Under the pieces are notes generated by a model. It saw only the letters and a program-made list of their open reading frames with translations, was not told the DNA's origin and searched no databases. Shown in pieces: positions 1 to 64,000 of a DNA stretch of 64,000 bases. How positions within the stretch are numbered: position 1 is the stretch's first letter; each line of letters begins with the position of its first letter. Made by a program: the position numbers and the translations under genes. The stretch is taken from contig NZ_JAENGP010000003.1 of NCBI RefSeq assembly GCF_016595155.1, positions 186,001-250,000 on the forward strand. The letters run 5' to 3'. This stretch comes from Advenella mandrilli (GTDB lineage: Bacteria; Pseudomonadota; Gammaproteobacteria; Burkholderiales; Burkholderiaceae_B).

Positions 1-669
1 TGGGTTTCCAATATTGGCAAAGATCACCTGGCCATTGTCGCTGCATCGGTGGGCGAAGAAGGCTATATCATGTTTGCCGTACGTGGCGATACCGAGGGCC
101 TGAGCCTGAACCCCTGCCCCGAATTTTCTGGATTGGAAGGCACCCAAACCCTTAATATGCGCTTCAGAAACGTGCGCATCCAGGCCGATGACGTACTGGC
201 CCAGCCCGATCAATTCAAATCATTCATTGCCCGCATCAAGGCCGGTTTTGTACTGGGCCAGCTTGGCATGGGTTTTGGCATTATTGAAGGCAGCCTGAAA
301 ACCATCCGTGAAAGCAATGTCACTACTTCACACGTGAACGTTTACCTGGATGAACAGGGTGAAGACATTGCCACCAAATTTGAAGCGTTAAGAAACCAGG
401 TAAGCAGCTTGGCACCCCAGGCTGAAAACGGCACCGCCCTTATTCTGGATATTTTACGTGCCCGCGCCAATGGCTCTGAAGCCACCCTGGCCGCAGCGCA
501 ATCTGCCCTGCTGCATGCCGGTGCCAAAGGCTATCTAATGCGCCACCCAGCACAGCGTCGCCTGCGTGAGGCCATTTTTGTGGCCATTGTCACCCCGGCC
601 CTGAAGCACTTGCGTAAAGAAATTCACGATATTGAACAGGCCCAACAAGCCAAAGCAGAGGCAGCATAA
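1..669 (+). CDS. acyl-CoA dehydrogenase-like flavoprotein, C-terminal part (5' cut by window)
   Basis: The frame is open from base 1, so the start lies upstream. About 222 residues are visible. The first part resembles the beta middle domain of acyl-CoA dehydrogenases; the rest is a mostly helical C-terminal domain ending in a charged Glu/Ala/Lys tail. The stop codon overlaps the start of a rubredoxin by one base (TAATG), and an ABC importer follows, so the genes are probably co-transcribed. The family oxidises acyl-CoA, but a branch acts as flavin-dependent monooxygenases on sulfur compounds. Rubredoxin as a possible electron carrier and a nitrate/sulfonate-type importer make that branch conceivable; this is inference. 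The catalytic N-terminal part is not visible, so the substrate cannot be assigned. Confidence 0.7.
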   Translation, partial: WVSNIGKDHLAIVAASVGEEGYIMFAVRGDTEGLSLNPCPEFSGLEGTQTLNMRFRNVRIQADDVLAQPDQFKSFIARIKAGFVLGQLGMGFGIIEGSLKTIRESNVTTSHVNVYLDEQGEDIATKFEALRNQVSSLAPQAENGTALILDILRARANGSEATLAAAQSALLHAGAKGYLMRHPAQRRLREAIFVAIVTPALKHLRKEIHDIEQAQQAKAEAA

Positions 670-833
670 TGAAACAATGGATGTGTGGCCCCTGCGGTCT
701 GGTTTATGACGAAGCCCTGGGCATGCCCGAACATGGCCTTGCCCCCGGCACCAAATTCGAGGATATTCCCGATGACTGGGAGTGCCCCGATTGCGGCGTA
801 ACCAAAGCCGACTTCTACCTTATTCCCGATTAA
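669..833 (+). CDS. rubredoxin
   Basis: A 54-residue protein with the full rubredoxin signature: two Cys pairs, CGPC near residues 6-9 and CPDC near 39-42, which bind one iron in a Cys4 site, plus the conserved Gly-Leu-Val-Tyr-Asp after the first pair and a DDWECP stretch before the second. It is a small cytoplasmic one-electron carrier. The ATG overlaps the preceding stop (TAATG), indicating translational coupling with the upstream flavoprotein. The first pair is CGPC where CxxCG is usual, which still fits the CxxC spacing. The redox partner is probably the upstream dehydrogenase-like protein (inference from context). Confidence 0.92.
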   Translation: MKQWMCGPCGLVYDEALGMPEHGLAPGTKFEDIPDDWECPDCGVTKADFYLIPD

Positions 834-846
834 GCAAGGACCCGTT

Positions 847-1671
847 ATGGTGAACCCGACACCGTTGGCCAGGCAGACCGTTCTGGATGCCCAACAAATC
901 CAACTTAGTTACAGCAGACCCAAACAGTCGCCCACCGTTGTATTGCGCGACTTCTCGCTACAGCTGTCCAAGGGCGAGATTGTTGCCATCCTGGGGCCCA
1001 GCGGTGTGGGCAAGTCTTCCTTGCTGCGTGTGCTGGCCGGCCTGCAAAATGCCGACAAGGGCACCGTAAAGGTCAACAATGAACCCCTGCAAGGTCCACA
1101 TCCGCGCCTGAGCTTTGTTTTTCAGGACCCCAGCCTGCTGCCCTGGCTGAATCTGGAAGAGAACGTCCGGTTTGGCCTGGACTTCAAGCATCAGCCCCAC
1201 ATTTCCCAGGAACAAATCAATGCCCGCGTGCAAGCAGCCATTGAAGAAGTCAATCTGACTGCCGCCCGATTGCGCCACCCGTCCGAGCTGTCAGGCGGCA
1301 TGGCCCAGCGAGCGGCATTGGCACGCAGCCTGGCCCGCCATCCGGAAATCCTGTTGCTTGACGAGCCTTTCAGCGCCCTGGATGAAATCACCCGCAGTGA
1401 AATGCAGGAACTCCTGTTGCAAATCACGAAAAAACACAAATCGGCCGCCATTTTGGTGACCCACGACATTGATGAGGCCCTGATTGTGGCTGACCGCATC
1501 ATCCTGATCGGCGACCTGCCCGGCCGCCAGATTGGCCAGTGGCAAATCAACCACCCTCACCCAAGAGACACCATTTCTCCTGAACTGACCCGGATCAGGG
1601 TAGAAATTATCCAATTACTCAGGCAGGCTCGTCATAAAACTGTTGCTGTCAACGCCAGCATGGCGGCCTGA
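847..1671 (+). CDS. ABC transporter ATP-binding protein, nitrate/sulfonate/taurine type
   Basis: A 274-residue ABC ATPase. Walker A GPSGVGKS is at about residues 50-57, the Q-loop Gln near 93, signature LSGGMAQR near 148-155, Walker B LLLDEP near 169-174 and the switch His near 206. It groups by eye with SsuB/TauB/NrtD-type ATPases that energise uptake of sulfonates, nitrate or similar small anions. AAGGA at 836-840, six bases before the ATG, supports this start. It lies 13 bp after the rubredoxin gene and upstream of its binding protein and permease, forming a complete importer. The substrate is unknown; the flavoprotein/rubredoxin neighbours suggest a compound that is oxidised after uptake. 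Confidence 0.93.
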   Translation: MVNPTPLARQTVLDAQQIQLSYSRPKQSPTVVLRDFSLQLSKGEIVAILGPSGVGKSSLLRVLAGLQNADKGTVKVNNEPLQGPHPRLSFVFQDPSLLPWLNLEENVRFGLDFKHQPHISQEQINARVQAAIEEVNLTAARLRHPSELSGGMAQRAALARSLARHPEILLLDEPFSALDEITRSEMQELLLQITKKHKSAAILVTHDIDEALIVADRIILIGDLPGRQIGQWQINHPHPRDTISPELTRIRVEIIQLLRQARHKTVAVNASMAA

Positions 1672-1722
1672 ACACTTTATAAAAAAACAGTTCCTCGCCA
1701 CCTACCGGCCAAGAGAAGACAT

Positions 1723-2916
1723 ATGAAAGACGCTAACAATACTACTTCGGATGCCCGCCGCCAGTTTTTGAAACTGTCAGGCCTGTTTACCGCCATGGGC
1801 GCCCTGCCCTTATTGCAAATGCATAACCTGGCCCGTGCTGCCGACCCCAATGCACCGGTAAAAATTGGTTATTTGCCCATTACCGATGCCACGCCGTTAC
1901 TGGTGGCCGATCATCTGCAATACTACCAGGAGCAGGGGCTTGAGGTAGAAAAGCCCCGCATGTTCCGCAGCTGGGCGCAACTGGTAGAGGCCTTTCTGGC
2001 CGGCCAGGTTAATGTGGTGCACCTGCTGGCCCCAATGACCATATGGGCACGCTACGGCAGCCAATCCAAGGCAAAAGTGGTGGCCTGGAACCATATGTCC
2101 GGTTCGGGCCTGACCGTTCTAAACGAGATTAACCAAATTAAAGACCTGGGCGGAAAAACCGTTGCCATTCCGTTTTGGTATTCCCTACACAACGTTGTAT
2201 TGCAGCATTTACTTAAAAACCAGGGGCTTGAACCAATCAGCAACGGCAATCCTAACGCCGGGCAGGTCAAGCTGGTTGTGATGGCGCCTTCTGACATGGT
2301 GCCCGCACTGGCCAATAAACAAATTGCCGGCTATACCGTTGCCGAACCCTTCAATGCCTCGGCTGAAGTACTTAAAGCAGGCAAAATCCTGCGTTTTACC
2401 GGCGACGTCTGGAAAGACCATGCCTGCTGTGTTGTATTAATGCATGAGCAAGATTTGCAACAGCGCCCCGAATGGACCCAGAAAGTGGTTAACGCTGTCG
2501 TCAAGGCCCAAGCCTGGATACAGGATAACCGAAGCGAAACCGCCCACATCCTGTCCAGGGATAATGAACGCCGTTATACCCCGCACTCACGCGAAGCCCT
2601 GTCACAGGTTCTGGTACCTGAACTGCTGGATCGCGAACTGTACGAAAGCAATGGCGCAATCGTGAACACACAGTGGAATGAGAAACGAATCGACTTCCAG
2701 CCTTATCCGTTTCCCAGCTATACCGAAGAACTGGTCAGGAAACTAAAAACCACGATGGTTTCAGGCAGAAACGATTTTCTGCAGGCACTTGATCCGGCCT
2801 TTGTGGCCAATGATCTGGTGGATGACCGCTTTGTGAAAAAAGCCATTCTGGACAATGGTGGCCTGGCCACTTTCGGCCTTGAATCATTTACCCGGCAAGA
2901 AACCATTACCGGCTAA
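1723..2916 (+). CDS. ABC transporter substrate-binding protein, NrtA/SsuA-like, Tat-exported
   Basis: A 397-residue periplasmic binding protein. The N-terminus carries a twin-arginine signal (ARRQFLKLSG near residues 12-21), a hydrophobic stretch and an Ala-rich cleavage region near residue 40. The mature part begins with VKIGYLPITDATPLLVA, typical of the NMT1/NrtA/SsuA group that binds nitrate, sulfonates or small organic ligands. A Tat rather than Sec signal suggests folding or cofactor/ligand loading in the cytoplasm. The gene sits between the ATPase and the permease. It is longer than simple SsuA proteins (about 320 residues) and nearer NrtA in size. Ligand not determinable. Confidence 0.9.
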   Translation: MKDANNTTSDARRQFLKLSGLFTAMGALPLLQMHNLARAADPNAPVKIGYLPITDATPLLVADHLQYYQEQGLEVEKPRMFRSWAQLVEAFLAGQVNVVHLLAPMTIWARYGSQSKAKVVAWNHMSGSGLTVLNEINQIKDLGGKTVAIPFWYSLHNVVLQHLLKNQGLEPISNGNPNAGQVKLVVMAPSDMVPALANKQIAGYTVAEPFNASAEVLKAGKILRFTGDVWKDHACCVVLMHEQDLQQRPEWTQKVVNAVVKAQAWIQDNRSETAHILSRDNERRYTPHSREALSQVLVPELLDRELYESNGAIVNTQWNEKRIDFQPYPFPSYTEELVRKLKTTMVSGRNDFLQALDPAFVANDLVDDRFVKKAILDNGGLATFGLESFTRQETITG

Positions 2917-2979
2917 ACATTTAATTCGGCCTGCAACCGGTACAAATCGGGCAACAGGCTTTTTACACCCGTATTCATT

Positions 2980-3765
2980 ATGCACACCAATCTTAACCAA
3001 CCCGGCATTAGCGCCCGTTTTTCCCTTGGCATGGGTGGCCTGCTCATGCTAATTGCCCATTGGAGCCTGGGTGCCCATTGGCTGGAAGCCAATGTATCAC
3101 TGGCCAGCCTGCTCAGCCCGGTTAAAACATTCAACAGCCTGTACGAGTTATTGGTTCAAAACCAGCTTACCCTGCATATCCTGACCAGCATGAAACGCGT
3201 CCTGGTCAGCCTTGGCTTTGCCTTGCTGATTGGCGTTCCTGTGGGCCTTGCCGTTGGCGCCTCACGCGCCCTTGAGAACTCAACCAGTACGGCTTTCCAG
3301 TTCCTACGCATGATTTCCCCCCTGTCATGGATGCCCATTGCCGTCATGGTATTTGGCATTGGTGATGCACCCATTTACTTCCTGCTCACTTTTGCCGCTG
3401 TCTGGCCCATCATTCTAAATACCGCCTCGGGTGTCAAACAATTGGACCCGCGCTGGCTGATGCTGGCCAAAAGCCTAAGCGCAACCCGCAAGGAAGTCTT
3501 GCTGAAAATCATCCTGCCAGGTGTTTTAGGCCATATCCTGACCGGTGTGCGCCTGGCCATTGGCGTGATCTGGATTGTCCTGGTTCCGTGTGAAATGCTG
3601 GGCGTGAGCTCAGGCCTGGGTTACTTTATTCTGGACACCCGTGACCGGCTTGCCTACTCCGAATTAATGGCTGTCATTGTGCTAATTGGCGCCCTTGGCT
3701 TCATTTTAGATGGCCTGGCCCAAAAACTGTACCAGTACTGGGTGCGCACCCCCGGCAAGGCGTAA
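2980..3765 (+). CDS. ABC transporter permease, nitrate/sulfonate/taurine type
   Basis: A 261-residue inner-membrane permease of the BPD_transp_1 family with about six hydrophobic segments. The coupling-loop EAA-like region lies around residues 165-185 (LAKSLSATRKEVLLKIILPG), the place that contacts the ATPase. It ends the importer operon after the binding protein (63 bp gap) and stops just before a long hairpin that may end transcription. A start nearer the first membrane helix is possible, but ATG 2980 gives a normal family length. Confidence 0.9.
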   Translation: MHTNLNQPGISARFSLGMGGLLMLIAHWSLGAHWLEANVSLASLLSPVKTFNSLYELLVQNQLTLHILTSMKRVLVSLGFALLIGVPVGLAVGASRALENSTSTAFQFLRMISPLSWMPIAVMVFGIGDAPIYFLLTFAAVWPIILNTASGVKQLDPRWLMLAKSLSATRKEVLLKIILPGVLGHILTGVRLAIGVIWIVLVPCEMLGVSSGLGYFILDTRDRLAYSELMAVIVLIGALGFILDGLAQKLYQYWVRTPGKA

Positions 3766-3785
3766 TCTCCCCGGGAAACTGATAG

Positions 3786-3848
3786 GCGTTCCCACGCAAG
3801 AGTGAACTGACCCCCTAAAGCTGGACAGTTCACTCTGCGTGGGAGTGC
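3786..3848. repeat. long imperfect hairpin between convergent genes, possible MITE or IS tip pair
   Basis: The arms 3790-3809 and 3826-3844 are complementary over 19 pairs with a single extra A in the left arm, and the pairing extends outward with wobble pairs to about 3786/3848. The 16-base loop is accccctaaagctgga. There is no T-run on either side, so it is not a classic intrinsic terminator, although it lies between the convergent permease and deaminase genes. The TGAACTGACCCCC..GGACA-like string in the loop flank recalls terminal repeats of IS3-family elements (tentative). Confidence 0.6.
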
Positions 3849-3872
3849 ATATTGGAAGCACATATCCACCGC

Positions 3873-5145
<1,273 letters not shown>

Positions 5146-5310
5146 ATGCTTCACTACGCTATTGTCTTTTTTATTATTGCCATTATTGCCGCCGTATTTG
5201 GGTTTGGCGGCATCGCCTCAAGTGCTGTCGGCATTGCAAAGATCCTGTTTGTGATTTTCCTTATCCTAGCCATACTTTCAATCTTATTTGGTGGAAAATT
5301 CAAGAAGTAG
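5146..5310 (+). CDS. small membrane protein, DUF1328 family (YtjA-like)
   Basis: A 54-residue, strongly hydrophobic protein with two membrane helices separated by a small Gly/Ser-rich turn ([14 protein letters not shown]). The pattern matches the DUF1328 family of small inner-membrane proteins, whose role is unknown. An AAGGAG ribosome site at 5133-5138 lies about eight bases before the ATG. It ends in a basic tail (GGKFKK), which places the C-terminus on the cytoplasmic side by the positive-inside rule. It stands alone with its own candidate promoter. Confidence 0.85.
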
Positions 5311-5367
5311 CCGTCACCGTTACCCTCCTGACATAAAACCGGGAGCACTACAAAACCCGCAGCGGTT

Positions 5368-5910
5368 TCAGCCCAGCAGCCAGCTTTGCAGGGCAATCAG
5401 GGTTTTGGCATCCTGAATATTTCTGTCTTTAATGGCCTGCTTTACTTGCTGGCGGCTTAACAAAACGGTTTGCACGAATTCATCTTCATCCGCCTTCAAT
5501 AGGCTGTTTTCTGTAAGGCCCCTGGCCTCGTACAGGTACATGAGTTCATCGCAAAACCCAGGTGCGGTATAAAACTTCTGGATCAATACCATGGATTGCG
5601 CAGTATAGGGCGTTTCTTCGGCCAGTTCCCTGAATGCGCATTGCTCGGGGCTTTCGCCGGCCATATCCAGCTTGCCGGCCGGGATTTCCAGCAGCACATC
5701 GCCTACCGGATGACGAAACTGCCTGACCAGCACAACTTGTTCTTGTGCCGTAACCGCCAACACGCACACAGCGCCGCAATGGCGTACAACCTCACGGGTA
5801 GCCTGTTTGCCATTGGGTAATTCAACCGTATCAACCATCAACTTGACCACCGCTCCGGAAAATATCGGGCGACTTTCTTTCAGGGTTTCTACAAGATCAA
5901 TATCAGACAT
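5368..5910 (-). CDS. Nudix hydrolase, probable ADP-ribose pyrophosphatase
   Basis: A 180-residue Nudix protein. The Nudix box lies near residues 76-100 (AGKLDMAGES...REL AEE). The catalytic REL-x-EE core is intact, so hydrolysis of a nucleoside diphosphate derivative such as ADP-ribose is expected in the cytoplasm. Two oddities: the first Gly-to-Glu spacing is one residue longer than the canonical GX5E, and the usual EETGY is EETPY. The surrounding sequence (VRQFRHPVGD before the box) is typical of ADP-ribose pyrophosphatases. It is followed on the same strand only by the DUF1328 region and preceded by the cardiolipin synthase gene (22 bp), so the two may be co-transcribed. Confidence 0.88.
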   Translation of the reverse strand: MSDIDLVETLKESRPIFSGAVVKLMVDTVELPNGKQATREVVRHCGAVCVLAVTAQEQVVLVRQFRHPVGDVLLEIPAGKLDMAGESPEQCAFRELAEETPYTAQSMVLIQKFYTAPGFCDELMYLYEARGLTENSLLKADEDEFVQTVLLSRQQVKQAIKDRNIQDAKTLIALQSWLLG

Positions 5911-5932
5911 AAAAAACTCTTTTCAATTCAAA

Positions 5933-7387
5933 TTAAAGCAAGGGAGAAAACAAACGGGCGGTAGAGGTCAAAAGACGATAAGCAAAACTTTGCTTCTTGG
6001 GTATAACCTCTTCGGAAGAATGTAATGACTCATGAAATTCACGGGCCAGCAATTCGTTGGCTTTGGATTCATAACACAATACCGACACCTCAAAGTTAAG
6101 GTAAAAACTGCGGTAATCAAAATTGGCGCTACCAATAAAAGACAGGTCATCGTCAATAACCAGGGTTTTGGTATGCAACATGCGCGGGGTGTATTCGTAT
6201 ATCCGGATACCCGCCTTGATAAGATCATCGTACCAGGACCGGGTTGCCAGCGTGACCACCAGATTGTCGCTTTTGCGTGGCACCAGCAAACGCACATCCA
6301 CCCCTTTAAGGGCCGCCGATGTCAGGGCAAAAAGCGAGGCTTCATCAGGCACAAAATAAGGCGTGGTTAAATAAATCCGTTTGCGGGCCCGATACATGGC
6401 GGACAGCATCACCCGCAAAATAGGGGCAAAATCAGAATCGGGCCCCGAAGGTATTACCTGCATGCGATACGCCTGGGACGGTTCCGTCACCACGCGCTCT
6501 ACATCTGGTTCTTTCTGCCCGGCCTTTCTTAAGGTTCTGACTAAAGAAAGATCACCGGTTGAATAATGCCAGTCCTCAATAAAAATGCTTTCAAGCCAGG
6601 CGATGACCGGGCCATCCACCTGAATATGCACATCATGATAGGCCTTGGGATTTTTTCTTAAGTCCTGCTCATCGGTAATATTGACCCCACCGGTAAAACC
6701 ACTCAGGCCATCACAAATAACGATTTTCCGGTGATTGCGGAAATTAATCAGGGAAAACAGGCGACGCCAGGTAATATTATGAAAAAAACCCAATTCCCCG
6801 CCTGCCTGAGTAAAATCGCGCATGAAGCGACGGGTAAGCCGGGAAGAACCCAGCGCGTCCACCAGCAAATAAACGCTTACGCCCTGTTTTACTTTTTCCG
6901 TCAGCAAATCCCGCAGGGCCTGGCCGGTTTGGTCGTTTTCAAAAATATAGTATTCAAGCAGGATATATTTCTCAGCCTTGCCAATGGCATCAAAAATGGC
7001 ATCATAGGTTTTTTCACCCCCAGATAGCAAGCGGTAATCCATGGAATGGCACAAGGGGATATTCGTGGTGTTGAAAATAAGCCGGGCCATTGATTTATAC
7101 GCATCTGGAAAATCCTCTGTCTGGATAAAAGGAGACCAAATGGCATAATTACGCTCGACAATCTGCTTGCTTCGGCGGCGGCTAAGCCGGTGTCGGATTA
7201 TTTTTTTAGGGCCAAACAGATAATAAATAAAGAAACCCAGAACGGGAATAAGACTAAGGGTAAGAATCCAGGTCAGTGTGGATACGGGGGATCTTTTCTG
7301 CAATAGAATCCAGCCGCCCATGACGACAATATACAAAGTCCAGACAGTATATATAAAAGCATGAAATTCCTGGGGAATGAAAGACAC
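5933..7387 (-). CDS. cardiolipin synthase (phospholipase D family)
   Basis: A 484-residue protein with two N-terminal membrane helices (residues about 8-28 and 38-58) followed by two phospholipase-D HKD domains. The first motif is NHRKIVICDG near residue 220, the second HTKTLVIDDD near 400 followed by FIGSANFDYRS. This is the full ClsA-type architecture that makes cardiolipin from two phosphatidylglycerol molecules at the inner membrane. Length is normal for the family. The gene precedes the Nudix gene on the same strand. Confidence 0.93.
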   Translation of the reverse strand: MSFIPQEFHAFIYTVWTLYIVVMGGWILLQKRSPVSTLTWILTLSLIPVLGFFIYYLFGPKKIIRHRLSRRRSKQIVERNYAIWSPFIQTEDFPDAYKSMARLIFNTTNIPLCHSMDYRLLSGGEKTYDAIFDAIGKAEKYILLEYYIFENDQTGQALRDLLTEKVKQGVSVYLLVDALGSSRLTRRFMRDFTQAGGELGFFHNITWRRLFSLINFRNHRKIVICDGLSGFTGGVNITDEQDLRKNPKAYHDVHIQVDGPVIAWLESIFIEDWHYSTGDLSLVRTLRKAGQKEPDVERVVTEPSQAYRMQVIPSGPDSDFAPILRVMLSAMYRARKRIYLTTPYFVPDEASLFALTSAALKGVDVRLLVPRKSDNLVVTLATRSWYDDLIKAGIRIYEYTPRMLHTKTLVIDDDLSFIGSANFDYRSFYLNFEVSVLCYESKANELLAREFHESLHSSEEVIPKKQSFAYRLLTSTARLFSPLL

Positions 7388-7527
7388 TTAAACACCCTTA
7401 TTATGGCAACCCGATACTTCTTCCTGCTTTCTTTGTTTAACAGCCATTAACGACTGCGCCCACATACGCAGCAGATAGAATAATCCAATTAAGCCATGAG
7501 GTACATACCCACTAAGCCATACGTGGT

Positions 7528-8349
7528 TTATTCAGAACGGTTTTTACCTTCACCCAACTCATGCTCTGTACGCCGGCGCCGCATAAGCAAAACCCTTGCC
7601 GCATGTAGATCATCAAGTATTGGCGCACTGGCAATAAGCACCAGAATGGAGGCCAACCCAACTGTGAATGTAAAACCCAAATGCTTGAAACCGAAAGCAC
7701 CAGTTACGCCCCCCAGAAAAAACAGCAACACCAGCTTGATGAGCAACTTGAGCTTGGCCCGGTCTCCCCTGACAATAGGTTTTTTGGGGTCGTTTTTATT
7801 AGGATTCCAGTAAAACAGCTTGCCCAATTCAATGCCTATATCGGTAACCATGCCGGTTACGTGAGTCGTCCTGAATTCAGAGTGGGACATTTTGGTGATA
7901 ATGGCATTTTGCAGGCCCATGATATAACACAGCACGGCCACAGTAACCGAGGTCCAGAGCCAGTCGTAATTCCATTGCATGCCATCAAGGGCGCCAAACA
8001 GGATAAGTACCATGGCTTCGAGCAAAATGGGGAGTGCATATTCGCTTCGCAAATAAGAATGCCTGGCCCAATTGATGATCATTGCCGTGGTTGCCGCACC
8101 TGCGGTAAAAGCCATGAAAGCCCCCAGGCCAGACAGCACAATCGTCCAGTTCCACAAAGCCAGGGAGTCTGCCATGCCCGAGACGATACCCGACATATGC
8201 GACGTATACTGGCCAATCGCCAAAAAACCACCTGCATTGATGGCCCCGGCAATAAATGTCAAATAATATGCAAGTGATGAGTTTGCATCTTTAGTTCTTA
8301 TTTTTCCACTTAAACGACGCGAATAGTCTTTGAACGACATGTTCCACAA
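7528..8349 (-). CDS. DUF1275 (YoaK-like) inner-membrane protein
   Basis: A 273-residue polytopic membrane protein with about six hydrophobic segments. The stretch INAGGFLAIGQYTSHMSG near residues 37-54 is characteristic of the DUF1275/YoaK family, whose function is not established. A soluble basic N-terminus (residues 1-25) precedes the first helix and a charged Arg-rich tail ends the protein. It is transcribed alone from the AT-rich region shared with bioB. Confidence 0.85.
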   Translation of the reverse strand: MWNMSFKDYSRRLSGKIRTKDANSSLAYYLTFIAGAINAGGFLAIGQYTSHMSGIVSGMADSLALWNWTIVLSGLGAFMAFTAGAATTAMIINWARHSYLRSEYALPILLEAMVLILFGALDGMQWNYDWLWTSVTVAVLCYIMGLQNAIITKMSHSEFRTTHVTGMVTDIGIELGKLFYWNPNKNDPKKPIVRGDRAKLKLLIKLVLLFFLGGVTGAFGFKHLGFTFTVGLASILVLIASAPILDDLHAARVLLMRRRRTEHELGEGKNRSE

Positions 8350-8518
8350 ACAAAATTTTTAAAAAACAAACTGAAAAAATGTTACCTATGCCCTGCGCAA
8401 TCCATTAAATTACGCTAAAACACGGCAAAACACACAATAAAATAGCCAATTTACGTTAAAACAAAAAATAACACCCATTTAAAATTATTGCTTATTTACC
8501 TTTGCAACTTTACGATAA

Positions 8519-9541
8519 GTGAATCTGAACAATTACTTAAGCGAACAACTGCAAATGGATACATTAACACAACCAGGTACATCCCATCAGAATACCATAT
8601 GGAATGTCACATCAATTGTCGATTTATTTGAACTGCCTTTCATGGACCTGCTATTTCAGGCCCAGCAAATTCATCGCGCCCACCACAAGCCCAATGAAAT
8701 CCAGCTATCCAGCCTGCTTTCCATCAAGACCGGTGGATGCGCTGAAGACTGCTCCTACTGCCCCCAGTCGGCGCGCTACAACACAGAAGTGAAGGCTAAA
8801 AAACTCATACCCCTTGAAGCGGTGGTTACTGCAGCAAAAACAGCCCGTGATAATGGTGCCCAGCGCTTTTGCATGGGTGCGGCATGGCGCAATCCCAAAC
8901 CACACCAACTGGATGAAATTGCCAAAATGATCTCGGCTGTCAAGAATTTGGGTATGGAAACCTGTGTCACCCTGGGCATGTTACAAGAAGGCCAGGCAGA
9001 ACAATTGCGCGATGCCGGACTGGACTATTACAACCATAACCTTGACACTTCACCCGAATTTTACGGCAAAATCATTACCACCCGCACTTATGAAGACCGC
9101 CTGAAAACCCTGGAAAGAGTACGCAACGCCGGACTGAATGTATGCTGTGGCGGCATTGTTGGCCTGGGAGAATCCCGCCGTGAGCGCGCGGGCCTGATTG
9201 CCCAACTGGCCAACCTGAACCCTTACCCGGAATCGGTACCGGTTAATAACCTGGTTAAAATCAAGGGCACCCCGTTATTTGATAATGAAGACCTGGACCC
9301 GTTTGAATTCATCCGTACCATTGCCGTGGCCCGCATTACCATGCCCAAGGCCTATGTCCGCCTGTCTGCCGGACGCGAACAAATGAATGATGGCATTCAG
9401 GCACTTTGTTTTCTGGCTGGCGCAAATTCTATTTTCTACGGAGAAAAACTGCTAACCAGCGACAACCCCCAGGCACAGGCCGACCAACAGCTACTGGAAC
9501 GACTTAACCTGAAAGCAACCGGCGCCAAAGATCATCATTAA
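8519..9541 (+). CDS. bioB: biotin synthase
   Basis: A radical-SAM enzyme that inserts sulfur into dethiobiotin. The CxxxCxxC cluster motif CAEDCSYC is at about residues 71-78 and is preceded by the BioB-typical LLSIKTGG. Later family motifs are present ([41 protein letters not shown]). This start is GTG (340 residues) with no clear ribosome site; an in-frame ATG at 8555 (328 residues) is an equally reasonable start and gives an N-terminus more like other BioB proteins. No convincing BirA operator was found upstream. A DMT transporter gene follows after 24 bp. Confidence 0.95.
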
Positions 9542-9565
9542 GCCATACCAGACAAGAAAAACATT

Positions 9566-10423
9566 ATGACCTATCTACTCTTAAGCATTTTATGCAGCGT
9601 GACGGTTTCTGTCCTGTTAAAAATAGCCCGGCAACATGCGATTGACATCAAACAGGCCATTGCCTTCAATTATGTGACCGCCATTGTTTTATGCTGGCTG
9701 CTTTTGCAACCCAGGCTCTCGGGCGCCAGCATACAGGCATTACCCTGGGGGCTGTTTGCCGTCCTGGGGATATTGTTACCACTTATTTTCCTGGCCATGT
9801 TCAAGGCGGTTGAGTTTGCCGGCATTGTGCGTGCCGATGCTGCACAAAGGCTATCCCTGTTCCTGCCCATTGTCGCTTCATTCACGATTTTTGGAGAAGC
9901 CCTTTCACTATCACGGGGCATCAGCCTGCTCCTGGCATTTATTGCCCTGTTCTGCCTGCTCTGGAAGCCGGCCTCAAGCACCACCACCAACCAAGTCCGC
10001 AGCAGTGCCCTGTATCTATTAATGGTGTGGCTGGGTTACGGCGTGATTGATATCCTGTTCAAGCAAATGGCCAAAACCGGCACCGCGTTTCCGACCGGGC
10101 TGTTTATTGCCTTTGCCATGGCCGGTTTGCTCATGTTTTTTTATTTATTTGCCAGCAAAGCACAATGGCATCCGCGCAACGCGGCCGGCGGCCTGGTTCT
10201 GGGCTGCCTGAATTTTGGCAATATCCTTTTTTATATCAAGGCGCACCAGCACTTTAGCGAAAACCCCACCCTGGTTTTTACCACCATGAATATTGGTGTT
10301 ATCAGCCTGGGCACCTTGGTGGGCGCCCTGGTTTTCAAGGAAAAAATCAGCCTGGTCAATGCCATCGGCATTGTTCTGGCCATACTGGCCGTATTCTGCC
10401 TTTACTATTGGGTTATTAATTAG
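9566..10423 (+). CDS. DMT-superfamily (EamA-like) transporter
   Basis: A 285-residue protein made almost entirely of about ten hydrophobic helices with the internal two-fold arrangement of EamA/DMT transporters; the second half contains the conserved GTLVGALVFKEKIS near the last two helices. Probably an inner-membrane exporter or importer of a small metabolite. It lies 24 bp after bioB on the same strand, so a link to biotin or a precursor is possible but unproven. A bidirectional-looking hairpin terminator follows directly. Confidence 0.85.
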   Translation: MTYLLLSILCSVTVSVLLKIARQHAIDIKQAIAFNYVTAIVLCWLLLQPRLSGASIQALPWGLFAVLGILLPLIFLAMFKAVEFAGIVRADAAQRLSLFLPIVASFTIFGEALSLSRGISLLLAFIALFCLLWKPASSTTTNQVRSSALYLLMVWLGYGVIDILFKQMAKTGTAFPTGLFIAFAMAGLLMFFYLFASKAQWHPRNAAGGLVLGCLNFGNILFYIKAHQHFSENPTLVFTTMNIGVISLGTLVGALVFKEKISLVNAIGIVLAILAVFCLYYWVIN

Positions 10424-10431
10424 CGCTTGCG

Positions 10432-10460
10432 AAACCCCGGGTTACGGGGTTTTCTTTTGT
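10432..10460 (+). terminator. intrinsic terminator after the bioB/DMT operon
   Basis: The stem aaaccccg (10432-10439) pairs with cggggttt (10445-10452) around a five-base loop and is followed by a T-rich tail. The convergent MFS gene ends inside it: its stop codon is at 10442-10444, so the terminator also encodes that protein's last residues. Confidence 0.8.
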
Positions 10461-11965
10461 TCGGGATCAGCCTGTTGCGCCTCACTATCAATCATGAGGC
10501 CTGTTTCTGCGGCAACACCTTCTTCAGCAAGCTCCCCCGCCAGCGTTTCTTCCAGTTCTGTCTCTTGTTGCTGCCCATCTGCCTCAAGCGGTTCCACCTG
10601 ATTTATTTTTTCCCGCTCCTCCTGTTCCAGCCGTTCCTGTTCCAGCCGTTCCTGCTCCAGCCGTTCTTCCTCTTCATCGGCTTTAAGTTGCTCAATCACC
10701 TCTTCCATTTTCGCTTCATCAGCGGAAATATCAATGCTAAGGTCAACGCGCGGGTCCAACTCCAGGATGGCCGGAGCAGGCTGAATATCGACGGGCATGG
10801 GCACAAAAGGCTCTTGCTGCACTCGGTATTTACCGGATACTTTTTGACGACTAATAAACAGTGTCAAGACAAACGCACAAGCGGATGTAAAAATGTAAAA
10901 CATCCCCGCCCCCGCCATATCCATCAATTTCCCGGCAACGATTGGCCCCAGACCTGCCCCTACCCCATAAACCATCAGCAAGACACCACTTAAGCCCACC
11001 CGCAAGCCAGGCTCTACATGATCATTGGCAAAAGCGGTAGCCAGTGGATAAATGGTAAATTGCAAAACCCCCACAATAGCCACCAACAGCAGCATCAAGG
11101 GAAATGAAACTTCCCAATATCCATACAAAGGAATCGTAACCAGCGTTAGCAAGAAAACATTAATGCCAATCAGTTTGACCCGATCAATCCGGTCAGACAG
11201 CCAACCTATTGGCCACTGGAACAGCACACCAGCCATCACACAAACAGACAGGAACACGGCAATCTGGTTGGTATCCAAGCCCAGTTTAATGCCATATACC
11301 GGCGCCAGACTGTAAAAAGTACCGGTAATACACCCCGCCATGAACAGAATAAACATGGACATGGGCACCAACCGGATAAATACCTGCAACTTAATGGGTG
11401 CCTGCGAATGAATAACCGGGTGAACCCGGCGTGTCATGGCGACAGGAATCAGGCAAAGGGCTGTTGCAATGGCAACCACAACAAGCGGAGTATGGTCCAA
11501 TGAAGGAAAAAGTGAAATTGAAGCCTGCCCCAACACCAACCCAAAACTGGACATAATCATGTAAAAAGAGAAGATACTGCCGCGCGTTGTCGAGTCAGAC
11601 TGCTCGTTCAGCCAGCTTTCAAGAATCATGTACTGTGTAACCATGGCCATACCCACCACAACCCGAAAAAGCAGCCACAATGTAATATTTGACACAATGG
11701 TTTGCATTAAAACCATAATAGCCACAATGGCTGCGGCAATGGCATAAGCCCGGATATGCCCCACATAAACAATCAGCTTGTTACCGGTACGCGCCCCCAG
11801 GACCAGCCCCGTATAATAGGCCGCCATCAGAAGGCCAACCCAGACCTCACTGACATTGTTCTGCGTCAGAAATAGCGCGATGTACGTGTTGAACAAACCC
11901 GTACCCAGGGACAGGAAAAGAATTGCAGTGTAAAGCGACAAAAAGGACAAAAACAGTGAAATCAT
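10442..11965 (-). CDS. MFS transporter (YcaD-like) with long charged C-terminal tail
   Basis: About 507 residues: twelve predicted membrane helices over residues 1-380, then a hydrophilic tail of about 115 residues. The membrane part resembles YcaD-type MFS proteins (for example GARTGNKLIVYVGHIRAYA and FQWPIGWLSDRIDR in the loops). The tail is acidic, contains three ERLEQ repeats and should form a long charged helix in the cytoplasm. The chosen ATG (11965) has AGGTG about eight bases upstream; an in-frame ATG at 11998 would add eleven residues but would lie within the terminator of the upstream peroxiredoxin gene. Substrate unknown. Confidence 0.85.
   Translation of the reverse strand: MISLFLSFLSLYTAILFLSLGTGLFNTYIALFLTQNNVSEVWVGLLMAAYYTGLVLGARTGNKLIVYVGHIRAYAIAAAIVAIMVLMQTIVSNITLWLLFRVVVGMAMVTQYMILESWLNEQSDSTTRGSIFSFYMIMSSFGLVLGQASISLFPSLDHTPLVVVAIATALCLIPVAMTRRVHPVIHSQAPIKLQVFIRLVPMSMFILFMAGCITGTFYSLAPVYGIKLGLDTNQIAVFLSVCVMAGVLFQWPIGWLSDRIDRVKLIGINVFLLTLVTIPLYGYWEVSFPLMLLLVAIVGVLQFTIYPLATAFANDHVEPGLRVGLSGVLLMVYGVGAGLGPIVAGKLMDMAGAGMFYIFTSACAFVLTLFISRQKVSGKYRVQQEPFVPMPVDIQPAPAILELDPRVDLSIDISADEAKMEEVIEQLKADEEEERLEQERLEQERLEQEEREKINQVEPLEADGQQQETELEETLAGELAEEGVAAETGLMIDSEAQQADPEQKKTP
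10621..10665. repeat. three tandem 15-bp repeats inside the MFS gene
   Basis: The unit cctgttccagccgtt occurs three times head to tail (third copy with one change). On the minus strand it encodes ERLEQ three times in the cytoplasmic tail. In-frame repeats like this can change length by slippage. Confidence 0.85.
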
Positions 11966-11992
11966 ACCCAAACACCTGCAATTCACAATCCA

Positions 11993-12027
11993 GAACAAGA
12001 AAAGGCCCCCAGCATTGCAGGGACCTT
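11993..12027 (-). terminator. intrinsic terminator after the peroxiredoxin gene
   Basis: On the minus strand aaggtccc (12027-12020) pairs with gggggcctt (12010-12002), followed by ttcttgtt. It separates the peroxiredoxin gene from the downstream MFS gene. Confidence 0.65.
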
Positions 12028-12043
12028 GTAAAAAATAAAGAAA

Positions 12044-12550
12044 CTAACCTAACTGGGACAGCAATGTCTTCGCATCACTCACTTCATAGGCTCCACCCTC
12101 TTCAAGATTAAGAAGAGTAACCACACCATCGTCCAGGACGGCAGAGTAGCGGCGTGAACGTACACCCAGGCCTTTGGAAACCAGATCTAGTTCAAGCCCC
12201 ATGGCTTTAGCCCATGTTGCCGAGCCGTCGGCAAACATGCGTACTTTACCTTGCACATTCTGCTCGCGACCCCATGCCCCCATGACAAATGCGTCATTAA
12301 CCGCCACACACCAGATTTCATCAATCCCCTTGGCCTTGAGCTGACTTTCCAGCTCTATATAACCAGGTAAATGCTGGGCAGAGCAGGTGGGCGTAAAAGC
12401 ACCGGGTACGGCAAACAGGGCAACTTTCTTGCCTTTGAGCAGATCAGATACTTTAAAGGCATTAGGCCCCAAAGAACACCCTTCGGAAGCGGTTTCAATA
12501 AATTCTGTTAATGTACCGTCTGGCACTTTATCGCCAATTTTAATCGTCAT
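12044..12550 (-). CDS. peroxiredoxin, Prx5 type
   Basis: A 168-residue thioredoxin-fold peroxidase. The peroxidatic motif PGAFTPTCSAQHLPGY has its Cys near residue 56 and is typical of the Prx5/AhpE-TSA group (type II peroxiredoxins) that reduce peroxides with glutaredoxin or thioredoxin. No fused glutaredoxin domain is present. Length matches the family. The gene stands alone, with its own terminator, and is followed by the MFS gene on the same strand. Confidence 0.9.
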   Translation of the reverse strand: MTIKIGDKVPDGTLTEFIETASEGCSLGPNAFKVSDLLKGKKVALFAVPGAFTPTCSAQHLPGYIELESQLKAKGIDEIWCVAVNDAFVMGAWGREQNVQGKVRMFADGSATWAKAMGLELDLVSKGLGVRSRRYSAVLDDGVVTLLNLEEGGAYEVSDAKTLLSQLG

Positions 12551-12629
12551 GACTTCTCCTTGAAATTAACCTGCATGAAAGGAAAGTGTATCACTACACG
12601 CCTTTAAAAAAAACAAATGTTCCAGGAAG

Positions 12630-12666
12630 CAAAAACCGCCTTGCTCCGGTTTACGGAATAAGGCGG
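12630..12666 (-). terminator. intrinsic terminator after the Usp gene
   Basis: On the minus strand ccgcctt (12666-12660) pairs with aaggcgg (12642-12636), with an inner small stem, followed by TTTTTGCTT. It lies about 45 bp after the Usp stop. Confidence 0.8.
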
Positions 12667-12708
12667 CTGTTTACACCAAGTTATGGCGATAAAAAAACCG
12701 TTTAAGAA

Positions 12709-13170
12709 CTAGCTGCTTTCCTTGACTCGATAGACCAGCACCGAGGTATGGGCCAAAGACAAGACCTTCACGGTAACACTGCCCAGCAACAGACGCGACA
12801 AACCGCTGCGACCATGACTGGCAATATAGATAAGATCACAATTATGTTCTTTGGCGGCTTCTACGATGCCATCAGCCACACTGTAATTGGAGGTAACCAC
12901 AGAGCTGGCCTTGACGCCTGCCGTTTCGGCCCGCTCAAGAACGGGCTTCAGGTACTCGTGTGCTTCTTTTTTCGCTGCCTCTTCGTAATCACCATCGGAA
13001 ATAGCATATGAAGCAGCCATGCCATCAAAACCGATGAGTGTTGAAAAGGGTTGGGTGACATTAATGGTGAGAATTTCTGCGCCAATTTGCCGGGCAAAAC
13101 AAATGCCAGAATTAGCGGCTTGTGCGGAAATTTCAGAACCATCAATAGGCAGCAATATTTTTTTATACAT
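12709..13170 (-). CDS. universal stress protein, UspA family
   Basis: A 153-residue Usp domain protein. It begins MYKKILLPIDGSE, contains LIYIASHGRSGLSRLLLGSVTVKVL near residues 112-137 with the G2xG9xGS/T-type ATP-binding pattern (GRSGLSRLLLGSV), and ends with the usual VLVYR strand. Such cytoplasmic proteins accumulate under stress; those with this motif bind ATP. It lies 18 bp downstream of the TIGR01244-family gene and is probably co-transcribed with it. Confidence 0.92.
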   Translation of the reverse strand: MYKKILLPIDGSEISAQAANSGICFARQIGAEILTINVTQPFSTLIGFDGMAASYAISDGDYEEAAKKEAHEYLKPVLERAETAGVKASSVVTSNYSVADGIVEAAKEHNCDLIYIASHGRSGLSRLLLGSVTVKVLSLAHTSVLVYRVKESS

Positions 13171-13188
13171 GAAGTGGTCTCCTTTGGA

Positions 13189-13533
13189 CTAGGGGGTTTG
13201 TTTGGCGGCATTGTACAAATGCGTACAACGGGTTCCGCTACGACAAAAAGCAAGAATGGGCGCTGGTAAAGTTTCCAGGTATTCGTGGAACTGGTTTACA
13301 TTTTCCTGCGTCATGGCGCCACTTACCACAGGCTGGTACACCACCGTCAGGCCAGCGTCTTGCCCGGCCTTAATGATATCGGCTGAAAGAGGCTGGGTGT
13401 CTCCACCTTCCAAGTCTGGACGATTGATAATAACACTATTGAAACCGGCGGCCTTGACAGCTGCCATATCACTGGCGCTTAATTGAGGCGCGACGGCAAC
13501 GGTATCACTTAATGGTGTAAAAGGTGTAGACAT
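13189..13533 (-). CDS. TIGR01244/DUF442 family protein (phosphatase-like sulfur transferase)
   Basis: A 114-residue protein with the dual-specificity-phosphatase-like fold of the DUF442/Blh N-terminal family. The signature loop AFCRSGTRC near residues 96-104 contains the CX5R phosphatase motif. In related loci this domain accompanies sulfide or persulfide metabolism, but no such gene is adjacent. The usual HCRSGTRS has Phe in place of His before the Cys. It is followed by the Usp gene with an 18 bp gap. A short perfect 8-bp hairpin (13566-13573/13580-13587) lies upstream. Confidence 0.8.
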   Translation of the reverse strand: MSTPFTPLSDTVAVAPQLSASDMAAVKAAGFNSVIINRPDLEGGDTQPLSADIIKAGQDAGLTVVYQPVVSGAMTQENVNQFHEYLETLPAPILAFCRSGTRCTHLYNAAKQTP

Positions 13534-13676
13534 GAATTCCTCTTGAATAAACTATATCAGGGGGCATAAAGGGATCGTACCCTTTATCCTTTTCGGTTAT
13601 ATGATTTTATGCTAGTTTATTTGATTGTAAACAATTATTTTCCAATTAACACCCTGGGCAATCATGCAAACCAATA

Positions 13677-14381
13677 CTAGGCAAGCTCACGCCATAAACA
13701 GGTTTTTCCAGCGGCTTTATCCAGCGCATCCAAATATTCCTGGTGCGCCTGCAATTCTGGGTCGGAAGGCCGGATAACTGGCAATACCAGCGTATCCAGC
13801 GCCAGTCTGTTTGCCGATGTCTTTTGAGTATCCTGTTCTCCGGCCTCTTCCATTAGCAAGCCAAACTGGCCTCGCGTCATGGCCAGCCAAACTTCGGCCA
13901 ACAGCTCGGCGTCCAGCAAGGCGCCGTGCAATATACGATGCTTGTTGGAAATATCAAAACGCTCACACAAAATATCCAGGTTATTGCGCTTGCCGGGAAA
14001 CCGCTCCCGCGCCATGGCCAGGGTATCGGTAATAAGACCGGCGATACTATTGACGGTGGGCATGCCTACCCGGGCAAACTCGGCATTCAGGAATTTAGTA
14101 TCGAAAGCGGCATTATGAATGATAATTTCCGCCCCTTCCAGATAGGCTGCAATGCGTTGCGCTTCATCGCTGAAGCGGCCGTGCTGCGATAAAAATTCGG
14201 TTGTCAGGCCATGGACTGCCAATGCCTCGGGAGCACTGTCCCGGTCGGGGTTGAAATAAAGATGCAGGTTATTCCCGGTTAATTCCCGGTTGATGACCTC
14301 TACGCACCCCAGTTCAACAACCCGGTCGCCCTGATCAGGATCAAGACCGGTGGTTTCGGTATCAAGAATAATCTGACGCAT
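13677..14381 (-). CDS. dnaQ: DNA polymerase III epsilon subunit (3'-5' proofreading exonuclease)
   Basis: A 234-residue DEDDh exonuclease, the proofreading subunit of replicative DNA polymerase III. Exo I is DTETTGLD near residues 7-14, Exo II lies in NAAFDTKFLNAEF near 100, and Exo III is HGALLDAELLAEVW near 160 with the catalytic His and Asp. The start is the ATG at 14381 giving MRQIILDTETTG; the open frame continues upstream but only through fabI antiparallel coding. It follows fabI with a 22 bp gap, an arrangement different from the rnhA-dnaQ pairing of enterics; rnhA is 4 kb away here. Confidence 0.95.
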   Translation of the reverse strand: MRQIILDTETTGLDPDQGDRVVELGCVEVINRELTGNNLHLYFNPDRDSAPEALAVHGLTTEFLSQHGRFSDEAQRIAAYLEGAEIIIHNAAFDTKFLNAEFARVGMPTVNSIAGLITDTLAMARERFPGKRNNLDILCERFDISNKHRILHGALLDAELLAEVWLAMTRGQFGLLMEEAGEQDTQKTSANRLALDTLVLPVIRPSDPELQAHQEYLDALDKAAGKTCLWRELA

Positions 14382-14403
14382 TATATTTACAACCCCTAAA
14401 AAT

Positions 14404-15186
14404 TTAAGCCATACCAGGAACAACCGCCGAGAAGCCGGCATCAACATGCACCACCTGGCCGGTAATACCTGCTGCCAGGTCTGACAACAGGAATGCTGCG
14501 GTATTACCCACGTCTTCAATGGTCACGTTACGACGCAATGGCGCGTGTTTTTCAACGAAGTTCAGGATGACCGAGAAGTCTTTGATGCCACTGGCTGCCA
14601 ATGTCTTGATGGGACCGGCGGAAATCGCATTGGAACGGATGCCCTGTTCGCCCAGCGCGCTGGCCAGATAACGGACACTGGCTTCCAATGAGGCTTTTGC
14701 CAGACCCATGGTATTGTAATTGGGGATGGATTTTTCTGCCCCCAGGTACGTCATGGTTAGCAAAGAACCCTGACGAGCCTGCAACAGGGGCAAGGCCGCC
14801 CTTGCCATCGCCGGAAAACTGTAAGCCGAAATATCATGGGCAATACGGAAATTTTCACGGGTAACGCCTTCCAGGAAATTACCGGCAATCGCTTCCCGGG
14901 GAGCAAATCCAATTGAGTGCACAAGGCCGTCAAGACCGTCCCAATGTGTTGCCAGCTCGGCAAATGCAGCGTCAATATTTTCATCAGAAGCAACGTCACA
15001 GGGAATCACGATATTGCTGCCAAAATCTGCAGCAAACTCTGTGACACGGTCTTTGAAACGGTCTCCGGCATAGGTGAACGCCAATTCGGCACCTTGTTGA
15101 TGACAGGCTCGCGCAATGCCATAAGCAATAGAGCGATTGGAAATGACGCCTGTGACCAGGACTCTTTTATTTGCAAGAAAACCCAT
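14404..15186 (-). CDS. fabI: enoyl-[acyl-carrier-protein] reductase (NADH)
   Basis: A 260-residue short-chain dehydrogenase-type FabI that catalyses the last reduction step of fatty-acid elongation. The cofactor motif is [13 protein letters not shown] near residues 13-25. The catalytic Tyr-x6-Lys is YNTMGLAK near 156-163, and HSIGFAP near 90 is a family signature. Length is standard. It is transcribed toward dnaQ, with the mltD terminator upstream separating it from mltD. Confidence 0.96.
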
Positions 15187-15221
15187 TGTTTCTTATCCTA
15201 TTTTGCAAAACGGAATTATTA

Positions 15222-15259
15222 TAAAAAAATTGCGTAACCTAAAAGTATTACGCAATTTT
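15222..15259 (-). terminator. intrinsic terminator after mltD
   Basis: A perfect 12-bp stem, aaaattgcgtaa (15226-15237) with ttacgcaatttt (15248-15259). On the minus strand it is followed by TTTATA. It lies 30 bp after the mltD stop and just upstream of fabI. Confidence 0.85.
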
Positions 15260-15289
15260 CATCTTGAAAATTTACCGGTTCAGTCTAGC

Positions 15290-16951
15290 CTAGCCTCGGC
15301 TTCCTGCCCCGGGAATACGTAGTGACGCACCTGGTTTCAGTGCTGCGCTACCCATGTTATTTAACGCTTTCAAATCTTGAACCGACGTATTATAACGTTT
15401 TGCCAAAGAGTAAAGGGTATCTCCCTTGACCACTTTGTGAACCGATACCTTTTTCTTTGCGACTTTTGGAGCCGGTTTGTTTAAAGAGGCAGTGCGCACG
15501 GCTGGCTTGCCAGTGGTTTTGGCGACAACGGCCACAGCTGGACGTTTATAGACCGCCGGCCGTGACACGGCAGAAGGAATGGCCGCACTTGAAGCCGCTA
15601 CCGGCACAGCACGCACACCTGCGGTTAATGCAGGATTATTGCCGCTTGAATAAATGATATCAGCCAAAGGATCAACCGTTACTGCTGAAGCAGAGGCCAT
15701 CGCAGGTCTGCTATTAGCTGCCGGTGAAGGGGCCGGTGCAGTAACCTGGGCAGGTACCGTTGGAGACATGGCGGATGCCCGGATTACATTGGCATTGCTG
15801 GCCAACATGGCGGGCGATGCTGTATTAATGGCGGGTGCCATGATATCGTCAGGCGTAATACCCGCTGGCGCGCCCGAGTTGCGTGGCACCATTAGGGTTC
15901 TGGAAGACAGCGCAACCGACTGCTTTGCGCCATAACCATTAAGCGACTTCAGCTTGGCCAGGGAAATGCCATATTTGTCGGCAATGCCGGCCAGGGACTC
16001 GCCTGGAGCCGGTGTATAACCCTCCCATGCCGAGAGCGCCCCTTTGTGACTTTTAAGATTCCGCTTGTAAGCGGTTACTTTATGTTTAGGCAACAAAATT
16101 TGCGGGCTGTGCTCCCCAAGCAATACACTTCGCTGGAACGACGGATTCAGCTCACGAAACTCCTCAACAGAAATCTCAGCCAGACGGGCCGCAATGTCTA
16201 TATCAATATCCCGGGTGTTATTAATTTTTTCGAAATAGGGCTGGTCGGGCACATGCGGTAATTTAATACCGTAGCGGTCAGGGTTTCTGATGATGTTTTC
16301 AATGGCCTGCAATTTAGGTACATAATCGCGAGTTTCCTTAGGCATTCTAAGGGACAGGTAATCGGTACCCAAACCTGAATTGGCATTACGGTCACGCGCC
16401 CGTTTAACCGACCCCTCTCCCCAATTATAGGAGGCCAGTGCCAAATGCCAGTCATTATCCTGAAAACCGTGCAGATAAGACAGGTAGTTAAGCGCGGCAT
16501 GGGTGGACTGAACCGGATCCCGTCTTTGGTCTTTCCACCAATCTTGCGTTAAGTTGTAATGCGTTCCCGTGCTTGGAATGAATTGCCACAGGCCAGCCGC
16601 TTTTGCGCTGGAAACCGCTTTCGCATTATAGGCACTTTCAACAAATGGCAATAAAGCCAGTTCTGTTGGCATATTACGTCTTTCAAGTTCTTGGGTAATA
16701 TAGTGAATATACTTGCTTGAGCGCTGTGCCATTATTTGTACAGAAGCGGGGCGGGCCGCATAGTAATTGGTCCAGTATTCAACCCTGTCGTCTTGCAGGT
16801 TAGGCATTGTGAACCCTTTACGGATTCGTTCCCAGACATCTTTTTGCGGGCCGACTGATGATGACGAGTAGTTTTTGGAAGAATTGCCGGAGGATGCACA
16901 CCCGGTCAAAACAACAACTGAGGCTACAACGGCAAGCTTAATTAATTTCAT
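15290..16951 (-). CDS. mltD: membrane-bound lytic murein transglycosylase D, lipoprotein with LysM domains
   Basis: About 553 residues. The start at 16951 gives a lipoprotein signal (MKLIKLAVVASVVVLTGC, lipid Cys at 18) and has AGGAT at a good distance. A lytic transglycosylase domain follows (residues about 85-200) with the catalytic Glu in LLPFVESAYNAKAVSSAKA and the downstream GLWQFIPSTG. A LysM-like peptidoglycan-binding repeat is near 310-360, then a long Ala/Pro/Val-rich linker, and a C-terminal LysM (HKVVKGDTLYSLAKRYNTS) near 505-550. It cleaves murein from the outer membrane. It lies eight bases after gloB, as in the enteric gloB-mltD neighbourhood. Confidence 0.95.
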   Translation of the reverse strand: MKLIKLAVVASVVVLTGCASSGNSSKNYSSSSVGPQKDVWERIRKGFTMPNLQDDRVEYWTNYYAARPASVQIMAQRSSKYIHYITQELERRNMPTELALLPFVESAYNAKAVSSAKAAGLWQFIPSTGTHYNLTQDWWKDQRRDPVQSTHAALNYLSYLHGFQDNDWHLALASYNWGEGSVKRARDRNANSGLGTDYLSLRMPKETRDYVPKLQAIENIIRNPDRYGIKLPHVPDQPYFEKINNTRDIDIDIAARLAEISVEEFRELNPSFQRSVLLGEHSPQILLPKHKVTAYKRNLKSHKGALSAWEGYTPAPGESLAGIADKYGISLAKLKSLNGYGAKQSVALSSRTLMVPRNSGAPAGITPDDIMAPAINTASPAMLASNANVIRASAMSPTVPAQVTAPAPSPAANSRPAMASASAVTVDPLADIIYSSGNNPALTAGVRAVPVAASSAAIPSAVSRPAVYKRPAVAVVAKTTGKPAVRTASLNKPAPKVAKKKVSVHKVVKGDTLYSLAKRYNTSVQDLKALNNMGSAALKPGASLRIPGAGSRG

Positions 16952-16959
16952 GAGTATCC

Positions 16960-17748
16960 TTAGAATGAATTCTTCCAATCACGCAACACGGCAAAGACCT
17001 CGTGGGGCGCATTCAAGCTACGCCCGGCCCTGGCCTGTGCGGCATTAATTACTGATTTTTGATCAACCCGCATAAACGGATTGGTCTTGAGTTCGTGACC
17101 CACCGTGGTGGGAACGGTTGGTTTTTGCTGGCTCCTGATTAACCGTGCTTCTTGTGACCACTGTTGCAAATCAGGATTCCCCTCCTCTACGGCAAGTGCC
17201 CATTGAATATTACCCAAGGTATACTCATGAGCACAAAACACCAGCGTATTTTGAGGCAATTTCTTAAATTTATCAATACTTTGGTTCATTTGCGTAGAAT
17301 TTCCTTCAAATATCCTTCCGCAACCGGTGGCAAACAGGGTGTCACCACAAAACAGGACAGGCTCATTCGGGTTGATGAACCCGAAATAGGCAATATGCCC
17401 TAATGTATGGCCGGGTACGTCAAGGACGGAAAGCGTCCAGGAAAACCCTTCGATGCCAACAATATCGCCTTCTTGCAGGGGGACATCGCAAAAAGGAATG
17501 GATTCTGTGGCAGGACCATATACTTTGGCCTGGGTGTGTTCGCGCAAACCGGCAATGCCCCCTACATGATCGGCATGATGATGGGTAACCAGGATAGCCT
17601 GCAAATTCAGGTTTTGTTCTTGAAGCACCTTAAGCACCGGCTCGGCCTGGCCGGGATCAATGACCACGGCATTGTTACCCTGCACGATTATCCAGATATA
17701 ATTATCATTAAAGGCACTGATGGGCAGAATTTTACTGGTCATATCCAA
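16960..17748 (-). CDS. gloB: hydroxyacylglutathione hydrolase (glyoxalase II)
   Basis: A 262-residue metallo-beta-lactamase-fold enzyme that hydrolyses S-lactoylglutathione. The binuclear metal motif THHHADHVGG is near residues 55-64, with further ligands in GHTLGHIAYF, GDTLFATGCGRIFEG and FCAHEYTLGN. The C-terminal substrate domain (KTNPFMRVD) is present. The ATG could also be at 17742 (MTSKILPI). It is divergent from a methyltransferase gene, which starts 45 bp away; the pair plus rnhA reproduces the conserved gloB/yafS/rnhA synteny. Confidence 0.96.
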   Translation of the reverse strand: MDMTSKILPISAFNDNYIWIIVQGNNAVVIDPGQAEPVLKVLQEQNLNLQAILVTHHHADHVGGIAGLREHTQAKVYGPATESIPFCDVPLQEGDIVGIEGFSWTLSVLDVPGHTLGHIAYFGFINPNEPVLFCGDTLFATGCGRIFEGNSTQMNQSIDKFKKLPQNTLVFCAHEYTLGNIQWALAVEEGNPDLQQWSQEARLIRSQQKPTVPTTVGHELKTNPFMRVDQKSVINAAQARAGRSLNAPHEVFAVLRDWKNSF

Positions 17749-17793
17749 TACTTAAACGTTTCAAGAAATATTTACACTTACCCCGAGGCAGGC

Positions 17794-18585
17794 GTGACGC
17801 AAACCAATTCGCAGATTTTAAACCTTACGCAGTGGCTGAACTCTGATCCTGGTCAAACGGTTATCAGTTGGGAAACTGAAAAGCTGGATCAAATCGTGGC
17901 CAACGCATTTGGCTTCAATGCATTGCAAATTGGCTTGCCAGCATGGGATTTACTACGAAACAACCGGATCAGGTCAAAGGTGATTTTAACGGATGAATCA
18001 GAAAAAAATGTAACATCGACCGATCAGCCAAAAATCATTCATGGCCGCCTTGACCAGCTTCCCTTTCCCAGTTGCAGCCTGGATCTGGTTATCCTTCCGC
18101 ATATTCTTGAATGTTCACAAGACCCCCACCAAATTTTGCGGGAAGTAGAGCGGGTGCTGGTTTACGAAGGCAGAGTGGTCATTAGCGGCTTCAACCCCAG
18201 GAGCTTGTGGGGCCTTCGCAATGGCATGCCATTCCTTAATCCCTGGGTGCCAATTTCCAACCGCAACATGGTCTCGGTGCGTCGCCTGAAAGACTGGTTC
18301 AAATTATTATCCCTTGACATCGACCGAGGCCATTTCGGCTGTTATACTCCAGCCTGCAAAACTGAAAAATGGCTTAACCGCTGGGATTTCATGAACCAGG
18401 CCGGAGACCGTTGGTGGCCTGTGGCCGGAGGCGTTTACTTGCTTTCCGCCAAGAAACGGGCGCGCGGCATGCACCTTGTTGGGCAGTTGCCAAAAAGAAA
18501 ACGCAGGAGAAGTCTGGCAAACAGACGTCCTGCCATTACCAGTCAAAGAGATATCACTCAATTATTCAATACTGAACATGGATAA
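17794..18585 (+). CDS. SAM-dependent methyltransferase, YafS-like
   Basis: About 263 residues with a GTG start preceded by GAGGCAG. The open frame continues upstream to 17407, but that part is antisense to gloB. A class I methyltransferase fold is suggested by [20 protein letters not shown] near residues 85-104, followed by [22 protein letters not shown]; the first glycine-rich SAM loop is degenerate. Position between gloB (divergent) and rnhA (8-bp overlap) matches YafS of enterics, whose substrate is unknown. The C-terminus is highly basic ([12 protein letters not shown]), which might contact nucleic acid. Confidence 0.8.
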
Positions 18586-19030
18586 AAAACTAGTCGAAAT
18601 ATGGACTGACGGCGCCTGCAAGGGCAACCCCGGCATTGGTGGCTGGGGCGTGTTGCTTAAACAGGGTCCTCATGAAAAAACACTGTGCGGTGGAGAAACC
18701 GAAACCACCAATAACCGGATGGAAATGACCGCCGTCATCCAGGCCCTTAATGCCCTGAAACGTCCCTGTAAAGTCCTGCTTCACATTGATTCCCAGTATG
18801 TGCAAAAAGGCATTACCGAATGGATGGATGGCTGGATAAAACGAAACTGGAAAACCGCCGATAAAAAACCGGTTAAAAACATGGATTTATGGCTGGAACT
18901 GAATGAACAGGTGGCAAAACATGACATTACCTGGAAATGGGTCAAAGGTCATTCGGGCGACCCCGGCAATGAACGCGCCGACCAGTTGGCCAATGAAGGG
19001 GTTCTAATGGCAAAAAAAATCACTCCGTAG
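18578..19030 (+). CDS. rnhA: ribonuclease HI
   Basis: A 150-residue RNase HI that degrades RNA in RNA-DNA hybrids. All four catalytic acids are visible: Asp in [12 protein letters not shown] (near residue 11), Glu in NNRMEMTAV, Asp in HIDSQYV and Asp in [11 protein letters not shown]. The basic handle loop ([14 protein letters not shown]) is present. The ATG overlaps the methyltransferase stop by eight bases (ATGGATAA). The stop codon lies in the loop of a hairpin that serves as terminator for the opposite-strand lipoprotein gene. Confidence 0.97.
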
Positions 19031-19038
19031 AGTGATTT
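19012..19038 (-). terminator. terminator for the small lipoprotein gene, embedded in the 3' end of rnhA
   Basis: A perfect 9-bp stem: aaatcactc (19017-19025) and gagtgattt (19030-19038), loop cgta. Read on the minus strand the hairpin is followed by a run of eight T. It therefore ends transcription of the gene at 19054-19269 while its DNA codes for the last residues of RNase HI on the plus strand. Confidence 0.8.
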
Positions 19039-19053
19039 GGACTGGAGGCGGGC

Positions 19054-19269
19054 TTAATCCAGACAACCCATGCGCCGGGCACGCTCACGCTCGGAATCCG
19101 AACGAACATTATCATTGGCACGTGACAGGAAGTTACTGGTTCCGGGAATACCAGGCTGCTGGACAATCCGGGACTGGACCTGGGCACATTCGGCCGCTTT
19201 ACTGTCGTCAACCGGACCATTGGCACAGGCGGCCAATAACAGGCATGGAAGAAGAATAATTTTTTTCAT
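19054..19269 (-). CDS. small hypothetical lipoprotein
   Basis: 71 residues. The N-terminus is a lipoprotein signal: MKKIILLPCLLLAAC with lipobox LAAC and lipid Cys at 15. The mature part (about 56 residues) is polar, with a second Cys near residue 28 and a third near 69 in the MGCLD end, which could form a disulfide. Probably anchored in the outer membrane, facing the periplasm. I do not recognise a family. It lies 50 bp downstream of another small lipoprotein gene on the same strand. Confidence 0.7.
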   Translation of the reverse strand: MKKIILLPCLLLAACANGPVDDSKAAECAQVQSRIVQQPGIPGTSNFLSRANDNVRSDSERERARRMGCLD

Positions 19270-19319
19270 TACTTAACCTTAAAAGGCAAATGGATTATTT
19301 AATCCGGATTTCTATATAT

Positions 19320-19610
19320 TTAACCAAAAGCACACAGTTTTTGGACACTTAACTCACGAATCTGGTTCAGACGCAATTGCGCGGCTTGTTCTCCCTGCTG
19401 AATCAAGGAAGGATCATGGCCAAACAACGGCTTGTTACCATGACGAAACTGGTTCAACAGGATATTCAGCCGATCGGATTCCTTGCCAATTTCCGTACAG
19501 GTCAGGGTTTGCTTGTCGGCCTCGGTTAACGGAGGCACAATTTTAACCTGATTAGCGCAACCTGCTGCAACAAGCAGAGCGGGAACCATTAGCAATAATG
19601 CTATTTTCAT
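19320..19610 (-). CDS. small hypothetical lipoprotein
   Basis: 96 residues with a clear lipoprotein signal (MKIALLLMVPALLVAAGC, lipid Cys at 18). The mature part is predicted helical and has two further Cys residues (LTCTEIGKES near 37 and QKLCAFG near the end), again a possible disulfide. Similar in size and style to the gene 50 bp downstream, with no obvious sequence similarity. No recognised domain. Both lie between rnhA and the Fur-regulated receptor. Confidence 0.7.
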   Translation of the reverse strand: MKIALLLMVPALLVAAGCANQVKIVPPLTEADKQTLTCTEIGKESDRLNILLNQFRHGNKPLFGHDPSLIQQGEQAAQLRLNQIRELSVQKLCAFG

Positions 19611-19800
19611 GACAAGCCTTTCAACGGGTTAGATGCCATTCAGTGTAACAAAACCAGTTAAACAATTCGATATTTCTGTTCAGATAAGACGAAATTCACC
19701 CAATTAGCTTAACCAGCCAACCTTGGTTAAAAACAACAAAACCAAGCTTGATTACCACATAAATCTTTACACAATTTTCCTTAATATGTTATATATTTAA

Positions 19801-19815
19801 TGATAATCATTATCA
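19801..19815. promoter_or_regulatory. Fur box
   Basis: TGATAATCATTATCA is a perfect 7-1-7 inverted repeat matching the ferric uptake regulator consensus. It lies 45-60 bp upstream of the TonB receptor start, within an AT-rich promoter. The ATG overlapping it at 19800 is therefore not the real start of the gene. Confidence 0.9.
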
Positions 19816-19859
19816 TTATTAAATCTATTAAATTTATTAAGCTTTTGGAGCACCCCGGG

Positions 19860-21917
19860 ATGTCCCACTCTTTTAAACTCAACCGTCTGGCCAGCGCAAT
19901 TTTATTGGCAACGGCTGCCACATCTTCTTACGCCCAGGACAATTCAGCTGTTGATGACAATACTGCGGTTGAACTTGAAACCATCTTCGCATCAGCCAGT
20001 AGTATTGAAAGCGAAATTCGTGATGCGCCTGCCAGCGTCAGTGTCATTACCCGTAAAGAGCTGGATCGCAAACCCCACGCCAGCATTGCTGAAGTACTTG
20101 GCACCATTCCTGGTGTTACCGGTGGTTTTTCACCTACCGGCGCAGGTTCAAAAATTGCTTTTCGTGGCATGCCCGACAAATACACGCTGATCCTGGTTGA
20201 TGGCAAGCGTATTGGCGGCTCCAACCTGCTGGGGCACCGTCCTGACACCATTCCCCAAGACCTGGACTGGCTGTCTCCCGACGCCATTGAAAGAATTGAA
20301 GTCGTGCGCGGTGCCATGTCTACCCTGTACGGTTCTGAAGCCATGGGCGGGGTTATTAACATTATTACCCGCAAAATCGACAACGTCTGGAGCGGTTCGC
20401 TCACGAACAGCCTGAGCATGCCTGACTCTGGCAATTCCGGCGAAACCTGGTCACACGGTTTTAACATTAGCGGCCCCATCACCGACAGCCTGGGCATCCG
20501 GCTGGGTGGCAGCTATACCAACCGTGAGCCCGATTCGGGCGCCCGTGGCTCCAGTGGTTCTGCCAACCAGAACATGAATGCAAAACTCAACTGGCAACTC
20601 AACGAAAATCACAGTTTTTATCTGGACGGTTCCGTTGGACGCAACAGGGCTGAACCATTCCCGGACCAGGAACAACGTGATGCCCAAGACGGCGTTACCG
20701 ATGAAATTTTTGGCTCTGACATGCGCCACACCTATTTTGGCCTTGGGCACGAAGGCCGTTTTGGTGAAGTACGCACCAAACTGGACCTGTACTCCAACAG
20801 CTATAAAAACAAGGGTGAGGGAGATCAATATGGAGCAAAATCCAAAGAGCATGTTGTCGACTTCAAGGTTGACATGCCCTTTAGCACAGCAGGGGTAGAG
20901 CACTGGTTAACGGTAGGCGCCCAATACAAACGGGAAGAGGTTGAAAACCCCAGTAACATTGGCAATATTCTTAGCGTATTGCTGCCTGGTGGAGATACCG
21001 TCAACGCCGAGAAAAAACCAAAGGGCTGGGCATGGTCTCTGTTTGTTGAAGACCAGATTTTCCTGCGGGACGACCTGATCCTGACTCTGGGTGTACGTGG
21101 CGACAAATCCGATGAGTTTGATCTACATGTCAGCCCGCGCGGATATCTGGTTTATCATCCTACCGATGCCTGGACCATCAAAGGTGGCGTATCAAAAGGC
21201 TTCCGTGCCCCCAGTCTGAAAGAACGCTCACTCACCTCAGGCACCTCTTCCATGGGAATGGGTTGTACCTCATTGCGTCCTTTGGGCTATACCGGCGGTC
21301 AATGCTACATGATTGGCAACCCCGACCTTAAGCCTGAAGTCAGCACCAACTATGAGCTGGGTATCGCTTTTGACCAGGCCGGTTACTCGTTTGATCTGAC
21401 CTACTTCCAAAGCAAAATCAAGGATATGATCCAAAATGGCTTTTTGGGCAATATCAACGGCACCTGGTATACCCAGCAATTCAATATTGAAGAGGGAGAA
21501 ACCGCCGGCCTGGAAGCTTCATTTGGCCTGCCTGTTACAGATGGTTTAAGACTGAGCGGCAATGCCACTTACATGATCAAGTCAAAAAACAAAACCACCG
21601 GAAGCTGGCTGAACATGACGCCCAAATGGACGGCCAATGCCCTGCTTGACTGGCAGGCCACTGAAAAACTGTCCACCTATGCATCGGTACAATATATTGG
21701 CAAACAACTTTACACCCCGCCCGCAGACTCTACCGCGAACAACCATTTTGCCTATGCGAACACCACGCTTGATATCGGTGTTAACTATGCCGTTAACAAA
21801 AACCTGACTTTGCGTGCCGGCATTCAAAACCTGACCAACAATATCGCCAGAACCGATGACGATTACGGAGATGGAAATGGCCGTACCTACTACATGGGTG
21901 TGACCGCCCGTTTCTAA
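19860..21917 (+). CDS. TonB-dependent outer-membrane receptor, probable siderophore receptor (FepA/CirA type)
   Basis: About 685 residues. TTGGAG at 19845-19850 and a Sec signal (MSHSFKLNRLASAILLATAATSSYAQ) support this start. A plug domain follows (residues about 45-160: ASVSVITRKEL, LVDGKRIGG, ERIEVVRGAMSTLYGSEAMGGVINI). The rest is a 22-strand barrel ending in the aromatic-terminal GVTARF. A segment with two Cys (MGCTSLRPLGYTGGQCYM) is probably a disulfide-closed extracellular loop. The perfect Fur box upstream indicates iron-repressed uptake of a ferric siderophore. No biosynthesis genes or permease are adjacent, so it may take up a foreign siderophore. Confidence 0.93.
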   Translation: MSHSFKLNRLASAILLATAATSSYAQDNSAVDDNTAVELETIFASASSIESEIRDAPASVSVITRKELDRKPHASIAEVLGTIPGVTGGFSPTGAGSKIAFRGMPDKYTLILVDGKRIGGSNLLGHRPDTIPQDLDWLSPDAIERIEVVRGAMSTLYGSEAMGGVINIITRKIDNVWSGSLTNSLSMPDSGNSGETWSHGFNISGPITDSLGIRLGGSYTNREPDSGARGSSGSANQNMNAKLNWQLNENHSFYLDGSVGRNRAEPFPDQEQRDAQDGVTDEIFGSDMRHTYFGLGHEGRFGEVRTKLDLYSNSYKNKGEGDQYGAKSKEHVVDFKVDMPFSTAGVEHWLTVGAQYKREEVENPSNIGNILSVLLPGGDTVNAEKKPKGWAWSLFVEDQIFLRDDLILTLGVRGDKSDEFDLHVSPRGYLVYHPTDAWTIKGGVSKGFRAPSLKERSLTSGTSSMGMGCTSLRPLGYTGGQCYMIGNPDLKPEVSTNYELGIAFDQAGYSFDLTYFQSKIKDMIQNGFLGNINGTWYTQQFNIEEGETAGLEASFGLPVTDGLRLSGNATYMIKSKNKTTGSWLNMTPKWTANALLDWQATEKLSTYASVQYIGKQLYTPPADSTANNHFAYANTTLDIGVNYAVNKNLTLRAGIQNLTNNIARTDDDYGDGNGRTYYMGVTARF

Positions 21918-21938
21918 CATAATACCGTTTATACAACC

Positions 21939-21978
21939 GGGAACTTCGGCCATGCGCCCCCGAAGTTCCCCTTGTTTT
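21939..21978 (+). terminator. intrinsic terminator after the TonB receptor gene
   Basis: A perfect 11-bp stem, gggaacttcgg (21939-21949) with ccgaagttccc (21960-21970), followed by CTTGTTTTT. Confidence 0.88.
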
Positions 21979-22022
21979 TAGCGATATACTTTCCCAGCCC
22001 ACAAACCTTCAAGAAGCCACTA

Positions 22023-23309
22023 ATGCAACACCGTGACGGTTATATCATTGATGTTTCCTATCCCCTTCATTTTCACAAGGAAATGCAGCCGGTCTGGCTA
22101 TGCCACACCATACAGACATTAGGCTGTGCCGTACCGGATATCAGTAAGCCTTACCGCTATTGCGAATTGGGTTGCGGGCCCGGCATCAACCTGCTGGTTG
22201 CCGCGGCCTGCAACCCTGCCGGACAATTCACCGGAATTGACTTCAACCAGGCACATATTGCCAGCGCCCAGGCGTTGGCCAAGAAACTGAATATTGAAAA
22301 CATCCGTTTTATTGAGTCGGGTTTCGAGGAATTTGCCACAAACAACAGCGAAAAATTTGACTTTATCGTTAGCCACGGCACATGGTCATGGCTGCCACCC
22401 AAGGCACAGGCCGGCATTCTTCAACTGATTTACCAATCGCTTAAACCGCAAGGCCTGGTGTATTTGCACTACATGTGTTATCCCGGTGCCGCCCGCCTGA
22501 CGGGTCTGCAAAAAGTACTTTATGAAACCGCCAAAATAACAGGGGGCAATTCAGTACAAGGCATTCAAAACGGCATGCAACTGTTACGCATTCTGGCCAA
22601 TAACGGTGCGGGCCTGTTTGTGGACAACCCCGAAATTGAAAAAGAGCTGGCCGCGCTTGAAAAGGAATTGCCCGCCTATCTGGCGCACGAGTTCCTGACC
22701 GACTACTGGCATCCGCAGCACTCGGCCGACCTGCACCGTATTGTTTGCCAGACAGGGGTCAATTTCATTGGCAGTGCCGATAGCTTTGAAAATATGGATA
22801 TCCTGTCTATTCCCGGCAATATCCAGCCTATCTTAAAAAACCTGCCCAGCCAGGCATTGCGGGAAACTGTTAAAGATATGGCACGCAACCAGCACCAGCG
22901 ACTGGATGTTTTTCAACTGGAGCCACAAACACTGGGCTTCGCAAACCATATCGGCTATATGGATAACACCGTTTTCAAGGCACTGCCCGGCATGCCTTCT
23001 CCAGGCCCGCTGGAATTCAAAACACCCATTGGCACCATTCCCGGACCGGCAGAAATGTTTTCTCCCCTGCTGGCTGCCTTGGTACAAGGCCCGCAATCTT
23101 TTTACGAGCTACGCCAGATACCGCCATTCAAGGCTGAACCCGGTTTACTGTTGCAGGCTCTTAATATGCTGATGTGGGCAGATTATGCGCACCCCGTTCG
23201 CCCAGAACAGAATGCGGCTCGGGCCTCAGCCAATATGCAGGCATGGCTGGACCAGCAACAACTGCCATTGCAGCTATTGCCTGAATGTGGTTCAGCAGTC
23301 ATGATTTAA
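22023..23309 (+). CDS. class I methyltransferase with methyltransferase-regulatory domain
   Basis: About 428 residues from ATG 22023. The N-terminal half is a SAM-binding methyltransferase: CELGCGPGINLLVAAA (motif I) near residues 43-58, GIDFNQAHIASAQ (motif II), and FDFIVSHGTWSWL near 115. The C-terminal half (from about 215) has the layout of the methyltransferase regulatory domain (PF10119-like) found in a group of bacterial methyltransferases of unknown substrate. It lies behind the terminator of the Fur-regulated receptor, so it probably has its own promoter. Confidence 0.8.
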   Translation: MQHRDGYIIDVSYPLHFHKEMQPVWLCHTIQTLGCAVPDISKPYRYCELGCGPGINLLVAAACNPAGQFTGIDFNQAHIASAQALAKKLNIENIRFIESGFEEFATNNSEKFDFIVSHGTWSWLPPKAQAGILQLIYQSLKPQGLVYLHYMCYPGAARLTGLQKVLYETAKITGGNSVQGIQNGMQLLRILANNGAGLFVDNPEIEKELAALEKELPAYLAHEFLTDYWHPQHSADLHRIVCQTGVNFIGSADSFENMDILSIPGNIQPILKNLPSQALRETVKDMARNQHQRLDVFQLEPQTLGFANHIGYMDNTVFKALPGMPSPGPLEFKTPIGTIPGPAEMFSPLLAALVQGPQSFYELRQIPPFKAEPGLLLQALNMLMWADYAHPVRPEQNAARASANMQAWLDQQQLPLQLLPECGSAVMI

Positions 23310-23461
23310 GCTTCAAAACAAAGTCAATGATACAGGCAGCCTGCCCGTAACTTATTTCATCAACACATTTTGCGATGGCATATTGACAGAACAATGATTT
23401 GCAACGACGGCATTCACTTCTAGAATAAATACCTCATCAAGTACACTGAGGTAACCCATCA

Positions 23462-24223
23462 ATGAATACCTATCGAATCGGCCAGATTGTTCCCAGCTCC
23501 AATACCACCATGGAAACCGAAATTCCTGCGATGCTGCTGGCCCGCTCAACCCTATTTCCAGAACAGCGTTTTACGTTTCACTCGTCGCGCATGCGCATGA
23601 TGAACGTAACCCCCGAAGAACTAAAAGCCATGGATGTCGCCAGTGATCGCTGTGCCATAGAGTTAAGCGACGCGCGTTGTGATGTGATGGCCTATGCCTG
23701 TCTGGTGGCAATTATGGCGCAAGGCAATGGATACCATCGAAACTCTCAGGAACGTTTGCAAAGCACTGTCAAAGAAAACAATGTCAGCATCCCTGTTATC
23801 AGCTCGGCAGGCGCCTTGATTGATACGTTGAAAGCGTTTGATTTCAACAAAGTATCCATTATTACTCCCTATATGAAACCCTTGACCCAGCGCGTTGTGG
23901 ATTACATTCAAGCCGAAGGCATTACGGTCAAGGACGCTATCAGCCTGGAAGTCGCTGACAATTTGGCTGTGGGTCTGCTCAATCCCGAAAATCTGCTGGA
24001 ACAGGTGCAACGCCTGGATCATGAAGGCGTAGACGCAGTCATTCTTTCTGCCTGCGTACAAATGCCTTCCCTCCCCTCTATACAACGCGCTCAGGATCTT
24101 ATTGGCAAACCTGTACTATCCGCATCAGTGGCAACTGTATATCAAATGTTGAAAACACTGGGCCTGGAAACCAAAGTCCCCGATGCCGGATATGTATTGT
24201 CCGGCACGCACAAATGCAGGTAA
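23462..24223 (+). CDS. maiA: maleate cis-trans isomerase (Asp/Glu racemase superfamily)
   Basis: 253 residues. It matches maleate isomerases (NicE/MaiA): GQIVPSSNTTMETEIP at residues 7-22, a first catalytic Cys in MAYACLVAIMAQG (Cys80) and a second in LSACVQMPS (Cys198). The enzyme converts maleate to fumarate, the last step of the nicotinate/picolinate lower pathway. In context it would finish the route provided by the minus-strand operon at 26055-28605. An aryl malonate decarboxylase-type or other Asp/Glu racemase-fold enzyme is the main alternative. The LysR gene follows after ten bases. Confidence 0.85.
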   Translation: MNTYRIGQIVPSSNTTMETEIPAMLLARSTLFPEQRFTFHSSRMRMMNVTPEELKAMDVASDRCAIELSDARCDVMAYACLVAIMAQGNGYHRNSQERLQSTVKENNVSIPVISSAGALIDTLKAFDFNKVSIITPYMKPLTQRVVDYIQAEGITVKDAISLEVADNLAVGLLNPENLLEQVQRLDHEGVDAVILSACVQMPSLPSIQRAQDLIGKPVLSASVATVYQMLKTLGLETKVPDAGYVLSGTHKCR

Positions 24224-24233
24224 TATACCTCCC

Positions 24234-25142
24234 ATGAAACTGGATCCTGTCACACTGAAACTTTTTGTACGGGTGCTTGAAGAAGGCACTATCAGCCGGG
24301 CAGCCGAATGCGAACACATTGCAGCTGCGGCGGTCAGTCGACGCATTGCCGAGCTCGAAGACAGCCTGCAAACCCTGCTGCTTTCCCGTAGCAACAAAGG
24401 CGTAACACCCACACCAGCGGGACTGGAACTGCTTTATCACGCCAAGGCATTACTTAATAGCATCAACACTATTGAGACCCGTCTGAAAGCCTATGTAGAA
24501 GGCCAGAATGAACTTGTGCATATTTTGGCGAATCCAACAGCCATTATCCAATTCCTGCCGCAACCACTAGGTCTGTTTTCCCGGGAAAACCCAAACATCC
24601 GCGTACAGTTGGAAGAACACACCAGCGTGAATATCGTACAGAAAATTGAATCCGGTAAAGCAGATCTGGGGGTATTCACCGACCTGCCTTACGAAGCACA
24701 GATTGACACATATCCCTTCAGGCAGGATAAACTCATCTTACTGGTACCCAAAAACCATCCTTTGGCAGGGCAGCAGTCCATCGCTTTTGAACAGACACTG
24801 GGCTATGAACACATTTCCCTTCTGGCGGGCACGCAAATCAATTATCAGATCACCAAAGCAGCAATGGAAACCGGTATACCCCTTCACTTACGGACAGTGG
24901 TATCTGGCTACGATACCATGTGTCTGCTAATCAATGCCGGCATGGGAATCGGGATATTACCCCTTGAAAGTGTCGCTGCTTATCACGTCCCCGATACCGT
25001 CATCGTAGAGCTGGAAAATGACTGGAGGCACAGGAATATTGTTATTGGGGTACGCAACAGAAAAGAGCTTCATCCTGCCGCCAACGTATTACTCAACTTT
25101 TTACTATCCACCGGCAGCACAGCAACCTCCACCACTTCCTGA
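24234..25142 (+). CDS. LysR-family transcriptional regulator
   Basis: 302 residues from the ATG at 24234, ten bases after the isomerase stop. The N-terminal winged helix-turn-helix (residues about 4-62: LFVRVLEEGTISRAAE, AAAAVSRRIAELEDSL) is followed by a substrate-binding domain of the LysR type. Translational proximity suggests it is co-transcribed with the maleate isomerase gene and may sense an intermediate of the same pathway. It converges with the GntR gene, with stops eight bases apart. Confidence 0.9.
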   Translation: MKLDPVTLKLFVRVLEEGTISRAAECEHIAAAAVSRRIAELEDSLQTLLLSRSNKGVTPTPAGLELLYHAKALLNSINTIETRLKAYVEGQNELVHILANPTAIIQFLPQPLGLFSRENPNIRVQLEEHTSVNIVQKIESGKADLGVFTDLPYEAQIDTYPFRQDKLILLVPKNHPLAGQQSIAFEQTLGYEHISLLAGTQINYQITKAAMETGIPLHLRTVVSGYDTMCLLINAGMGIGILPLESVAAYHVPDTVIVELENDWRHRNIVIGVRNRKELHPAANVLLNFLLSTGSTATSTTS

Positions 25143-25149
25143 CAAGCGC

Positions 25150-25998
25150 CTATTCTCCTTTGTGTTCAAGATTGGTAGTAGACAAAACAGGCATTTTTAC
25201 CGGCTGGCGACCATTCCATAAGATTTGGGCCGGACGTGCCGGTTTGCCATAAGCATCACATTCGATATGAATACCCAAACCTTTGGCAGTAAGCAATAAG
25301 GTTTTAGGTACATAATCGGGATCAATGTCTGCCAATAGTCCCAGGCCAGCATCGATAAGATGCATTTCCAGATATTGACGGGCCAATTCTGCATTTTTCT
25401 GTACCAATGCATCTAAAAACAAATCATCAAGATCAGCAAAATCGCCCGAGGTATTGGGCTTCAAAAAATAGGCCCGCTGATGCCTGGTAATTTTCCAGTA
25501 AATACCTTTTATCATATCCTGCATTACTTTGGGATATCGGGTTAGTGCCACTTCATGGAAAGCCAAATGGGCATCCTGATAGTCTTTGGCACGCCCGCTA
25601 TACAGATGCATCTCGTTCAATGCACGTTTCATCCTGTTAAAATCAGCGGGCGTAAAATCATCAATCAGACCTGAAATAATAGATGGCTCAATCAACAGCC
25701 TTAACGCATAGGACTGCTCGGCTTCGTCCAGTTGCAACGCTGCAACTTCCACCCCTTTATTATTAGTTGCTGTGACTAAACCATGTGCCTGCAGACGACT
25801 CAATGCTTCACGTAGCGGTGTACGGCTTACACTCAGCTGATCGGCGAGTTCTGCCTGAGACAGCTTAAGGCCCGCCGGATAGATACCATCCAATATTCGT
25901 GACCGTAACACCTCGAAAATTTCGTCTGCTGCATTACCGGGTCTTTTTACACTCGGTGTTTCTACTCTTTTAATCATATTCTCATCATTATCAGTCAC
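25150..25998 (-). CDS. GntR-family regulator with FCD domain
   Basis: 282 residues. The N-terminal winged helix is near residues 22-85 (EIFEVLRSRILDGIYPAG, LSQAELADQLSVSRTPLREALSRL). The all-helical FCD ligand domain follows (about 95-220), with metal-binding-type His in HLAFHEVAL and EMHLIDAG. An unusual extension of about 60 residues follows the FCD domain. The start is GTG at 25998; ATG at 25977 is an alternative. It is the last gene of the minus-strand catabolic operon and the best candidate to bind the shared motif at 28631 and 28925 (inference). Confidence 0.88.
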   Translation of the reverse strand: MTDNDENMIKRVETPSVKRPGNAADEIFEVLRSRILDGIYPAGLKLSQAELADQLSVSRTPLREALSRLQAHGLVTATNNKGVEVAALQLDEAEQSYALRLLIEPSIISGLIDDFTPADFNRMKRALNEMHLYSGRAKDYQDAHLAFHEVALTRYPKVMQDMIKGIYWKITRHQRAYFLKPNTSGDFADLDDLFLDALVQKNAELARQYLEMHLIDAGLGLLADIDPDYVPKTLLLTAKGLGIHIECDAYGKPARPAQILWNGRQPVKMPVLSTTNLEHKGE

Positions 25999-26054
25999 TT
26001 TCTTTCATTATATGGACAGAGAGAAACAAGCTGCTGTCGACAGATAACACAACC

Positions 26055-26924
26055 TTAAGAGATTGTGATTACTTGTTTTCCGTATACGTCTGGCCTTGCG
26101 CTTTCCAGAACACGTAAACTTGCTCGCGTGCTCCATACCTTATCTAATTGTATCTCGTGGACCTGAACCGCCTGCTCAATTGTACCCAAACCAACAACGA
26201 TTTCACCCCATGGATCAATAATGGCAGCATGACCGAATGTAGGAAATTCAGTCGTTTCGGCTGAACCAATGGTAGCCGACGCAACAATATAGCAACTGTT
26301 TTCTATTGCCCTAGCCCGTAGCAACGCATCCCAATGCGCTTTCCCGGTAGGTATGGTAAAAGCGGCCGGCACCAGTATTATTTCAGCACCATTATATGCA
26401 AGGTTCCTATATAACTCCGGGAAACGTATGTCATAGCAAATGGTTATCCCGATTGTTACGTCCTCTAATGAGACAAGCACCATATCAGCGCCAGCCTGTT
26501 CAACGGCAGAAGCATTAAACTGCTTACCCTCGACCTGCGCATTGAACAGGTGAATCTTGTCATAGTGCCCTAAAACCTTACCCTCCTTGTTAATAATAAT
26601 CGCAGAATTACAAATAACACCATCAGCGTTTCGGCATTTTGCCCCTCCCAGCACAATTGCGCTGCGCGCCTCTTGCGCTGCCTTGCAAAGTGCTGCTATC
26701 TCGGGCCCATCGAATGTAATTGCCGCATCTCTCATTTGCTGATTGGTTCCAATACACAAGGCATTTTCAGGCAATAGCACAAGGTCGGGATTTTGTGGTT
26801 TGGCCAACTCGATCAAACCCAATGCCTGCTCAAGGTTAAGCTTTACATCCAACCCTGGTTGCATTTGCGTAAGTGCAACCTTTATGGTCCGCTTTAAATT
26901 GGATTTAACGCTATGATTAGCCAT
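26055..26924 (-). CDS. nitrilase-superfamily amidohydrolase (Nit1/Nit2-like)
   Basis: 289 residues with the intact catalytic triad Glu53 (LLPENA), Lys123 (HYDKIHLF) and Cys163 (ITICYDIRFPELYR). The RFPELYR context is typical of Nit-type C-N hydrolases acting on omega-amides rather than aliphatic nitriles. The start overlaps the dioxygenase gene by eight bases, so the two are translationally coupled. The known lower nicotinate pathway uses an alpha/beta-hydrolase (NicD/PicE) to deformylate N-formylmaleamate; none is seen here, so this enzyme may take that step, or may act on another amide. The function is inference from position. Confidence 0.85.
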   Translation of the reverse strand: MANHSVKSNLKRTIKVALTQMQPGLDVKLNLEQALGLIELAKPQNPDLVLLPENALCIGTNQQMRDAAITFDGPEIAALCKAAQEARSAIVLGGAKCRNADGVICNSAIIINKEGKVLGHYDKIHLFNAQVEGKQFNASAVEQAGADMVLVSLEDVTIGITICYDIRFPELYRNLAYNGAEIILVPAAFTIPTGKAHWDALLRARAIENSCYIVASATIGSAETTEFPTFGHAAIIDPWGEIVVGLGTIEQAVQVHEIQLDKVWSTRASLRVLESARPDVYGKQVITIS

Positions 26925-27939
26925 AGATTTTTTCCTCTAGTTTGCCCTGCCGAACAACCACAGTTTCATCAATACATATGGTGCAATCCCGCATAGGAAT
27001 ATCCAGATGAGCGGGCGTTTCTCTTTGCGCAAAACGGTTTGAGCCTGTCGACCACATGAAATTGCCGGCAACTGACCTAAGCTCCTGGCCATAAAGTGAT
27101 CTGGGGTCATATACATTCAACGCAGACCAGCTCGCTAAAGGATGCAAGCCCCAACCCATATGAGAAAGGGCATAAACCTCCGGATCATGCCACTGCGCGA
27201 AATAATCACTCAGCAAACGAGCATCATGACCATTACCGTCAATATTGGTAATATAGCCATCCTTCACCGTTATGATGACATCATCTGATACATAACGCTG
27301 CCAAGGTATAAAGACATCGCCTGCCTGCAAAACAATAGTTCCTTGCGCACTTTTATCTTGCGGGAAACAAGCAATAAAACCACTAGGCCAGTGATCCCAT
27401 CTGGCTGGTTCATCTACATATCCCCATTGGCAAGTAATTGGCAACGATTCGCCGGATATATCCAGTACCAGATCCGTACCAGCCTGGCTTGTGACATGCA
27501 TGCGGGACCCATTCCTCAAGAAGGCTGCCGAAGCACTCACTCTATTCTTCAGATCTTCTGTACCAATCAGTCTGCCTAATACTTCAGTAGGCTCCGCAAC
27601 AAAGAGCATGCGTTTTCCTTTACCAATAATCTGTGTACGCACATCGGAATGAATAAGCCCTCCAACAGTGACATCAATGATCAGATCACATTCACCGGCA
27701 GCAGAAAGTAATGCCGCTACCTCCCGGCCATCGGATTTATAAGGTGGCAACAAAGGATTTGACAAGCTGGAGGCCGTCAGTACCAATGCAGCAGCACCCA
27801 GCGATCTGGCAGCAACGACGGCAGCTTCAACATATTCCGTTTTTTCACCATACTCACTGATAACCGCTACTTTTTCTGTGCTGGTCAGCTTGCATAATTT
27901 ATATTGTTGAACAAACAAGTCGACAAGTAATAGATTCAT
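26917..27939 (-). CDS. nicX: 2,5-dihydroxypyridine 5,6-dioxygenase-like protein (NicX family)
   Basis: 340 residues of the aminopeptidase-like NicX family. The C-terminal half contains LSHMGWGLHP (His260) and AHLDIPMRD (His311 and Asp313). The His-x-Asp pair and the His about 50 residues before it match the iron ligands I recall for Pseudomonas NicX (His265, His318, Asp320). The reaction would be ring opening of 2,5-dihydroxypyridine to N-formylmaleamate using Fe(II) and oxygen. It lies second in the operon, 33 bp after the maleamate-amidase-like gene and overlapping the nitrilase gene. A leucyl aminopeptidase-like (M29) role is the alternative but is disfavoured by the neighbours. Confidence 0.78.
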   Translation of the reverse strand: MNLLLVDLFVQQYKLCKLTSTEKVAVISEYGEKTEYVEAAVVAARSLGAAALVLTASSLSNPLLPPYKSDGREVAALLSAAGECDLIIDVTVGGLIHSDVRTQIIGKGKRMLFVAEPTEVLGRLIGTEDLKNRVSASAAFLRNGSRMHVTSQAGTDLVLDISGESLPITCQWGYVDEPARWDHWPSGFIACFPQDKSAQGTIVLQAGDVFIPWQRYVSDDVIITVKDGYITNIDGNGHDARLLSDYFAQWHDPEVYALSHMGWGLHPLASWSALNVYDPRSLYGQELRSVAGNFMWSTGSNRFAQRETPAHLDIPMRDCTICIDETVVVRQGKLEEKIYG

Positions 27940-27972
27940 ATAAATATCTCGATATATAAGGAATTAAAAAAA

Positions 27973-28605
27973 TCAGATATGGACATGCGCCAATATTTCC
28001 CCGGCATCCTGCAAGGAGATGACTTCACCATATTTGGCTTGTATATCAAACAGCGCTGCTTCGTGTGGTTCAACGGCTCTGTCGCCAACGCACTCTCTTG
28101 GCACAAATGCGGTATAACCATACATGCAGGCATCCACAACCGTCGCTCTGACGCATCCTGAGGTAGTTGCCCCGCAAATGACCAAGGACTCGATATGATT
28201 GTTTTTCAAAATGCTTTGCAGATCAGTTCCAAAAAATGCAGAAGCTGCACTTTTATATAAAACTATATCTGCAGTATCAGCCTCCAACCGTTCATCGACG
28301 GCAGTCCAGGGACTGCCAAAAACCAAGCCAGACATTGCCGGCATTTTTTTCAGCCATATACTCTGCCCTGCTTTTTCGTGAAAGGCGATAGACGTAAATA
28401 TGACCAGTTGACCAGACGCCCGCGCCAGGCTTAACAGATTGTGTGTCGCATTCACAACGCCATCCAGATCCGAACCGGCAGGAAAGTCCTGATGTATAAA
28501 ACCGTTGATCAGATCAATCACCAACAAAGCAGATCGTCCTTGTGGCTGGAGCGCCCCACCGATACCTTTTTCCGCATACAGTTTTTTTACTGCTTCATAT
28601 CCCAT
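27973..28605 (-). CDS. nicF: cysteine hydrolase of the isochorismatase family, probable maleamate amidohydrolase
   Basis: 210 residues with the Asp-Lys-Cys triad of the family: Asp31 (LVIDLINGF), Lys118 (VLYKSAASAFFGT) and Cys151 (GATTSGCVRATVVDA). The SGCVRAT form is shared with N-carbamoylsarcosine amidohydrolases and NicF. With the NicX-like and maleate isomerase genes nearby, the likely reaction is maleamate to maleate plus ammonia. It is the first gene of the minus-strand operon; AGAGGGA lies about six bases before the ATG. The candidate operator (28631-28645) sits 26 bp upstream of the start. Confidence 0.8.
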   Translation of the reverse strand: MGYEAVKKLYAEKGIGGALQPQGRSALLVIDLINGFIHQDFPAGSDLDGVVNATHNLLSLARASGQLVIFTSIAFHEKAGQSIWLKKMPAMSGLVFGSPWTAVDERLEADTADIVLYKSAASAFFGTDLQSILKNNHIESLVICGATTSGCVRATVVDACMYGYTAFVPRECVGDRAVEPHEAALFDIQAKYGEVISLQDAGEILAHVHI

Positions 28606-28630
28606 ACTATCCCTCTTTTTGAAAATTTAC

Positions 28631-28645
28631 ATACAGTTTTGCATA
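28631..28645 (-). promoter_or_regulatory. candidate operator copy 1 (nicF side)
   Basis: On the minus strand tatgcaaaactgtat, 26 bp upstream of nicF. It matches copy 2 at 14 of 15 positions. The orientation of both copies relative to their gene is the same, as expected for one regulator controlling both operons. Confidence 0.5.
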
Positions 28646-28924
28646 CATTTTTATTATTATCAAGTGTAATGATTTGTCTGCCATTGCTATTATTTCTATT
28701 TGAATTTTTAAACCATATAAAAATAAACTTACTTTTTTTGATGTATCAGTACCACATTAAAACCTGTAAACACTCGAAAATACCATTTAATAACAAGGAA
28801 TATAAAAAATGTAGTAAATTTATTATCCATCTTTTCCTACATAAACATTAGTCAGAAACAATCCAGAAAAATAACAAATAATCAATCAAACTAGGGAAAA
28901 CACCATATCCAAACAAAATAAATA

Positions 28925-28939
28925 TATGCAAAAATGTAT
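28925..28939 (+). promoter_or_regulatory. candidate operator copy 2 (TRAP side)
   Basis: tatgcaaaaatgtat, 47 bp upstream of the TRAP receptor start, differing from copy 1 by one base. Confidence 0.5.
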
Positions 28940-28986
28940 TCACTTTTATGAAATAAGATTTATTTTAAACTTTAAGGAGACTAAAA

Positions 28987-29979
28987 ATGTTAAGCGTGAT
29001 ACGAAAAACAATGAGGTTAGCCATACTGGGGGGTATCAGTTTATCGGCAGCAATGCAATCGGCCCATGCACTTGATATCAAGTTGGGTCATGTACTGGCC
29101 CCCGACCATAGCTGGCACATGGCAGCTGAAGGTTTTGCCAAAGAGGTCAAGCAAAAAACGGATGGTCGCGTCAATTTTCAGATTTTTCCCGCAGCCCAGT
29201 TAGGCAATGAAAAGACCGTACTGGAAGGACTGAGAATTGGCAGCGTCGGTGCTGCCATCATGGGAACCACGGCACTTCAATCTGTCGACCCCAGGTTCGG
29301 TATTGTCGAACTTCCTTATTCATGGTCTAACGCAAATCAGGCATACAAAGCTTACGATGGGGAATTGGGCAATGCATTGGCAAAAATTGCAGAACAGAAA
29401 GGCCTTATCTTGCTCGGCTGGTGGGAGCTGGGCTTTCGTCATTACACCAATAACAAACATCCGGTAAAAACCATTGAGGACCTAAAGGGATTAAAGACTC
29501 GTGTTACACCCGATAAAATGCGCATTGAAACCTTTAAGGAATTAGGTGCCAATCCTGTCCCCCTGGCTTTTGGAGAGCTGTATTCAGCATTGCAACAAGG
29601 CTTGTTTGATGCGCAGGAAAACCCGTTATCAATTATATATACATCATCCTTTTATGAAGTTCAAAAATATCTTTCAATGACCGGTCATGTCTGGGGTCCT
29701 GCCAATCTGATCCTGTCCAAATCAGTATGGAATCGAATTTCAGACAAGGACAAAAAAATTATTAATGATGCCGCCATCGAATGGGGCAGACATCAACGCA
29801 AAGCCATGAGCGACGGTGAAGCATCTTTAATTGAAAATCTGAAAGCAAAAGGCATGGAAGTCAATGAAGTAAATAAAGAAGGCTTCATGCAGGCAGTCAA
29901 CCCGGTCTGGGAGAGACAGGCATCAATCTATGGTGAAGATCTCATGAAAATTCTTGTTAAATATCGCGAGTCCAAATAA
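28987..29979 (+). CDS. dctP: TRAP transporter periplasmic receptor (DctP family)
   Basis: 330 residues. A Sec signal (residues about 1-28, ending in SAHA) precedes the mature DIKLGHVLAPDHSWH. DctP-family motifs are visible: DGRVNFQIFPAAQLGNEK, the ELPYSW region, LKGLKTRVTPDKM with the conserved Arg that binds a carboxylate, and QQGLFDAQENPLSIIYTSSFYEVQKYL. It captures an organic acid in the periplasm for the DctQM permease. AAGGAG lies seven bases before the ATG. The ligand is probably the acid feeding the adjacent pathway (a pyridine carboxylate or maleate-like acid); this is inference. Confidence 0.93.
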   Translation: MLSVIRKTMRLAILGGISLSAAMQSAHALDIKLGHVLAPDHSWHMAAEGFAKEVKQKTDGRVNFQIFPAAQLGNEKTVLEGLRIGSVGAAIMGTTALQSVDPRFGIVELPYSWSNANQAYKAYDGELGNALAKIAEQKGLILLGWWELGFRHYTNNKHPVKTIEDLKGLKTRVTPDKMRIETFKELGANPVPLAFGELYSALQQGLFDAQENPLSIIYTSSFYEVQKYLSMTGHVWGPANLILSKSVWNRISDKDKKIINDAAIEWGRHQRKAMSDGEASLIENLKAKGMEVNEVNKEGFMQAVNPVWERQASIYGEDLMKILVKYRESK

Positions 29980-30464
29980 TGTTTGTTCCAACAATCATTT
30001 ATATCAAACGATTCTGCCAAACCATTACTGCTATTTTGATAGCGGTAATGGTTGTTTTAGTATCGTACGTTGTTTTTGAACGCTATTTGCTTCATACCGC
30101 ACCGCCCTGGGCGGAAGAGCTCCCTCGCGTCTTGCTGGTTTGGGCAACTTTTCTTGGGGGGGTTATTTGCACGGCAGATAAGAGTCATTTAACAGCAGGC
30201 ATTACATCGGCGCTGATCAAGAATCCTCGCATCCTTCACATAATTACCTATATCAATCATCTTTTATGTATAGGTGTACTAGCCATTCTTGTTTACGCCG
30301 GCTGGGAACTTACCCTCCTTACCCTGGATGATTCTCTCCCAGTATTGGGCATTACCGCAGGCATTGTTTATTTCACCCTACCCATCTCATGTTTAGCCAT
30401 GATTGTGATCCATCTATTGCAGATGGTCGAATTATTTAACAAAAAACATACAAACAAGGTATAA
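29979..30464 (+). CDS. dctQ: TRAP transporter small permease (DctQ family)
   Basis: 161 residues with four predicted membrane helices and the family motif PPWAEELPRVLLVWATFLGG near residues 38-57 (with Glu-Glu and Arg conserved in DctQ proteins). Its ATG overlaps the receptor stop by one base (TAATG), so expression is coupled. It forms the membrane complex with DctM. Confidence 0.92.
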   Translation: MFVPTIIYIKRFCQTITAILIAVMVVLVSYVVFERYLLHTAPPWAEELPRVLLVWATFLGGVICTADKSHLTAGITSALIKNPRILHIITYINHLLCIGVLAILVYAGWELTLLTLDDSLPVLGITAGIVYFTLPISCLAMIVIHLLQMVELFNKKHTNKV

Positions 30465-30470
30465 AAAATC

Positions 30471-31754
30471 ATGTCTTTTGGTTCGATCTTTTTAACAGGC
30501 ATTTTCCTGATAACACTCATCACCGATATACCTATTGTTTATGGCTTATTAATAGCCAGTGTTCTTTACCTTACTTTTTTTGAGGTAGCCCCTTATATGG
30601 CTGCCGCCCAACAATATGTTGCGGGGCTGGACAGCTTTACTTTACTTGCCATCCCCTTATTTATATTAGCCGGCGAATTAATGAATCAGGCCGGACTGAC
30701 AAAGAGAATCGTCAGGCTGTGTTCTGCGATTGTTGGTGACATGCGGGGTGGACTTGCCGTTGTTGCGGTACTTGCTTGTTTAACATTTGGCGCGCTTTCT
30801 GGCTCAGGTGTTGCCGATGTCGTGGCTATTGGCGGTATTTTATTGCCCGCGATGGCTCGTGCCGGTTATGACAAGGGCTTTAGTGCCGCATTGGTAGGAA
30901 GCGCTGGCGCCACATCAACGATCATACCGCCAAGCATCGTACTGATTATCTATGGAACAATCAGCAATACCTCGGTGGGCAAGCTATTTATGGCTGGCAT
31001 TATTCCGGGCTTATTACTGGGAGCAGCGCTGATCGCGGTGGCAATATGGCAATCACGTAAACACGGATGGGCTGGCGGCCAGCCATTTTCAAAAGCCGAA
31101 TTCTCTTCTGCGCTTTATTCAGCATTGCCTGCATTGATGATACCCATATTAATTATTGGCGGTATTCGCTTTGGCTTTTTCACTGCAACAGAGGCCGCTG
31201 CCAGCGCCATCGTATATGCCCTGATATGTGGTGTGTTCGTTTACAGAACCATTAGTCTTGCCGGTCTTTGGCATTCATTAAAAGCCACCAGCGAAGTGAG
31301 TGCTTCAATATTGCTTTTAATTGGTGCTTCATCACTATTTGCATGGGGACTGGTAATGGAGCAAGTACCTCAATCACTGGCCAGTTTCATTACTACCCAT
31401 ATCGAGAGTCGCATATGGATATTGCTGCTTCTCACCCTTATTCTTTTATTGCTTGGCACGATTATGGAAGCCATTCCTATCATCATTATTATCGTACCGG
31501 TAGTCATGCCCCTGCTGGAGCTTTACAATATTGACCCGATTCATTTTGGCATACTATTGGCCATTAATATGGCGATAGGTGCAAACTCTCCACCGGTAGG
31601 TGTTGACTTAATGGCAGCCTGCAAAACATCAGGAATAAGCATGATGGAAACCTTACGTCCATTAACATGGATGATTGGAGCCATGATTCTGATTATGCTA
31701 TTGCTGACATTCGTGCCAGAACTGGTTCTGTATTTGCCAAGAACCCTGGACTAA
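30471..31754 (+). CDS. dctM: TRAP transporter large permease (DctM family)
   Basis: 427 residues and about twelve membrane helices, with DctM signatures: LDSFTLLAIPLFILAGELMNQAG near residues 50-72, LACLTFGALSGSGVADVVAIG, GSAGATSTIIPPSI near 145 and NSPPVGVDLMAACKTSG near 375. It completes a sodium-driven TRAP importer for an organic acid. Six bases separate it from dctQ. The operon ends at the recombination scar that contains an ndh fragment. Confidence 0.94.
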   Translation: MSFGSIFLTGIFLITLITDIPIVYGLLIASVLYLTFFEVAPYMAAAQQYVAGLDSFTLLAIPLFILAGELMNQAGLTKRIVRLCSAIVGDMRGGLAVVAVLACLTFGALSGSGVADVVAIGGILLPAMARAGYDKGFSAALVGSAGATSTIIPPSIVLIIYGTISNTSVGKLFMAGIIPGLLLGAALIAVAIWQSRKHGWAGGQPFSKAEFSSALYSALPALMIPILIIGGIRFGFFTATEAAASAIVYALICGVFVYRTISLAGLWHSLKATSEVSASILLLIGASSLFAWGLVMEQVPQSLASFITTHIESRIWILLLLTLILLLLGTIMEAIPIIIIIVPVVMPLLELYNIDPIHFGILLAINMAIGANSPPVGVDLMAACKTSGISMMETLRPLTWMIGAMILIMLLLTFVPELVLYLPRTLD

Positions 31755-31802
31755 ATCCAGATAGTCGCTTGAATGTCTGCCTGACGTATCGCCTGGCCAG
31801 AC

Positions 31803-31883
31803 ATTCCTGCCCAATTTGGCGGCCAGCTCAAGGCCGCCCGCACCGCCGCCAACAATCACTACTTTATGGTCTTGTGTTTTCAT
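31803..31883 (-). pseudogene. N-terminal remnant of a type II NADH dehydrogenase (ndh)
   Basis: About 27 codons on the minus strand read MKTQDHKVVIVGGGAGG followed by LELAAKLGRN, the start of NDH-2 proteins with the FAD-binding GxGxxG. Similarity ends after LGRN; the frame then runs through unrelated sequence into dctM antisense. A ribosome-binding stretch is still present upstream. The rest of the gene is missing, so the DNA to the left (TRAP/catabolic island) was joined here by a deletion or insertion. Confidence 0.75.
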
Positions 31884-31930
31884 TACCTTTTACTCCCTCA
31901 TTGTATAAACCTTCTGGCAGCAGAACACGG

Positions 31931-33373
31931 CTAGCCATTCTGGATCGCCGGTGCCTCACGCCAGCCGCCCCCCAGAACCTTGTAAAGCGTCACCTGATTG
32001 CTGTTTTTTGCCTGCCGTAACGTAATCAGGTCTTGCCGGGCAGCATAAAGGCTACGCTGTGCATCAAGCACTTGCAAATAACTATCGACACCGCGACGAT
32101 AACGGGCTTCTGACAAGGTGTAATTATCAACCGATGCATCAACCAGCGCAACTTGTGCGGCCTGCTGCTCATCGATTGCACTATGTTGCGCCAGGCCATC
32201 GGCTACCTCACGAAAGGCACTCTGAATCGTTTTCTCATATTGGGCCTGGGCAATATCGCGATCCACCTCGGAAACCTTCAGATTGGCACGGTTACGCCCC
32301 CCCTCGAAGATTGGTAAATTCAGTTGAGGAACAAAACTCCAGAACCCGGTACCGCTCTCAAAAAGATTGGACAATGAACTGCTGGTCGTGCCTGCCGATG
32401 CAGTCAGGCTGATACGGGGGAAAAATGCAGCGCGGGCAGCCCCTATATTCGCATTGGCCGCCTGTAACAGTTGTTCTGCCTGCAAAACATCCGGGCGATG
32501 CAACAAGACCTCGGACGGCACCCCCGCATTCAATTGCGCCAGCGTGACACGATCATCATTTTGTGAGCGCGGCAACCAATTTTCAGGAATCTGTTGCCCA
32601 GCAAGCAGGGTCAGTGCATTTTTATCCTGCAGAATCTGGCTCGTAAACTTTGCCACATCGACACGCGCCGACTCAACCACTGTTTGCGCCTGCTTGAGAT
32701 CAAGCAGTGATGACACACCCAACTCATGGCTGCGCTGCGTTAGTGCATAAGATTGGCGCTGGTTTTCCAGTGTTTGCCTGGCCAGCTGCAGGCGCTCCTG
32801 ATCTGCGCCAAGGGTAAGATAGGCATTAGCCACTTCCGCCACCAGGGACAGCTGTACCGTCTTGCGTGCCTGCCCGGTCGCCAGGTAGCGCAGCAAAGCC
32901 TCATCATTAAGACTGCGAACACGTCCAAACAAATCAAGCTCATAGGCACTGGTGCCTACCCCTGCGCTGTATTGACGGCTGATACCCGCCTCTCCCCCTG
33001 TATTAAGATCTGCCGGCAAACGCTGGCTGGTACCCGAACCGCTGATACCCATAGTGGGAAAGGCATCGGCCCGTTGAATCTGATACTGTGCCCGGGCACG
33101 TTCAATATTCAGTGCGGCAACCCGCAAGTCCCGATTGTTTTCCAGCGACATGGCAATAATCTTGCGCAAATTTTCATCAAGAATAAATTCTTGCCACGCC
33201 ACCTCTGCGGCCGGTTTATCCTGTGTGGCAGAAATACCGGACTGCGCATTTGCAGAAACAGTTGGCCAGTCTTGTGCTACCGGCAAAGCGGGCCGCTCGT
33301 AATCCGGAGCCATGCTGGTGCACCCTGCCAGCAATAAAGCGGCAAACAAAGAAGTTAAAGTTAAATGTTTCAT
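31931..33373 (-). CDS. RND efflux outer-membrane factor lipoprotein (OprM/NodT family)
   Basis: 480 residues. The signal MKHLTLTSLFAALLLAGC ends in a lipobox (Cys18). Two OEP domains follow with long coiled-coil helices (residues about 65-250 and 275-465) and the family motifs NLPIFEGGRNRANLK and EARYRRGVDSYLQVLDAQRSLY. It forms the outer-membrane duct of the tripartite pump encoded upstream. It is the last gene of the operon, separated from the RND gene by one base. Confidence 0.94.
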   Translation of the reverse strand: MKHLTLTSLFAALLLAGCTSMAPDYERPALPVAQDWPTVSANAQSGISATQDKPAAEVAWQEFILDENLRKIIAMSLENNRDLRVAALNIERARAQYQIQRADAFPTMGISGSGTSQRLPADLNTGGEAGISRQYSAGVGTSAYELDLFGRVRSLNDEALLRYLATGQARKTVQLSLVAEVANAYLTLGADQERLQLARQTLENQRQSYALTQRSHELGVSSLLDLKQAQTVVESARVDVAKFTSQILQDKNALTLLAGQQIPENWLPRSQNDDRVTLAQLNAGVPSEVLLHRPDVLQAEQLLQAANANIGAARAAFFPRISLTASAGTTSSSLSNLFESGTGFWSFVPQLNLPIFEGGRNRANLKVSEVDRDIAQAQYEKTIQSAFREVADGLAQHSAIDEQQAAQVALVDASVDNYTLSEARYRRGVDSYLQVLDAQRSLYAARQDLITLRQAKNSNQVTLYKVLGGGWREAPAIQNG

Positions 33374-33374
33374 A

Positions 33375-36300
33375 TTAAATCTCGTTACCTGCTTGCGTTA
33401 CCGTCAAATCTGTCGATGCAGACGATGTTTTTTTCTTTTCTGAAAACAGCTTCCGAATGAAAAAGAAAAACACGGGAATGAAGAAAATACCCAATACCGT
33501 TGCGGCGATCGTTCCGCCCAGCACCCCAGTACCAATTGCATTCTGGCTGCCTGAACCGGCACCGGTTTTAATAGCCAGGGGAAGCACCCCAAGTCCAAAG
33601 GCAATCGACGTCATCAGGATCGGCCGCAAACGCAGTTTGGCCGCTTCAAGTGATGCTTCCACCAGCCCCATGCCCTTGTTGATCAGATCCTGGGCAAACT
33701 CAACAATCATAATGGCATTCTTGGCGGCCAGCCCCACCGTTACCAATAACCCTACCTGAAAATACACGTCATTGGACAAACCACGGCCACTGGCTGCCAG
33801 CAATGCACCAAACACGCCCAATGGCACCACCAGCATGACAGCAAACGGAATCGACCAGCTTTCATACAGGGCAGCCAGACACAGGAAAACGACAATCAGG
33901 GAGATGGCATATAAGGCCGGTGCCTGGGAACCGGACATCCGCTCCTGATAAGACAAGCCTGTCCACTCAATGCCAAAGCCCGGCGGCAGTTGAGCCGCAA
34001 TGTCTTCGATAGCAGCCATCGCATCACCCGAGCTGACACCCGGCGCAGGTTCCCCCTGAATCTGCACGGCAGGAATCCCGTTATACCGTTCCAGACGTGG
34101 AGACCCATACTCCCAGTGTGCCTTGGCAAAAGCCGAAAACGGCACCATTTCACCTGCGGTATTACGCACATACCATTTCTGCAAGTCTTCGGGCACCATG
34201 CGCGACTCGGCCTCGGCCTGTACATAGACCTTTTTCACACGGCCTTTATCCATAAAGTCGTTCACATAGGCACCGCCCCAGGCACTGGACAAAGCGCTGT
34301 TCACCTGCTCCATGCTTAAGCCCAAAGCACCCGCCTTGGCCTGATCGATTTCAATACGATACTGTGGCGTATCGTCCTGGCCATTAGGTCGTACTGCCAT
34401 CAGATTGGGGTTCTGGGCAGCGAGTGCCAGCAACTGATTACGTGCTTCTGTCAGTTGCTGATGCCCCATGCCAGCACGATCCTGCAGATACAAATCAAAA
34501 CCCTTGGCATTACCCAGTTCAAGCACGGCAGGCGGCGCAAAAACAAACACCATTCCGTCTTTGATTTGCGACAACGCACCCATCGCACGATCAACAATTG
34601 CCAGCGCGCCATTTTCCTTGCCTGAACGCTCGCTCCAATCCTTTAATTTAACAAAACTCAATCCGGCATTCTGCCCTGCTCCGGCAAAACTGAAACCGGC
34701 CACGCTAAATACCGATTCAATATTCTCTTTTTCATTTTCAGCAAAATAGGATTCCATTTTATCCAGCGTTGCCAGCGTGCGTTCCTGCGTAGCGCCCGCC
34801 GGCAGCAACACTTGGGTAAACAGGATACCCTGGTCTTCATCGGGCAGAAAGGAGGTGGGCATTCTGATAAACAGCAAAGCGGTTGCAACCACCAGCACCA
34901 GATAAATCAGCAAATAACGGGTACTGCGCGCAATCATTCGCCCCACCATAGACTGATACTTCAAGGTACCACGATCAAAGGTACGGTTAAACCAGGTAAA
35001 AAAACGTCCACGGGGAGCATGCTCACCTTTGGCTACCGGTTTAAGCATGGTTGCACAAAGCGCAGGGGTCAAAACAATGGCAACCAGAACAGACAGTCCC
35101 ATGGCGGATACGATCGTAATGGAAAACTGGCGATAAATCACCCCGGTCGATCCGCCAAAAAAGGCCATCGGCACCAGCACGGCCGAAATCACCAGACCAA
35201 TCCCCACCAGCGCGCCGGTAATTTGATCCATTGATTTACGTGTTGCCTCCAAGGGCGACAATCCTTCTTCGGTCATTAAGCGTTCAACGTTTTCAACCAC
35301 CACAATCGCATCGTCAACCAGCAGACCAATGGCCAGTACGACGCCAAACAAGGTCAATGTGTTGATGGAAAAACCAAAAGCAGCCAGGATACCGAACGTT
35401 CCCAGCAAAACGACGGGCACCGCAATCGTAGGAATAATCGTTGCCCTGAAATTCTGCAAGAACAAATACATAACCAGAAAAACCAGGATAATCGCTTCAA
35501 GAAGCGTGGAAACCACGCCCTTAATAGACACTTCGACAAACGGCGTTGTATCAAAAGCAATAACCGATTTCATGCCCGGAGGAAACGCATTTTCAAGTTC
35601 GCTTACCTGAGCCTTGATTGCCTCGGCGGCATTAATCGCATTGGCTCCTGTAGCCAATTTAAAAGCCATCCCGGCTGCCGGACTGCCGTTATAGTACGAC
35701 AACACATTATAATTTTCACTACCCATTTCAATGCGGGCGACATCACGCAACCTGACGCTTGCACCCTGTTCGGTGGTGCGCAACAGTATTTCACCAAACT
35801 GCTCGGGTGTTTGCAACAAGGTTTGTGAAGTAATTGTCGCATTAAGCTGCTGCCCCGGAACAGCCGGGCTCGCCCCCAGCTGTCCGGCTGATACCTGGGC
35901 ATTCTGTGCCTGTATCGCGGCAACCACGTCGGCAGGCACAAGGCTATAACTATATAGCTTGTCAGGGTCCAGCCAGACTCGCATTGCGTACTGGCTGCCA
36001 AACACCTCTATTTCGCCAACACCCTGAACCCGACTCAAGGGATCGCGCATATTGGCAACGGCGTAATCGCCCAGATCCGTGCCAGTCATACTGCCATCTT
36101 CAGAGACCAGACCCACCACCATCAGAAAGTTGGCGGTTGATTTGGTGACGGTAACGCCCTGGCGCTGTACCTCTTGCGGCAACATCGGGGTTGCAATGGA
36201 AAGCTTGTTCTGTACCTGAACCTGGGCAATGTCCGGGTCAACACCCGCTTCAAAGGTAATGACAATTTCCATACTGCCCGACGAGTCGCTGGTTGATGAC

Positions 36301-36533
36301 ATATAATTCATGCCATCGATACCTTTCATTTGCTGCTCAATTACTTGCGTGACAGTATCTTGCAAGGTCTGGGCCGACGCTCCGGGATAGGTCGCTGAAA
36401 TGGTCACTTGCGGTGGGGCAATACTTGGATATTGCGCCACCGGCAAGCTTAAGATAGACAGTCCGCCCGCCAGCATAATCACCAAGGCGATGACCCACGC
36501 AAAAATCTGACGATCAATAAAAAATCGTGACAT
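33375..36533 (-). CDS. RND multidrug efflux transporter (HAE1, AcrB/MexB type)
   Basis: 1052 residues, the normal AcrB length. It starts [20 protein letters not shown]. The proton-relay residues are present: the Asp-Asp pair in [19 protein letters not shown] (TM4, near 405) and Lys in [16 protein letters not shown] (TM10, near 940). Two large periplasmic loops form the pore and docking domains. It is a proton-driven exporter of hydrophobic drugs working with the adaptor (upstream) and outer-membrane factor (downstream). The operon is divergent from the TetR gene. Confidence 0.96.
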
Positions 36534-36564
36534 AACTTATATATTCCTGAAATAGATCAGCCAA

Positions 36565-37743
36565 TTAACCGGCAGACAATGCAACAGCCGCATCTGTCGC
36601 TGCATTCTTTTCCACAGTCTGAACGGCATCTCCGGGGCGAACTTTTTGCACGCCTTCCACAATCACCTGCTCGCCAGCCTGAATGCCGTCATCAACCAGC
36701 CATTGATCTCCGATCGTGCGTGATACGGTCAAAACCCGGGCTTCTACCTTTCCTTCGGCATTAACCAGCAACGCTGTTGCATTGCCCTTGCTATCACGAG
36801 TCACGCCTTGCTGCGGCAGCAAAACAGCCTGATCCCGCACACCTTCTTCCAGCACGGCACGCACATACATGCCCGGCAATAACTGCTGTTCAGGATTGGG
36901 GAAGACGGCACGCAAAGTCACCATGCCGGTGCCAGGATCAACGGACACATCTGAAAACTGCAACTCACCACTCTGCCCGTATTCGGTACCATCTTCCAAT
37001 ATCAACCTGACGTTGGCCCGTGCCTGATCCGTACTGGTCAACGAACCAGATGCCAGGGCTTTGCGCAAGCGCAACAGTTCGACGCTGGACTGGCTCACGT
37101 CCACATAAATTGGATCAAGCTGTTGAATTTTTGCCAAAGGCGTAGCCTGATTGGCCGACAATAATGCCCCCGGCGTAATGGCCGATTGACCGATACGACC
37201 GGAAATCGGTGCCTTGACTTCGGTGTAACCCAGATTGATCGCCGCCATGTCCAGAGCGGCACGCGCCGAAGCCACGTCGGCCTGGGCCTGAAGCAACTCT
37301 GCCGTTGCCTGGTCATTATCCTGCTTGCTAACGGCATTAATCTTCACAAGCTCTTTGTAACGCGACGCTCGCAGGCTTGACACCTTATGATTAGCCTGGG
37401 CCTTGGCCAGGGCCGCCTTGGCACTATTGTGATTGGCCTGATAGGTAGCGGGATCAATCTCATAAAGCGTTTCACCGGTTTTAATATCACTGCCCTCTTT
37501 GAAAAGCCGCTTTTTAACAATACCATCGACCTGCGGTCTCACCTCAGAGACCAGATAAGCGTTCGTGCGCCCCGCCAATTCAGTGGTCAATGCGACCGTT
37601 TGAGGTATAACGGTGTGTACGCTGACCTCTGGCTTGACCGCATTGACGTTTTCATTAGCAGACTGCCCACAACCGGCAACAACAATTGCACTGGCGGCAA
37701 TCGCAAGCGCCTTCAGTAACGGGTTAACATGATAGTGCTTCAT
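36565..37743 (-). CDS. RND efflux periplasmic adaptor lipoprotein (AcrA/MexA type)
   Basis: 392 residues. The N-terminal signal ends in VVAGC (lipid Cys at 25). Adaptor domains in order: membrane-proximal strand, lipoyl half (VRPQVDGIVKKRLFKEGSDIKTGE near 68-91), a helical hairpin (about 100-165), second lipoyl half (INLGYTEVKAPISGRIG near 170), and beta-barrel. First gene of the pump operon; 31 bp precede the RND gene. Transcription starts in the 177-bp region shared with the TetR gene, where two palindromic operators lie. Confidence 0.95.
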   Translation of the reverse strand: MKHYHVNPLLKALAIAASAIVVAGCGQSANENVNAVKPEVSVHTVIPQTVALTTELAGRTNAYLVSEVRPQVDGIVKKRLFKEGSDIKTGETLYEIDPATYQANHNSAKAALAKAQANHKVSSLRASRYKELVKINAVSKQDNDQATAELLQAQADVASARAALDMAAINLGYTEVKAPISGRIGQSAITPGALLSANQATPLAKIQQLDPIYVDVSQSSVELLRLRKALASGSLTSTDQARANVRLILEDGTEYGQSGELQFSDVSVDPGTGMVTLRAVFPNPEQQLLPGMYVRAVLEEGVRDQAVLLPQQGVTRDSKGNATALLVNAEGKVEARVLTVSRTIGDQWLVDDGIQAGEQVIVEGVQKVRPGDAVQTVEKNAATDAAVALSAG

Positions 37744-37839
37744 TAGAACTCAATTTTTTAAATGACGAAATGAATGATAAGAAAAAATTCCTGACGTTCA
37801 TTTCACGCCAGGAAATAAGGTAATACACTTAATAAATGA

Positions 37840-37854
37840 ACCGTACTGTACGGT
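37840..37854. promoter_or_regulatory. TetR-type operator, perfect palindrome
   Basis: ACCGTACTGTACGGT is a perfect 7-1-7 palindrome in the divergent region, about 97 bp upstream of the adaptor gene. Confidence 0.8.
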
Positions 37855-37899
37855 ATTGATCACGTAGTTTATAATGACGAAATAAATACATCAAGAAAA

Positions 37900-37914
37900 A
37901 CCGTACTGTTCGGT
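37900..37914. promoter_or_regulatory. TetR-type operator, near-perfect palindrome
   Basis: ACCGTACTGTTCGGT differs from the first operator by one base and starts exactly 60 bp after it. It ends six bases before the annotated TetR start codon, so it would also block translation-proximal transcription of the regulator. Confidence 0.78.
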
Positions 37915-37920
37915 ATAAAT

Positions 37921-38529
37921 ATGGATTCAGCCATGAGAATGAAAAGTGAAGCTCGCCGTGAGGCCATCCTGGATATTGCTCTGGACCTTTTTTGTGAAGT
38001 AGGATTTGAAGCTGCCTCAATGTCTCAAATAGCTGCTCGCCTGGGGGGTTCAAAAGCAACGCTCTACAATTATTTTTCATCGAAAGAAGAATTATTGCTT
38101 GAGGCATTGCTGGCCTCTGAAGACAAATATCACCAGGAGATGCAACTCCTGTTACAACAATCAAACGACATATTCACGCAATTGCACAGCTTCGTCGTTT
38201 CCTTGCTTAAAGTGCTTAACTCTCCAAAAGTCATACAGGTATTAAGGGTCGCCATCTCGGTGGGAGGTACTTCAGACATTGGCCGCCGCTTTCATGAGGG
38301 CTCATACAAAACCTGGCTGGCCATTGCCGATCTTCTGCACAAGGAAATGAACAAAAGAGGCATTCACATTGAAAACACCCATTTGATGGCCATGCATTTA
38401 CGGGATCTTTGCCAAACCGATTTAATTTGCAATCTTCTTGGTGCCGGTACTGAAATGACCGATGAACAAGTAGAACAAAAGGCCGCTTATATCGTGGAGA
38501 TTTTTTTTCACACCTATAGCATTAAATAA
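37921..38529 (+). CDS. TetR/AcrR-family regulator of the RND pump
   Basis: 202 residues. The helix-turn-helix is near residues 14-58 (ILDIALDLFCEVGFEAASMSQIAARLGGSKATLYNYFSSKEELL split around the DNA-reading helix). The C-terminal part is an all-helical ligand domain. It is divergent from the efflux operon and two palindromes lie between them, so it is very probably the local repressor. An internal ATG at 37933 (MRMKSEARR) is an alternative start, since the operator occupies the place of the ribosome site for the first ATG. Confidence 0.92.
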   Translation: MDSAMRMKSEARREAILDIALDLFCEVGFEAASMSQIAARLGGSKATLYNYFSSKEELLLEALLASEDKYHQEMQLLLQQSNDIFTQLHSFVVSLLKVLNSPKVIQVLRVAISVGGTSDIGRRFHEGSYKTWLAIADLLHKEMNKRGIHIENTHLMAMHLRDLCQTDLICNLLGAGTEMTDEQVEQKAAYIVEIFFHTYSIK

Positions 38530-38586
38530 CCTTCGTATTTATACTCAATCATTAAATCAATGAACCATTTCATTTAAGGGATGTGC

Positions 38587-39168
38587 ATGCCAACACCTTT
38601 TGCTCTTTTTATTCTGGGCCATGCCGGTACTGGCAAATCGGTTCTGACATCTCACTTTATCCGCCAGGAACTGCAACAGCATCGCACCTGGTGTGTACTG
38701 GACAAAGACACCATCGGTGAATACTGGACCGGTCCTTTGCTAGAGGCTTATGGGCAAGACCCCAATGATCGTGACAGCCCTTTTTTCAAGGAAAAAGTAC
38801 GGGATTTGCAATACAAAAGCACTTTGCTGATTGGCAAAGATCAACTGGAACTGGGCCTGAATGTTGTATTTCCAGGCCCCTGGAGCAAAGAACTTGCCAC
38901 CCAAGCGCTCTTTTCGGCAGAAACATTGGGCCTGCCATTAAACACAATACTGCGTCACGTCTGGCTGGAACTGCCTCACAGCATCCGCAAGGAACGTATT
39001 ATTCAACGCGCAGACCCGCGCGACCAATGGAAACTGGATCATTGGGATGACTATATTTATGCCCTGAGAAAACCACAGGCTGTAGAGGAAGGCAAAATCC
39101 CCATCCTTAATGCCGCCCTGCCGGTTGAGCAACTACTGGAAGCGCTTAAAGAGCAAATTCATATTTAA
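38587..39168 (+). CDS. P-loop ATPase/kinase-like protein
   Basis: 193 residues from ATG 38587, which has AAGGG six bases upstream; an ATG six bases earlier touches that site. Walker A is GHAGTGKSVLTSHF near residues 11-24. Later features are a basic-Arg segment (SIRKERIIQRADPRDQWK near 137-154) resembling the lid of small-molecule kinases, and HWDDYIYAL. It resembles bacterial AAA_33/zeta-toxin-like kinases of unknown substrate. It lies 57 bp after tetR and seven bases before a LysR gene, so it may be co-transcribed with either. Confidence 0.75.
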   Translation: MPTPFALFILGHAGTGKSVLTSHFIRQELQQHRTWCVLDKDTIGEYWTGPLLEAYGQDPNDRDSPFFKEKVRDLQYKSTLLIGKDQLELGLNVVFPGPWSKELATQALFSAETLGLPLNTILRHVWLELPHSIRKERIIQRADPRDQWKLDHWDDYIYALRKPQAVEEGKIPILNAALPVEQLLEALKEQIHI

Positions 39169-39174
39169 GCCGTC

Positions 39175-40089
39175 ATGCGAAAATTCAAGATACCCAGTAT
39201 CGCCGCCCTTACCGCTTTTGAGGCGGCGGCCCGGCATGAAAGTTTTTCTCTGGCGGCCAAAGAGCTTTCCCTGACAGAAAGCGCCATCTCACGCCAAATT
39301 GCCACACTTGAAGCCAATCTTGGCGTGCATTTGTTTGTGCGCAATAAACAAAGGGTCATGCTAACCCGGGCCGGCTTCCTCTATGCAACAAAAATCCGCC
39401 AGCCTATGGAAACCCTGGACAGGGATACGCTTAACCTGATTGCCTTTGGTGGACGTGGAGGTCATCTTGAACTGGCCGTTCTGCCTACTTTTGCCTCGCA
39501 CTGGCTCATTCCCCGGCTCCCTGAATTCAGCCGGCGGCACCAGGATATCTTTATTAATATGGGTGTCAGCACCGATATATTTTCTTTTTCGGAAACCCAT
39601 TTTGAAGCAGCCATTCATTATGGCAAGCCTACCTGGCCTGGCACTACTGCCGATTATTTGTTTGGTGAAGAAGTCGTGCCGATTTGTTCACCTGGACTAT
39701 TGAAAAAACCGGTAAGCAGCGCCAAAGACCTGTTGCAATACCCTCTGCTGCATTCCACCACCCGCCCCGATAGCTGGACGCATTGGTTTCTGCAACAGGG
39801 CATTGATGCCCCCACTTCACGGGAGGGCGTACGCTATGAACTGCATACAATGCTGATTAGCGGCGCGGCAGCCGGCATGGGCATAGCCCTGGTACCCAAA
39901 TTCCTGATAGAAGACCGACTGCCAACCCTGGGGGTTATCGTCCCATACCAAACAACCGTTTCACAAGACGCCGCTTATTATCTGGTTTATCCCAGCGAAT
40001 TCCGTCACGGGAAACCACTGGAAATGTTCCGCTCATGGCTTCTGGAACAGGCGGCAAGCTATTGTGCCCATCATGCAAACCAAACATGA
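39175..40089 (+). CDS. LysR-family regulator, GcvA type
   Basis: 304 residues. The N-terminus (IPSIAALTAFEAAARHESFSLAAKELSLTESAISRQIATLE) is typical of GcvA-like LysR regulators. A substrate-binding domain follows (from about 92: GHLELAVLPTFASHWLIPRLPEF). It starts seven bases after the P-loop gene and is convergent with the 2-oxoadipate dioxygenase gene, whose regulator it could be (position only). Confidence 0.9.
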   Translation: MRKFKIPSIAALTAFEAAARHESFSLAAKELSLTESAISRQIATLEANLGVHLFVRNKQRVMLTRAGFLYATKIRQPMETLDRDTLNLIAFGGRGGHLELAVLPTFASHWLIPRLPEFSRRHQDIFINMGVSTDIFSFSETHFEAAIHYGKPTWPGTTADYLFGEEVVPICSPGLLKKPVSSAKDLLQYPLLHSTTRPDSWTHWFLQQGIDAPTSREGVRYELHTMLISGAAAGMGIALVPKFLIEDRLPTLGVIVPYQTTVSQDAAYYLVYPSEFRHGKPLEMFRSWLLEQAASYCAHHANQT

Positions 40090-40116
40090 AGGGCCACAAA
40101 CAAGCGCCCAGGCCGC

Positions 40117-41502
40117 TTAAGCGACGACGGTTTCCAGCGTACTGAAAAGCACTTCAATGGACTTTGCCTGCGCCGCTTCGTAAAGCATCAGTTCATCCAG
40201 CACGGCAATACCCAAATCTTTTTCAAACTGCAATCTGGACGCATTGGCAGCATAATGCTTTTGCTCGGCACCACCCAGATTCGACTGAAAAATGCCAGCC
40301 GCACTGACGGGCAGAAAATCCTCGTAAACAATCGGTTCTACTGCGACTGCACCTGTCGAAATCAGCACATCCAGATCACGGACCCCATCTGATCCGGCCT
40401 TGGCATTAAACAGAGCCGCATCATTAAGTACATAGCGGAAATAAGCCAGCTGCTCTTTCCTTAATGTCTCAACGTCATCAGGAAATGCCTTGAAAGACTC
40501 AGCCAGTCGCCTGGCATAACCATCTCCGGCATTGCCTTCATTATTATAACTGCGTGCCTGATCCAGCAACTGATCATACAAGGCACGCCCCTTGGCCGTC
40601 AGTGCCACGCCACGCTGTTCTATTTCTCCAAAACGGGCGGTGTGCGTACCTGCCTGTTCATCATCGGCAAAACGGATTTTTTCTTCCAGTGCCTTAAAAC
40701 TGGTCTGGCGCAGCAGAATCGGGCACTGACGACGTGGCGGACCTTCAATCACCTCTTTAGGGTTCAGACCAAGCTGTCCCATCTGTTCCTGCACCTCGTC
40801 GATATCCAGCGTACGAGGTGTCAGGTGATTAATATGCGGCCCTTTGAAACAGACCACATCTGCAATCAAGCGATGCGAATCATGCAATTGCTTATAAATC
40901 TCCTGTGAGACAGTCGCATCCTGATGCCAGCGGAAAATTTCCTTTACCTCTGAAACAAAAATGTGCGCATCCTGCCCGGACAAACCACCCTCTGATTCGT
41001 ACTTATCAAGTAGATGCAAAACCCTATCGGAAAAAATCTGCCGCCTCTCCAGGATGGCTGCCGCCTTTTCCCTTAAAGCCTCATCTTCGATCAGCTCCAG
41101 ACGTAACAATGAAGTAAATACCCGAAAAGGATTGCGATTTAATGCCTCATCGGTAATTGGCCTGAATGCGGTGGCATGTACCGGCACACCGGCAACCGAT
41201 AAATCATAATAGCCAACCGGATGCATGCCCATAACATAGAAAATACGTCGCATGGTATGCAACTCTTCGGGTTTGCCCAGCCGAATGGCACCATGCCGCT
41301 CCACATCCAGCCGGGCCAGCTCATTGGCACTGTCCAGCGCCTTATGCAAAGCAGGATTGCGATCAAGCACGCCCGTATTAACCTTACTCACAATATCAAG
41401 CAATGCGCCATACTTGGGCACTTCATCCCGATACATATCAGACATTTCACAGGAAAAGCGGGATCGAATTTCATCGGCAGAGATAGGGTGAGGAATAGTC
41501 AC
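40117..41502 (-). CDS. 2-oxoadipate dioxygenase/decarboxylase (HglS, DUF1338, YdcJ-like)
   Basis: 461 residues with the GTG start at 41502. This start is supported by numbering: it places the conserved ERHGAIR His at 70 and the INHLTPRT His at 226, the positions I recall for the metal ligands of Pseudomonas HglS (His70, His226, Glu294); a Glu pair lies at 293-295 (FGEIEQRG). The family converts 2-oxoadipate to D-2-hydroxyglutarate in D-lysine breakdown and contains non-haem iron. The open frame extends further upstream through a hydrophobic stretch that does not belong to the family. No other lysine genes are adjacent. Confidence 0.88.
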   Translation of the reverse strand: MTIPHPISADEIRSRFSCEMSDMYRDEVPKYGALLDIVSKVNTGVLDRNPALHKALDSANELARLDVERHGAIRLGKPEELHTMRRIFYVMGMHPVGYYDLSVAGVPVHATAFRPITDEALNRNPFRVFTSLLRLELIEDEALREKAAAILERRQIFSDRVLHLLDKYESEGGLSGQDAHIFVSEVKEIFRWHQDATVSQEIYKQLHDSHRLIADVVCFKGPHINHLTPRTLDIDEVQEQMGQLGLNPKEVIEGPPRRQCPILLRQTSFKALEEKIRFADDEQAGTHTARFGEIEQRGVALTAKGRALYDQLLDQARSYNNEGNAGDGYARRLAESFKAFPDDVETLRKEQLAYFRYVLNDAALFNAKAGSDGVRDLDVLISTGAVAVEPIVYEDFLPVSAAGIFQSNLGGAEQKHYAANASRLQFEKDLGIAVLDELMLYEAAQAKSIEVLFSTLETVVA

Positions 41503-41835
41503 AACAAAATTTCCATAAATTAAGTATATTGACCTGCGTATTAATAAACAAAAAAGCAGGCAACAAAGAATGATCAGGAATTTTAGGGTGCCTGCACCGG
41601 GCAGGTCAAACGATCTTATCTCACCAGGTAATGTATAAAACTCATTAACTATGCCATTACTCATATTTGAAAATATCACGCGTCAAGCACCTGATTGAAT
41701 ACGTTAAAAGCATGCTGGCATCCACAACAAACCTCGGTTAAACTTCTTCTTACCCGGCAGGATTAACAATACCCAATACCACTATATTCAAACCTTTCCT
41801 TGCCAGGAAAGGTGCCTTCCAAACAGGGGTACAGC
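41503..41835. other. divergent intergenic region with a small hairpin
   Basis: 333 bp between the HglS-type gene (minus) and the thioredoxin-like gene (plus). A perfect 7-bp hairpin, cctttcc (41793-41799) with ggaaagg (41806-41812), sits in the leader 24 bp before the thioredoxin-like start. An open frame on the minus strand continues out of hglS but lacks a suitable start. Nothing else was recognised. Confidence 0.5.
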
Positions 41836-42339
41836 ATGAATAAAAGTTACTTACCAATACAGGAATGGCACGTATCGCAATGGTTTAACACGCAACAGCC
41901 ACTGCACCTGAGTAACCTGCGTGGTCATGTCGTCATGATTCATGCCTTCCAGATGCTCTGTCCGGGTTGCGTATTGCATGCCATCCCACAAGCCGTACGG
42001 GTTCATCAGGGCCTGGCGTCCGAGGGGCTTAAAGTAATTGGCCTGCACACGGTTTTTGAGCATCATGATGCCATGCAGCCACACGCACTTGAAGCCTTCA
42101 TTCACGAATACCGTTTACGCTTTCCAATCGGTGTAGACACGGCCTCTGAACACTCTCACATTCCGAAAACAATGGCGCAGTGGGGTTTGCAAGGCACCCC
42201 CAGCCTTCTGGTCTTGGACCGGCAAGGCCATATCAGGCTTGATCATTTCGGTCAGATCGACGATATACAGCTCGGTGCCCTATTGGGCCGCTTGCTGGCC
42301 GAACCAGACATCCCAAGAAACAACTCCTCCGATAAGTAA
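41836..42339 (+). CDS. thioredoxin-fold redoxin protein (TlpA/AhpC-like)
   Basis: 167 residues. A redoxin/thioredoxin fold is suggested by LSNLRGHVVMIHAFQMLCPGCVLHAIPQ (residues about 24-51 read in pieces) with the active site CPGC, and by WGLQGTPSLLVLDRQGHI near 127-144 with the cis-Pro. No signal peptide is visible, so it is probably cytoplasmic, unlike secreted TlpA. Role unknown; general thiol-disulfide exchange or peroxide reduction is likely. Confidence 0.82.
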   Translation: MNKSYLPIQEWHVSQWFNTQQPLHLSNLRGHVVMIHAFQMLCPGCVLHAIPQAVRVHQGLASEGLKVIGLHTVFEHHDAMQPHALEAFIHEYRLRFPIGVDTASEHSHIPKTMAQWGLQGTPSLLVLDRQGHIRLDHFGQIDDIQLGALLGRLLAEPDIPRNNSSDK

Positions 42340-42445
42340 AGCTGAACCAAGACTTAACTTACATATCCGGACTTCTTCATTGAGAGCCAGTAACAAGCCC
42401 TGTACAATTTACCCATTACAAAAACAGATAGCCAATCAGGGAATT

Positions 42446-43375
42446 ATGGACTTACGTCAAATAGAATGCTTTTTATGCCTGTTCCAGCAAGGTAATGTGA
42501 CACGCGCAGCCAAACAACTGGGCATTGTCCAGTCTGCCTTAAGCACGCAAATCAGCAAACTTGAAAAAGACCTGGACATCCGTCTGTTTGACCGCTCAAG
42601 TCGGGGTGTAACCCCCACCACGGCAGGTGAAAAACTGCACAAGATGCTATTGCCCCTTGCCCGGGAAGTAGATAGCATTCAGCAACAAATGCTGGATCTT
42701 GGCGGAGAGGCATCCGGCCTGGTCAGGGTAGGCCTTGCGCCTTCCCTTGGGGTCAATGTTGTACCAAATGCACTGTCCAGATACTGTGTCGATTTCCCGA
42801 ATGTGACCATTCAGCTGTCAGTGGGTTATACCAACATTCTGATTGAAAATCTGGATGCAGGAAAAATTGATTTCGCCATTACCAATGACACCCCCAAACT
42901 GGGCAGTCTTATTTCCAGCCCGATCATGAGCGAAGAACTGGTACTGGTGGTTGCCTGTAATAGTAAATTTCTCACATCATCCATACCCGACTTTAACCAG
43001 ATACCACCTGGACGCCTGATTGTTCCCAGCAGTGGCCAGGTATTGCGCAGCCTGATTGACGACCACTTGCGCAAGACAGGCAAAACCATGCAGTCCCATC
43101 TTGAACTGGATGCACTGATGCCTACCATGGAACTGGTAAAAACCGGTGAATGGGCAACCATTTTACCTGTCAGCGCCATTTCCCGGGACCTGGAAAACAA
43201 AGTACTGTGTATCGCCCGTATTACCGACCCGATCCACCGTGAGCTTATTTCCGTTTATCACCCACGTCGTCCCCTGAGCCTGGCTGCCCAAAATTTACTG
43301 CAAGCCTTTGAGACTGAAGTAAAACGGGTGGGTGAGCTGGCCAATCAGACACTGCAGAAATCCACTCAAGCCTGA
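42446..43375 (+). CDS. LysR-family regulator
   Basis: 309 residues from ATG 42446. The helix-turn-helix is at residues about 3-62 (MDLRQIECFLCLFQQGNVTRAAK, ALSTQISKLEKDLDIRLFDR). The ligand domain starts at about 90. It resembles CbbR/NAC-like regulators in its MDLRQ start. It lies directly upstream of the Bug receptor/aldolase/SDR cluster on the same strand and is separated from it by a terminator and a 16-base palindrome that could be its operator. Confidence 0.9.
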   Translation: MDLRQIECFLCLFQQGNVTRAAKQLGIVQSALSTQISKLEKDLDIRLFDRSSRGVTPTTAGEKLHKMLLPLAREVDSIQQQMLDLGGEASGLVRVGLAPSLGVNVVPNALSRYCVDFPNVTIQLSVGYTNILIENLDAGKIDFAITNDTPKLGSLISSPIMSEELVLVVACNSKFLTSSIPDFNQIPPGRLIVPSSGQVLRSLIDDHLRKTGKTMQSHLELDALMPTMELVKTGEWATILPVSAISRDLENKVLCIARITDPIHRELISVYHPRRPLSLAAQNLLQAFETEVKRVGELANQTLQKSTQA

Positions 43376-43415
43376 CCACTCTCCCATAAACAATCACCTC
43401 ACCTGACGTTTAGCG

Positions 43416-43446
43416 TTCAGGCGGGGGAATGCGCCTGAATTTTGTT
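43416..43446 (+). terminator. intrinsic terminator after the LysR gene
   Basis: Stem ttcaggcg (43416-43423) with cgcctgaa (43432-43439), followed by TTTTGTT. Confidence 0.75.
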
Positions 43447-43492
43447 CAAAAAAGTGAAAAACAACAATTCCACGCCCCTTATCATCTTTTAT

Positions 43493-43508
43493 ATTGATAT
43501 AAATCAAT
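43493..43508. promoter_or_regulatory. FNR/ANR-like or LysR-type palindrome upstream of the Bug receptor gene
   Basis: ATTGATATAAATCAAT contains TTGAT-N4-ATCAA, a perfect match to the FNR/ANR consensus. It is centred about 51 bp before the receptor ATG. The same palindrome could serve the adjacent LysR regulator. Confidence 0.5.
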
Positions 43509-43551
43509 TATTATATTAATATTTTAGATGTAAAACTCAGGAGGAGACATC

Positions 43552-44529
43552 ATGACAATGCTCAAAAAATCACTTATTGCCCTATCATCAGCACTAACGC
43601 TAACCATCTGTTCCCAGGCATATGCCAGTTATCCGGAAAAACCCATTACCTTTGTGGTCGGTTTTCCACCAGGCACATCCACTGATGCTGTCGCCCGCAT
43701 CCTGGGGGAAAGCATGGGAAGAAAACTGGGGCAAAGCATTATTGTAGAAAACAAGCCGGGTGTCGGTGGCAGCCTGGGCGTAGCACAGGTGGCCAAAGCC
43801 AAACCCGATGGCTACACCCTGGTACTGTCTGCAACAGCCCCCATGAATATCAACCCGCATGTGTATAAATCACTCACTTACGACCCGTTGAAAGATCTTG
43901 AGCCGATCGGGCAAAGCACCTGGCTGCCTTACGTACTTGTGATGAACAAAACAAAAAACGTAAACAGCTTCAAAGAACTGATTGATTATGCCAAAGCCCA
44001 CCCTGGTGAGCTCACTTACGCATCTATCGGTAAAGGCACCACCAGCCATTTATTGATGGAAATGCTTAGTAAAACTTCTGGTCTTGACATGGTTCATGTG
44101 CCCTACTCCGGCAGTACCCAGTCACAATCCGATGTCATTGGCGGCAATGTGGACATGACCTTTGATACCGTTGTGTCAGCCTTGCCTCATGTCAAGGCTG
44201 GTCGTTTGAATGCCCTCGCTGTCAGTGTCAACAAACGTGCCGAACTGGCTCCTGATATTCCCACCATCGAAGAACAGGGTATTCCCAATTTCAACATGGG
44301 CGCCTGGCTTGGTTTTTTTGCACCTAAAGGTACTTCCCCGGAAATCATCCAGAAGCTGCATACCACTCTGAATGAGTCACTAAACGACCCGGAAACCCGC
44401 AAAAAACTGATCGCACTGGGCTCAGAAGTCGTCAGCAGTGAATCGCCACAGGCATTTGCCGAGATGGTTAAAGAAAATTATGAAACCTGGGGCAACCTGG
44501 TTAAAACCGCAGGAATTGAAAAGCAATGA
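43552..44529 (+). CDS. Bug-family periplasmic solute receptor (TctC-like)
   Basis: 325 residues. A Sec signal (residues about 1-25, ending QAYA) precedes SYPEKPITFVVGFPPGTSTDAVAR, the first Bug signature, and IVENKPGVGGSLG follows near 63-75. The mature protein captures a carboxylate or similar ligand. An AGGAGG ribosome site precedes the ATG. No TctA/TctB membrane genes are nearby, so it must share a membrane partner or act in sensing. The stop overlaps the aldolase start by four bases (ATGA). Confidence 0.93.
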   Translation: MTMLKKSLIALSSALTLTICSQAYASYPEKPITFVVGFPPGTSTDAVARILGESMGRKLGQSIIVENKPGVGGSLGVAQVAKAKPDGYTLVLSATAPMNINPHVYKSLTYDPLKDLEPIGQSTWLPYVLVMNKTKNVNSFKELIDYAKAHPGELTYASIGKGTTSHLLMEMLSKTSGLDMVHVPYSGSTQSQSDVIGGNVDMTFDTVVSALPHVKAGRLNALAVSVNKRAELAPDIPTIEEQGIPNFNMGAWLGFFAPKGTSPEIIQKLHTTLNESLNDPETRKKLIALGSEVVSSESPQAFAEMVKENYETWGNLVKTAGIEKQ

Positions 44530-45269
44530 ATTACAGTCAAGAAGAATGGGAAGCCCGCGTCAATCTGGCCGCATGCTATCGGCTCATGCCCTTATTTGGC
44601 ATGAGTGATTTAATCTATAACCATATCACCGCCCGCATTCCGGGCACCGATGATGAAATTCTCATTAATCCTTATGGTTATATGTACGAGGAAATCACGG
44701 CTTCCAGCCTAATCAAAATCAACATCAAGGGTGATGTTCTGCATAACCCTCACGGCGAAGAGCTGGGCATCAACCAGGCAGGTTATGTCATTCACAGTGC
44801 GGTTCATGCCGCCCGCCATGATGTCAGCTGTGTCATTCATACACACTCACGTGCAGGCATGGCTGTTTCTGCCATGGAGTGTGGCTTATTGCCCATTACC
44901 CAAACCTCCATGCGTTTCAAAGACGTTGCCTATCATGATTACGAAAGTGTCGCCATTGAAATGGATGAACAGGCCCGCCTGGTAGCAGACCTGGGTACGC
45001 AAGATGCCATGATTCTGCGTAATCACGGCTTGCTGGTGGCATCGGCCTCCATTGCCGAAGCCTTTAATGCCATTTACTGGCTTGAAATGGCCTGCCGGGT
45101 CCAGGTTGACGCCCTGGCCAGTGGCACCAAGCTGATCATGCCATCGGAAGCCGTCATTAACCGCACCCATCACTTGTACCAGCCAACGGTCAGAAGACCG
45201 TTCGGCTTAATGGAATGGCCTGCCATGCTACGTTATCTGGATCGCCGTACACCAGGTTATAAAGACTAA
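44526..45269 (+). CDS. class II aldolase/adducin-family protein
   Basis: 247 residues. The zinc ligands are visible in CVIHTHSRAGMAV (two His near residue 100) and LRNHGLLVAS (His near 165). The N-terminus is ACYRLMPLFGMSDLIYNHITARIPG, typical of the family, which includes fuculose-phosphate aldolases and decarboxylating relatives. The start is coupled to the receptor by an ATGA overlap, and an SDR follows after 33 bp. The cluster suggests breakdown of a hydroxy-acid or sugar-like compound captured by the receptor. Confidence 0.88.
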   Translation: MNYSQEEWEARVNLAACYRLMPLFGMSDLIYNHITARIPGTDDEILINPYGYMYEEITASSLIKINIKGDVLHNPHGEELGINQAGYVIHSAVHAARHDVSCVIHTHSRAGMAVSAMECGLLPITQTSMRFKDVAYHDYESVAIEMDEQARLVADLGTQDAMILRNHGLLVASASIAEAFNAIYWLEMACRVQVDALASGTKLIMPSEAVINRTHHLYQPTVRRPFGLMEWPAMLRYLDRRTPGYKD

Positions 45270-45302
45270 CTCCCATAACAGCAACAACCGGAAAACACAT
45301 CA

Positions 45303-46076
45303 ATGAATGACGTAAACAATCTGTTTTCATTAAGCGGGCAAGTGGCCCTGGTGACCGGCTCCACCCAGGGGCTGGGATACCAAATAGCGCAAGGGCTTGG
45401 CAAAGCCGGCGCGCGCATTATTGTTCACAGCAGAAGTGAAGAAAAAGCCAGGCAAACCGCCCAAACCCTGACCGGGGCAGGCCTGGATGCCGGCTGGGTC
45501 TGCTTCGATATTAATGACCAGAAAAAGTGCGAAGATGTGTTTTCCAACATTCAACAACAATATGGCCGGCTGGACATACTGGTAAATAATGCCAGTATCC
45601 GCAACCGCAAAACACTCAGTGATTTAAGCCCACTTGAGCTTGAAGATATTGTGCAAACCAATATTCTGGCCAATATCCGTATTTCACGGCACGCCATAGA
45701 ACTAATGAAAACCCGCAAATACGGGCGGATCGTAACCATCAGCTCCATCGCCGGGCAGCTGATCCGCTTTGGTGATTTTGCCTATCCCATTACCAAACAG
45801 GCACTTAATACCATGACCAGGGCCATCGCAGTTGAATTTGGTCGCGACGGCATCACCAGCAATGCCATTGCCCCCGGTACCTTTGCCACCGAATTCAATG
45901 AAAAACTTACCCAGGAAAGCAAAAACATTGCCAAGATGCAGGAAAGAAACCCCTTGCAACGCTGGGGTGATCCCATGGAAATTATTGGCCCCACCTTATT
46001 TTTCGCATCACCGGCAGCATCTTATGTCAATGGGCAGACCCTTGCCGTTGATGGTGGCTTTTCAATTACGTTTTAA
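45303..46076 (+). CDS. short-chain dehydrogenase/reductase
   Basis: 257 residues of classical SDR. The cofactor motif is TGSTQGLGYQIA near residues 19-30, followed by NNAS near 92, catalytic Ser in TISSIAGQ and Tyr/Lys in YPITKQAL near 160-164. The C-terminal VNGQTLAVDGGFSI is typical. It probably oxidises or reduces a hydroxyl of the compound processed by the coupled aldolase-family enzyme. Gluconate 5-dehydrogenase-like SDRs have similar spacing, but the substrate is not clear. Confidence 0.9.
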   Translation: MNDVNNLFSLSGQVALVTGSTQGLGYQIAQGLGKAGARIIVHSRSEEKARQTAQTLTGAGLDAGWVCFDINDQKKCEDVFSNIQQQYGRLDILVNNASIRNRKTLSDLSPLELEDIVQTNILANIRISRHAIELMKTRKYGRIVTISSIAGQLIRFGDFAYPITKQALNTMTRAIAVEFGRDGITSNAIAPGTFATEFNEKLTQESKNIAKMQERNPLQRWGDPMEIIGPTLFFASPAASYVNGQTLAVDGGFSITF

Positions 46077-46106
46077 CCCCCTTGCTCTTGCTGGGTCATA
46101 AACTGT

Positions 46107-46937
46107 TTATTTCAACCTGGCCTGTTCAGCAATCTGTGCTGCGGTCAGGTTATAAACTGCATCAATAATCCGGTTGCGATAGCTGGCATTGCCTTCCTGC
46201 GGCAGCAAATTTCCGTAAGCAATTTCTCCGGCAGTACCCATGCATGCCACCGCAGCAACTGCCGCGATAAAAGGTGATTCTGCCATCGGCAAAAAGGCCC
46301 CCACAAGGGAGCTGCACATACAACCCGTCCCGGTTACCCGCGCCATTTCGGGCCGGCCATTTTTTATAAAACAGATCCGCCTGCCATCAGAAACAATATC
46401 AATAGCCCCCGTCACCGCCAGCGTGGTATTCAATTTACGCGCGGTGTTTTCAATAAATGCCTGCATTTCCTGTTGCTGGCTATTAGTGTCAAACACTGCC
46501 GTGGCATCAACCCCCCTGGTTTGTTCATCCAGTCCGGCCAATACCCGTATTTCTGACAGATTGCCGCGAATGACAGAAAAGCGGGCCTGCTGCAACAATT
46601 GACGCACCGTTTCTGTCCGGTAGGGCGTGGCCCCCGCCCCCACCGGATCCAGGACCAGCGGGATTCCTTTTGCATTGGCCTGTTTTGCCGCTGCCAGCAT
46701 GGAAGCCACCGTTGCCTCATTCAAGGTGCCCGTATTAATCACCAGGGCAGAGGCAATTGACACCATATCCCTGACTTCATGAATGCTGTCCGCCATGACC
46801 GGCGAAGCCCCAATTGCCAGGGTCATGTTGGCGCAGTCATTCACCGTCACATAATTGGTAATATGATGAATCAACGGGGTACTGGCACGGACCTTGTCCA
46901 GTAAAGTTCCAATTTCGGTGTTCAGCTGATGCCGCAT
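46107..46937 (-). CDS. thiM: hydroxyethylthiazole kinase
   Basis: 276 residues from ATG 46937 (GGAGA six bases upstream; an in-frame ATG at 46958 is less likely). It contains the ThiM patterns IHHITNYVTVNDCANMTLAIGASPVM near the N-terminus, LVLDPVGAGATPYRT near 110, RGNLSEIRVL and VTGTGCMCSSLVGAF near 200. The enzyme phosphorylates the thiazole alcohol for thiamine salvage. No TPP riboswitch pattern is seen upstream. The pyrimidine-salvage genes tenA-thiY-thiX lie 15 kb away. Confidence 0.94.
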   Translation of the reverse strand: MRHQLNTEIGTLLDKVRASTPLIHHITNYVTVNDCANMTLAIGASPVMADSIHEVRDMVSIASALVINTGTLNEATVASMLAAAKQANAKGIPLVLDPVGAGATPYRTETVRQLLQQARFSVIRGNLSEIRVLAGLDEQTRGVDATAVFDTNSQQQEMQAFIENTARKLNTTLAVTGAIDIVSDGRRICFIKNGRPEMARVTGTGCMCSSLVGAFLPMAESPFIAAVAAVACMGTAGEIAYGNLLPQEGNASYRNRIIDAVYNLTAAQIAEQARLK

Positions 46938-46956
46938 TTTTTCTCCGGATACGTAC

Positions 46957-46989
46957 AAAATAAGGCCTGTTTAATACAAGCCTTATTTT
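46957..46989. terminator. bidirectional hairpin between the methyltransferase gene and thiM
   Basis: A perfect 10-bp stem aaaataaggc (46957-46966) with gccttatttt (46980-46989), with A-run and T-run flanks giving terminator character on either strand. It lies between the stop of the minus-strand methyltransferase gene and thiM. Confidence 0.75.
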
Positions 46990-47031
46990 ACTACTGTAAA
47001 AAAAATATCCGTCAATATCCATACACCCGGT

Positions 47032-47631
47032 TTACGTCTTGCGGGCAATAAACTGAACCACGGCTCCCTTGCCGGTATGAAGCTTTCCTTCATAAATGTC
47101 CCGTACACACTCCCTGCTGACAAGAAGGGAATATAATGCAAACGCCTTTTCCAGCTCTTCTTTGCTTACCAGCATGTCCACATTGCCAGGGCCGCCGGTA
47201 CGGTACTCAAGCTGCTCAGGCGTATACAGTTCAGCCAGCAGAATGCCCCCTGGCTTGAGTGTTTTAAGGACCTGCTCATACAGAAAAGGCCGGTTTGCCG
47301 AAGGCAAATGACAAAAAACCATGATAACCGCATCATATTCAGCCTCGGGTAACTCATGAGTCGTGAGATCGGCATGAATCGTGTGTACCCGGGTCTGCTT
47401 CAGGGCAGCCAGCTGGCGGGTTTTCTCAAGGCCGGCCTGCGCATAATCCAGTGCCCAGACCTGATTGCCCTGTTGGGCCAGAAAAACCGCATTGCGCCCT
47501 TCCCCCTCGCCAAGACATAAAATCTTTTGAGGCATTGCCAGCGTATTGAACAAATCCCTGTTCTCTTTCAGGAAATCATTGGGTTCAGTACCGTATACGT
47601 ACTCTTCACCTGAAAAACGCTCATTCCACAT
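47032..47631 (-). CDS. class I SAM-dependent methyltransferase (TehB-like)
   Basis: 199 residues. ATG 47631 has GGGAG six bases upstream and gives MWNERFSGEEYVYGTEPNDFL, a common start of this family. SAM motif I is ILCLGEGEGRNAVFLAQQG near residues 39-57 and motif IV is YDAVIMVFCHLP near 100. Related proteins are annotated as tellurite-resistance TehB-like or thiopurine-type methyltransferases; the substrate here is unknown. It is followed by a terminator hairpin and thiM on the same strand. Confidence 0.85.
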   Translation of the reverse strand: MWNERFSGEEYVYGTEPNDFLKENRDLFNTLAMPQKILCLGEGEGRNAVFLAQQGNQVWALDYAQAGLEKTRQLAALKQTRVHTIHADLTTHELPEAEYDAVIMVFCHLPSANRPFLYEQVLKTLKPGGILLAELYTPEQLEYRTGGPGNVDMLVSKEELEKAFALYSLLVSRECVRDIYEGKLHTGKGAVVQFIARKT

Positions 47632-47780
47632 GCAAACTCCCGATCCAATTAAACTGCCAATTATCGTAACATGTATTTCGCGTTCACCATTCAGCAACAT
47701 TCATTAATAGCGACACGGGGTTTACCATGATTTATGCAATTACTTCTTGACTTCGCTCAAGCTTCCCATATAATTACGCA

Positions 47781-47904
47781 AATCAAGGGGAGTAGCTTTC
47801 TTCCGCCGCATCGTCATTTCGATTGTTTGTCTATAACGCAAGCGTCCGGTGCCCGGGCAACATACCAAATGTTGCAAGCAAGACCTTGCCATTACGGGCA
47901 AGGT
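47781..47904 (+). ncRNA. yybP-ykoY (manganese-sensing) riboswitch
   Basis: The aptamer carries both conserved loops: AAGGGGAGTAGC at 47785-47796 and, about 70 bases on, CAACATACCAAATGTT followed by GCAAGCAAGACCTT. This matches the known yybP-ykoY core, in which the 3' ACCTT closes P1 with the 5' AAGG. The same 3' strand can instead pair in a hairpin, accttgcc (47883-47890) with ggcaaggt (47897-47904), which is incompatible with P1. The downstream gene is a TerC-family exporter, the usual target (alx/ykoY). An open frame crossing this region is not a gene. Confidence 0.9.
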
Positions 47905-47924
47905 ACGTCTTCTCTATTTAAGAT

Positions 47925-47960
47925 GGCCTGTGTCCTGATGGATCAGGCCTTTTTGTTTTT
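47925..47960 (+). terminator. riboswitch-associated terminator
   Basis: ggcctg (47925-47930) pairs with caggcc (47944-47949), followed by TTTTTGTTTTTTTT. It lies in the leader between the aptamer and the TerC gene, as expected for transcriptional control. Confidence 0.85.
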
Positions 47961-48062
47961 TTTGTCCGGTACATTCCCCTTTTATTCATAAGGAAACCGC
48001 TCAAAAAGACTCAAGCCAGATCCGTTTCTCTTTCCAATTTCTGTTATTTCAAAGGGTAACTG

Positions 48063-48776
48063 ATGCTTGAATTTTTACAAACACTTAGCTGGGCTGCTGT
48101 CTTTCAGATTATTCTGATTGATATTCTGCTTGGTGGCGACAATGCCGTGGTTATCGCTCTGGCTTGCCGTAATCTTCCCAAAAAACAGCGCATGCAGGGT
48201 ATTTTATGGGGCACTGCCGGTGCCATTGGCCTGAGGGTTGTCCTGATTGCTTTTGCCCTGACCTTGCTAAGCATCCCATTCCTGAAAATTATCGGTGCTT
48301 TGCTACTGGTATGGGTTGGCGTTAAGCTGCTGATTCCCGAAGGAGATGCCCACGGCAATATCGCAGGCAACACCTCGATTATGGCTGCCGTTAAAACCAT
48401 TATTGTGGCAGACTTCGTGATGAGTCTGGACAACGTGATTGCCATTGCCGGCGCCGCCCAAACCGCCAACCCCGATCACCAGATTGGCCTGGTTATCTTC
48501 GGTCTGGTCGTGAGTGTACCTATTATTATCTGGGGCAGCACCATCGTCTTGAAACTGATCGACAAATTCCCATGGGTCATTACCCTGGGCGCTGCTTTGC
48601 TGGGCTGGATTGCCGGTGGCATGCTGTTAACCGATATTTTCATTGTAGAAAAAATTGGCGAGCCTTCCACCACACTGAAGCTGGCCGCGGAAGTGATTGG
48701 CGCAGTGGCTATTGTGCTAATGGGTAAATTCTTTGCCAGCCGCAAATTAAAAGCGAATGTAAATACCGAAGCGTAA
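48063..48776 (+). CDS. TerC-family integral membrane protein, probable Mn2+ exporter (Alx/YkoY type)
   Basis: 237 residues with about seven membrane helices. The conserved acidic metal-site motifs of the family are GGDNAVVIALACRNLP near residues 23-38 and ADFVMSLDNVIAIAGAA near 115-131. Regulation by the upstream yybP-ykoY riboswitch indicates induction by manganese, consistent with Alx-like exporters. A long perfect hairpin terminator follows. The start ATG at 48063 has AAAGGG nine bases upstream. Confidence 0.93.
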   Translation: MLEFLQTLSWAAVFQIILIDILLGGDNAVVIALACRNLPKKQRMQGILWGTAGAIGLRVVLIAFALTLLSIPFLKIIGALLLVWVGVKLLIPEGDAHGNIAGNTSIMAAVKTIIVADFVMSLDNVIAIAGAAQTANPDHQIGLVIFGLVVSVPIIIWGSTIVLKLIDKFPWVITLGAALLGWIAGGMLLTDIFIVEKIGEPSTTLKLAAEVIGAVAIVLMGKFFASRKLKANVNTEA

Positions 48777-49095
48777 GAAGGCAGGCAGGTCCAGGCCACC
48801 TAAGGCCTGCCCCCAGCCCTCAAGCAAACAGCTAAACGGATCAAAACCGGGTATGTGGAAATTCCATCTACCCGGTTTTATATTAAGCCTCACCATTTTG
48901 CCTGAATTTTTTTTGTCAGTGCGCTTTACAGACTAAAAAATTGCCCAATAAATCATATAATTAGCCCTGTCCAATTTATATTTGCAATTCTCCAGCCTCT
49001 CATTGTCACCCTGAATATCATGTAAAGGGGCTCATGCATCTATATTTTTCAATGAATACCGCAAGTATTGTGTTTTGTATAAAGGTAACAAACAA
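48777..49095. other. intergenic region before panD
   Basis: About 320 bp. It holds the TerC terminator (48843-48885) and the panD promoter region. A TATAAT string is at 48956-48961 without a good -35 at the right distance. No other structure was recognised. Confidence 0.4.
48843..48885 (+). terminator. intrinsic terminator after the TerC gene
   Basis: aaaaccgggta (48843-48853) pairs with tacccggtttt (48869-48879), with an inner tggaa/ttcca stem, followed by ATATT. The symmetry makes it strong on both strands. Confidence 0.9.
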
Positions 49096-49479
49096 ATGTT
49101 TCGAATGATGATGAATAGCAAAATTCACCGCGCTCAAGTGACCGAGGCGAATTTGGACTACGTCGGCTCTGTCACCATCGACCAGGATATCCTGGACGCC
49201 GTTGGCATGCTGGCCAATGAAAAGGTGCATATTGTCAATAATAATAACGGCGCCCGGCTTGAAACCTATATTATCCCGGGCAAGCGTGGCAGTGGCGTGA
49301 TTTGCCTTAACGGTGCGGCAGCCCGCCTGGTTCAGAAAGGCGACATTGTCATTATTATGTCTTATGTTTATGTTGATGCCAAAGAAGCCGAAACTCATCA
49401 ACCCAAAGTGGCCATCATGGGTGAAAACAACCGCATCAAGGAAATTATCGGCGTCGAGCCCGAAGCGACCATTATGTAG
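49096..49479 (+). CDS. panD: aspartate 1-decarboxylase
   Basis: 127 residues from ATG 49096 ([20 protein letters not shown]). Gly24-Ser25 in [10 protein letters not shown] is the self-cleavage site that forms the pyruvoyl cofactor, in the same position as in the E. coli enzyme. The product beta-alanine feeds pantothenate and CoA synthesis. [11 protein letters not shown] and [12 protein letters not shown] are further family motifs. panB and panC are not adjacent. The IscB element begins 16 bp after the stop codon, so panD is intact. Confidence 0.97.
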
Positions 49480-49494
49480 TTTAAACAGTCAATC

Positions 49495-49625
49495 ACCCCG
49501 CCCTGAAGGGCGAGGCTTGTGGTGTTAACACTTCACAGGCCTGAGATTGTCCAGACCGAGTGCTTAGGCACTATGTTGTACGTAAGTCCGTAGACCCACC
49601 CTGGGATGCTTCCTCAGTCCCAGGC
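49495..49625 (+). ncRNA. candidate omega-RNA scaffold of the IscB element
   Basis: The stretch between the left-end hairpin and the first codons of iscB folds repeatedly: cgccct/agggcg (49499-49512), tgtggtg with caca around ttaa (49519-49536), agtgc/gcact (49559-49572), and cctggga/tcccagg (49600-49606 with 49618-49624). The loop of the last hairpin contains ctcag, complementary to ctgag at 49541-49545, a possible pseudoknot. In IscB systems the omega-RNA lies just here and its guide comes from the DNA to the left of the left end. Confidence 0.5.
49499..49512. repeat. left-end hairpin of the IscB element
   Basis: CGCCCTGAAGGGCG, a six-base-pair palindrome with a two-base loop, matching the right-end hairpin at 13 of 14 positions and sharing its flanks. 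Confidence 0.75.
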
Positions 49626-50994
49626 CCTGGAAATCACCGCTGCAGACACGCTTCGGGTAAGCACGAAACGGGCGGTGATTCATCGTCATATGCCGTTGGT
49701 GATTCGATTAAAGGATCGCCGCCGGGATGAGAGCGCCCTTCAGCCGGTGCGCATCAAACTGGATCCCGGCAGTAAAACAACGGGCGTCGCAGTCGCGCGA
49801 GAATCAAGCACTGTTAATCCGGATACCGGCGAGGTTCAGCGCCAGGCGGCTGTACTGGCTTTAATTGAGCTGGTGCATCGCGGCCACCGGATTAGCGAAG
49901 CGCTGACCGCCCGCCGACAGATGCGCCGTCGCCGCAGGGGTCAATTACGCTACCGCGCACCCCGATTCTTAAACCGCAGCAAACCTAAAGGCTGGCTAGC
50001 GCCATCCTTACAGCATCGGGTAGATACCACGGCAGCCTGGGTGACACGCCTGTCCCGTTGGGCGCCGATCACGGCCTTGAGCTCAGAGCTGGTGCGCTTT
50101 GATATGCAACAGATGCAAAATCCGGAGATTTCTGGCGTCGAGTATCAACAAGGCGCCTTGGCGGGGTACGAGGTGCGTGAATATTTACTGGAAAAATGGG
50201 GGCGCAAATGCGTGTACTGCGATGCGACTCAAACGCCGTTACAGATTGAGCACCTTCAACCCCGGGCACGCGGCGGCTCAAACCGGATCAGTAACCTGGC
50301 CCTGGCGTGTGGCCCATGCAACCTGAAAAAGGCTGCCCAACCCTTGAGCACTTTTTTAGCCAAGGATCCCCTAAGATTGGCGCGGATTCAAGCGCAAGCC
50401 AAGCAACCGCTGCGGGACGCGGCAGCAGTCAATGCTACCCGCTGGGCGCTGGCGCAAGCGTTAAAGTCCACCAGTCTCCCGCTGGAACTGGCCTCCGGTG
50501 GCCGAACGAAATACAACCGCACCCGGTTCAGCATACCAAAAACCCATGCCCTGGATGCCGCCTGCGTTGGAGAGGTAAGCGAAGTGACTCAATGGCAGCA
50601 GCCCACCTTACAAGTAAATTGTACCGGGCGAGGTAGTTACCAGCGCACCCGCCTGAATAAGTACGGTTTCCCTCGGGGCTATTTGATGCGCCAAAAATCC
50701 GTCAAAGGCTTTCAAACCGGCGATCGGGTACGGGCTATCGTACCGGCCTCCAGCAAAAAAGCAGGTACGTATACCGGGCGCGTCGCCGTCAGGGCCGCCG
50801 GCAGCTTCAATATTCAAACCGGTAGAGAGATCGTGCAAGGTATCTCGCACAAATACTGCCGAATTATTCAACGTAGCGATGGCTACGGTTATACAAGGAT
50901 AGCCTACTTAAAAGGAGACGCAGGAATTGGGCATGGTTACCATGCCGCGCTATCCCTCCCCGCCCTAAAGGGCGAGGTTTTCCGCGCAAGTTGA
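49606..50994 (+). CDS. iscB: IscB RNA-guided HNH/RuvC endonuclease
   Basis: 462 residues. Domains in order: short N-terminal PLMP-like part (1-45), RuvC-I with Asp53 (IKLDPGSKTTGVAV), Arg-rich bridge helix (103-120, RRQMRRRRRGQLRYRAPR), RuvC-II with Glu161 (SSELVRFD), HNH domain with zinc Cys202/205/235/238 and catalytic His216 (QIEHLQPRARGGSNR), RuvC-III with His314 and Asp317 (KTHALDAAC), then a C-terminal target-recognition part. All nuclease residues are present, so it may be active. The last codons (SLPALKGEVF) run through the right-end hairpin, as usual for this family. The first beta strand of the PLMP domain is missing or upstream of an in-frame TAG at 49591. Confidence 0.92.
   Translation: MLPQSQALEITAADTLRVSTKRAVIHRHMPLVIRLKDRRRDESALQPVRIKLDPGSKTTGVAVARESSTVNPDTGEVQRQAAVLALIELVHRGHRISEALTARRQMRRRRRGQLRYRAPRFLNRSKPKGWLAPSLQHRVDTTAAWVTRLSRWAPITALSSELVRFDMQQMQNPEISGVEYQQGALAGYEVREYLLEKWGRKCVYCDATQTPLQIEHLQPRARGGSNRISNLALACGPCNLKKAAQPLSTFLAKDPLRLARIQAQAKQPLRDAAAVNATRWALAQALKSTSLPLELASGGRTKYNRTRFSIPKTHALDAACVGEVSEVTQWQQPTLQVNCTGRGSYQRTRLNKYGFPRGYLMRQKSVKGFQTGDRVRAIVPASSKKAGTYTGRVAVRAAGSFNIQTGREIVQGISHKYCRIIQRSDGYGYTRIAYLKGDAGIGHGYHAALSLPALKGEVFRAS
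50961..50974. repeat. right-end hairpin of the IscB element
   Basis: CGCCCTAAAGGGCG, direct-orientation counterpart of the left-end hairpin, inside the last codons of iscB. Confidence 0.75.
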
Positions 50995-51018
50995 TGATGA
51001 CAAATGGCAACATGTTGC

Positions 51019-51032
51019 TTGATGTAGATCAT
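51019..51032. promoter_or_regulatory. FNR/ANR-like site upstream of the copper-receptor operon
   Basis: TTGATGTAGATCAT matches TTGAT-N4-ATCAA at nine of ten defined bases. It lies 63 bp before the DUF2946-like gene. The related receptor NosA of Pseudomonas is induced under denitrifying conditions, which would fit. Confidence 0.45.
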
Positions 51033-51094
51033 GCCAATCATTAAAACGTTTTTCATGAATTGACGCTGAATATGGGCATTATTAGAATTCAGTA

Positions 51095-51517
51095 ATGCCC
51101 AACACCTTAAAACCATATAAGCAGACACAGCACCTGAAAGCACGTATTGCCGCCTGTTTTCTCTTGCTTGCCCTGGTATTGCGCAGTCTTATCCCCATTG
51201 GTTATATGCCAGCATCCCAGGCCTCGGCATCGGGGTTCATGACCTTAACCATCTGTAACCCTGAACACGGTTTTTACACAATTCAGGTTCCCATTAGCGA
51301 TACCGGCACCGTCGGCAACGAAACCCCGCTTGCTAACGAATGTCCTTATGGTATTCTGGCACAGCAGTTTTTTATTGATCCGCCCCCGATACCAACACCG
51401 CTTATTAGCAAGCCAGCCACGGCCAGGCCATTTTCATTTAAAAACACCCACTATCCGGTTTTCAATATCCGCGGTTCCCCTTTGGGCCCGCGCGCGCCAC
51501 CTTCTGTACTTTCCTGA
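51095..51517 (+). CDS. DUF2946-like small exported/membrane protein
   Basis: 140 residues. A single N-terminal hydrophobic segment (AACFLLLALVLRSLIPIGYM, near residues 19-38) is followed by a short Ser-rich part and LTICNPEHG, then a Pro-rich tail. The LRSLIPIGYMP and Cys layout resembles DUF2946 proteins, which commonly sit beside copper-receptor genes. A second Cys (NECPYG) follows. It lies 142 bp before the copper-receptor gene. Role unknown; copper binding or handling in the periplasm is inference. No clear ribosome site is visible. Confidence 0.62.
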   Translation: MPNTLKPYKQTQHLKARIAACFLLLALVLRSLIPIGYMPASQASASGFMTLTICNPEHGFYTIQVPISDTGTVGNETPLANECPYGILAQQFFIDPPPIPTPLISKPATARPFSFKNTHYPVFNIRGSPLGPRAPPSVLS

Positions 51518-51659
51518 CTCCCTCTCCGTTATTTCGCCTTGTCTTGCCCGATATAAGTCCTGATTTTGCTTGCCCGTTTTTTGTGCAGGCGCCTTGTGCT
51601 GCATCCTTTACCGGGTAACGAGAAGCAAAGCTGATGCAATTTTCAACAAGTACAGAAAC

Positions 51660-53693
51660 ATGAAACCCTTTAACCATCCCCCTATTTTCAGGCATTCCCT
51701 GCTTTCATCCACTTTATTACTGGCCATGACGGCATCTGCCATGGCCCAGGATACCAACAAGGTTACCCGGCTTGAAACCATTCTGGTTACACAGGTCGCC
51801 CCAGACTTCCCGCTTACCTATACCACCAACCCCAAACTTCCCCGCCAGCCCATTCCCGCCAGTGACGCCACCGACTACCTCAAAACCATTCCCGGTTTTT
51901 CAGCCCTGCGCAATGGCGGCTCCAATAGCGATCCTGTTTTACGCGGCATGTTCGGATCACGCATCAATATGCTGGCCAATGGTTCCAATATGCCGGGTGC
52001 CTGCGGTGGACGCATGGATAATCCGGGCTCATACATTGCGCCCGAGAACTTTGATGAACTGACCGTTGTAAAAGGACCGCAAACCGTTATCTGGGGGCCG
52101 GGTGCCTCGGCGGGAACCGTACGCTTTGACCGCAATCCGCCCGTTTTTGAAGAAGGTAAAAATATTAATTTCGAGGGTTCTTTAGTGGGCGGCTCATGGG
52201 GCAGGAATGACCAGACCGCCGATATTGAAACAGGCAATGACAAATTTTATGCCCGTGTCACCGCCAACCACTCACACGCCCAGGACTACAAAGATGGCGA
52301 TGGCAACAAGGTTCACTCCCACTGGGACAAATGGAATGCCGATCTTTCCCTGGGCATTACGCCCGATGCCAACACCCTTCTTGAATTAACCGCCGGTACC
52401 GGTGATGCCAAGACCGCCTACGCGACCCGCGGCATGGATGGCACAAAATTCAAGCGTAAAAGCTATGGGCTAAGATTCAAAAAACAAAACATTGGGACTG
52501 TGTTTGATGAGTTTGAAGCCCATCTTTATTACAACCAGGCTGATCATGTCATGGACAATTTCCGCATGCGGGACTACACCATGAAAATGGAATCCAACCC
52601 AAGGCGCACAACCTGGGGAGGCAGGGTGGCTGGCACCTTCCGCTTCAATGACAATTTAAGCCTGGTCACCGGCCTTGATTTCCAGAAAAGCAAACATGAG
52701 CTGCGCAAATTTGCACGCAACGGAATGGAATGGATTTCCGCCACCGAAATGCCCTGGCAAGACAATGCCAAGTTCAGCAATACTGGCCTATTTGGCGAAC
52801 TTGTCTGGCAAACCTCGGCATCAGGCAAACTGATTGGCGGCCTGCGGCTTGACCGGGCTACCGCCAAAGATTACCGGGCAGGTTCGCCCAGCAAAGGCCA
52901 TAAACGAGACGACACGCTTACCAGCGGCTTTATCCGCTACGAGCATGAGCTTAACGATATGTCCACCACGGTCTATGCGGGTCTGGGTCATGTCGAACGT
53001 TTCCCCGACTTCTGGGAACTGGTTTCTCCCGGTGCCGGGCCCGAGGGTTCAGTCAACGCCTTCAGGGGGATCAAGCCTGAAAAAACAACCCAGCTTGATT
53101 TTGGTGCCCAATACAAAGGCGAACACCTGGAAGCCTGGCTTTCCGGCTATGTTGGTTATATGAAGGATTTCATCCTGTTTGACTATGCTTCATTAGGTGG
53201 CGGCGTTAAACAAGTACGTAATGTTAATGCCCGCATTATGGGAGCAGAAATGGGTGCCTCGTATGAGGTATCCGACCAACTCAAGCTAAACGGCACTTTA
53301 GCCTATGCCTGGGGCAAAAACAGTGATGACGGCCGCCCCATGGCGCAAATTCCGCCGCTTGAAACACGCCTTAGTGTCCAATATGATGACGGAATCTGGT
53401 CGGCCGGTGCCTTATGGCGCCTGGTGGCACCGCAAAAACGATATGCCACCAACCACGGTAATGTTGCCAGCAAAGATTTTGGGCCCAGTGCCGGCTTTGG
53501 CACACTGGCCCTGAATGCCGGCTATGCGTTCAATGACCGGGTCAAACTTACCGTAGGCATCGACAACCTGTTTGACAAAACCTACAGCGAACACCTGAAT
53601 CTGGCGGGTGTCGGTGCTTTTGGCTATGCCGCCAACACCCGTATCAACGAACCCGGCCGCACTGCCTGGGCAAGGTTAAACATCAAATATTAA
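51660..53693 (+). CDS. TonB-dependent copper receptor (OprC/NosA family)
   Basis: 677 residues from ATG 51660. A Sec signal (residues about 1-30, ending AMAQ) precedes a plug domain that has LRGMFGSRINMLANGSNMPGACGGRMDNPGSYI near residues 90-122 (in pieces), the hallmark of the copper-receptor subfamily, and LTVVKGPQTVIWGPGASAGTVRF. The barrel ends in a C-terminal aromatic-type strand (ARLNIKY). The Met/Cys-rich plug segment is where OprC binds copper. The open frame extends upstream to 51570 but without a signal peptide at its start. It would import copper across the outer membrane. Confidence 0.92.
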   Translation: MKPFNHPPIFRHSLLSSTLLLAMTASAMAQDTNKVTRLETILVTQVAPDFPLTYTTNPKLPRQPIPASDATDYLKTIPGFSALRNGGSNSDPVLRGMFGSRINMLANGSNMPGACGGRMDNPGSYIAPENFDELTVVKGPQTVIWGPGASAGTVRFDRNPPVFEEGKNINFEGSLVGGSWGRNDQTADIETGNDKFYARVTANHSHAQDYKDGDGNKVHSHWDKWNADLSLGITPDANTLLELTAGTGDAKTAYATRGMDGTKFKRKSYGLRFKKQNIGTVFDEFEAHLYYNQADHVMDNFRMRDYTMKMESNPRRTTWGGRVAGTFRFNDNLSLVTGLDFQKSKHELRKFARNGMEWISATEMPWQDNAKFSNTGLFGELVWQTSASGKLIGGLRLDRATAKDYRAGSPSKGHKRDDTLTSGFIRYEHELNDMSTTVYAGLGHVERFPDFWELVSPGAGPEGSVNAFRGIKPEKTTQLDFGAQYKGEHLEAWLSGYVGYMKDFILFDYASLGGGVKQVRNVNARIMGAEMGASYEVSDQLKLNGTLAYAWGKNSDDGRPMAQIPPLETRLSVQYDDGIWSAGALWRLVAPQKRYATNHGNVASKDFGPSAGFGTLALNAGYAFNDRVKLTVGIDNLFDKTYSEHLNLAGVGAFGYAANTRINEPGRTAWARLNIKY

Positions 53694-53710
53694 GGTATGC
53701 CTGCCAAAGC

Positions 53711-53740
53711 AAAAAGAGGCCCCCTGCCTCTTTTTGTTTA
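53711..53740. terminator. bidirectional terminator between the copper receptor and response regulator genes
   Basis: A perfect 10-bp stem aaaaagaggc (53711-53720) with gcctcttttt (53726-53735), loop ccctg-like, with A- and T-runs on the two sides. It serves both convergent genes. Confidence 0.9.
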
Positions 53741-54343
53741 TAGTTTCATGCAGGCCTGGTTAACCGCCCGCACGAATTCAGGCAGATTGTCCACCTGCAT
53801 TTTCTGCATGGCACTGGCTCGCTGGACTTCAACCGTACGTACGGCAATATACAGCTCATCGGCAATCATCTTGTTGGTTTTACCCTGCAAAACCAGTTCA
53901 GCAACCTGTTTTTCCCTTGGCGACAAAGACGCATAAAGACTTCTTAAACGACAGCAAAGCAAGTTCCGTTCTGCCTGCGCCTGCGCATTTTCAAGGGCGA
54001 CGGCCATTTGGGCAAGGGAAACCGGTTTCTGCAAAAAATCCACCACTCCTTTTTTCAGCATTTCAACCGCCATGGGTACATCGGCATGTCCAGTAAGAAT
54101 AATAACGGCCAACGTACTTTTTGCTTCAATTAAAAGCTGGTAAAGCTCCTGTCCGCTTAAATGAGGCATGCGAATATCAAGAATAACAACCCCTCCCTGA
54201 TCAATCTGGGCCCTCTCCAGGAATGTGCAGCCATCGGGCCAGGTAAAGGCATCATAACCAAGGCTTTGCAACAAATACAGCAACGCCTCTCTTACCGAGA
54301 CATCATCATCAACAATATGAATAGGCAAGGTATCCGGTTTCAT
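53738..54343 (-). CDS. FixJ/TtrR-type response regulator (receiver plus LuxR helix-turn-helix)
   Basis: 201 residues. The receiver has the acid pair DDD (12-14), phosphorylation site Asp56 (VVILDIRMPHLSG), Thr84 (ILTGHAD) and Lys106 (FLQKPV). The C-terminal LuxR-type DNA-binding domain is near 135-195 (LSPREKQVAELVLQGKTNKMIADEL). Its start overlaps the sensor kinase stop by four bases, so both are made together. The kinase's tetrathionate-sensor-like input domain and the divergent cytochrome genes point to control of thiosulfate/tetrathionate metabolism. Confidence 0.92.
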   Translation of the reverse strand: MKPDTLPIHIVDDDVSVREALLYLLQSLGYDAFTWPDGCTFLERAQIDQGGVVILDIRMPHLSGQELYQLLIEAKSTLAVIILTGHADVPMAVEMLKKGVVDFLQKPVSLAQMAVALENAQAQAERNLLCCRLRSLYASLSPREKQVAELVLQGKTNKMIADELYIAVRTVEVQRASAMQKMQVDNLPEFVRAVNQACMKL

Positions 54344-56112
54344 GATGACGCTTTAACTCCTTTTGGGTTGCTGTGTTTTTTAAGCGGCAATTTTAACGTG
54401 ACCACGGCACCCGCAATGCCATCACTGCGATTATCCAATAACAAACCCCCTCCTATCACGCGCATCAAGCGCTCACAAATCACCAGCCCCAACCCAAGCC
54501 CCTGATCCTTGTTTGTCCGAAATGGCACAAACGGAAAATCAAGCTGCTCCTGGCTGAAGCCGCCTGCATTATCAGTGATCGTGATGCCCAGAAACGGCTC
54601 ATCAAAAGACCGGATTGACATATCCACCTGGGTAGCCTGCTGTTGCCAACAATTAAGCAGGCTGTTTACCAGCACCTGCTCTATCACACTGGGCACAGTA
54701 AGCAGGACCAGGTCAGCCGGGATATTGATATGTATATCCATAAGGTGCCGGTCATTTTGCAAACGGACAAATTGAACACTTTTGGCAACCGCCTGGGCAA
54801 TGTTGACAGGCACACTCTGGTCATTGCGTTCAGACTTGGCCCATTTACGCAAATTCTCAATAATTTGCGTAATGCGCTCTACCTGCTCAATCACTTTGTC
54901 CAGCACCGGAATCAATTCCGTATGTGTTTGCTGCTTTTGCAGGCGATACCGGGTACCTTCGGCATAATGCCGAATAACCGATACCGGCTGATTGACCTCA
55001 TGAGCAATACCCGACGCCATTTCACCAAGAATATTCAGCCTGTCCGCATGCATCATCATGCGTTCATAGGTTCGCATTTGTTCATAGGCCTGGGTTATCT
55101 GTTTTTGCCTGCGCCAGGCCAACCAGCTTACCCAGGCATAATTCAGAAAAGACAAGGCAACTAACAGCAAGGTAATACCCACCCAGGTTTTATACTCGCT
55201 CACCCAGTTCTTAATGCCTGCCCAAACCGACTGCTGAAAAGGATGTCGGTGAATGCGATGCAATATCTCCTCTACCCGGGTCGAGGCTACTACCGGAGAC
55301 CACCCTGGCAACAAGGCATCTGCCTGATTTTGCAATAACAAAGAACCCAGGCGAGTAGCCAGGCTATCGGGCACATCAGGCAAGGCGGCCAGTGACCAGT
55401 TCGGGAACAGTTCGGTACTACCAGCACAAACGCTATGATTATTAACCGGGTGCAACAGTTGAAATTGCGAACTGTCCACAACTCCCTGGGACTGCATTTC
55501 TTCCATCAGACACAAAGGAGCAATCGCGGCATCCACCTGTTTGCGATCAAGCAGCAATAGGGTCTGGTCAATGGGATAACCGGTAAACACCAGTGAATAA
55601 TCCCGGTTTTCACGCAGTTGTGCATCGTACAACAATTTATAGCCCAGCAAAAAACCGCCAAATGCATTTTTCTGCACGGCGGCAATCGTCTTGCCACGCA
55701 GCTGTGCAATGTCTTGCAAGCCGCTGTCTTTGCGTACCCATACTGCACTTCCCACCAGTTCGGCTGCCTTTGGTTGTGCCATATCCATCCGGCTCAGGGT
55801 AGCCAGCCAGCGCATTTCCACGCCTGTTTTCATGGATAAAAACTGTGCCTGTGGCGCGAGCACAAAATTAACCCGCTTATCGGCAATCATTTGTTCTGCA
55901 TCGGCCAGCTGCATGGGCACCAGGATAAAGGTTTCATTTTCCCATTGGGTTGACAGCCAGTTAAGCCATGGCTGCCATTCCTGCTGGGCCGCCTGCACCC
56001 CACGTGGCGCCAGAATGCCCACATACCAGGTTTTGGCGCTTAACATGCCCGAATAAGCCGCCAGCCATAGCAGCAGCAAAACCCGGCAAAAACGCCAGCA
56101 GGAAAATTTCAT
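54340..56112 (-). CDS. sensor histidine kinase with PhnD-like periplasmic domain (TtrS-like)
   Basis: 590 residues. A signal peptide (1-26) is followed by a periplasmic phosphonate-binding-protein-like domain (27-295, starting YVGILAPRG), a membrane helix (about 310-332), a dimerisation/phosphoacceptor domain with His371 (MASGIAHEVNQPVSVI), and an ATPase domain with N-box (VLVNSLLNC), DNAGGF and GLGLGLVICERL. This is the architecture of the tetrathionate sensor TtrS. A Cys lies in NNHSVCAGS near 229. It is divergent from the triheme cytochrome/TsdA operon (167 bp), where a TGTGGA-N2-TCCACA palindrome may bind the partner regulator. Confidence 0.9.
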   Translation of the reverse strand: MKFSCWRFCRVLLLLWLAAYSGMLSAKTWYVGILAPRGVQAAQQEWQPWLNWLSTQWENETFILVPMQLADAEQMIADKRVNFVLAPQAQFLSMKTGVEMRWLATLSRMDMAQPKAAELVGSAVWVRKDSGLQDIAQLRGKTIAAVQKNAFGGFLLGYKLLYDAQLRENRDYSLVFTGYPIDQTLLLLDRKQVDAAIAPLCLMEEMQSQGVVDSSQFQLLHPVNNHSVCAGSTELFPNWSLAALPDVPDSLATRLGSLLLQNQADALLPGWSPVVASTRVEEILHRIHRHPFQQSVWAGIKNWVSEYKTWVGITLLLVALSFLNYAWVSWLAWRRQKQITQAYEQMRTYERMMMHADRLNILGEMASGIAHEVNQPVSVIRHYAEGTRYRLQKQQTHTELIPVLDKVIEQVERITQIIENLRKWAKSERNDQSVPVNIAQAVAKSVQFVRLQNDRHLMDIHINIPADLVLLTVPSVIEQVLVNSLLNCWQQQATQVDMSIRSFDEPFLGITITDNAGGFSQEQLDFPFVPFRTNKDQGLGLGLVICERLMRVIGGGLLLDNRSDGIAGAVVTLKLPLKKHSNPKGVKASS

Positions 56113-56147
56113 TGTTTATTTGTCCTAAATCAAAACTACCCAACTTA

Positions 56148-56161
56148 TGTGGAGTTCCACA
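56148..56161. promoter_or_regulatory. candidate operator of the TtrR-like regulator
   Basis: TGTGGAGTTCCACA, a 6-2-6 palindrome in the divergent region, 36 bp before the kinase start and 119 bp before the cytochrome gene. Confidence 0.5.
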
Positions 56162-56279
56162 ATATCCCCTGCTTCCATTACGTCTGAGAATGAACTCATC
56201 AACATCCAGTTTGTACTGGCGCTTGGCCATTGGCCGGCCAGCCTTACTGTAGAACCATGTATTTTTATAGGAATGTAAC

Positions 56280-57629
56280 ATGAGAACACTGCATAAAAGC
56301 CTGATTGCCGCTGCAGTCCTGTTTGCCGTGGCTTATGGCGGGGCAGCCATCCTTCCACAAACCAGAGTCCCGGACACGGCCGCAAAAGTAAATCTTAACA
56401 ATGATGAACTCATCAAGCGCGGTGCTTATATTGCCCGGACGGCAGACTGCGTTGCCTGTCACACCAGCCCTGCTGGCGCAGAATATGCGGGTGGACTGGC
56501 CATGGAAACACCCGTAGGCGCCATTTACTCAACCAATATTACGCCCGACAAGGAAAACGGTATTGGCAATTACTCTTTGGCCCAGTTTATTGGTGCAGTC
56601 AAACACGGTGTGCGGGGTGATGGACAAGCCTTATACCCTGCCATGCCTTACCCGTCTTATGCGATTATGCCTGACGAGGATCTGGAAGCCCTTTATGCCT
56701 ATTTCATGTCCGATGTCAAACCGGTCAAACAGCAAAATGCAGCTTCCACCATCCCTCCGGTTTTAAACTGGCGCTGGCCCATGGCCTGGTGGCAATTGGT
56801 GTTTGCACCCAAACGGGATTTTGTACCCGCCCCCAATGCCGATGAGCTTATCAATCGTGGCGCCTATCTGGTAGAAGGCCCAGGCCACTGCAGTGCCTGC
56901 CATACCCCACGCGGTATCGCCTATCAGGAGCTGGCCGTAAAGCTAAGTGATGGCGATGAGTTTCTTTCCGGTGCCGTTATTGATGGCTGGCGAGCCAAGA
57001 GCCTGCGGGGAGAGGCCCGCGGTCTGGCCTCCTGGAGCCAGGAAGAACTGGAACAGTTCCTGTCTACCGGCCGTACTGACAAGGTTGCCGCTTTTGGTGC
57101 CATGGCAGATGTTGTACAACATAGCACCCAATATTTCACCCCTGAAGATATTACCGGCATGGCCAAATACCTGAAGCAGCTGCCACCGGTTAAAGGCAGG
57201 GAAACAGCCTTGGCAGACAAAAAAGATACCACAACCGGGGATCTGCTTAATGGCACCTATACCAGCCGGGGCGCCATTTTATATACCGAGCACTGCACGA
57301 CCTGTCACCGGGCGGATGGCAAAGGCGTTGAGCGGATTTTTCCAGCACTGGATGCGAACAGTGCCATCTTCGCCAATAATGCCCACTCTGTTATCCAGAT
57401 TACCCTTGAGGGCGGCAAAATGCCCGACACGCCCGCAGACAGGATGGCCTTCACCATGCCTGCGTTTAATCACCTGAGCGATCAGGATCTGGCCGAGGTC
57501 ATCAACTTTATCCGCAACAGTTGGACCAACCAGGCACCGCCTGTCGATGCTGGCGATATTGCAAAAATCCGTCATTTCGTCGCGGGCAAAGCCCCCCATA
57601 TCACCGCTACAGGAGATCAACATGAATAA
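56280..57629 (+). CDS. triheme c-type cytochrome (alcohol dehydrogenase cytochrome-subunit type)
   Basis: 449 residues. A signal anchor (residues about 7-27) precedes three haem sites: CVACH 57-61, CSACH 204-208 and CTTCH 339-343. Each is in a class I cytochrome c domain of about 130-150 residues. The layout matches the triheme cytochrome subunits of membrane dehydrogenases such as AdhB/GndC. Here it is coupled to tsdA with an eight-base overlap, so it probably acts as its electron acceptor, like TsdB or a functional substitute. No dehydrogenase flavo/quinoprotein gene is nearby. Confidence 0.88.
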   Translation: MRTLHKSLIAAAVLFAVAYGGAAILPQTRVPDTAAKVNLNNDELIKRGAYIARTADCVACHTSPAGAEYAGGLAMETPVGAIYSTNITPDKENGIGNYSLAQFIGAVKHGVRGDGQALYPAMPYPSYAIMPDEDLEALYAYFMSDVKPVKQQNAASTIPPVLNWRWPMAWWQLVFAPKRDFVPAPNADELINRGAYLVEGPGHCSACHTPRGIAYQELAVKLSDGDEFLSGAVIDGWRAKSLRGEARGLASWSQEELEQFLSTGRTDKVAAFGAMADVVQHSTQYFTPEDITGMAKYLKQLPPVKGRETALADKKDTTTGDLLNGTYTSRGAILYTEHCTTCHRADGKGVERIFPALDANSAIFANNAHSVIQITLEGGKMPDTPADRMAFTMPAFNHLSDQDLAEVINFIRNSWTNQAPPVDAGDIAKIRHFVAGKAPHITATGDQHE

Positions 57630-58527
57630 AACAGTCAAATGGTCTGTCATGGCAGCAGCCGTTATTGCCATCGGTGCGGGGGTTTATCTTGCCCAGTCAC
57701 CTTCCCTGACGGAAGCCAGCCCCATCGGCTTTGACATTCTGGACAAAGACAAAAATGTCGTTGGGCGCTACCTGATTCCTGATGATACGGCCATTGCCCA
57801 GGAGCCGAATACGCAAGAAATTCTCTATGGCAAACGCCTGATGAATGAAACCAAACGCCTGTTGCCCGAACATGTGGGTGCATCAATGAACTGCAGCAGC
57901 TGTCACGTGGCACAAGGCAAGATCGACATGGGCGCGCCTTATTTCACCACCACCAACAGCTATCCAAGAGTGATGCCACGGGCCGGAGTAGAAGTAGACC
58001 TGACTGGCCGCATTAACGGCTGTTTCCAGCGCTCCATGAATGGCAAGCCACTGGATCCGGATTCGCGTGAAATGAAAGCCATGATTGCGTACATTGACTG
58101 GGTAGGCCAAAAAGTGCCCAAAGACCAGAAGGTGCAAATACAGAATGCCGGCAAAATCAATGAAGATCTTGTACCCGACCCGGTGAATGGCAAAGTACTT
58201 TATGCCGCCCAATGCGCAAGCTGTCATGGCGACAATGGCGAGGGCCTGAAAGACAGTCGGGGTAACATTGTTTTCCCACCATTATGGGGTGATGAATCCT
58301 TCAACATCGGTGCCGGTATGGCACGCACCTACAAGGCCGCCGCCTTTATTAAATACAACATGCCCATGGGGGTACAAAAGCATGGCGCATGGGGACAAGG
58401 CGATGTATTAAGCGACCAGGAAGCCGTTGATATTGCCGAATATTTTTCCCATATGCCCCGACCCGACTTTCCAGGCAAAGTTAATGACTGGGCGAACGGA
58501 AAAAAACCTAAGGACGCACGCTATTAA
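57622..58527 (+). CDS. tsdA: thiosulfate dehydrogenase / tetrathionate reductase, diheme cytochrome
   Basis: 301 residues from ATG 57622. A signal peptide (1-24) precedes two haem sites, CSSCH 91-95 and CASCH 198-202. The segment RINGCFQRSMNGKPLD contains Cys134, at the place of the unusual cysteine that ligates haem 1 in TsdA. It oxidises two thiosulfate to tetrathionate (or the reverse) in the periplasm. It overlaps the triheme cytochrome gene by eight bases and is followed by a terminator. The divergent TtrSR-like system is the likely regulator. Confidence 0.93.
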   Translation: MNKTVKWSVMAAAVIAIGAGVYLAQSPSLTEASPIGFDILDKDKNVVGRYLIPDDTAIAQEPNTQEILYGKRLMNETKRLLPEHVGASMNCSSCHVAQGKIDMGAPYFTTTNSYPRVMPRAGVEVDLTGRINGCFQRSMNGKPLDPDSREMKAMIAYIDWVGQKVPKDQKVQIQNAGKINEDLVPDPVNGKVLYAAQCASCHGDNGEGLKDSRGNIVFPPLWGDESFNIGAGMARTYKAAAFIKYNMPMGVQKHGAWGQGDVLSDQEAVDIAEYFSHMPRPDFPGKVNDWANGKKPKDARY

Positions 58528-58566
58528 TGTTCATTAAATAGCCCCCCACCCCAACATCCTCTTTAG

Positions 58567-58590
58567 CCGGACAATATGTCCGGTTTTTTT
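58567..58590 (+). terminator. intrinsic terminator after tsdA
   Basis: ccggaca (58567-58573) pairs with tgtccgg (58577-58583), followed by seven T. Confidence 0.93.
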
Positions 58591-58658
58591 ACGCCCTGAC
58601 GTGTATTTCAGGACCGGTTCCGGGCTGTACCCGCACATACCCATATGGCCGGCTCTTT

Positions 58659-59618
58659 TCAGGGCACAAAAGCGAAACGGATCAGGTGAAAGAAAACCGG
58701 TGCGGCAAACACCACGGAATCCAGTCTGTCGAGTACGCCCCCATGCCCTGAAATCATATAACCCCAGTCTTTGGTGCCTATGCTTCTTTTAATGGCAGAC
58801 AGGGAAAGCCCCCCCAAAAAACCACAGGCAACAATAATGAATGAAAGAAACGCCGCCTGCAAGGGGGTGAACGGCGTAATCCACCACAACGCGGTGCCAG
58901 CCGCAATGGCCAAAAGCCCTCCACCAATCAGACCTTCGATTGTTTTTGAGGGGCTTACATTGGGCGCAATTTTGGTTTTACCCAACAACTTGCCAAAAAT
59001 ATACTGAAAAATATCGCTTAATTGAACCACCAGCAACAAATACATTAACAACAGCAGGTTCTGCCCTTCATAACCGGGAATGGGCAATAGCATTAAGGCC
59101 GGTGCATAGCTTAAGCAATAAACCGTCAGCATTAACCCCCACTGGATTTTGGCAACCCGGGAAATAAAGGCATCGGTGTCACCAGACAAGGCAGTCACGG
59201 CCGGCAACAGTAAAAACCCGTAAACCGGCAGGCACATCACAAAAAGCCCGTACCAGTCTGCGCCAATCAGCCAGTATTGCAGGGGAATGGCAATATAAAA
59301 ACAAATACACAAGGCCCAGTGATCGCCTTTGCGAGTGGGCGTCAGGGTAATGAACTCACGTAGGGCAAAAAATGACAGCAAGGCATAAAGCAACAGGGTG
59401 GCCACTTTTCCAATAATAAAGCAGGCCACCAGAACGGCCACCATGATCCACCATGCCCTGATCCGGTCATTCAGGTTGCGGATGACTTCATTATTGTTTT
59501 TCCGGGCAAGATATTGCCCGATACTACTGGCTAATACCAGCAATGAAATAAGGCCGGCCAAAATCCACCAGAATTTAATGGGGGCCTGGGTAATAACCGT
59601 TGAGATGAAACTATCCAA
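58659..59618 (-). CDS. phosphatidate cytidylyltransferase-like protein (CdsA/YnbB type)
   Basis: 319 residues and about eight membrane helices. The C-terminal CdsA signature region is visible: GKLLGKTKIAPNVSPSKTIEG near residues 213-233 and SAIKRSIGTKDWGYMISGHGGVLDRLDS near 265-292 (read in pieces), with the conserved Asp. It makes CDP-diacylglycerol from phosphatidate. With the PlsC-like and CDP-alcohol transferase genes immediately upstream it matches the YnbB role in the enteric ynb cluster, distinct from the essential cdsA in the rseP/dxr locus, which is not here. Confidence 0.9.
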   Translation of the reverse strand: MDSFISTVITQAPIKFWWILAGLISLLVLASSIGQYLARKNNNEVIRNLNDRIRAWWIMVAVLVACFIIGKVATLLLYALLSFFALREFITLTPTRKGDHWALCICFYIAIPLQYWLIGADWYGLFVMCLPVYGFLLLPAVTALSGDTDAFISRVAKIQWGLMLTVYCLSYAPALMLLPIPGYEGQNLLLLMYLLLVVQLSDIFQYIFGKLLGKTKIAPNVSPSKTIEGLIGGGLLAIAAGTALWWITPFTPLQAAFLSFIIVACGFLGGLSLSAIKRSIGTKDWGYMISGHGGVLDRLDSVVFAAPVFFHLIRFAFVP

Positions 59619-59641
59619 TTTACTTGCTCCAGATACCGAAT

Positions 59642-60253
59642 TTAGTCTGTTGTTATTTCATGAGGCGCCAGTGCAATGACCGCCTCTCTGGCTCTTTGCA
59701 GGAAAGCGGTTTTTTCTTCGTGCTCGATGGCTTCAAGTGGTGCGCCATACGTAACCGTACATGCCAGAGGCACCGGAATCAGGCTGCCTTTTGGAAGGCA
59801 GCGCCGGGTATTATCCAGATAAACAGGAATCAACTCGACCTCCCTGAACTGTTGGGCCAAATGGTAAAGCCCCGACTTGAATGGGGCCGGTAAAGGCAAA
59901 AAATGGCGAGTACCTTCCGGAAAGATGATGAGGGAATCCCCCTTTTCAAGCGCCTCGCATAAGGGCAATAAGGGGTTGCCTGACTGTTTTTCACGGGAAA
60001 TAAACACCACATTTAAACCCTGTGTGGCAATATGCCGCCGAACACCAGCTTTGTCCCAATAGTCGCGGGCGGCTACCGGACGCGTTGTTTTACGTAATTC
60101 AGGCGGTAATGAAGACCAGATGGCCAGGGTATCCAGATGACTGGTGTGGTTGGCAAAATAAATCCGCTGCCGGTTTTGCGGCTGGCTTGCTTGCCAGCGT
60201 GGCAAAGCGCCAATCAGAAAGCGGGTGGTGAATGAAAGCAGAGAAGAAATCAT
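59642..60253 (-). CDS. 1-acylglycerol-3-phosphate acyltransferase (PlsC-like)
   Basis: 203 residues from ATG 60253. The acyltransferase motif I is ANHTSHLDTLAIW (His-x4-Asp near residues 34-39), and motif III FPEGTRHF lies near 110. The start overlaps the upstream CDP-alcohol transferase stop by four bases (ATGA), which supports it over the longer frame. It would make phosphatidate, the substrate of the neighbouring cytidylyltransferase. It is the middle gene of a three-gene operon. Confidence 0.88.
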   Translation of the reverse strand: MISSLLSFTTRFLIGALPRWQASQPQNRQRIYFANHTSHLDTLAIWSSLPPELRKTTRPVAARDYWDKAGVRRHIATQGLNVVFISREKQSGNPLLPLCEALEKGDSLIIFPEGTRHFLPLPAPFKSGLYHLAQQFREVELIPVYLDNTRRCLPKGSLIPVPLACTVTYGAPLEAIEHEEKTAFLQRAREAVIALAPHEITTD

Positions 60254-60915
60254 GCCTGGCTCCTGCGATTTTCCAGTTTGGTGGCAATATCTTTGGTACG
60301 GGTATAGCAGGTGATTAAGGAACCGGCGGCAATAACGACACTGGCCAGTATCAGGCAGTATTGTGTAGACCAAAGGTGATATTCAATCGCCCCCAACAGG
60401 CAGGCGGCGGTTAAAACGGCCATTCTGTGCTGTTTGGCCATGGGACCGCGAAAGCTTTGCGGTAACCCCAAGCTGCCACCAAAAACACGGATATAGGCTG
60501 TTAGGGCGGCCAGCAAGGCCCCCAGCCAACCCAGCCATGCCATATTGATGGCATAACCCAATGCCACAATCAACAGGGTATCGGCAATACGGTCGGGAAA
60601 CTCATTGAATATTTCTCCGGTAGCCGTTTTTTTGCCCCCTTCAAGCGCCACCATTCCATCTAGCAAGTTGCATATTAACCGCAACTGTATGCCAACAGCA
60701 CATACAACCAGACCGTATATGCCCGGTAAAAAAAGCAGTGCCAGGGCACCGATGGCGGCAAACAAAATGCTAATGCAGGAAATCTGATTGGGCGTGGGAA
60801 ACGATTGCCTTGCCAGGAACGACACAAAGCCAATGACCAGACGGTTTTTCCGACTGGCAATGGGCCGGCGGTTTTCAACCGCGGCTTCGGTTTGTGGTGA
60901 AGTCTTCTTGTCCAT
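60250..60915 (-). CDS. CDP-alcohol phosphatidyltransferase, YnbA-like
   Basis: 221 residues; ATG 60915 has AAGG seven bases upstream, whereas the ATG at 60933 does not. Six membrane helices are predicted. The family motif D-x2-DG-x2-AR-x8-G-x3-D-x3-D is read here as Asn83, Asp86-Gly87, Ala90-Leu91, Gly100, Asn104, Asp108, with an extra Asp112. Thus two of the four metal-binding Asp are Asn and the Arg is Leu, as I recall for YnbA. First gene of the operon; it would transfer a phosphatidyl group from CDP-diacylglycerol to an alcohol, or have changed chemistry. Confidence 0.85.
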   Translation of the reverse strand: MDKKTSPQTEAAVENRRPIASRKNRLVIGFVSFLARQSFPTPNQISCISILFAAIGALALLFLPGIYGLVVCAVGIQLRLICNLLDGMVALEGGKKTATGEIFNEFPDRIADTLLIVALGYAINMAWLGWLGALLAALTAYIRVFGGSLGLPQSFRGPMAKQHRMAVLTAACLLGAIEYHLWSTQYCLILASVVIAAGSLITCYTRTKDIATKLENRRSQA

Positions 60916-61474
60916 GGAGTAACCTTTTTTCATCCTTTTTGAAAATTATCAGCCCAACGAATAGTTAAAGCAACCTGAAGAAATCTTCATATTATTGACG
61001 CTTTCATTTTTGTATACGCTCCAATATAGAGAAAATAATCCACGGGGAGTAACCCGATGACAAACATTGCTTCACTGAATTGTACTTGGCTATTACCCAT
61101 CCCTATTGGAAACAACCGGTCTACATACATTCACGGCTTGTATTTTGCAAAAAACCATAAAACCATTAAAAATCAAACTGTTAGGCTATTATTCAAAACA
61201 ACTTGCTTAATACTCAAAAACAAGATATACTTGGGAAAATCGCATTAAAAATTAAGGCAATAAAACCAAGCACTTATAGCGATTTGCTATATAAACATAT
61301 AGCAACCAGGCAATCCCTCCATTCGGGGCTGCAAAAAAACCAACTATCATAAAACTGCAATACAAATCGGTTAATCTATCAATGCTAACCCGTTTTTTGC
61401 AAAAAAGAGAGCAAATCCGAGACGTTTGCTCGTACCAAAACATGATCAACAATTATTTTTATAAAGAGAAAAAT
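60916..61474. other. 560-bp AT-rich region with little coding evidence
   Basis: This lies between the YnbA-like gene (minus) and a small gene (plus). It contains a possible 63-residue frame (61057-61248, entered separately) and a TTGACG string at 60995 that could be a -35 element. The remainder is AT-rich, with no strong hairpins seen. Confidence 0.4.
61057..61248 (+). CDS. possible small basic protein, uncertain
   Basis: 63 residues. The only support is a good ribosome site (GGGGAG at 61044-61049, seven bases before the ATG). The product is basic, with one moderately hydrophobic stretch and no recognised domain. Codon use is AT-rich like the surrounding noncoding DNA. It may be a leader peptide or chance. 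Confidence 0.25.
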   Translation: MTNIASLNCTWLLPIPIGNNRSTYIHGLYFAKNHKTIKNQTVRLLFKTTCLILKNKIYLGKSH

Positions 61475-61636
61475 ATGAAACTATTAACCAGACTTCGTGA
61501 GGAATTTTCTACTCACACCACAACCGAAAACAAAAACAATGCTGAAAAAGACATTCAGCACAGTTATCAACGCGTTAATAACGGCATGCCATTCCTGCCA
61601 TCCAATCGTCGCGTCAAATCTGAAAGCCTGAATTAA
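61475..61636 (+). CDS. small hypothetical protein
   Basis: 53 residues (starts MKLLTRLREEF, ends SNRRVKSESLN), very polar, rich in Asn, Lys, Glu and Arg, probably cytoplasmic and partly unstructured. AAAGAG lies about five bases before the ATG. A strong terminator 55 bp after the stop supports a real transcript. I do not recognise a family. An upstream ATG at 61382 would add 31 residues but has no ribosome site. Confidence 0.55.
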   Translation: MKLLTRLREEFSTHTTTENKNNAEKDIQHSYQRVNNGMPFLPSNRRVKSESLN

Positions 61637-61690
61637 CACAACCCTAACCAACAGGTGCGCTCCCCAAAGCCGCCTGTGACCGTCAAATAA

Positions 61691-61721
61691 AAGAGGCATG
61701 CATTGGCATGCCTCTTTGCTT
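61691..61721 (+). terminator. intrinsic terminator after the small gene
   Basis: A perfect 11-bp stem aagaggcatgc (61691-61701) with gcatgcctctt (61706-61716), followed by TGCTTTT. With A bases on its left it could also act on minus-strand transcripts of tenA. Confidence 0.88.
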
Positions 61722-61788
61722 TTGTGGAGCCGGTTTAGCTGGAGCCTGTACGTTCCCAAGCGGGAGCGTGGAAACAAGCTTAAGCACT

Positions 61789-62451
61789 CTACATCAAACG
61801 CTGTAGGCCCATGTCCCAAAAAGCGATTTCCATCCGGGTTGCCGTACCAAAGGTTTTTTTCACCCGGTTCAGCCAGGTATCGGGCAGGTCGGCACATAAC
61901 CGTTCCAGCAATTCCTTTTCCACGTTAATGGCATCCTGAAATGCCTGCCCTGCATACATCTCTATCCAGTTACGGTAAGGATTGCCTTCCAGTTGGGTAA
62001 ACGGCTGCTGCATCAGCCAGGTACCAATTTCGGCATAGCCCATCATGCAAGGGGCCAATGCAGCGTGCAACTCGGCCAGGTCGCCGCTTAAACCACGATC
62101 CAGCACAAAACGTGTATACGCCACGCAGGCCGACGCTTCATTTTCCTGCTGCAACTGTTCTTCGCTAATGCCCCACTGCCGGCAATAATCAATGTGCAAT
62201 CCGATTTCCAGGTCAAGCAGGGCATTAATGCCAGCCTGCCCGTAACGCATGTCGGCGAAGTTGTCGCTTTTGTATACGGCCAGCGCCCAGGCACGGGTAA
62301 ACTGGATCAGAAACAGGTAGTCCTGTTTAAGGTAATGCCTGAAACTTTCAGCCGGCAAGGTTCCCGCCCCCAACTGACGCACAAACTCATGCTGGGTATA
62401 GGCTTGCCAGTCTTGGGCACAAGATTGCTTTAACTGCTCAAAAAATGACAT
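61789..62451 (-). CDS. tenA: aminopyrimidine aminohydrolase / thiaminase II
   Basis: 220 residues from ATG 62451 (MSFFEQLKQ), an all-helical TenA protein. Family motifs: YLKQDYLFLIQF near residues 49-60, ACVAYTRFVLD near 108, and LAPCMMGYAEIGTWL near 130 with the active-site Cys. It hydrolyses aminomethyl-pyrimidine from thiamine breakdown to HMP. It follows the binding-protein gene by 33 bp; together with that importer this is a TenA/ThiXY(Z) pyrimidine salvage system. thiM, the thiazole branch, is elsewhere in the window. Confidence 0.93.
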   Translation of the reverse strand: MSFFEQLKQSCAQDWQAYTQHEFVRQLGAGTLPAESFRHYLKQDYLFLIQFTRAWALAVYKSDNFADMRYGQAGINALLDLEIGLHIDYCRQWGISEEQLQQENEASACVAYTRFVLDRGLSGDLAELHAALAPCMMGYAEIGTWLMQQPFTQLEGNPYRNWIEMYAGQAFQDAINVEKELLERLCADLPDTWLNRVKKTFGTATRMEIAFWDMGLQRLM

Positions 62452-62484
62452 TTCCAAAAAACTCCTGTTATCTAACAAAAAAAC

Positions 62485-63441
62485 TCAAGGTTCAATCGCG
62501 TAATCGGCCAGTGCCGGCATCTGGTTTTTAATCAGGCCCTGCTCTTGCATGAAGCGGGCAAAGGTTTCATAACGTCGTTGGCCAAGTGCGCCCGGCTGCA
62601 AGGAAAAACGGGGCAGAGTATCTTTCCAGGCCCGGCGGTTAAGTTCGTTATCCAGCTCTTTGGGCTTATAGTCTTTAAAAACCGTCCAGGCTTCATCGGG
62701 ATGGTTCACAATATACTGCACCGCTTTTTCCAGCGCCACATTAAAACGGCGGTATTTATCATGGTCACGGTCTTTGTTGTTAACCACCATAATCAACTCA
62801 TCATAGGCGGGCACGCCCTCTTCTTCAACATAAAACGCATGACCAGGATGGTTTTCAATATCAAGCTGGTTCAGCTCGAAATTCCGGAAAGCGCCCACCA
62901 CAGCATCTACCTTGCCGGTAATCAAAGAAGGAGACAGCGACCAGTTCACATTCACCAGTTCCACATCATCAAAAGTCAGACCTTTTTCCTTAAGCATGAC
63001 TTTTAGCAGGATGTCCTCAAAACCTCCTACTGAAAACCCCACTTTTTTGCCTTTCAGGTCGGCAATCGACTGGATATTGCTGCTTTTAAGGGTAACCAGG
63101 GTATTCAGGGGCGTGGCAATTAACGTGGCTACCCGTGTCAGGGGCAGGCCCTCGTCAATTTGCATATGCAACTGGGGCTGGTAGGTAACCGCCATATCCG
63201 CCTTGCCCGCCGCTACCAGCTTGGGCGGCATGGACGGGTCTGCCGGTTCCTGTATTTCCACTTTCAAGTCCTGTTCGGCAAAATAGCCCTTCTTTTCGGC
63301 AATCACGATGGGCGCATGATCGGGGTTTACAAACCAGTCCAGCAAAAGCGTGAGCTTATCTTCGGCCAATGCCTGCGCACTGACCAACAAACTTAAGACG
63401 CACGCGGCCAACCATTTTTTTCCTGCAACTGAATTTTTCAT
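62485..63441 (-). CDS. thiY: pyrimidine-precursor ABC transporter substrate-binding protein (ThiY-like, NMT1/THI5 family)
   Basis: 318 residues from ATG 63441, which has AGGA upstream and gives a clean signal peptide (1-26, ending QALA). The mature part begins EDKLTLLLDWFVNPDHAPIVIA, the typical NMT1/THI5-like start that binds N-formyl-4-amino-5-aminomethyl-2-methylpyrimidine or HMP. SVGGFEDILLK near 135 is another family feature. It lies between tenA and the permease gene, supporting thiamine-pyrimidine uptake. Confidence 0.9.
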   Translation of the reverse strand: MKNSVAGKKWLAACVLSLLVSAQALAEDKLTLLLDWFVNPDHAPIVIAEKKGYFAEQDLKVEIQEPADPSMPPKLVAAGKADMAVTYQPQLHMQIDEGLPLTRVATLIATPLNTLVTLKSSNIQSIADLKGKKVGFSVGGFEDILLKVMLKEKGLTFDDVELVNVNWSLSPSLITGKVDAVVGAFRNFELNQLDIENHPGHAFYVEEEGVPAYDELIMVVNNKDRDHDKYRRFNVALEKAVQYIVNHPDEAWTVFKDYKPKELDNELNRRAWKDTLPRFSLQPGALGQRRYETFARFMQEQGLIKNQMPALADYAIEP

Positions 63442-63507
63442 ATTTTTCCTGATATCCCTGATCTTGCTCATTACTCTTGTTAAGAATTGATTTAAAACTA
63501 AAATAAA

Positions 63508-64000
63508 TTATGCTGCCCAGTAAATTAATTTCCGTAACAGGTAATCAACACTGAAATACAGTAACAATGACAAACAGGCCAGCACAATAAGCGAGGCAAA
63601 CACCGTATCCACCTGCATGCGGGCATTGGCATGCAGCATTAAGTAACCCAGGCCGCTGCTGGAGCCTACCCATTCACCAATAACCGCACCAATGGGTGCT
63701 ACCGTAGCCGCCACCCTCAGGCCCGATGCCAGTGACGGCAAGGCCGCTGGCAAACGGATTTGCCACAACACCTGCGCGTGGCTGGCTCCCATGGTTTGCG
63801 CCAGTTGCAGCCAGTCATGGGACGTGCGCTGCAAGCCGTCGTAACAAGCCGAGGTAACCGGAAAAAAAATCACCAGGGCAGCCATCACCACCTTGGAGGC
63901 CATGCCATAACCCAACCAGATCATTAAAATGGGTGCCAGGGCAAACACGGGGATAGCCTGGCTAACAATAAGCACCGGCAACAACCATGTCCTGAATGAA
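63508..64000 (-). CDS. thiX: ABC transporter permease (ThiX-like), N-terminus beyond the window
   Basis: At least 163 residues are visible and the frame stays open to base 64000. The protein is a membrane permease with the coupling motif LAQTMGASHAQVLWQIRLPAALP and the SSSGLGYLM loop. It is related to the SsuC/TauC type. It lies 66 bp upstream of thiY in the same operon; an ATPase gene (thiZ) is expected beyond the window. Confidence 0.88.
   Translation of the reverse strand, partial: SFRTWLLPVLIVSQAIPVFALAPILMIWLGYGMASKVVMAALVIFFPVTSACYDGLQRTSHDWLQLAQTMGASHAQVLWQIRLPAALPSLASGLRVAATVAPIGAVIGEWVGSSSGLGYLMLHANARMQVDTVFASLIVLACLSLLLYFSVDYLLRKLIYWAA

Follow-up and report, generated by a model that had tools for sequence, protein, structure and literature searches.

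IscB (OMEGA/HEARO) insertion behind panD in Advenella mandrilli with a 191-bp deletion between 12-bp direct repeats

Directly behind panD in Advenella mandrilli, a long open frame with every catalytic residue of an IscB nuclease raises the question of whether the IscB element there is intact, as a first-pass annotation made from the letters of the sequence had proposed. In undamaged members of the family, the omega-RNA begins with a guide that comes from the left flank of the element; in the family model, IscB is translated just behind the terminal hairpins of the omega-RNA and cuts the empty allele, and this cutting keeps the element when a Y1 transposase moves it in trans. We analyzed a stretch of 64,000 nucleotides (the window; coordinates count from its first nucleotide) and compared the element with sister copies in the same genome and with related loci. 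The element is very probably a non-autonomous IscB (OMEGA/HEARO) insertion that has lost 191 bp between 12-bp direct repeats and most likely no longer works as an RNA-guided nuclease.

The element and its frame

The insertion measures 1510 bp by its deduced ends (Table 1), and the GTCAA with which its left end starts was also found at the start of the left end in all eight IscB loci inspected. Near either end lies one copy of a 23-nt direct repeat (21/23 identical, 91%), each copy able to form a hairpin, as the first-pass annotation had noticed; no other direct-repeat family was reported within the element when the minimum length was set to 11. Several copies have subterminal hairpins and defined ends in common, and in this respect the element is IS200/IS605-like. 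The 462-aa frame matched the NCBIfam equivalog guided_IscB (NF040563; E 1.5e-119; score, 398.8 bits; cut-off, 175) as well as Pfam RRXRR and HNH, and D53, E161, H216, H314 and D317 were located in the motifs LDPGSKTTG, SSELVRFD, IEHLQPR and PKTHALD. The frame combines a split RuvC, an Arg-rich segment, an HNH insertion and the catalytic residues, and both the IscB identity and the residue positions first assigned to it were upheld. The solved structures closest in sequence were TbaIscB and HfmIscB, with further IscB entries, including OgeuIscB, coming next. A promoter and terminator scan of the element gave one promoter-like site (shuffle mean, 1.2) and two terminator-like sites (shuffle mean, 2.0), neither count being above shuffles.

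Table 1. Features of the IscB insertion and its surroundings (window coordinates)
Feature	Position	Strand	Remarks
panD, aspartate 1-decarboxylase	49096..49479	+	Left neighbor of the insertion; TIGR00223, E 2.6e-56, match from residue 8 of the listed ORF
IscB element	49488..50997	+	Starts GTCAAT..., ends ...GTTGATGA; ends placed by blocks shared with sibling copies and by scars with the same two ends
Truncated omega-RNA (HEARO) gene	49488..49679	+	5' stem loops and 5' core-stem strand kept; 3' core-stem strand, pseudoknot strand and terminal hairpins gone
Left-end hairpin, part of omega-RNA	49496..49518	+	Direct-repeat search; HEARO alignment
Chimeric IscB frame, 462 aa	49606..50994	+	~21 leading codons stem from the omega-RNA; the rest is IscB, entered just past the PLMP domain
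Catalytic residues in chimeric frame			RuvC-I D53, RuvC-II E161, HNH H216, RuvC-III H314/D317
Deletion junction	49668..49679	+	One ACGGGCGGTGAT left of the two in C17
Right-end hairpin	50958..50980	+	Direct-repeat search; 91% identical to left hairpin
DUF2946 gene and TonB-dependent copper receptor	51095..53693	+	Outside the element; not between panD and response regulator in G002 and G004
Response regulator	53738..54343	-	Directly after panD in G002 and G004; function named from sequence only

The deletion relative to the sister copies

The genome (3.28 Mb, completeness 100) is a draft of 38 contigs. An IscB search in it returned, besides the window copy, two 5' parts, each cut off by a contig end (C12 and C17; protein identity to the window copy, 93 and 94%) and two 3' parts at contig ends (C10 and C21; protein identity, 95%). 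The DNA identity of the two 5' parts to the window copy was 91 and 94%. The simplest reading, with the 5' and 3' parts left unpaired, sibling residues ~264 to 334 outside the sequence covered and no copy in this genome seen whole, is that there are three IscB copies, two of which are split by the assembly. The first-pass annotation had suggested looking for further copies, and two were found in this way.

From 49487 to 49679, the window copy is collinear with C17 and C12, and the alignment then jumps by 191 bp (for C12, MAFFT gives 190 bp, one base fewer). The C17 sibling (L007) has two exact 12-bp direct repeats, ACGGGCGGTGAT, 191 bp apart, and recombination or slippage between the two would have removed these 191 bp. 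Relative to its siblings, the window copy is missing first the remainder of the omega-RNA (with the CGTACAAC strand, the GGTC pseudoknot strand and the terminal hairpins predicted there), then AAAGGAG, then TTG and last the domain FVVDRHGKPLMPCHPARARQLLRQ. AAAGGAG lies ahead of TTG in the lost DNA, which codes for FVVDRHGKPLMPC...; the two are the likely ribosome-binding site and the likely start codon of the siblings. The PLMP domain is present in both sibling 5' parts and in the congener G004 and is deleted in the window copy; with this domain, the start codon and the 3' omega-RNA gone, the description of the nuclease as "intact" and "complete" had to be given up.

The ATG at 49606 with which the window frame begins lies within the omega-RNA. 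In the siblings, the same frame stays inside the RNA gene until it meets a stop and never reaches IscB, so that the seemingly complete gene is an accident of frame and the ATG frame a fortuitous one. The profile matches begin late (IscB model from position 24, RRXRR from position 23), and these model start positions agree with N-terminal loss. Possible in-frame starts of a shorter protein are GTG at 49675 and ATG at 49690, and no good ribosome-binding site could be discerned by eye in the window copy.

The leftover RNA gene matched the Rfam HEARO family (RF02033) at 49488 to 49711 with 71.7 bits (E 5e-14; gathering score, 83), and a scan of the whole window at gathering level listed nothing. 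The siblings scored 94.3 and 90.2. Since L064, another family member, also falls below the cut-off (79.7), the HEARO score alone proves nothing; upstream of the window frame, a score under the cut-off is joined by the loss of the 3' part itself. The strand GTTGTACG is retained at 49575, and its pairing partner CGTACAAC, present in both siblings, was not found between 49480 and 50000. The region from 49480 to 49625, where the first-pass annotation had expected a small RNA, corresponds to the Rfam HEARO RNA, of which only the 5' part is left. Against a loss of function, this leftover RNA still folds better than shuffles (z, -2.36; C17, -3.65).

A mis-join among multi-copy elements might also have left a 191-bp gap in a draft assembly, and the other two copies stop at contig ends, which is common for repeats. 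The window copy, however, lies inside a 283-kb contig and differs by 4 to 9% from its siblings in the compared parts, enough for reads to be placed. Assembly words are also as a rule far longer than a 12-bp repeat. We consider such an artefact quite improbable and take the deletion to be genuine.

Expected activity and age of the damage

In the available text of the OgeuIscB study, the PLMP motif touches RuvC and RNA, the PLMP domain binds the terminal hairpins, PLMP-motif mutations lowered cleavage, and a substitution in the nexus pseudoknot loop abolished editing (PMC9640706). In that of the IsrB study, nicking was abolished by deletion of the PLMP domain and reduced by truncation of SL7/8, and the Shine-Dalgarno sequence lies within a terminal hairpin (PMC9581776). 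The window deletion takes out the counterparts of all these parts together. The RNA is without its 3' core-stem strand, pseudoknot strand and terminal hairpins, and the gene has lost the PLMP domain together with the likely ribosome-binding site and start codon. From the lost counterparts and the published effects in orthologues, we infer strongly that RNA-guided activity is lost; the window copy most likely no longer functions as an RNA-guided nuclease. The element keeps its two ends and could still serve as a transposase substrate.

A natural IscB that still acted on DNA after one deletion had taken both its PLMP domain and the RNA hairpins that match it would, if real, be a contemporary parallel to the loss of PLMP in the descent of Cas9. 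In favor of this, the partner modules of protein and RNA were lost jointly here, the catalytic residues and an open frame were kept with few non-synonymous changes, and Cas9 is without PLMP as well, according to the available text of the IsrB study (PMC9581776). However, the 3' core-stem strand and the pseudoknot strand went with them, no good ribosome-binding site is visible, and in IsrB the loss of PLMP put an end to nicking in the same text (PMC9581776). An active nuclease of this kind is therefore highly unlikely, and loss of activity remains our preferred reading.

Over 729 nt, with G004 as the fourth row, the window copy had 6 synonymous and 3 non-synonymous changes of its own (C17, 3 and 5; C12, 16 and 4); over a further 375 nt, it had 1 of each kind (C21, 1 and 4; C10, 4 and 3). 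The window-specific changes gave no sign of relaxed selection, the counts being small and too few to decide; together with a remainder of ~440 codons free of stops, they fit recent damage, but a selected product would show the same. As no stop interrupts the remaining frame, the deletion is probably recent.

The window copy is an ordinary member of the known IscB/HEARO family, and probably a recently damaged one; its decay is instructive without being a surprise. A frame may stay open and keep all its catalytic residues and yet belong to a broken OMEGA system, which a check of the RNA and the N terminus against sister copies reveals; mining of IscB ORFs by catalytic residues alone would pass the window copy as usable. 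Among the titles listed by a literature search on IscB and pseudogene, none was about this nuclease, and a search on IscB and Alcaligenaceae returned no paper.

Among 37 related loci (13 from the genome search and 24 of 54 from a contig scan, one pair being the same contig), PLMP was found in frame upstream in 25 and a variant (ALMP, PLNP, PLDP or similar) in 9, while 2 were cut by contig edges and 1 (L083) was frame-shifted there. HEARO was present in 11 of 13 chosen loci, above the gathering score in 10 and below it in L064; the other two loci, in which HEARO was not found, are the scars treated further on. In L083, from a Modicisalibacter luteus scaffold, 9 residues precede a stop and the matching N-terminal segment lies in another frame, and this locus is probably a degraded IscB copy. 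Another genome of the same family (G013; 2.7 Mb, 2 contigs; for example, L015, L032 and L039) held at least 16 IscB matches in a search that scored 16 of 48 candidates; of the matches listed, 10 cross two stops and 6 cross none. The same genome had three Y1 transposase matches, one of them a fragment.

Insertion site, mobility and scars

In the congeners G002 and G004, the response regulator follows panD after ~20 and 38 bp, respectively (protein-match ends, stop codons included). In the window, this interval spans 4258 bp and consists of the IscB element, the DUF2946 gene and the copper receptor. Because the response regulator stands almost directly behind panD in G002 and G004, the panD region is an insertion, as the first-pass annotation had it, and not a conserved host locus. 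No IscB was found at the panD site of G002, G004 or G008, and the element is not in the same place in all relatives. As to an empty site at panD, the element is missing from G002 and G004, but the comparison spans the whole 4258 bp, the adjacent copper-receptor cassette is missing there too, and no IscB-only junction can be read. The right flank (50985 to 51600) had no match in nine same-genus genomes, in a search run without a positive control, and a plasmid search with the segment from 49450 to 53760 gave no match at megablast sensitivity. Matches from a phage search (56 records) were set aside, all being below 60% identity and the best ranked at 48.9%. A DUF2946-like match also adjoins the copper receptor in G006, G007, G010 (weak) and G017.

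The first-pass annotation had seen no tnpA, and a search for Y1 transposase (PF01797) confirmed this, with 0 matches in the genome (a draft of 38 contigs, so that a copy may lie between contigs). Five of 14 control genomes were positive in the same family search, as were 6 of the 10 genomes in a second set; 8 genomes of the second set bear IscB, 5 with a Y1 match and 3 (this genome, G019 and G034) without. Because no Y1 tnpA was found in the genome, the element is non-autonomous at best. According to the available text of one study, only few HEARO nucleases come with TnpA (PMC9755519), and its absence beside IscB is usual. Six TnpB zinc-ribbon matches were recorded in the genome (C6, C37, C5, C2, C3 and C36), despite the lack of a Y1 match.

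The congener G008, in which no IscB match was found, carries a Y1 tnpA beside a divergent tnpB (PF01385, PF07282), and 21 of 22 bases (CCGCGCTATCCYTCCCCGCCCT) at the right end of this IS are in common with the IscB right end, a likeness that would fit mobilization in trans by such an IS. Behind panD, G008 (L041 from 1936 on) has a piece that matches the tnpB side of the IS in the same genome at 76 to 84% identity, so the panD intergenic spot has taken up OMEGA-type elements at least twice.

The window copy shares with IscB/HEARO (OMEGA) elements the protein family, the HNH in a split RuvC, the 5' omega-RNA, the end hairpins and the usual lack of an adjacent tnpA, but not the PLMP domain, the start site or the 3' part of the omega-RNA. 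Its right end resembles that of IS200/IS605-type insertion sequences, but it has no Y1 tnpA, nor was one found elsewhere in the genome. Internal-deletion derivatives of insertion sequences keep their ends and have their core deleted between short direct repeats. The window copy is like them in both respects, but what remains after its deletion is a long open frame with the look of a complete gene. The earlier proposal of a non-autonomous IS200/IS605-type unit stands as regards the similar ends, the two further copies and the missing tnpA, but has to be amended to an internal-deletion derivative.

Two 48-bp single-hairpin scars (L011, C11:177689-177736; L012, C31:69440-69487) consist of the IscB left end fused to the right end via the shared hairpin. 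At the orthologous places in G002 and G008, the hairpin is missing (75 to 87% identity, with alignments loose at the junction), the divergence being too great to read an exact junction, and in G004 only pieces of the two scar regions matched (70 to 79%). The other proposal of the first-pass annotation was a nuclease that the host has kept. Taken as one with a chromosomal role at panD, it would account for the open frame and for the lack of a Y1 match in the genome. Against it stand the congeners without IscB at this site, the further dispersed copies and two scars in the genome, and the broken RNA and start region; we found it unsupported and give it very little credence compared with a decaying insertion. 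On the simplest reading, each scar would be what a deletion from one direct hairpin to the other left of a former full element; alternatively, they may represent a minimal transposed unit. One internal deletion and two single-hairpin scars show, on a small scale, how IscB decays in a genome where no transposase was detected. The scars resemble solo LTRs.
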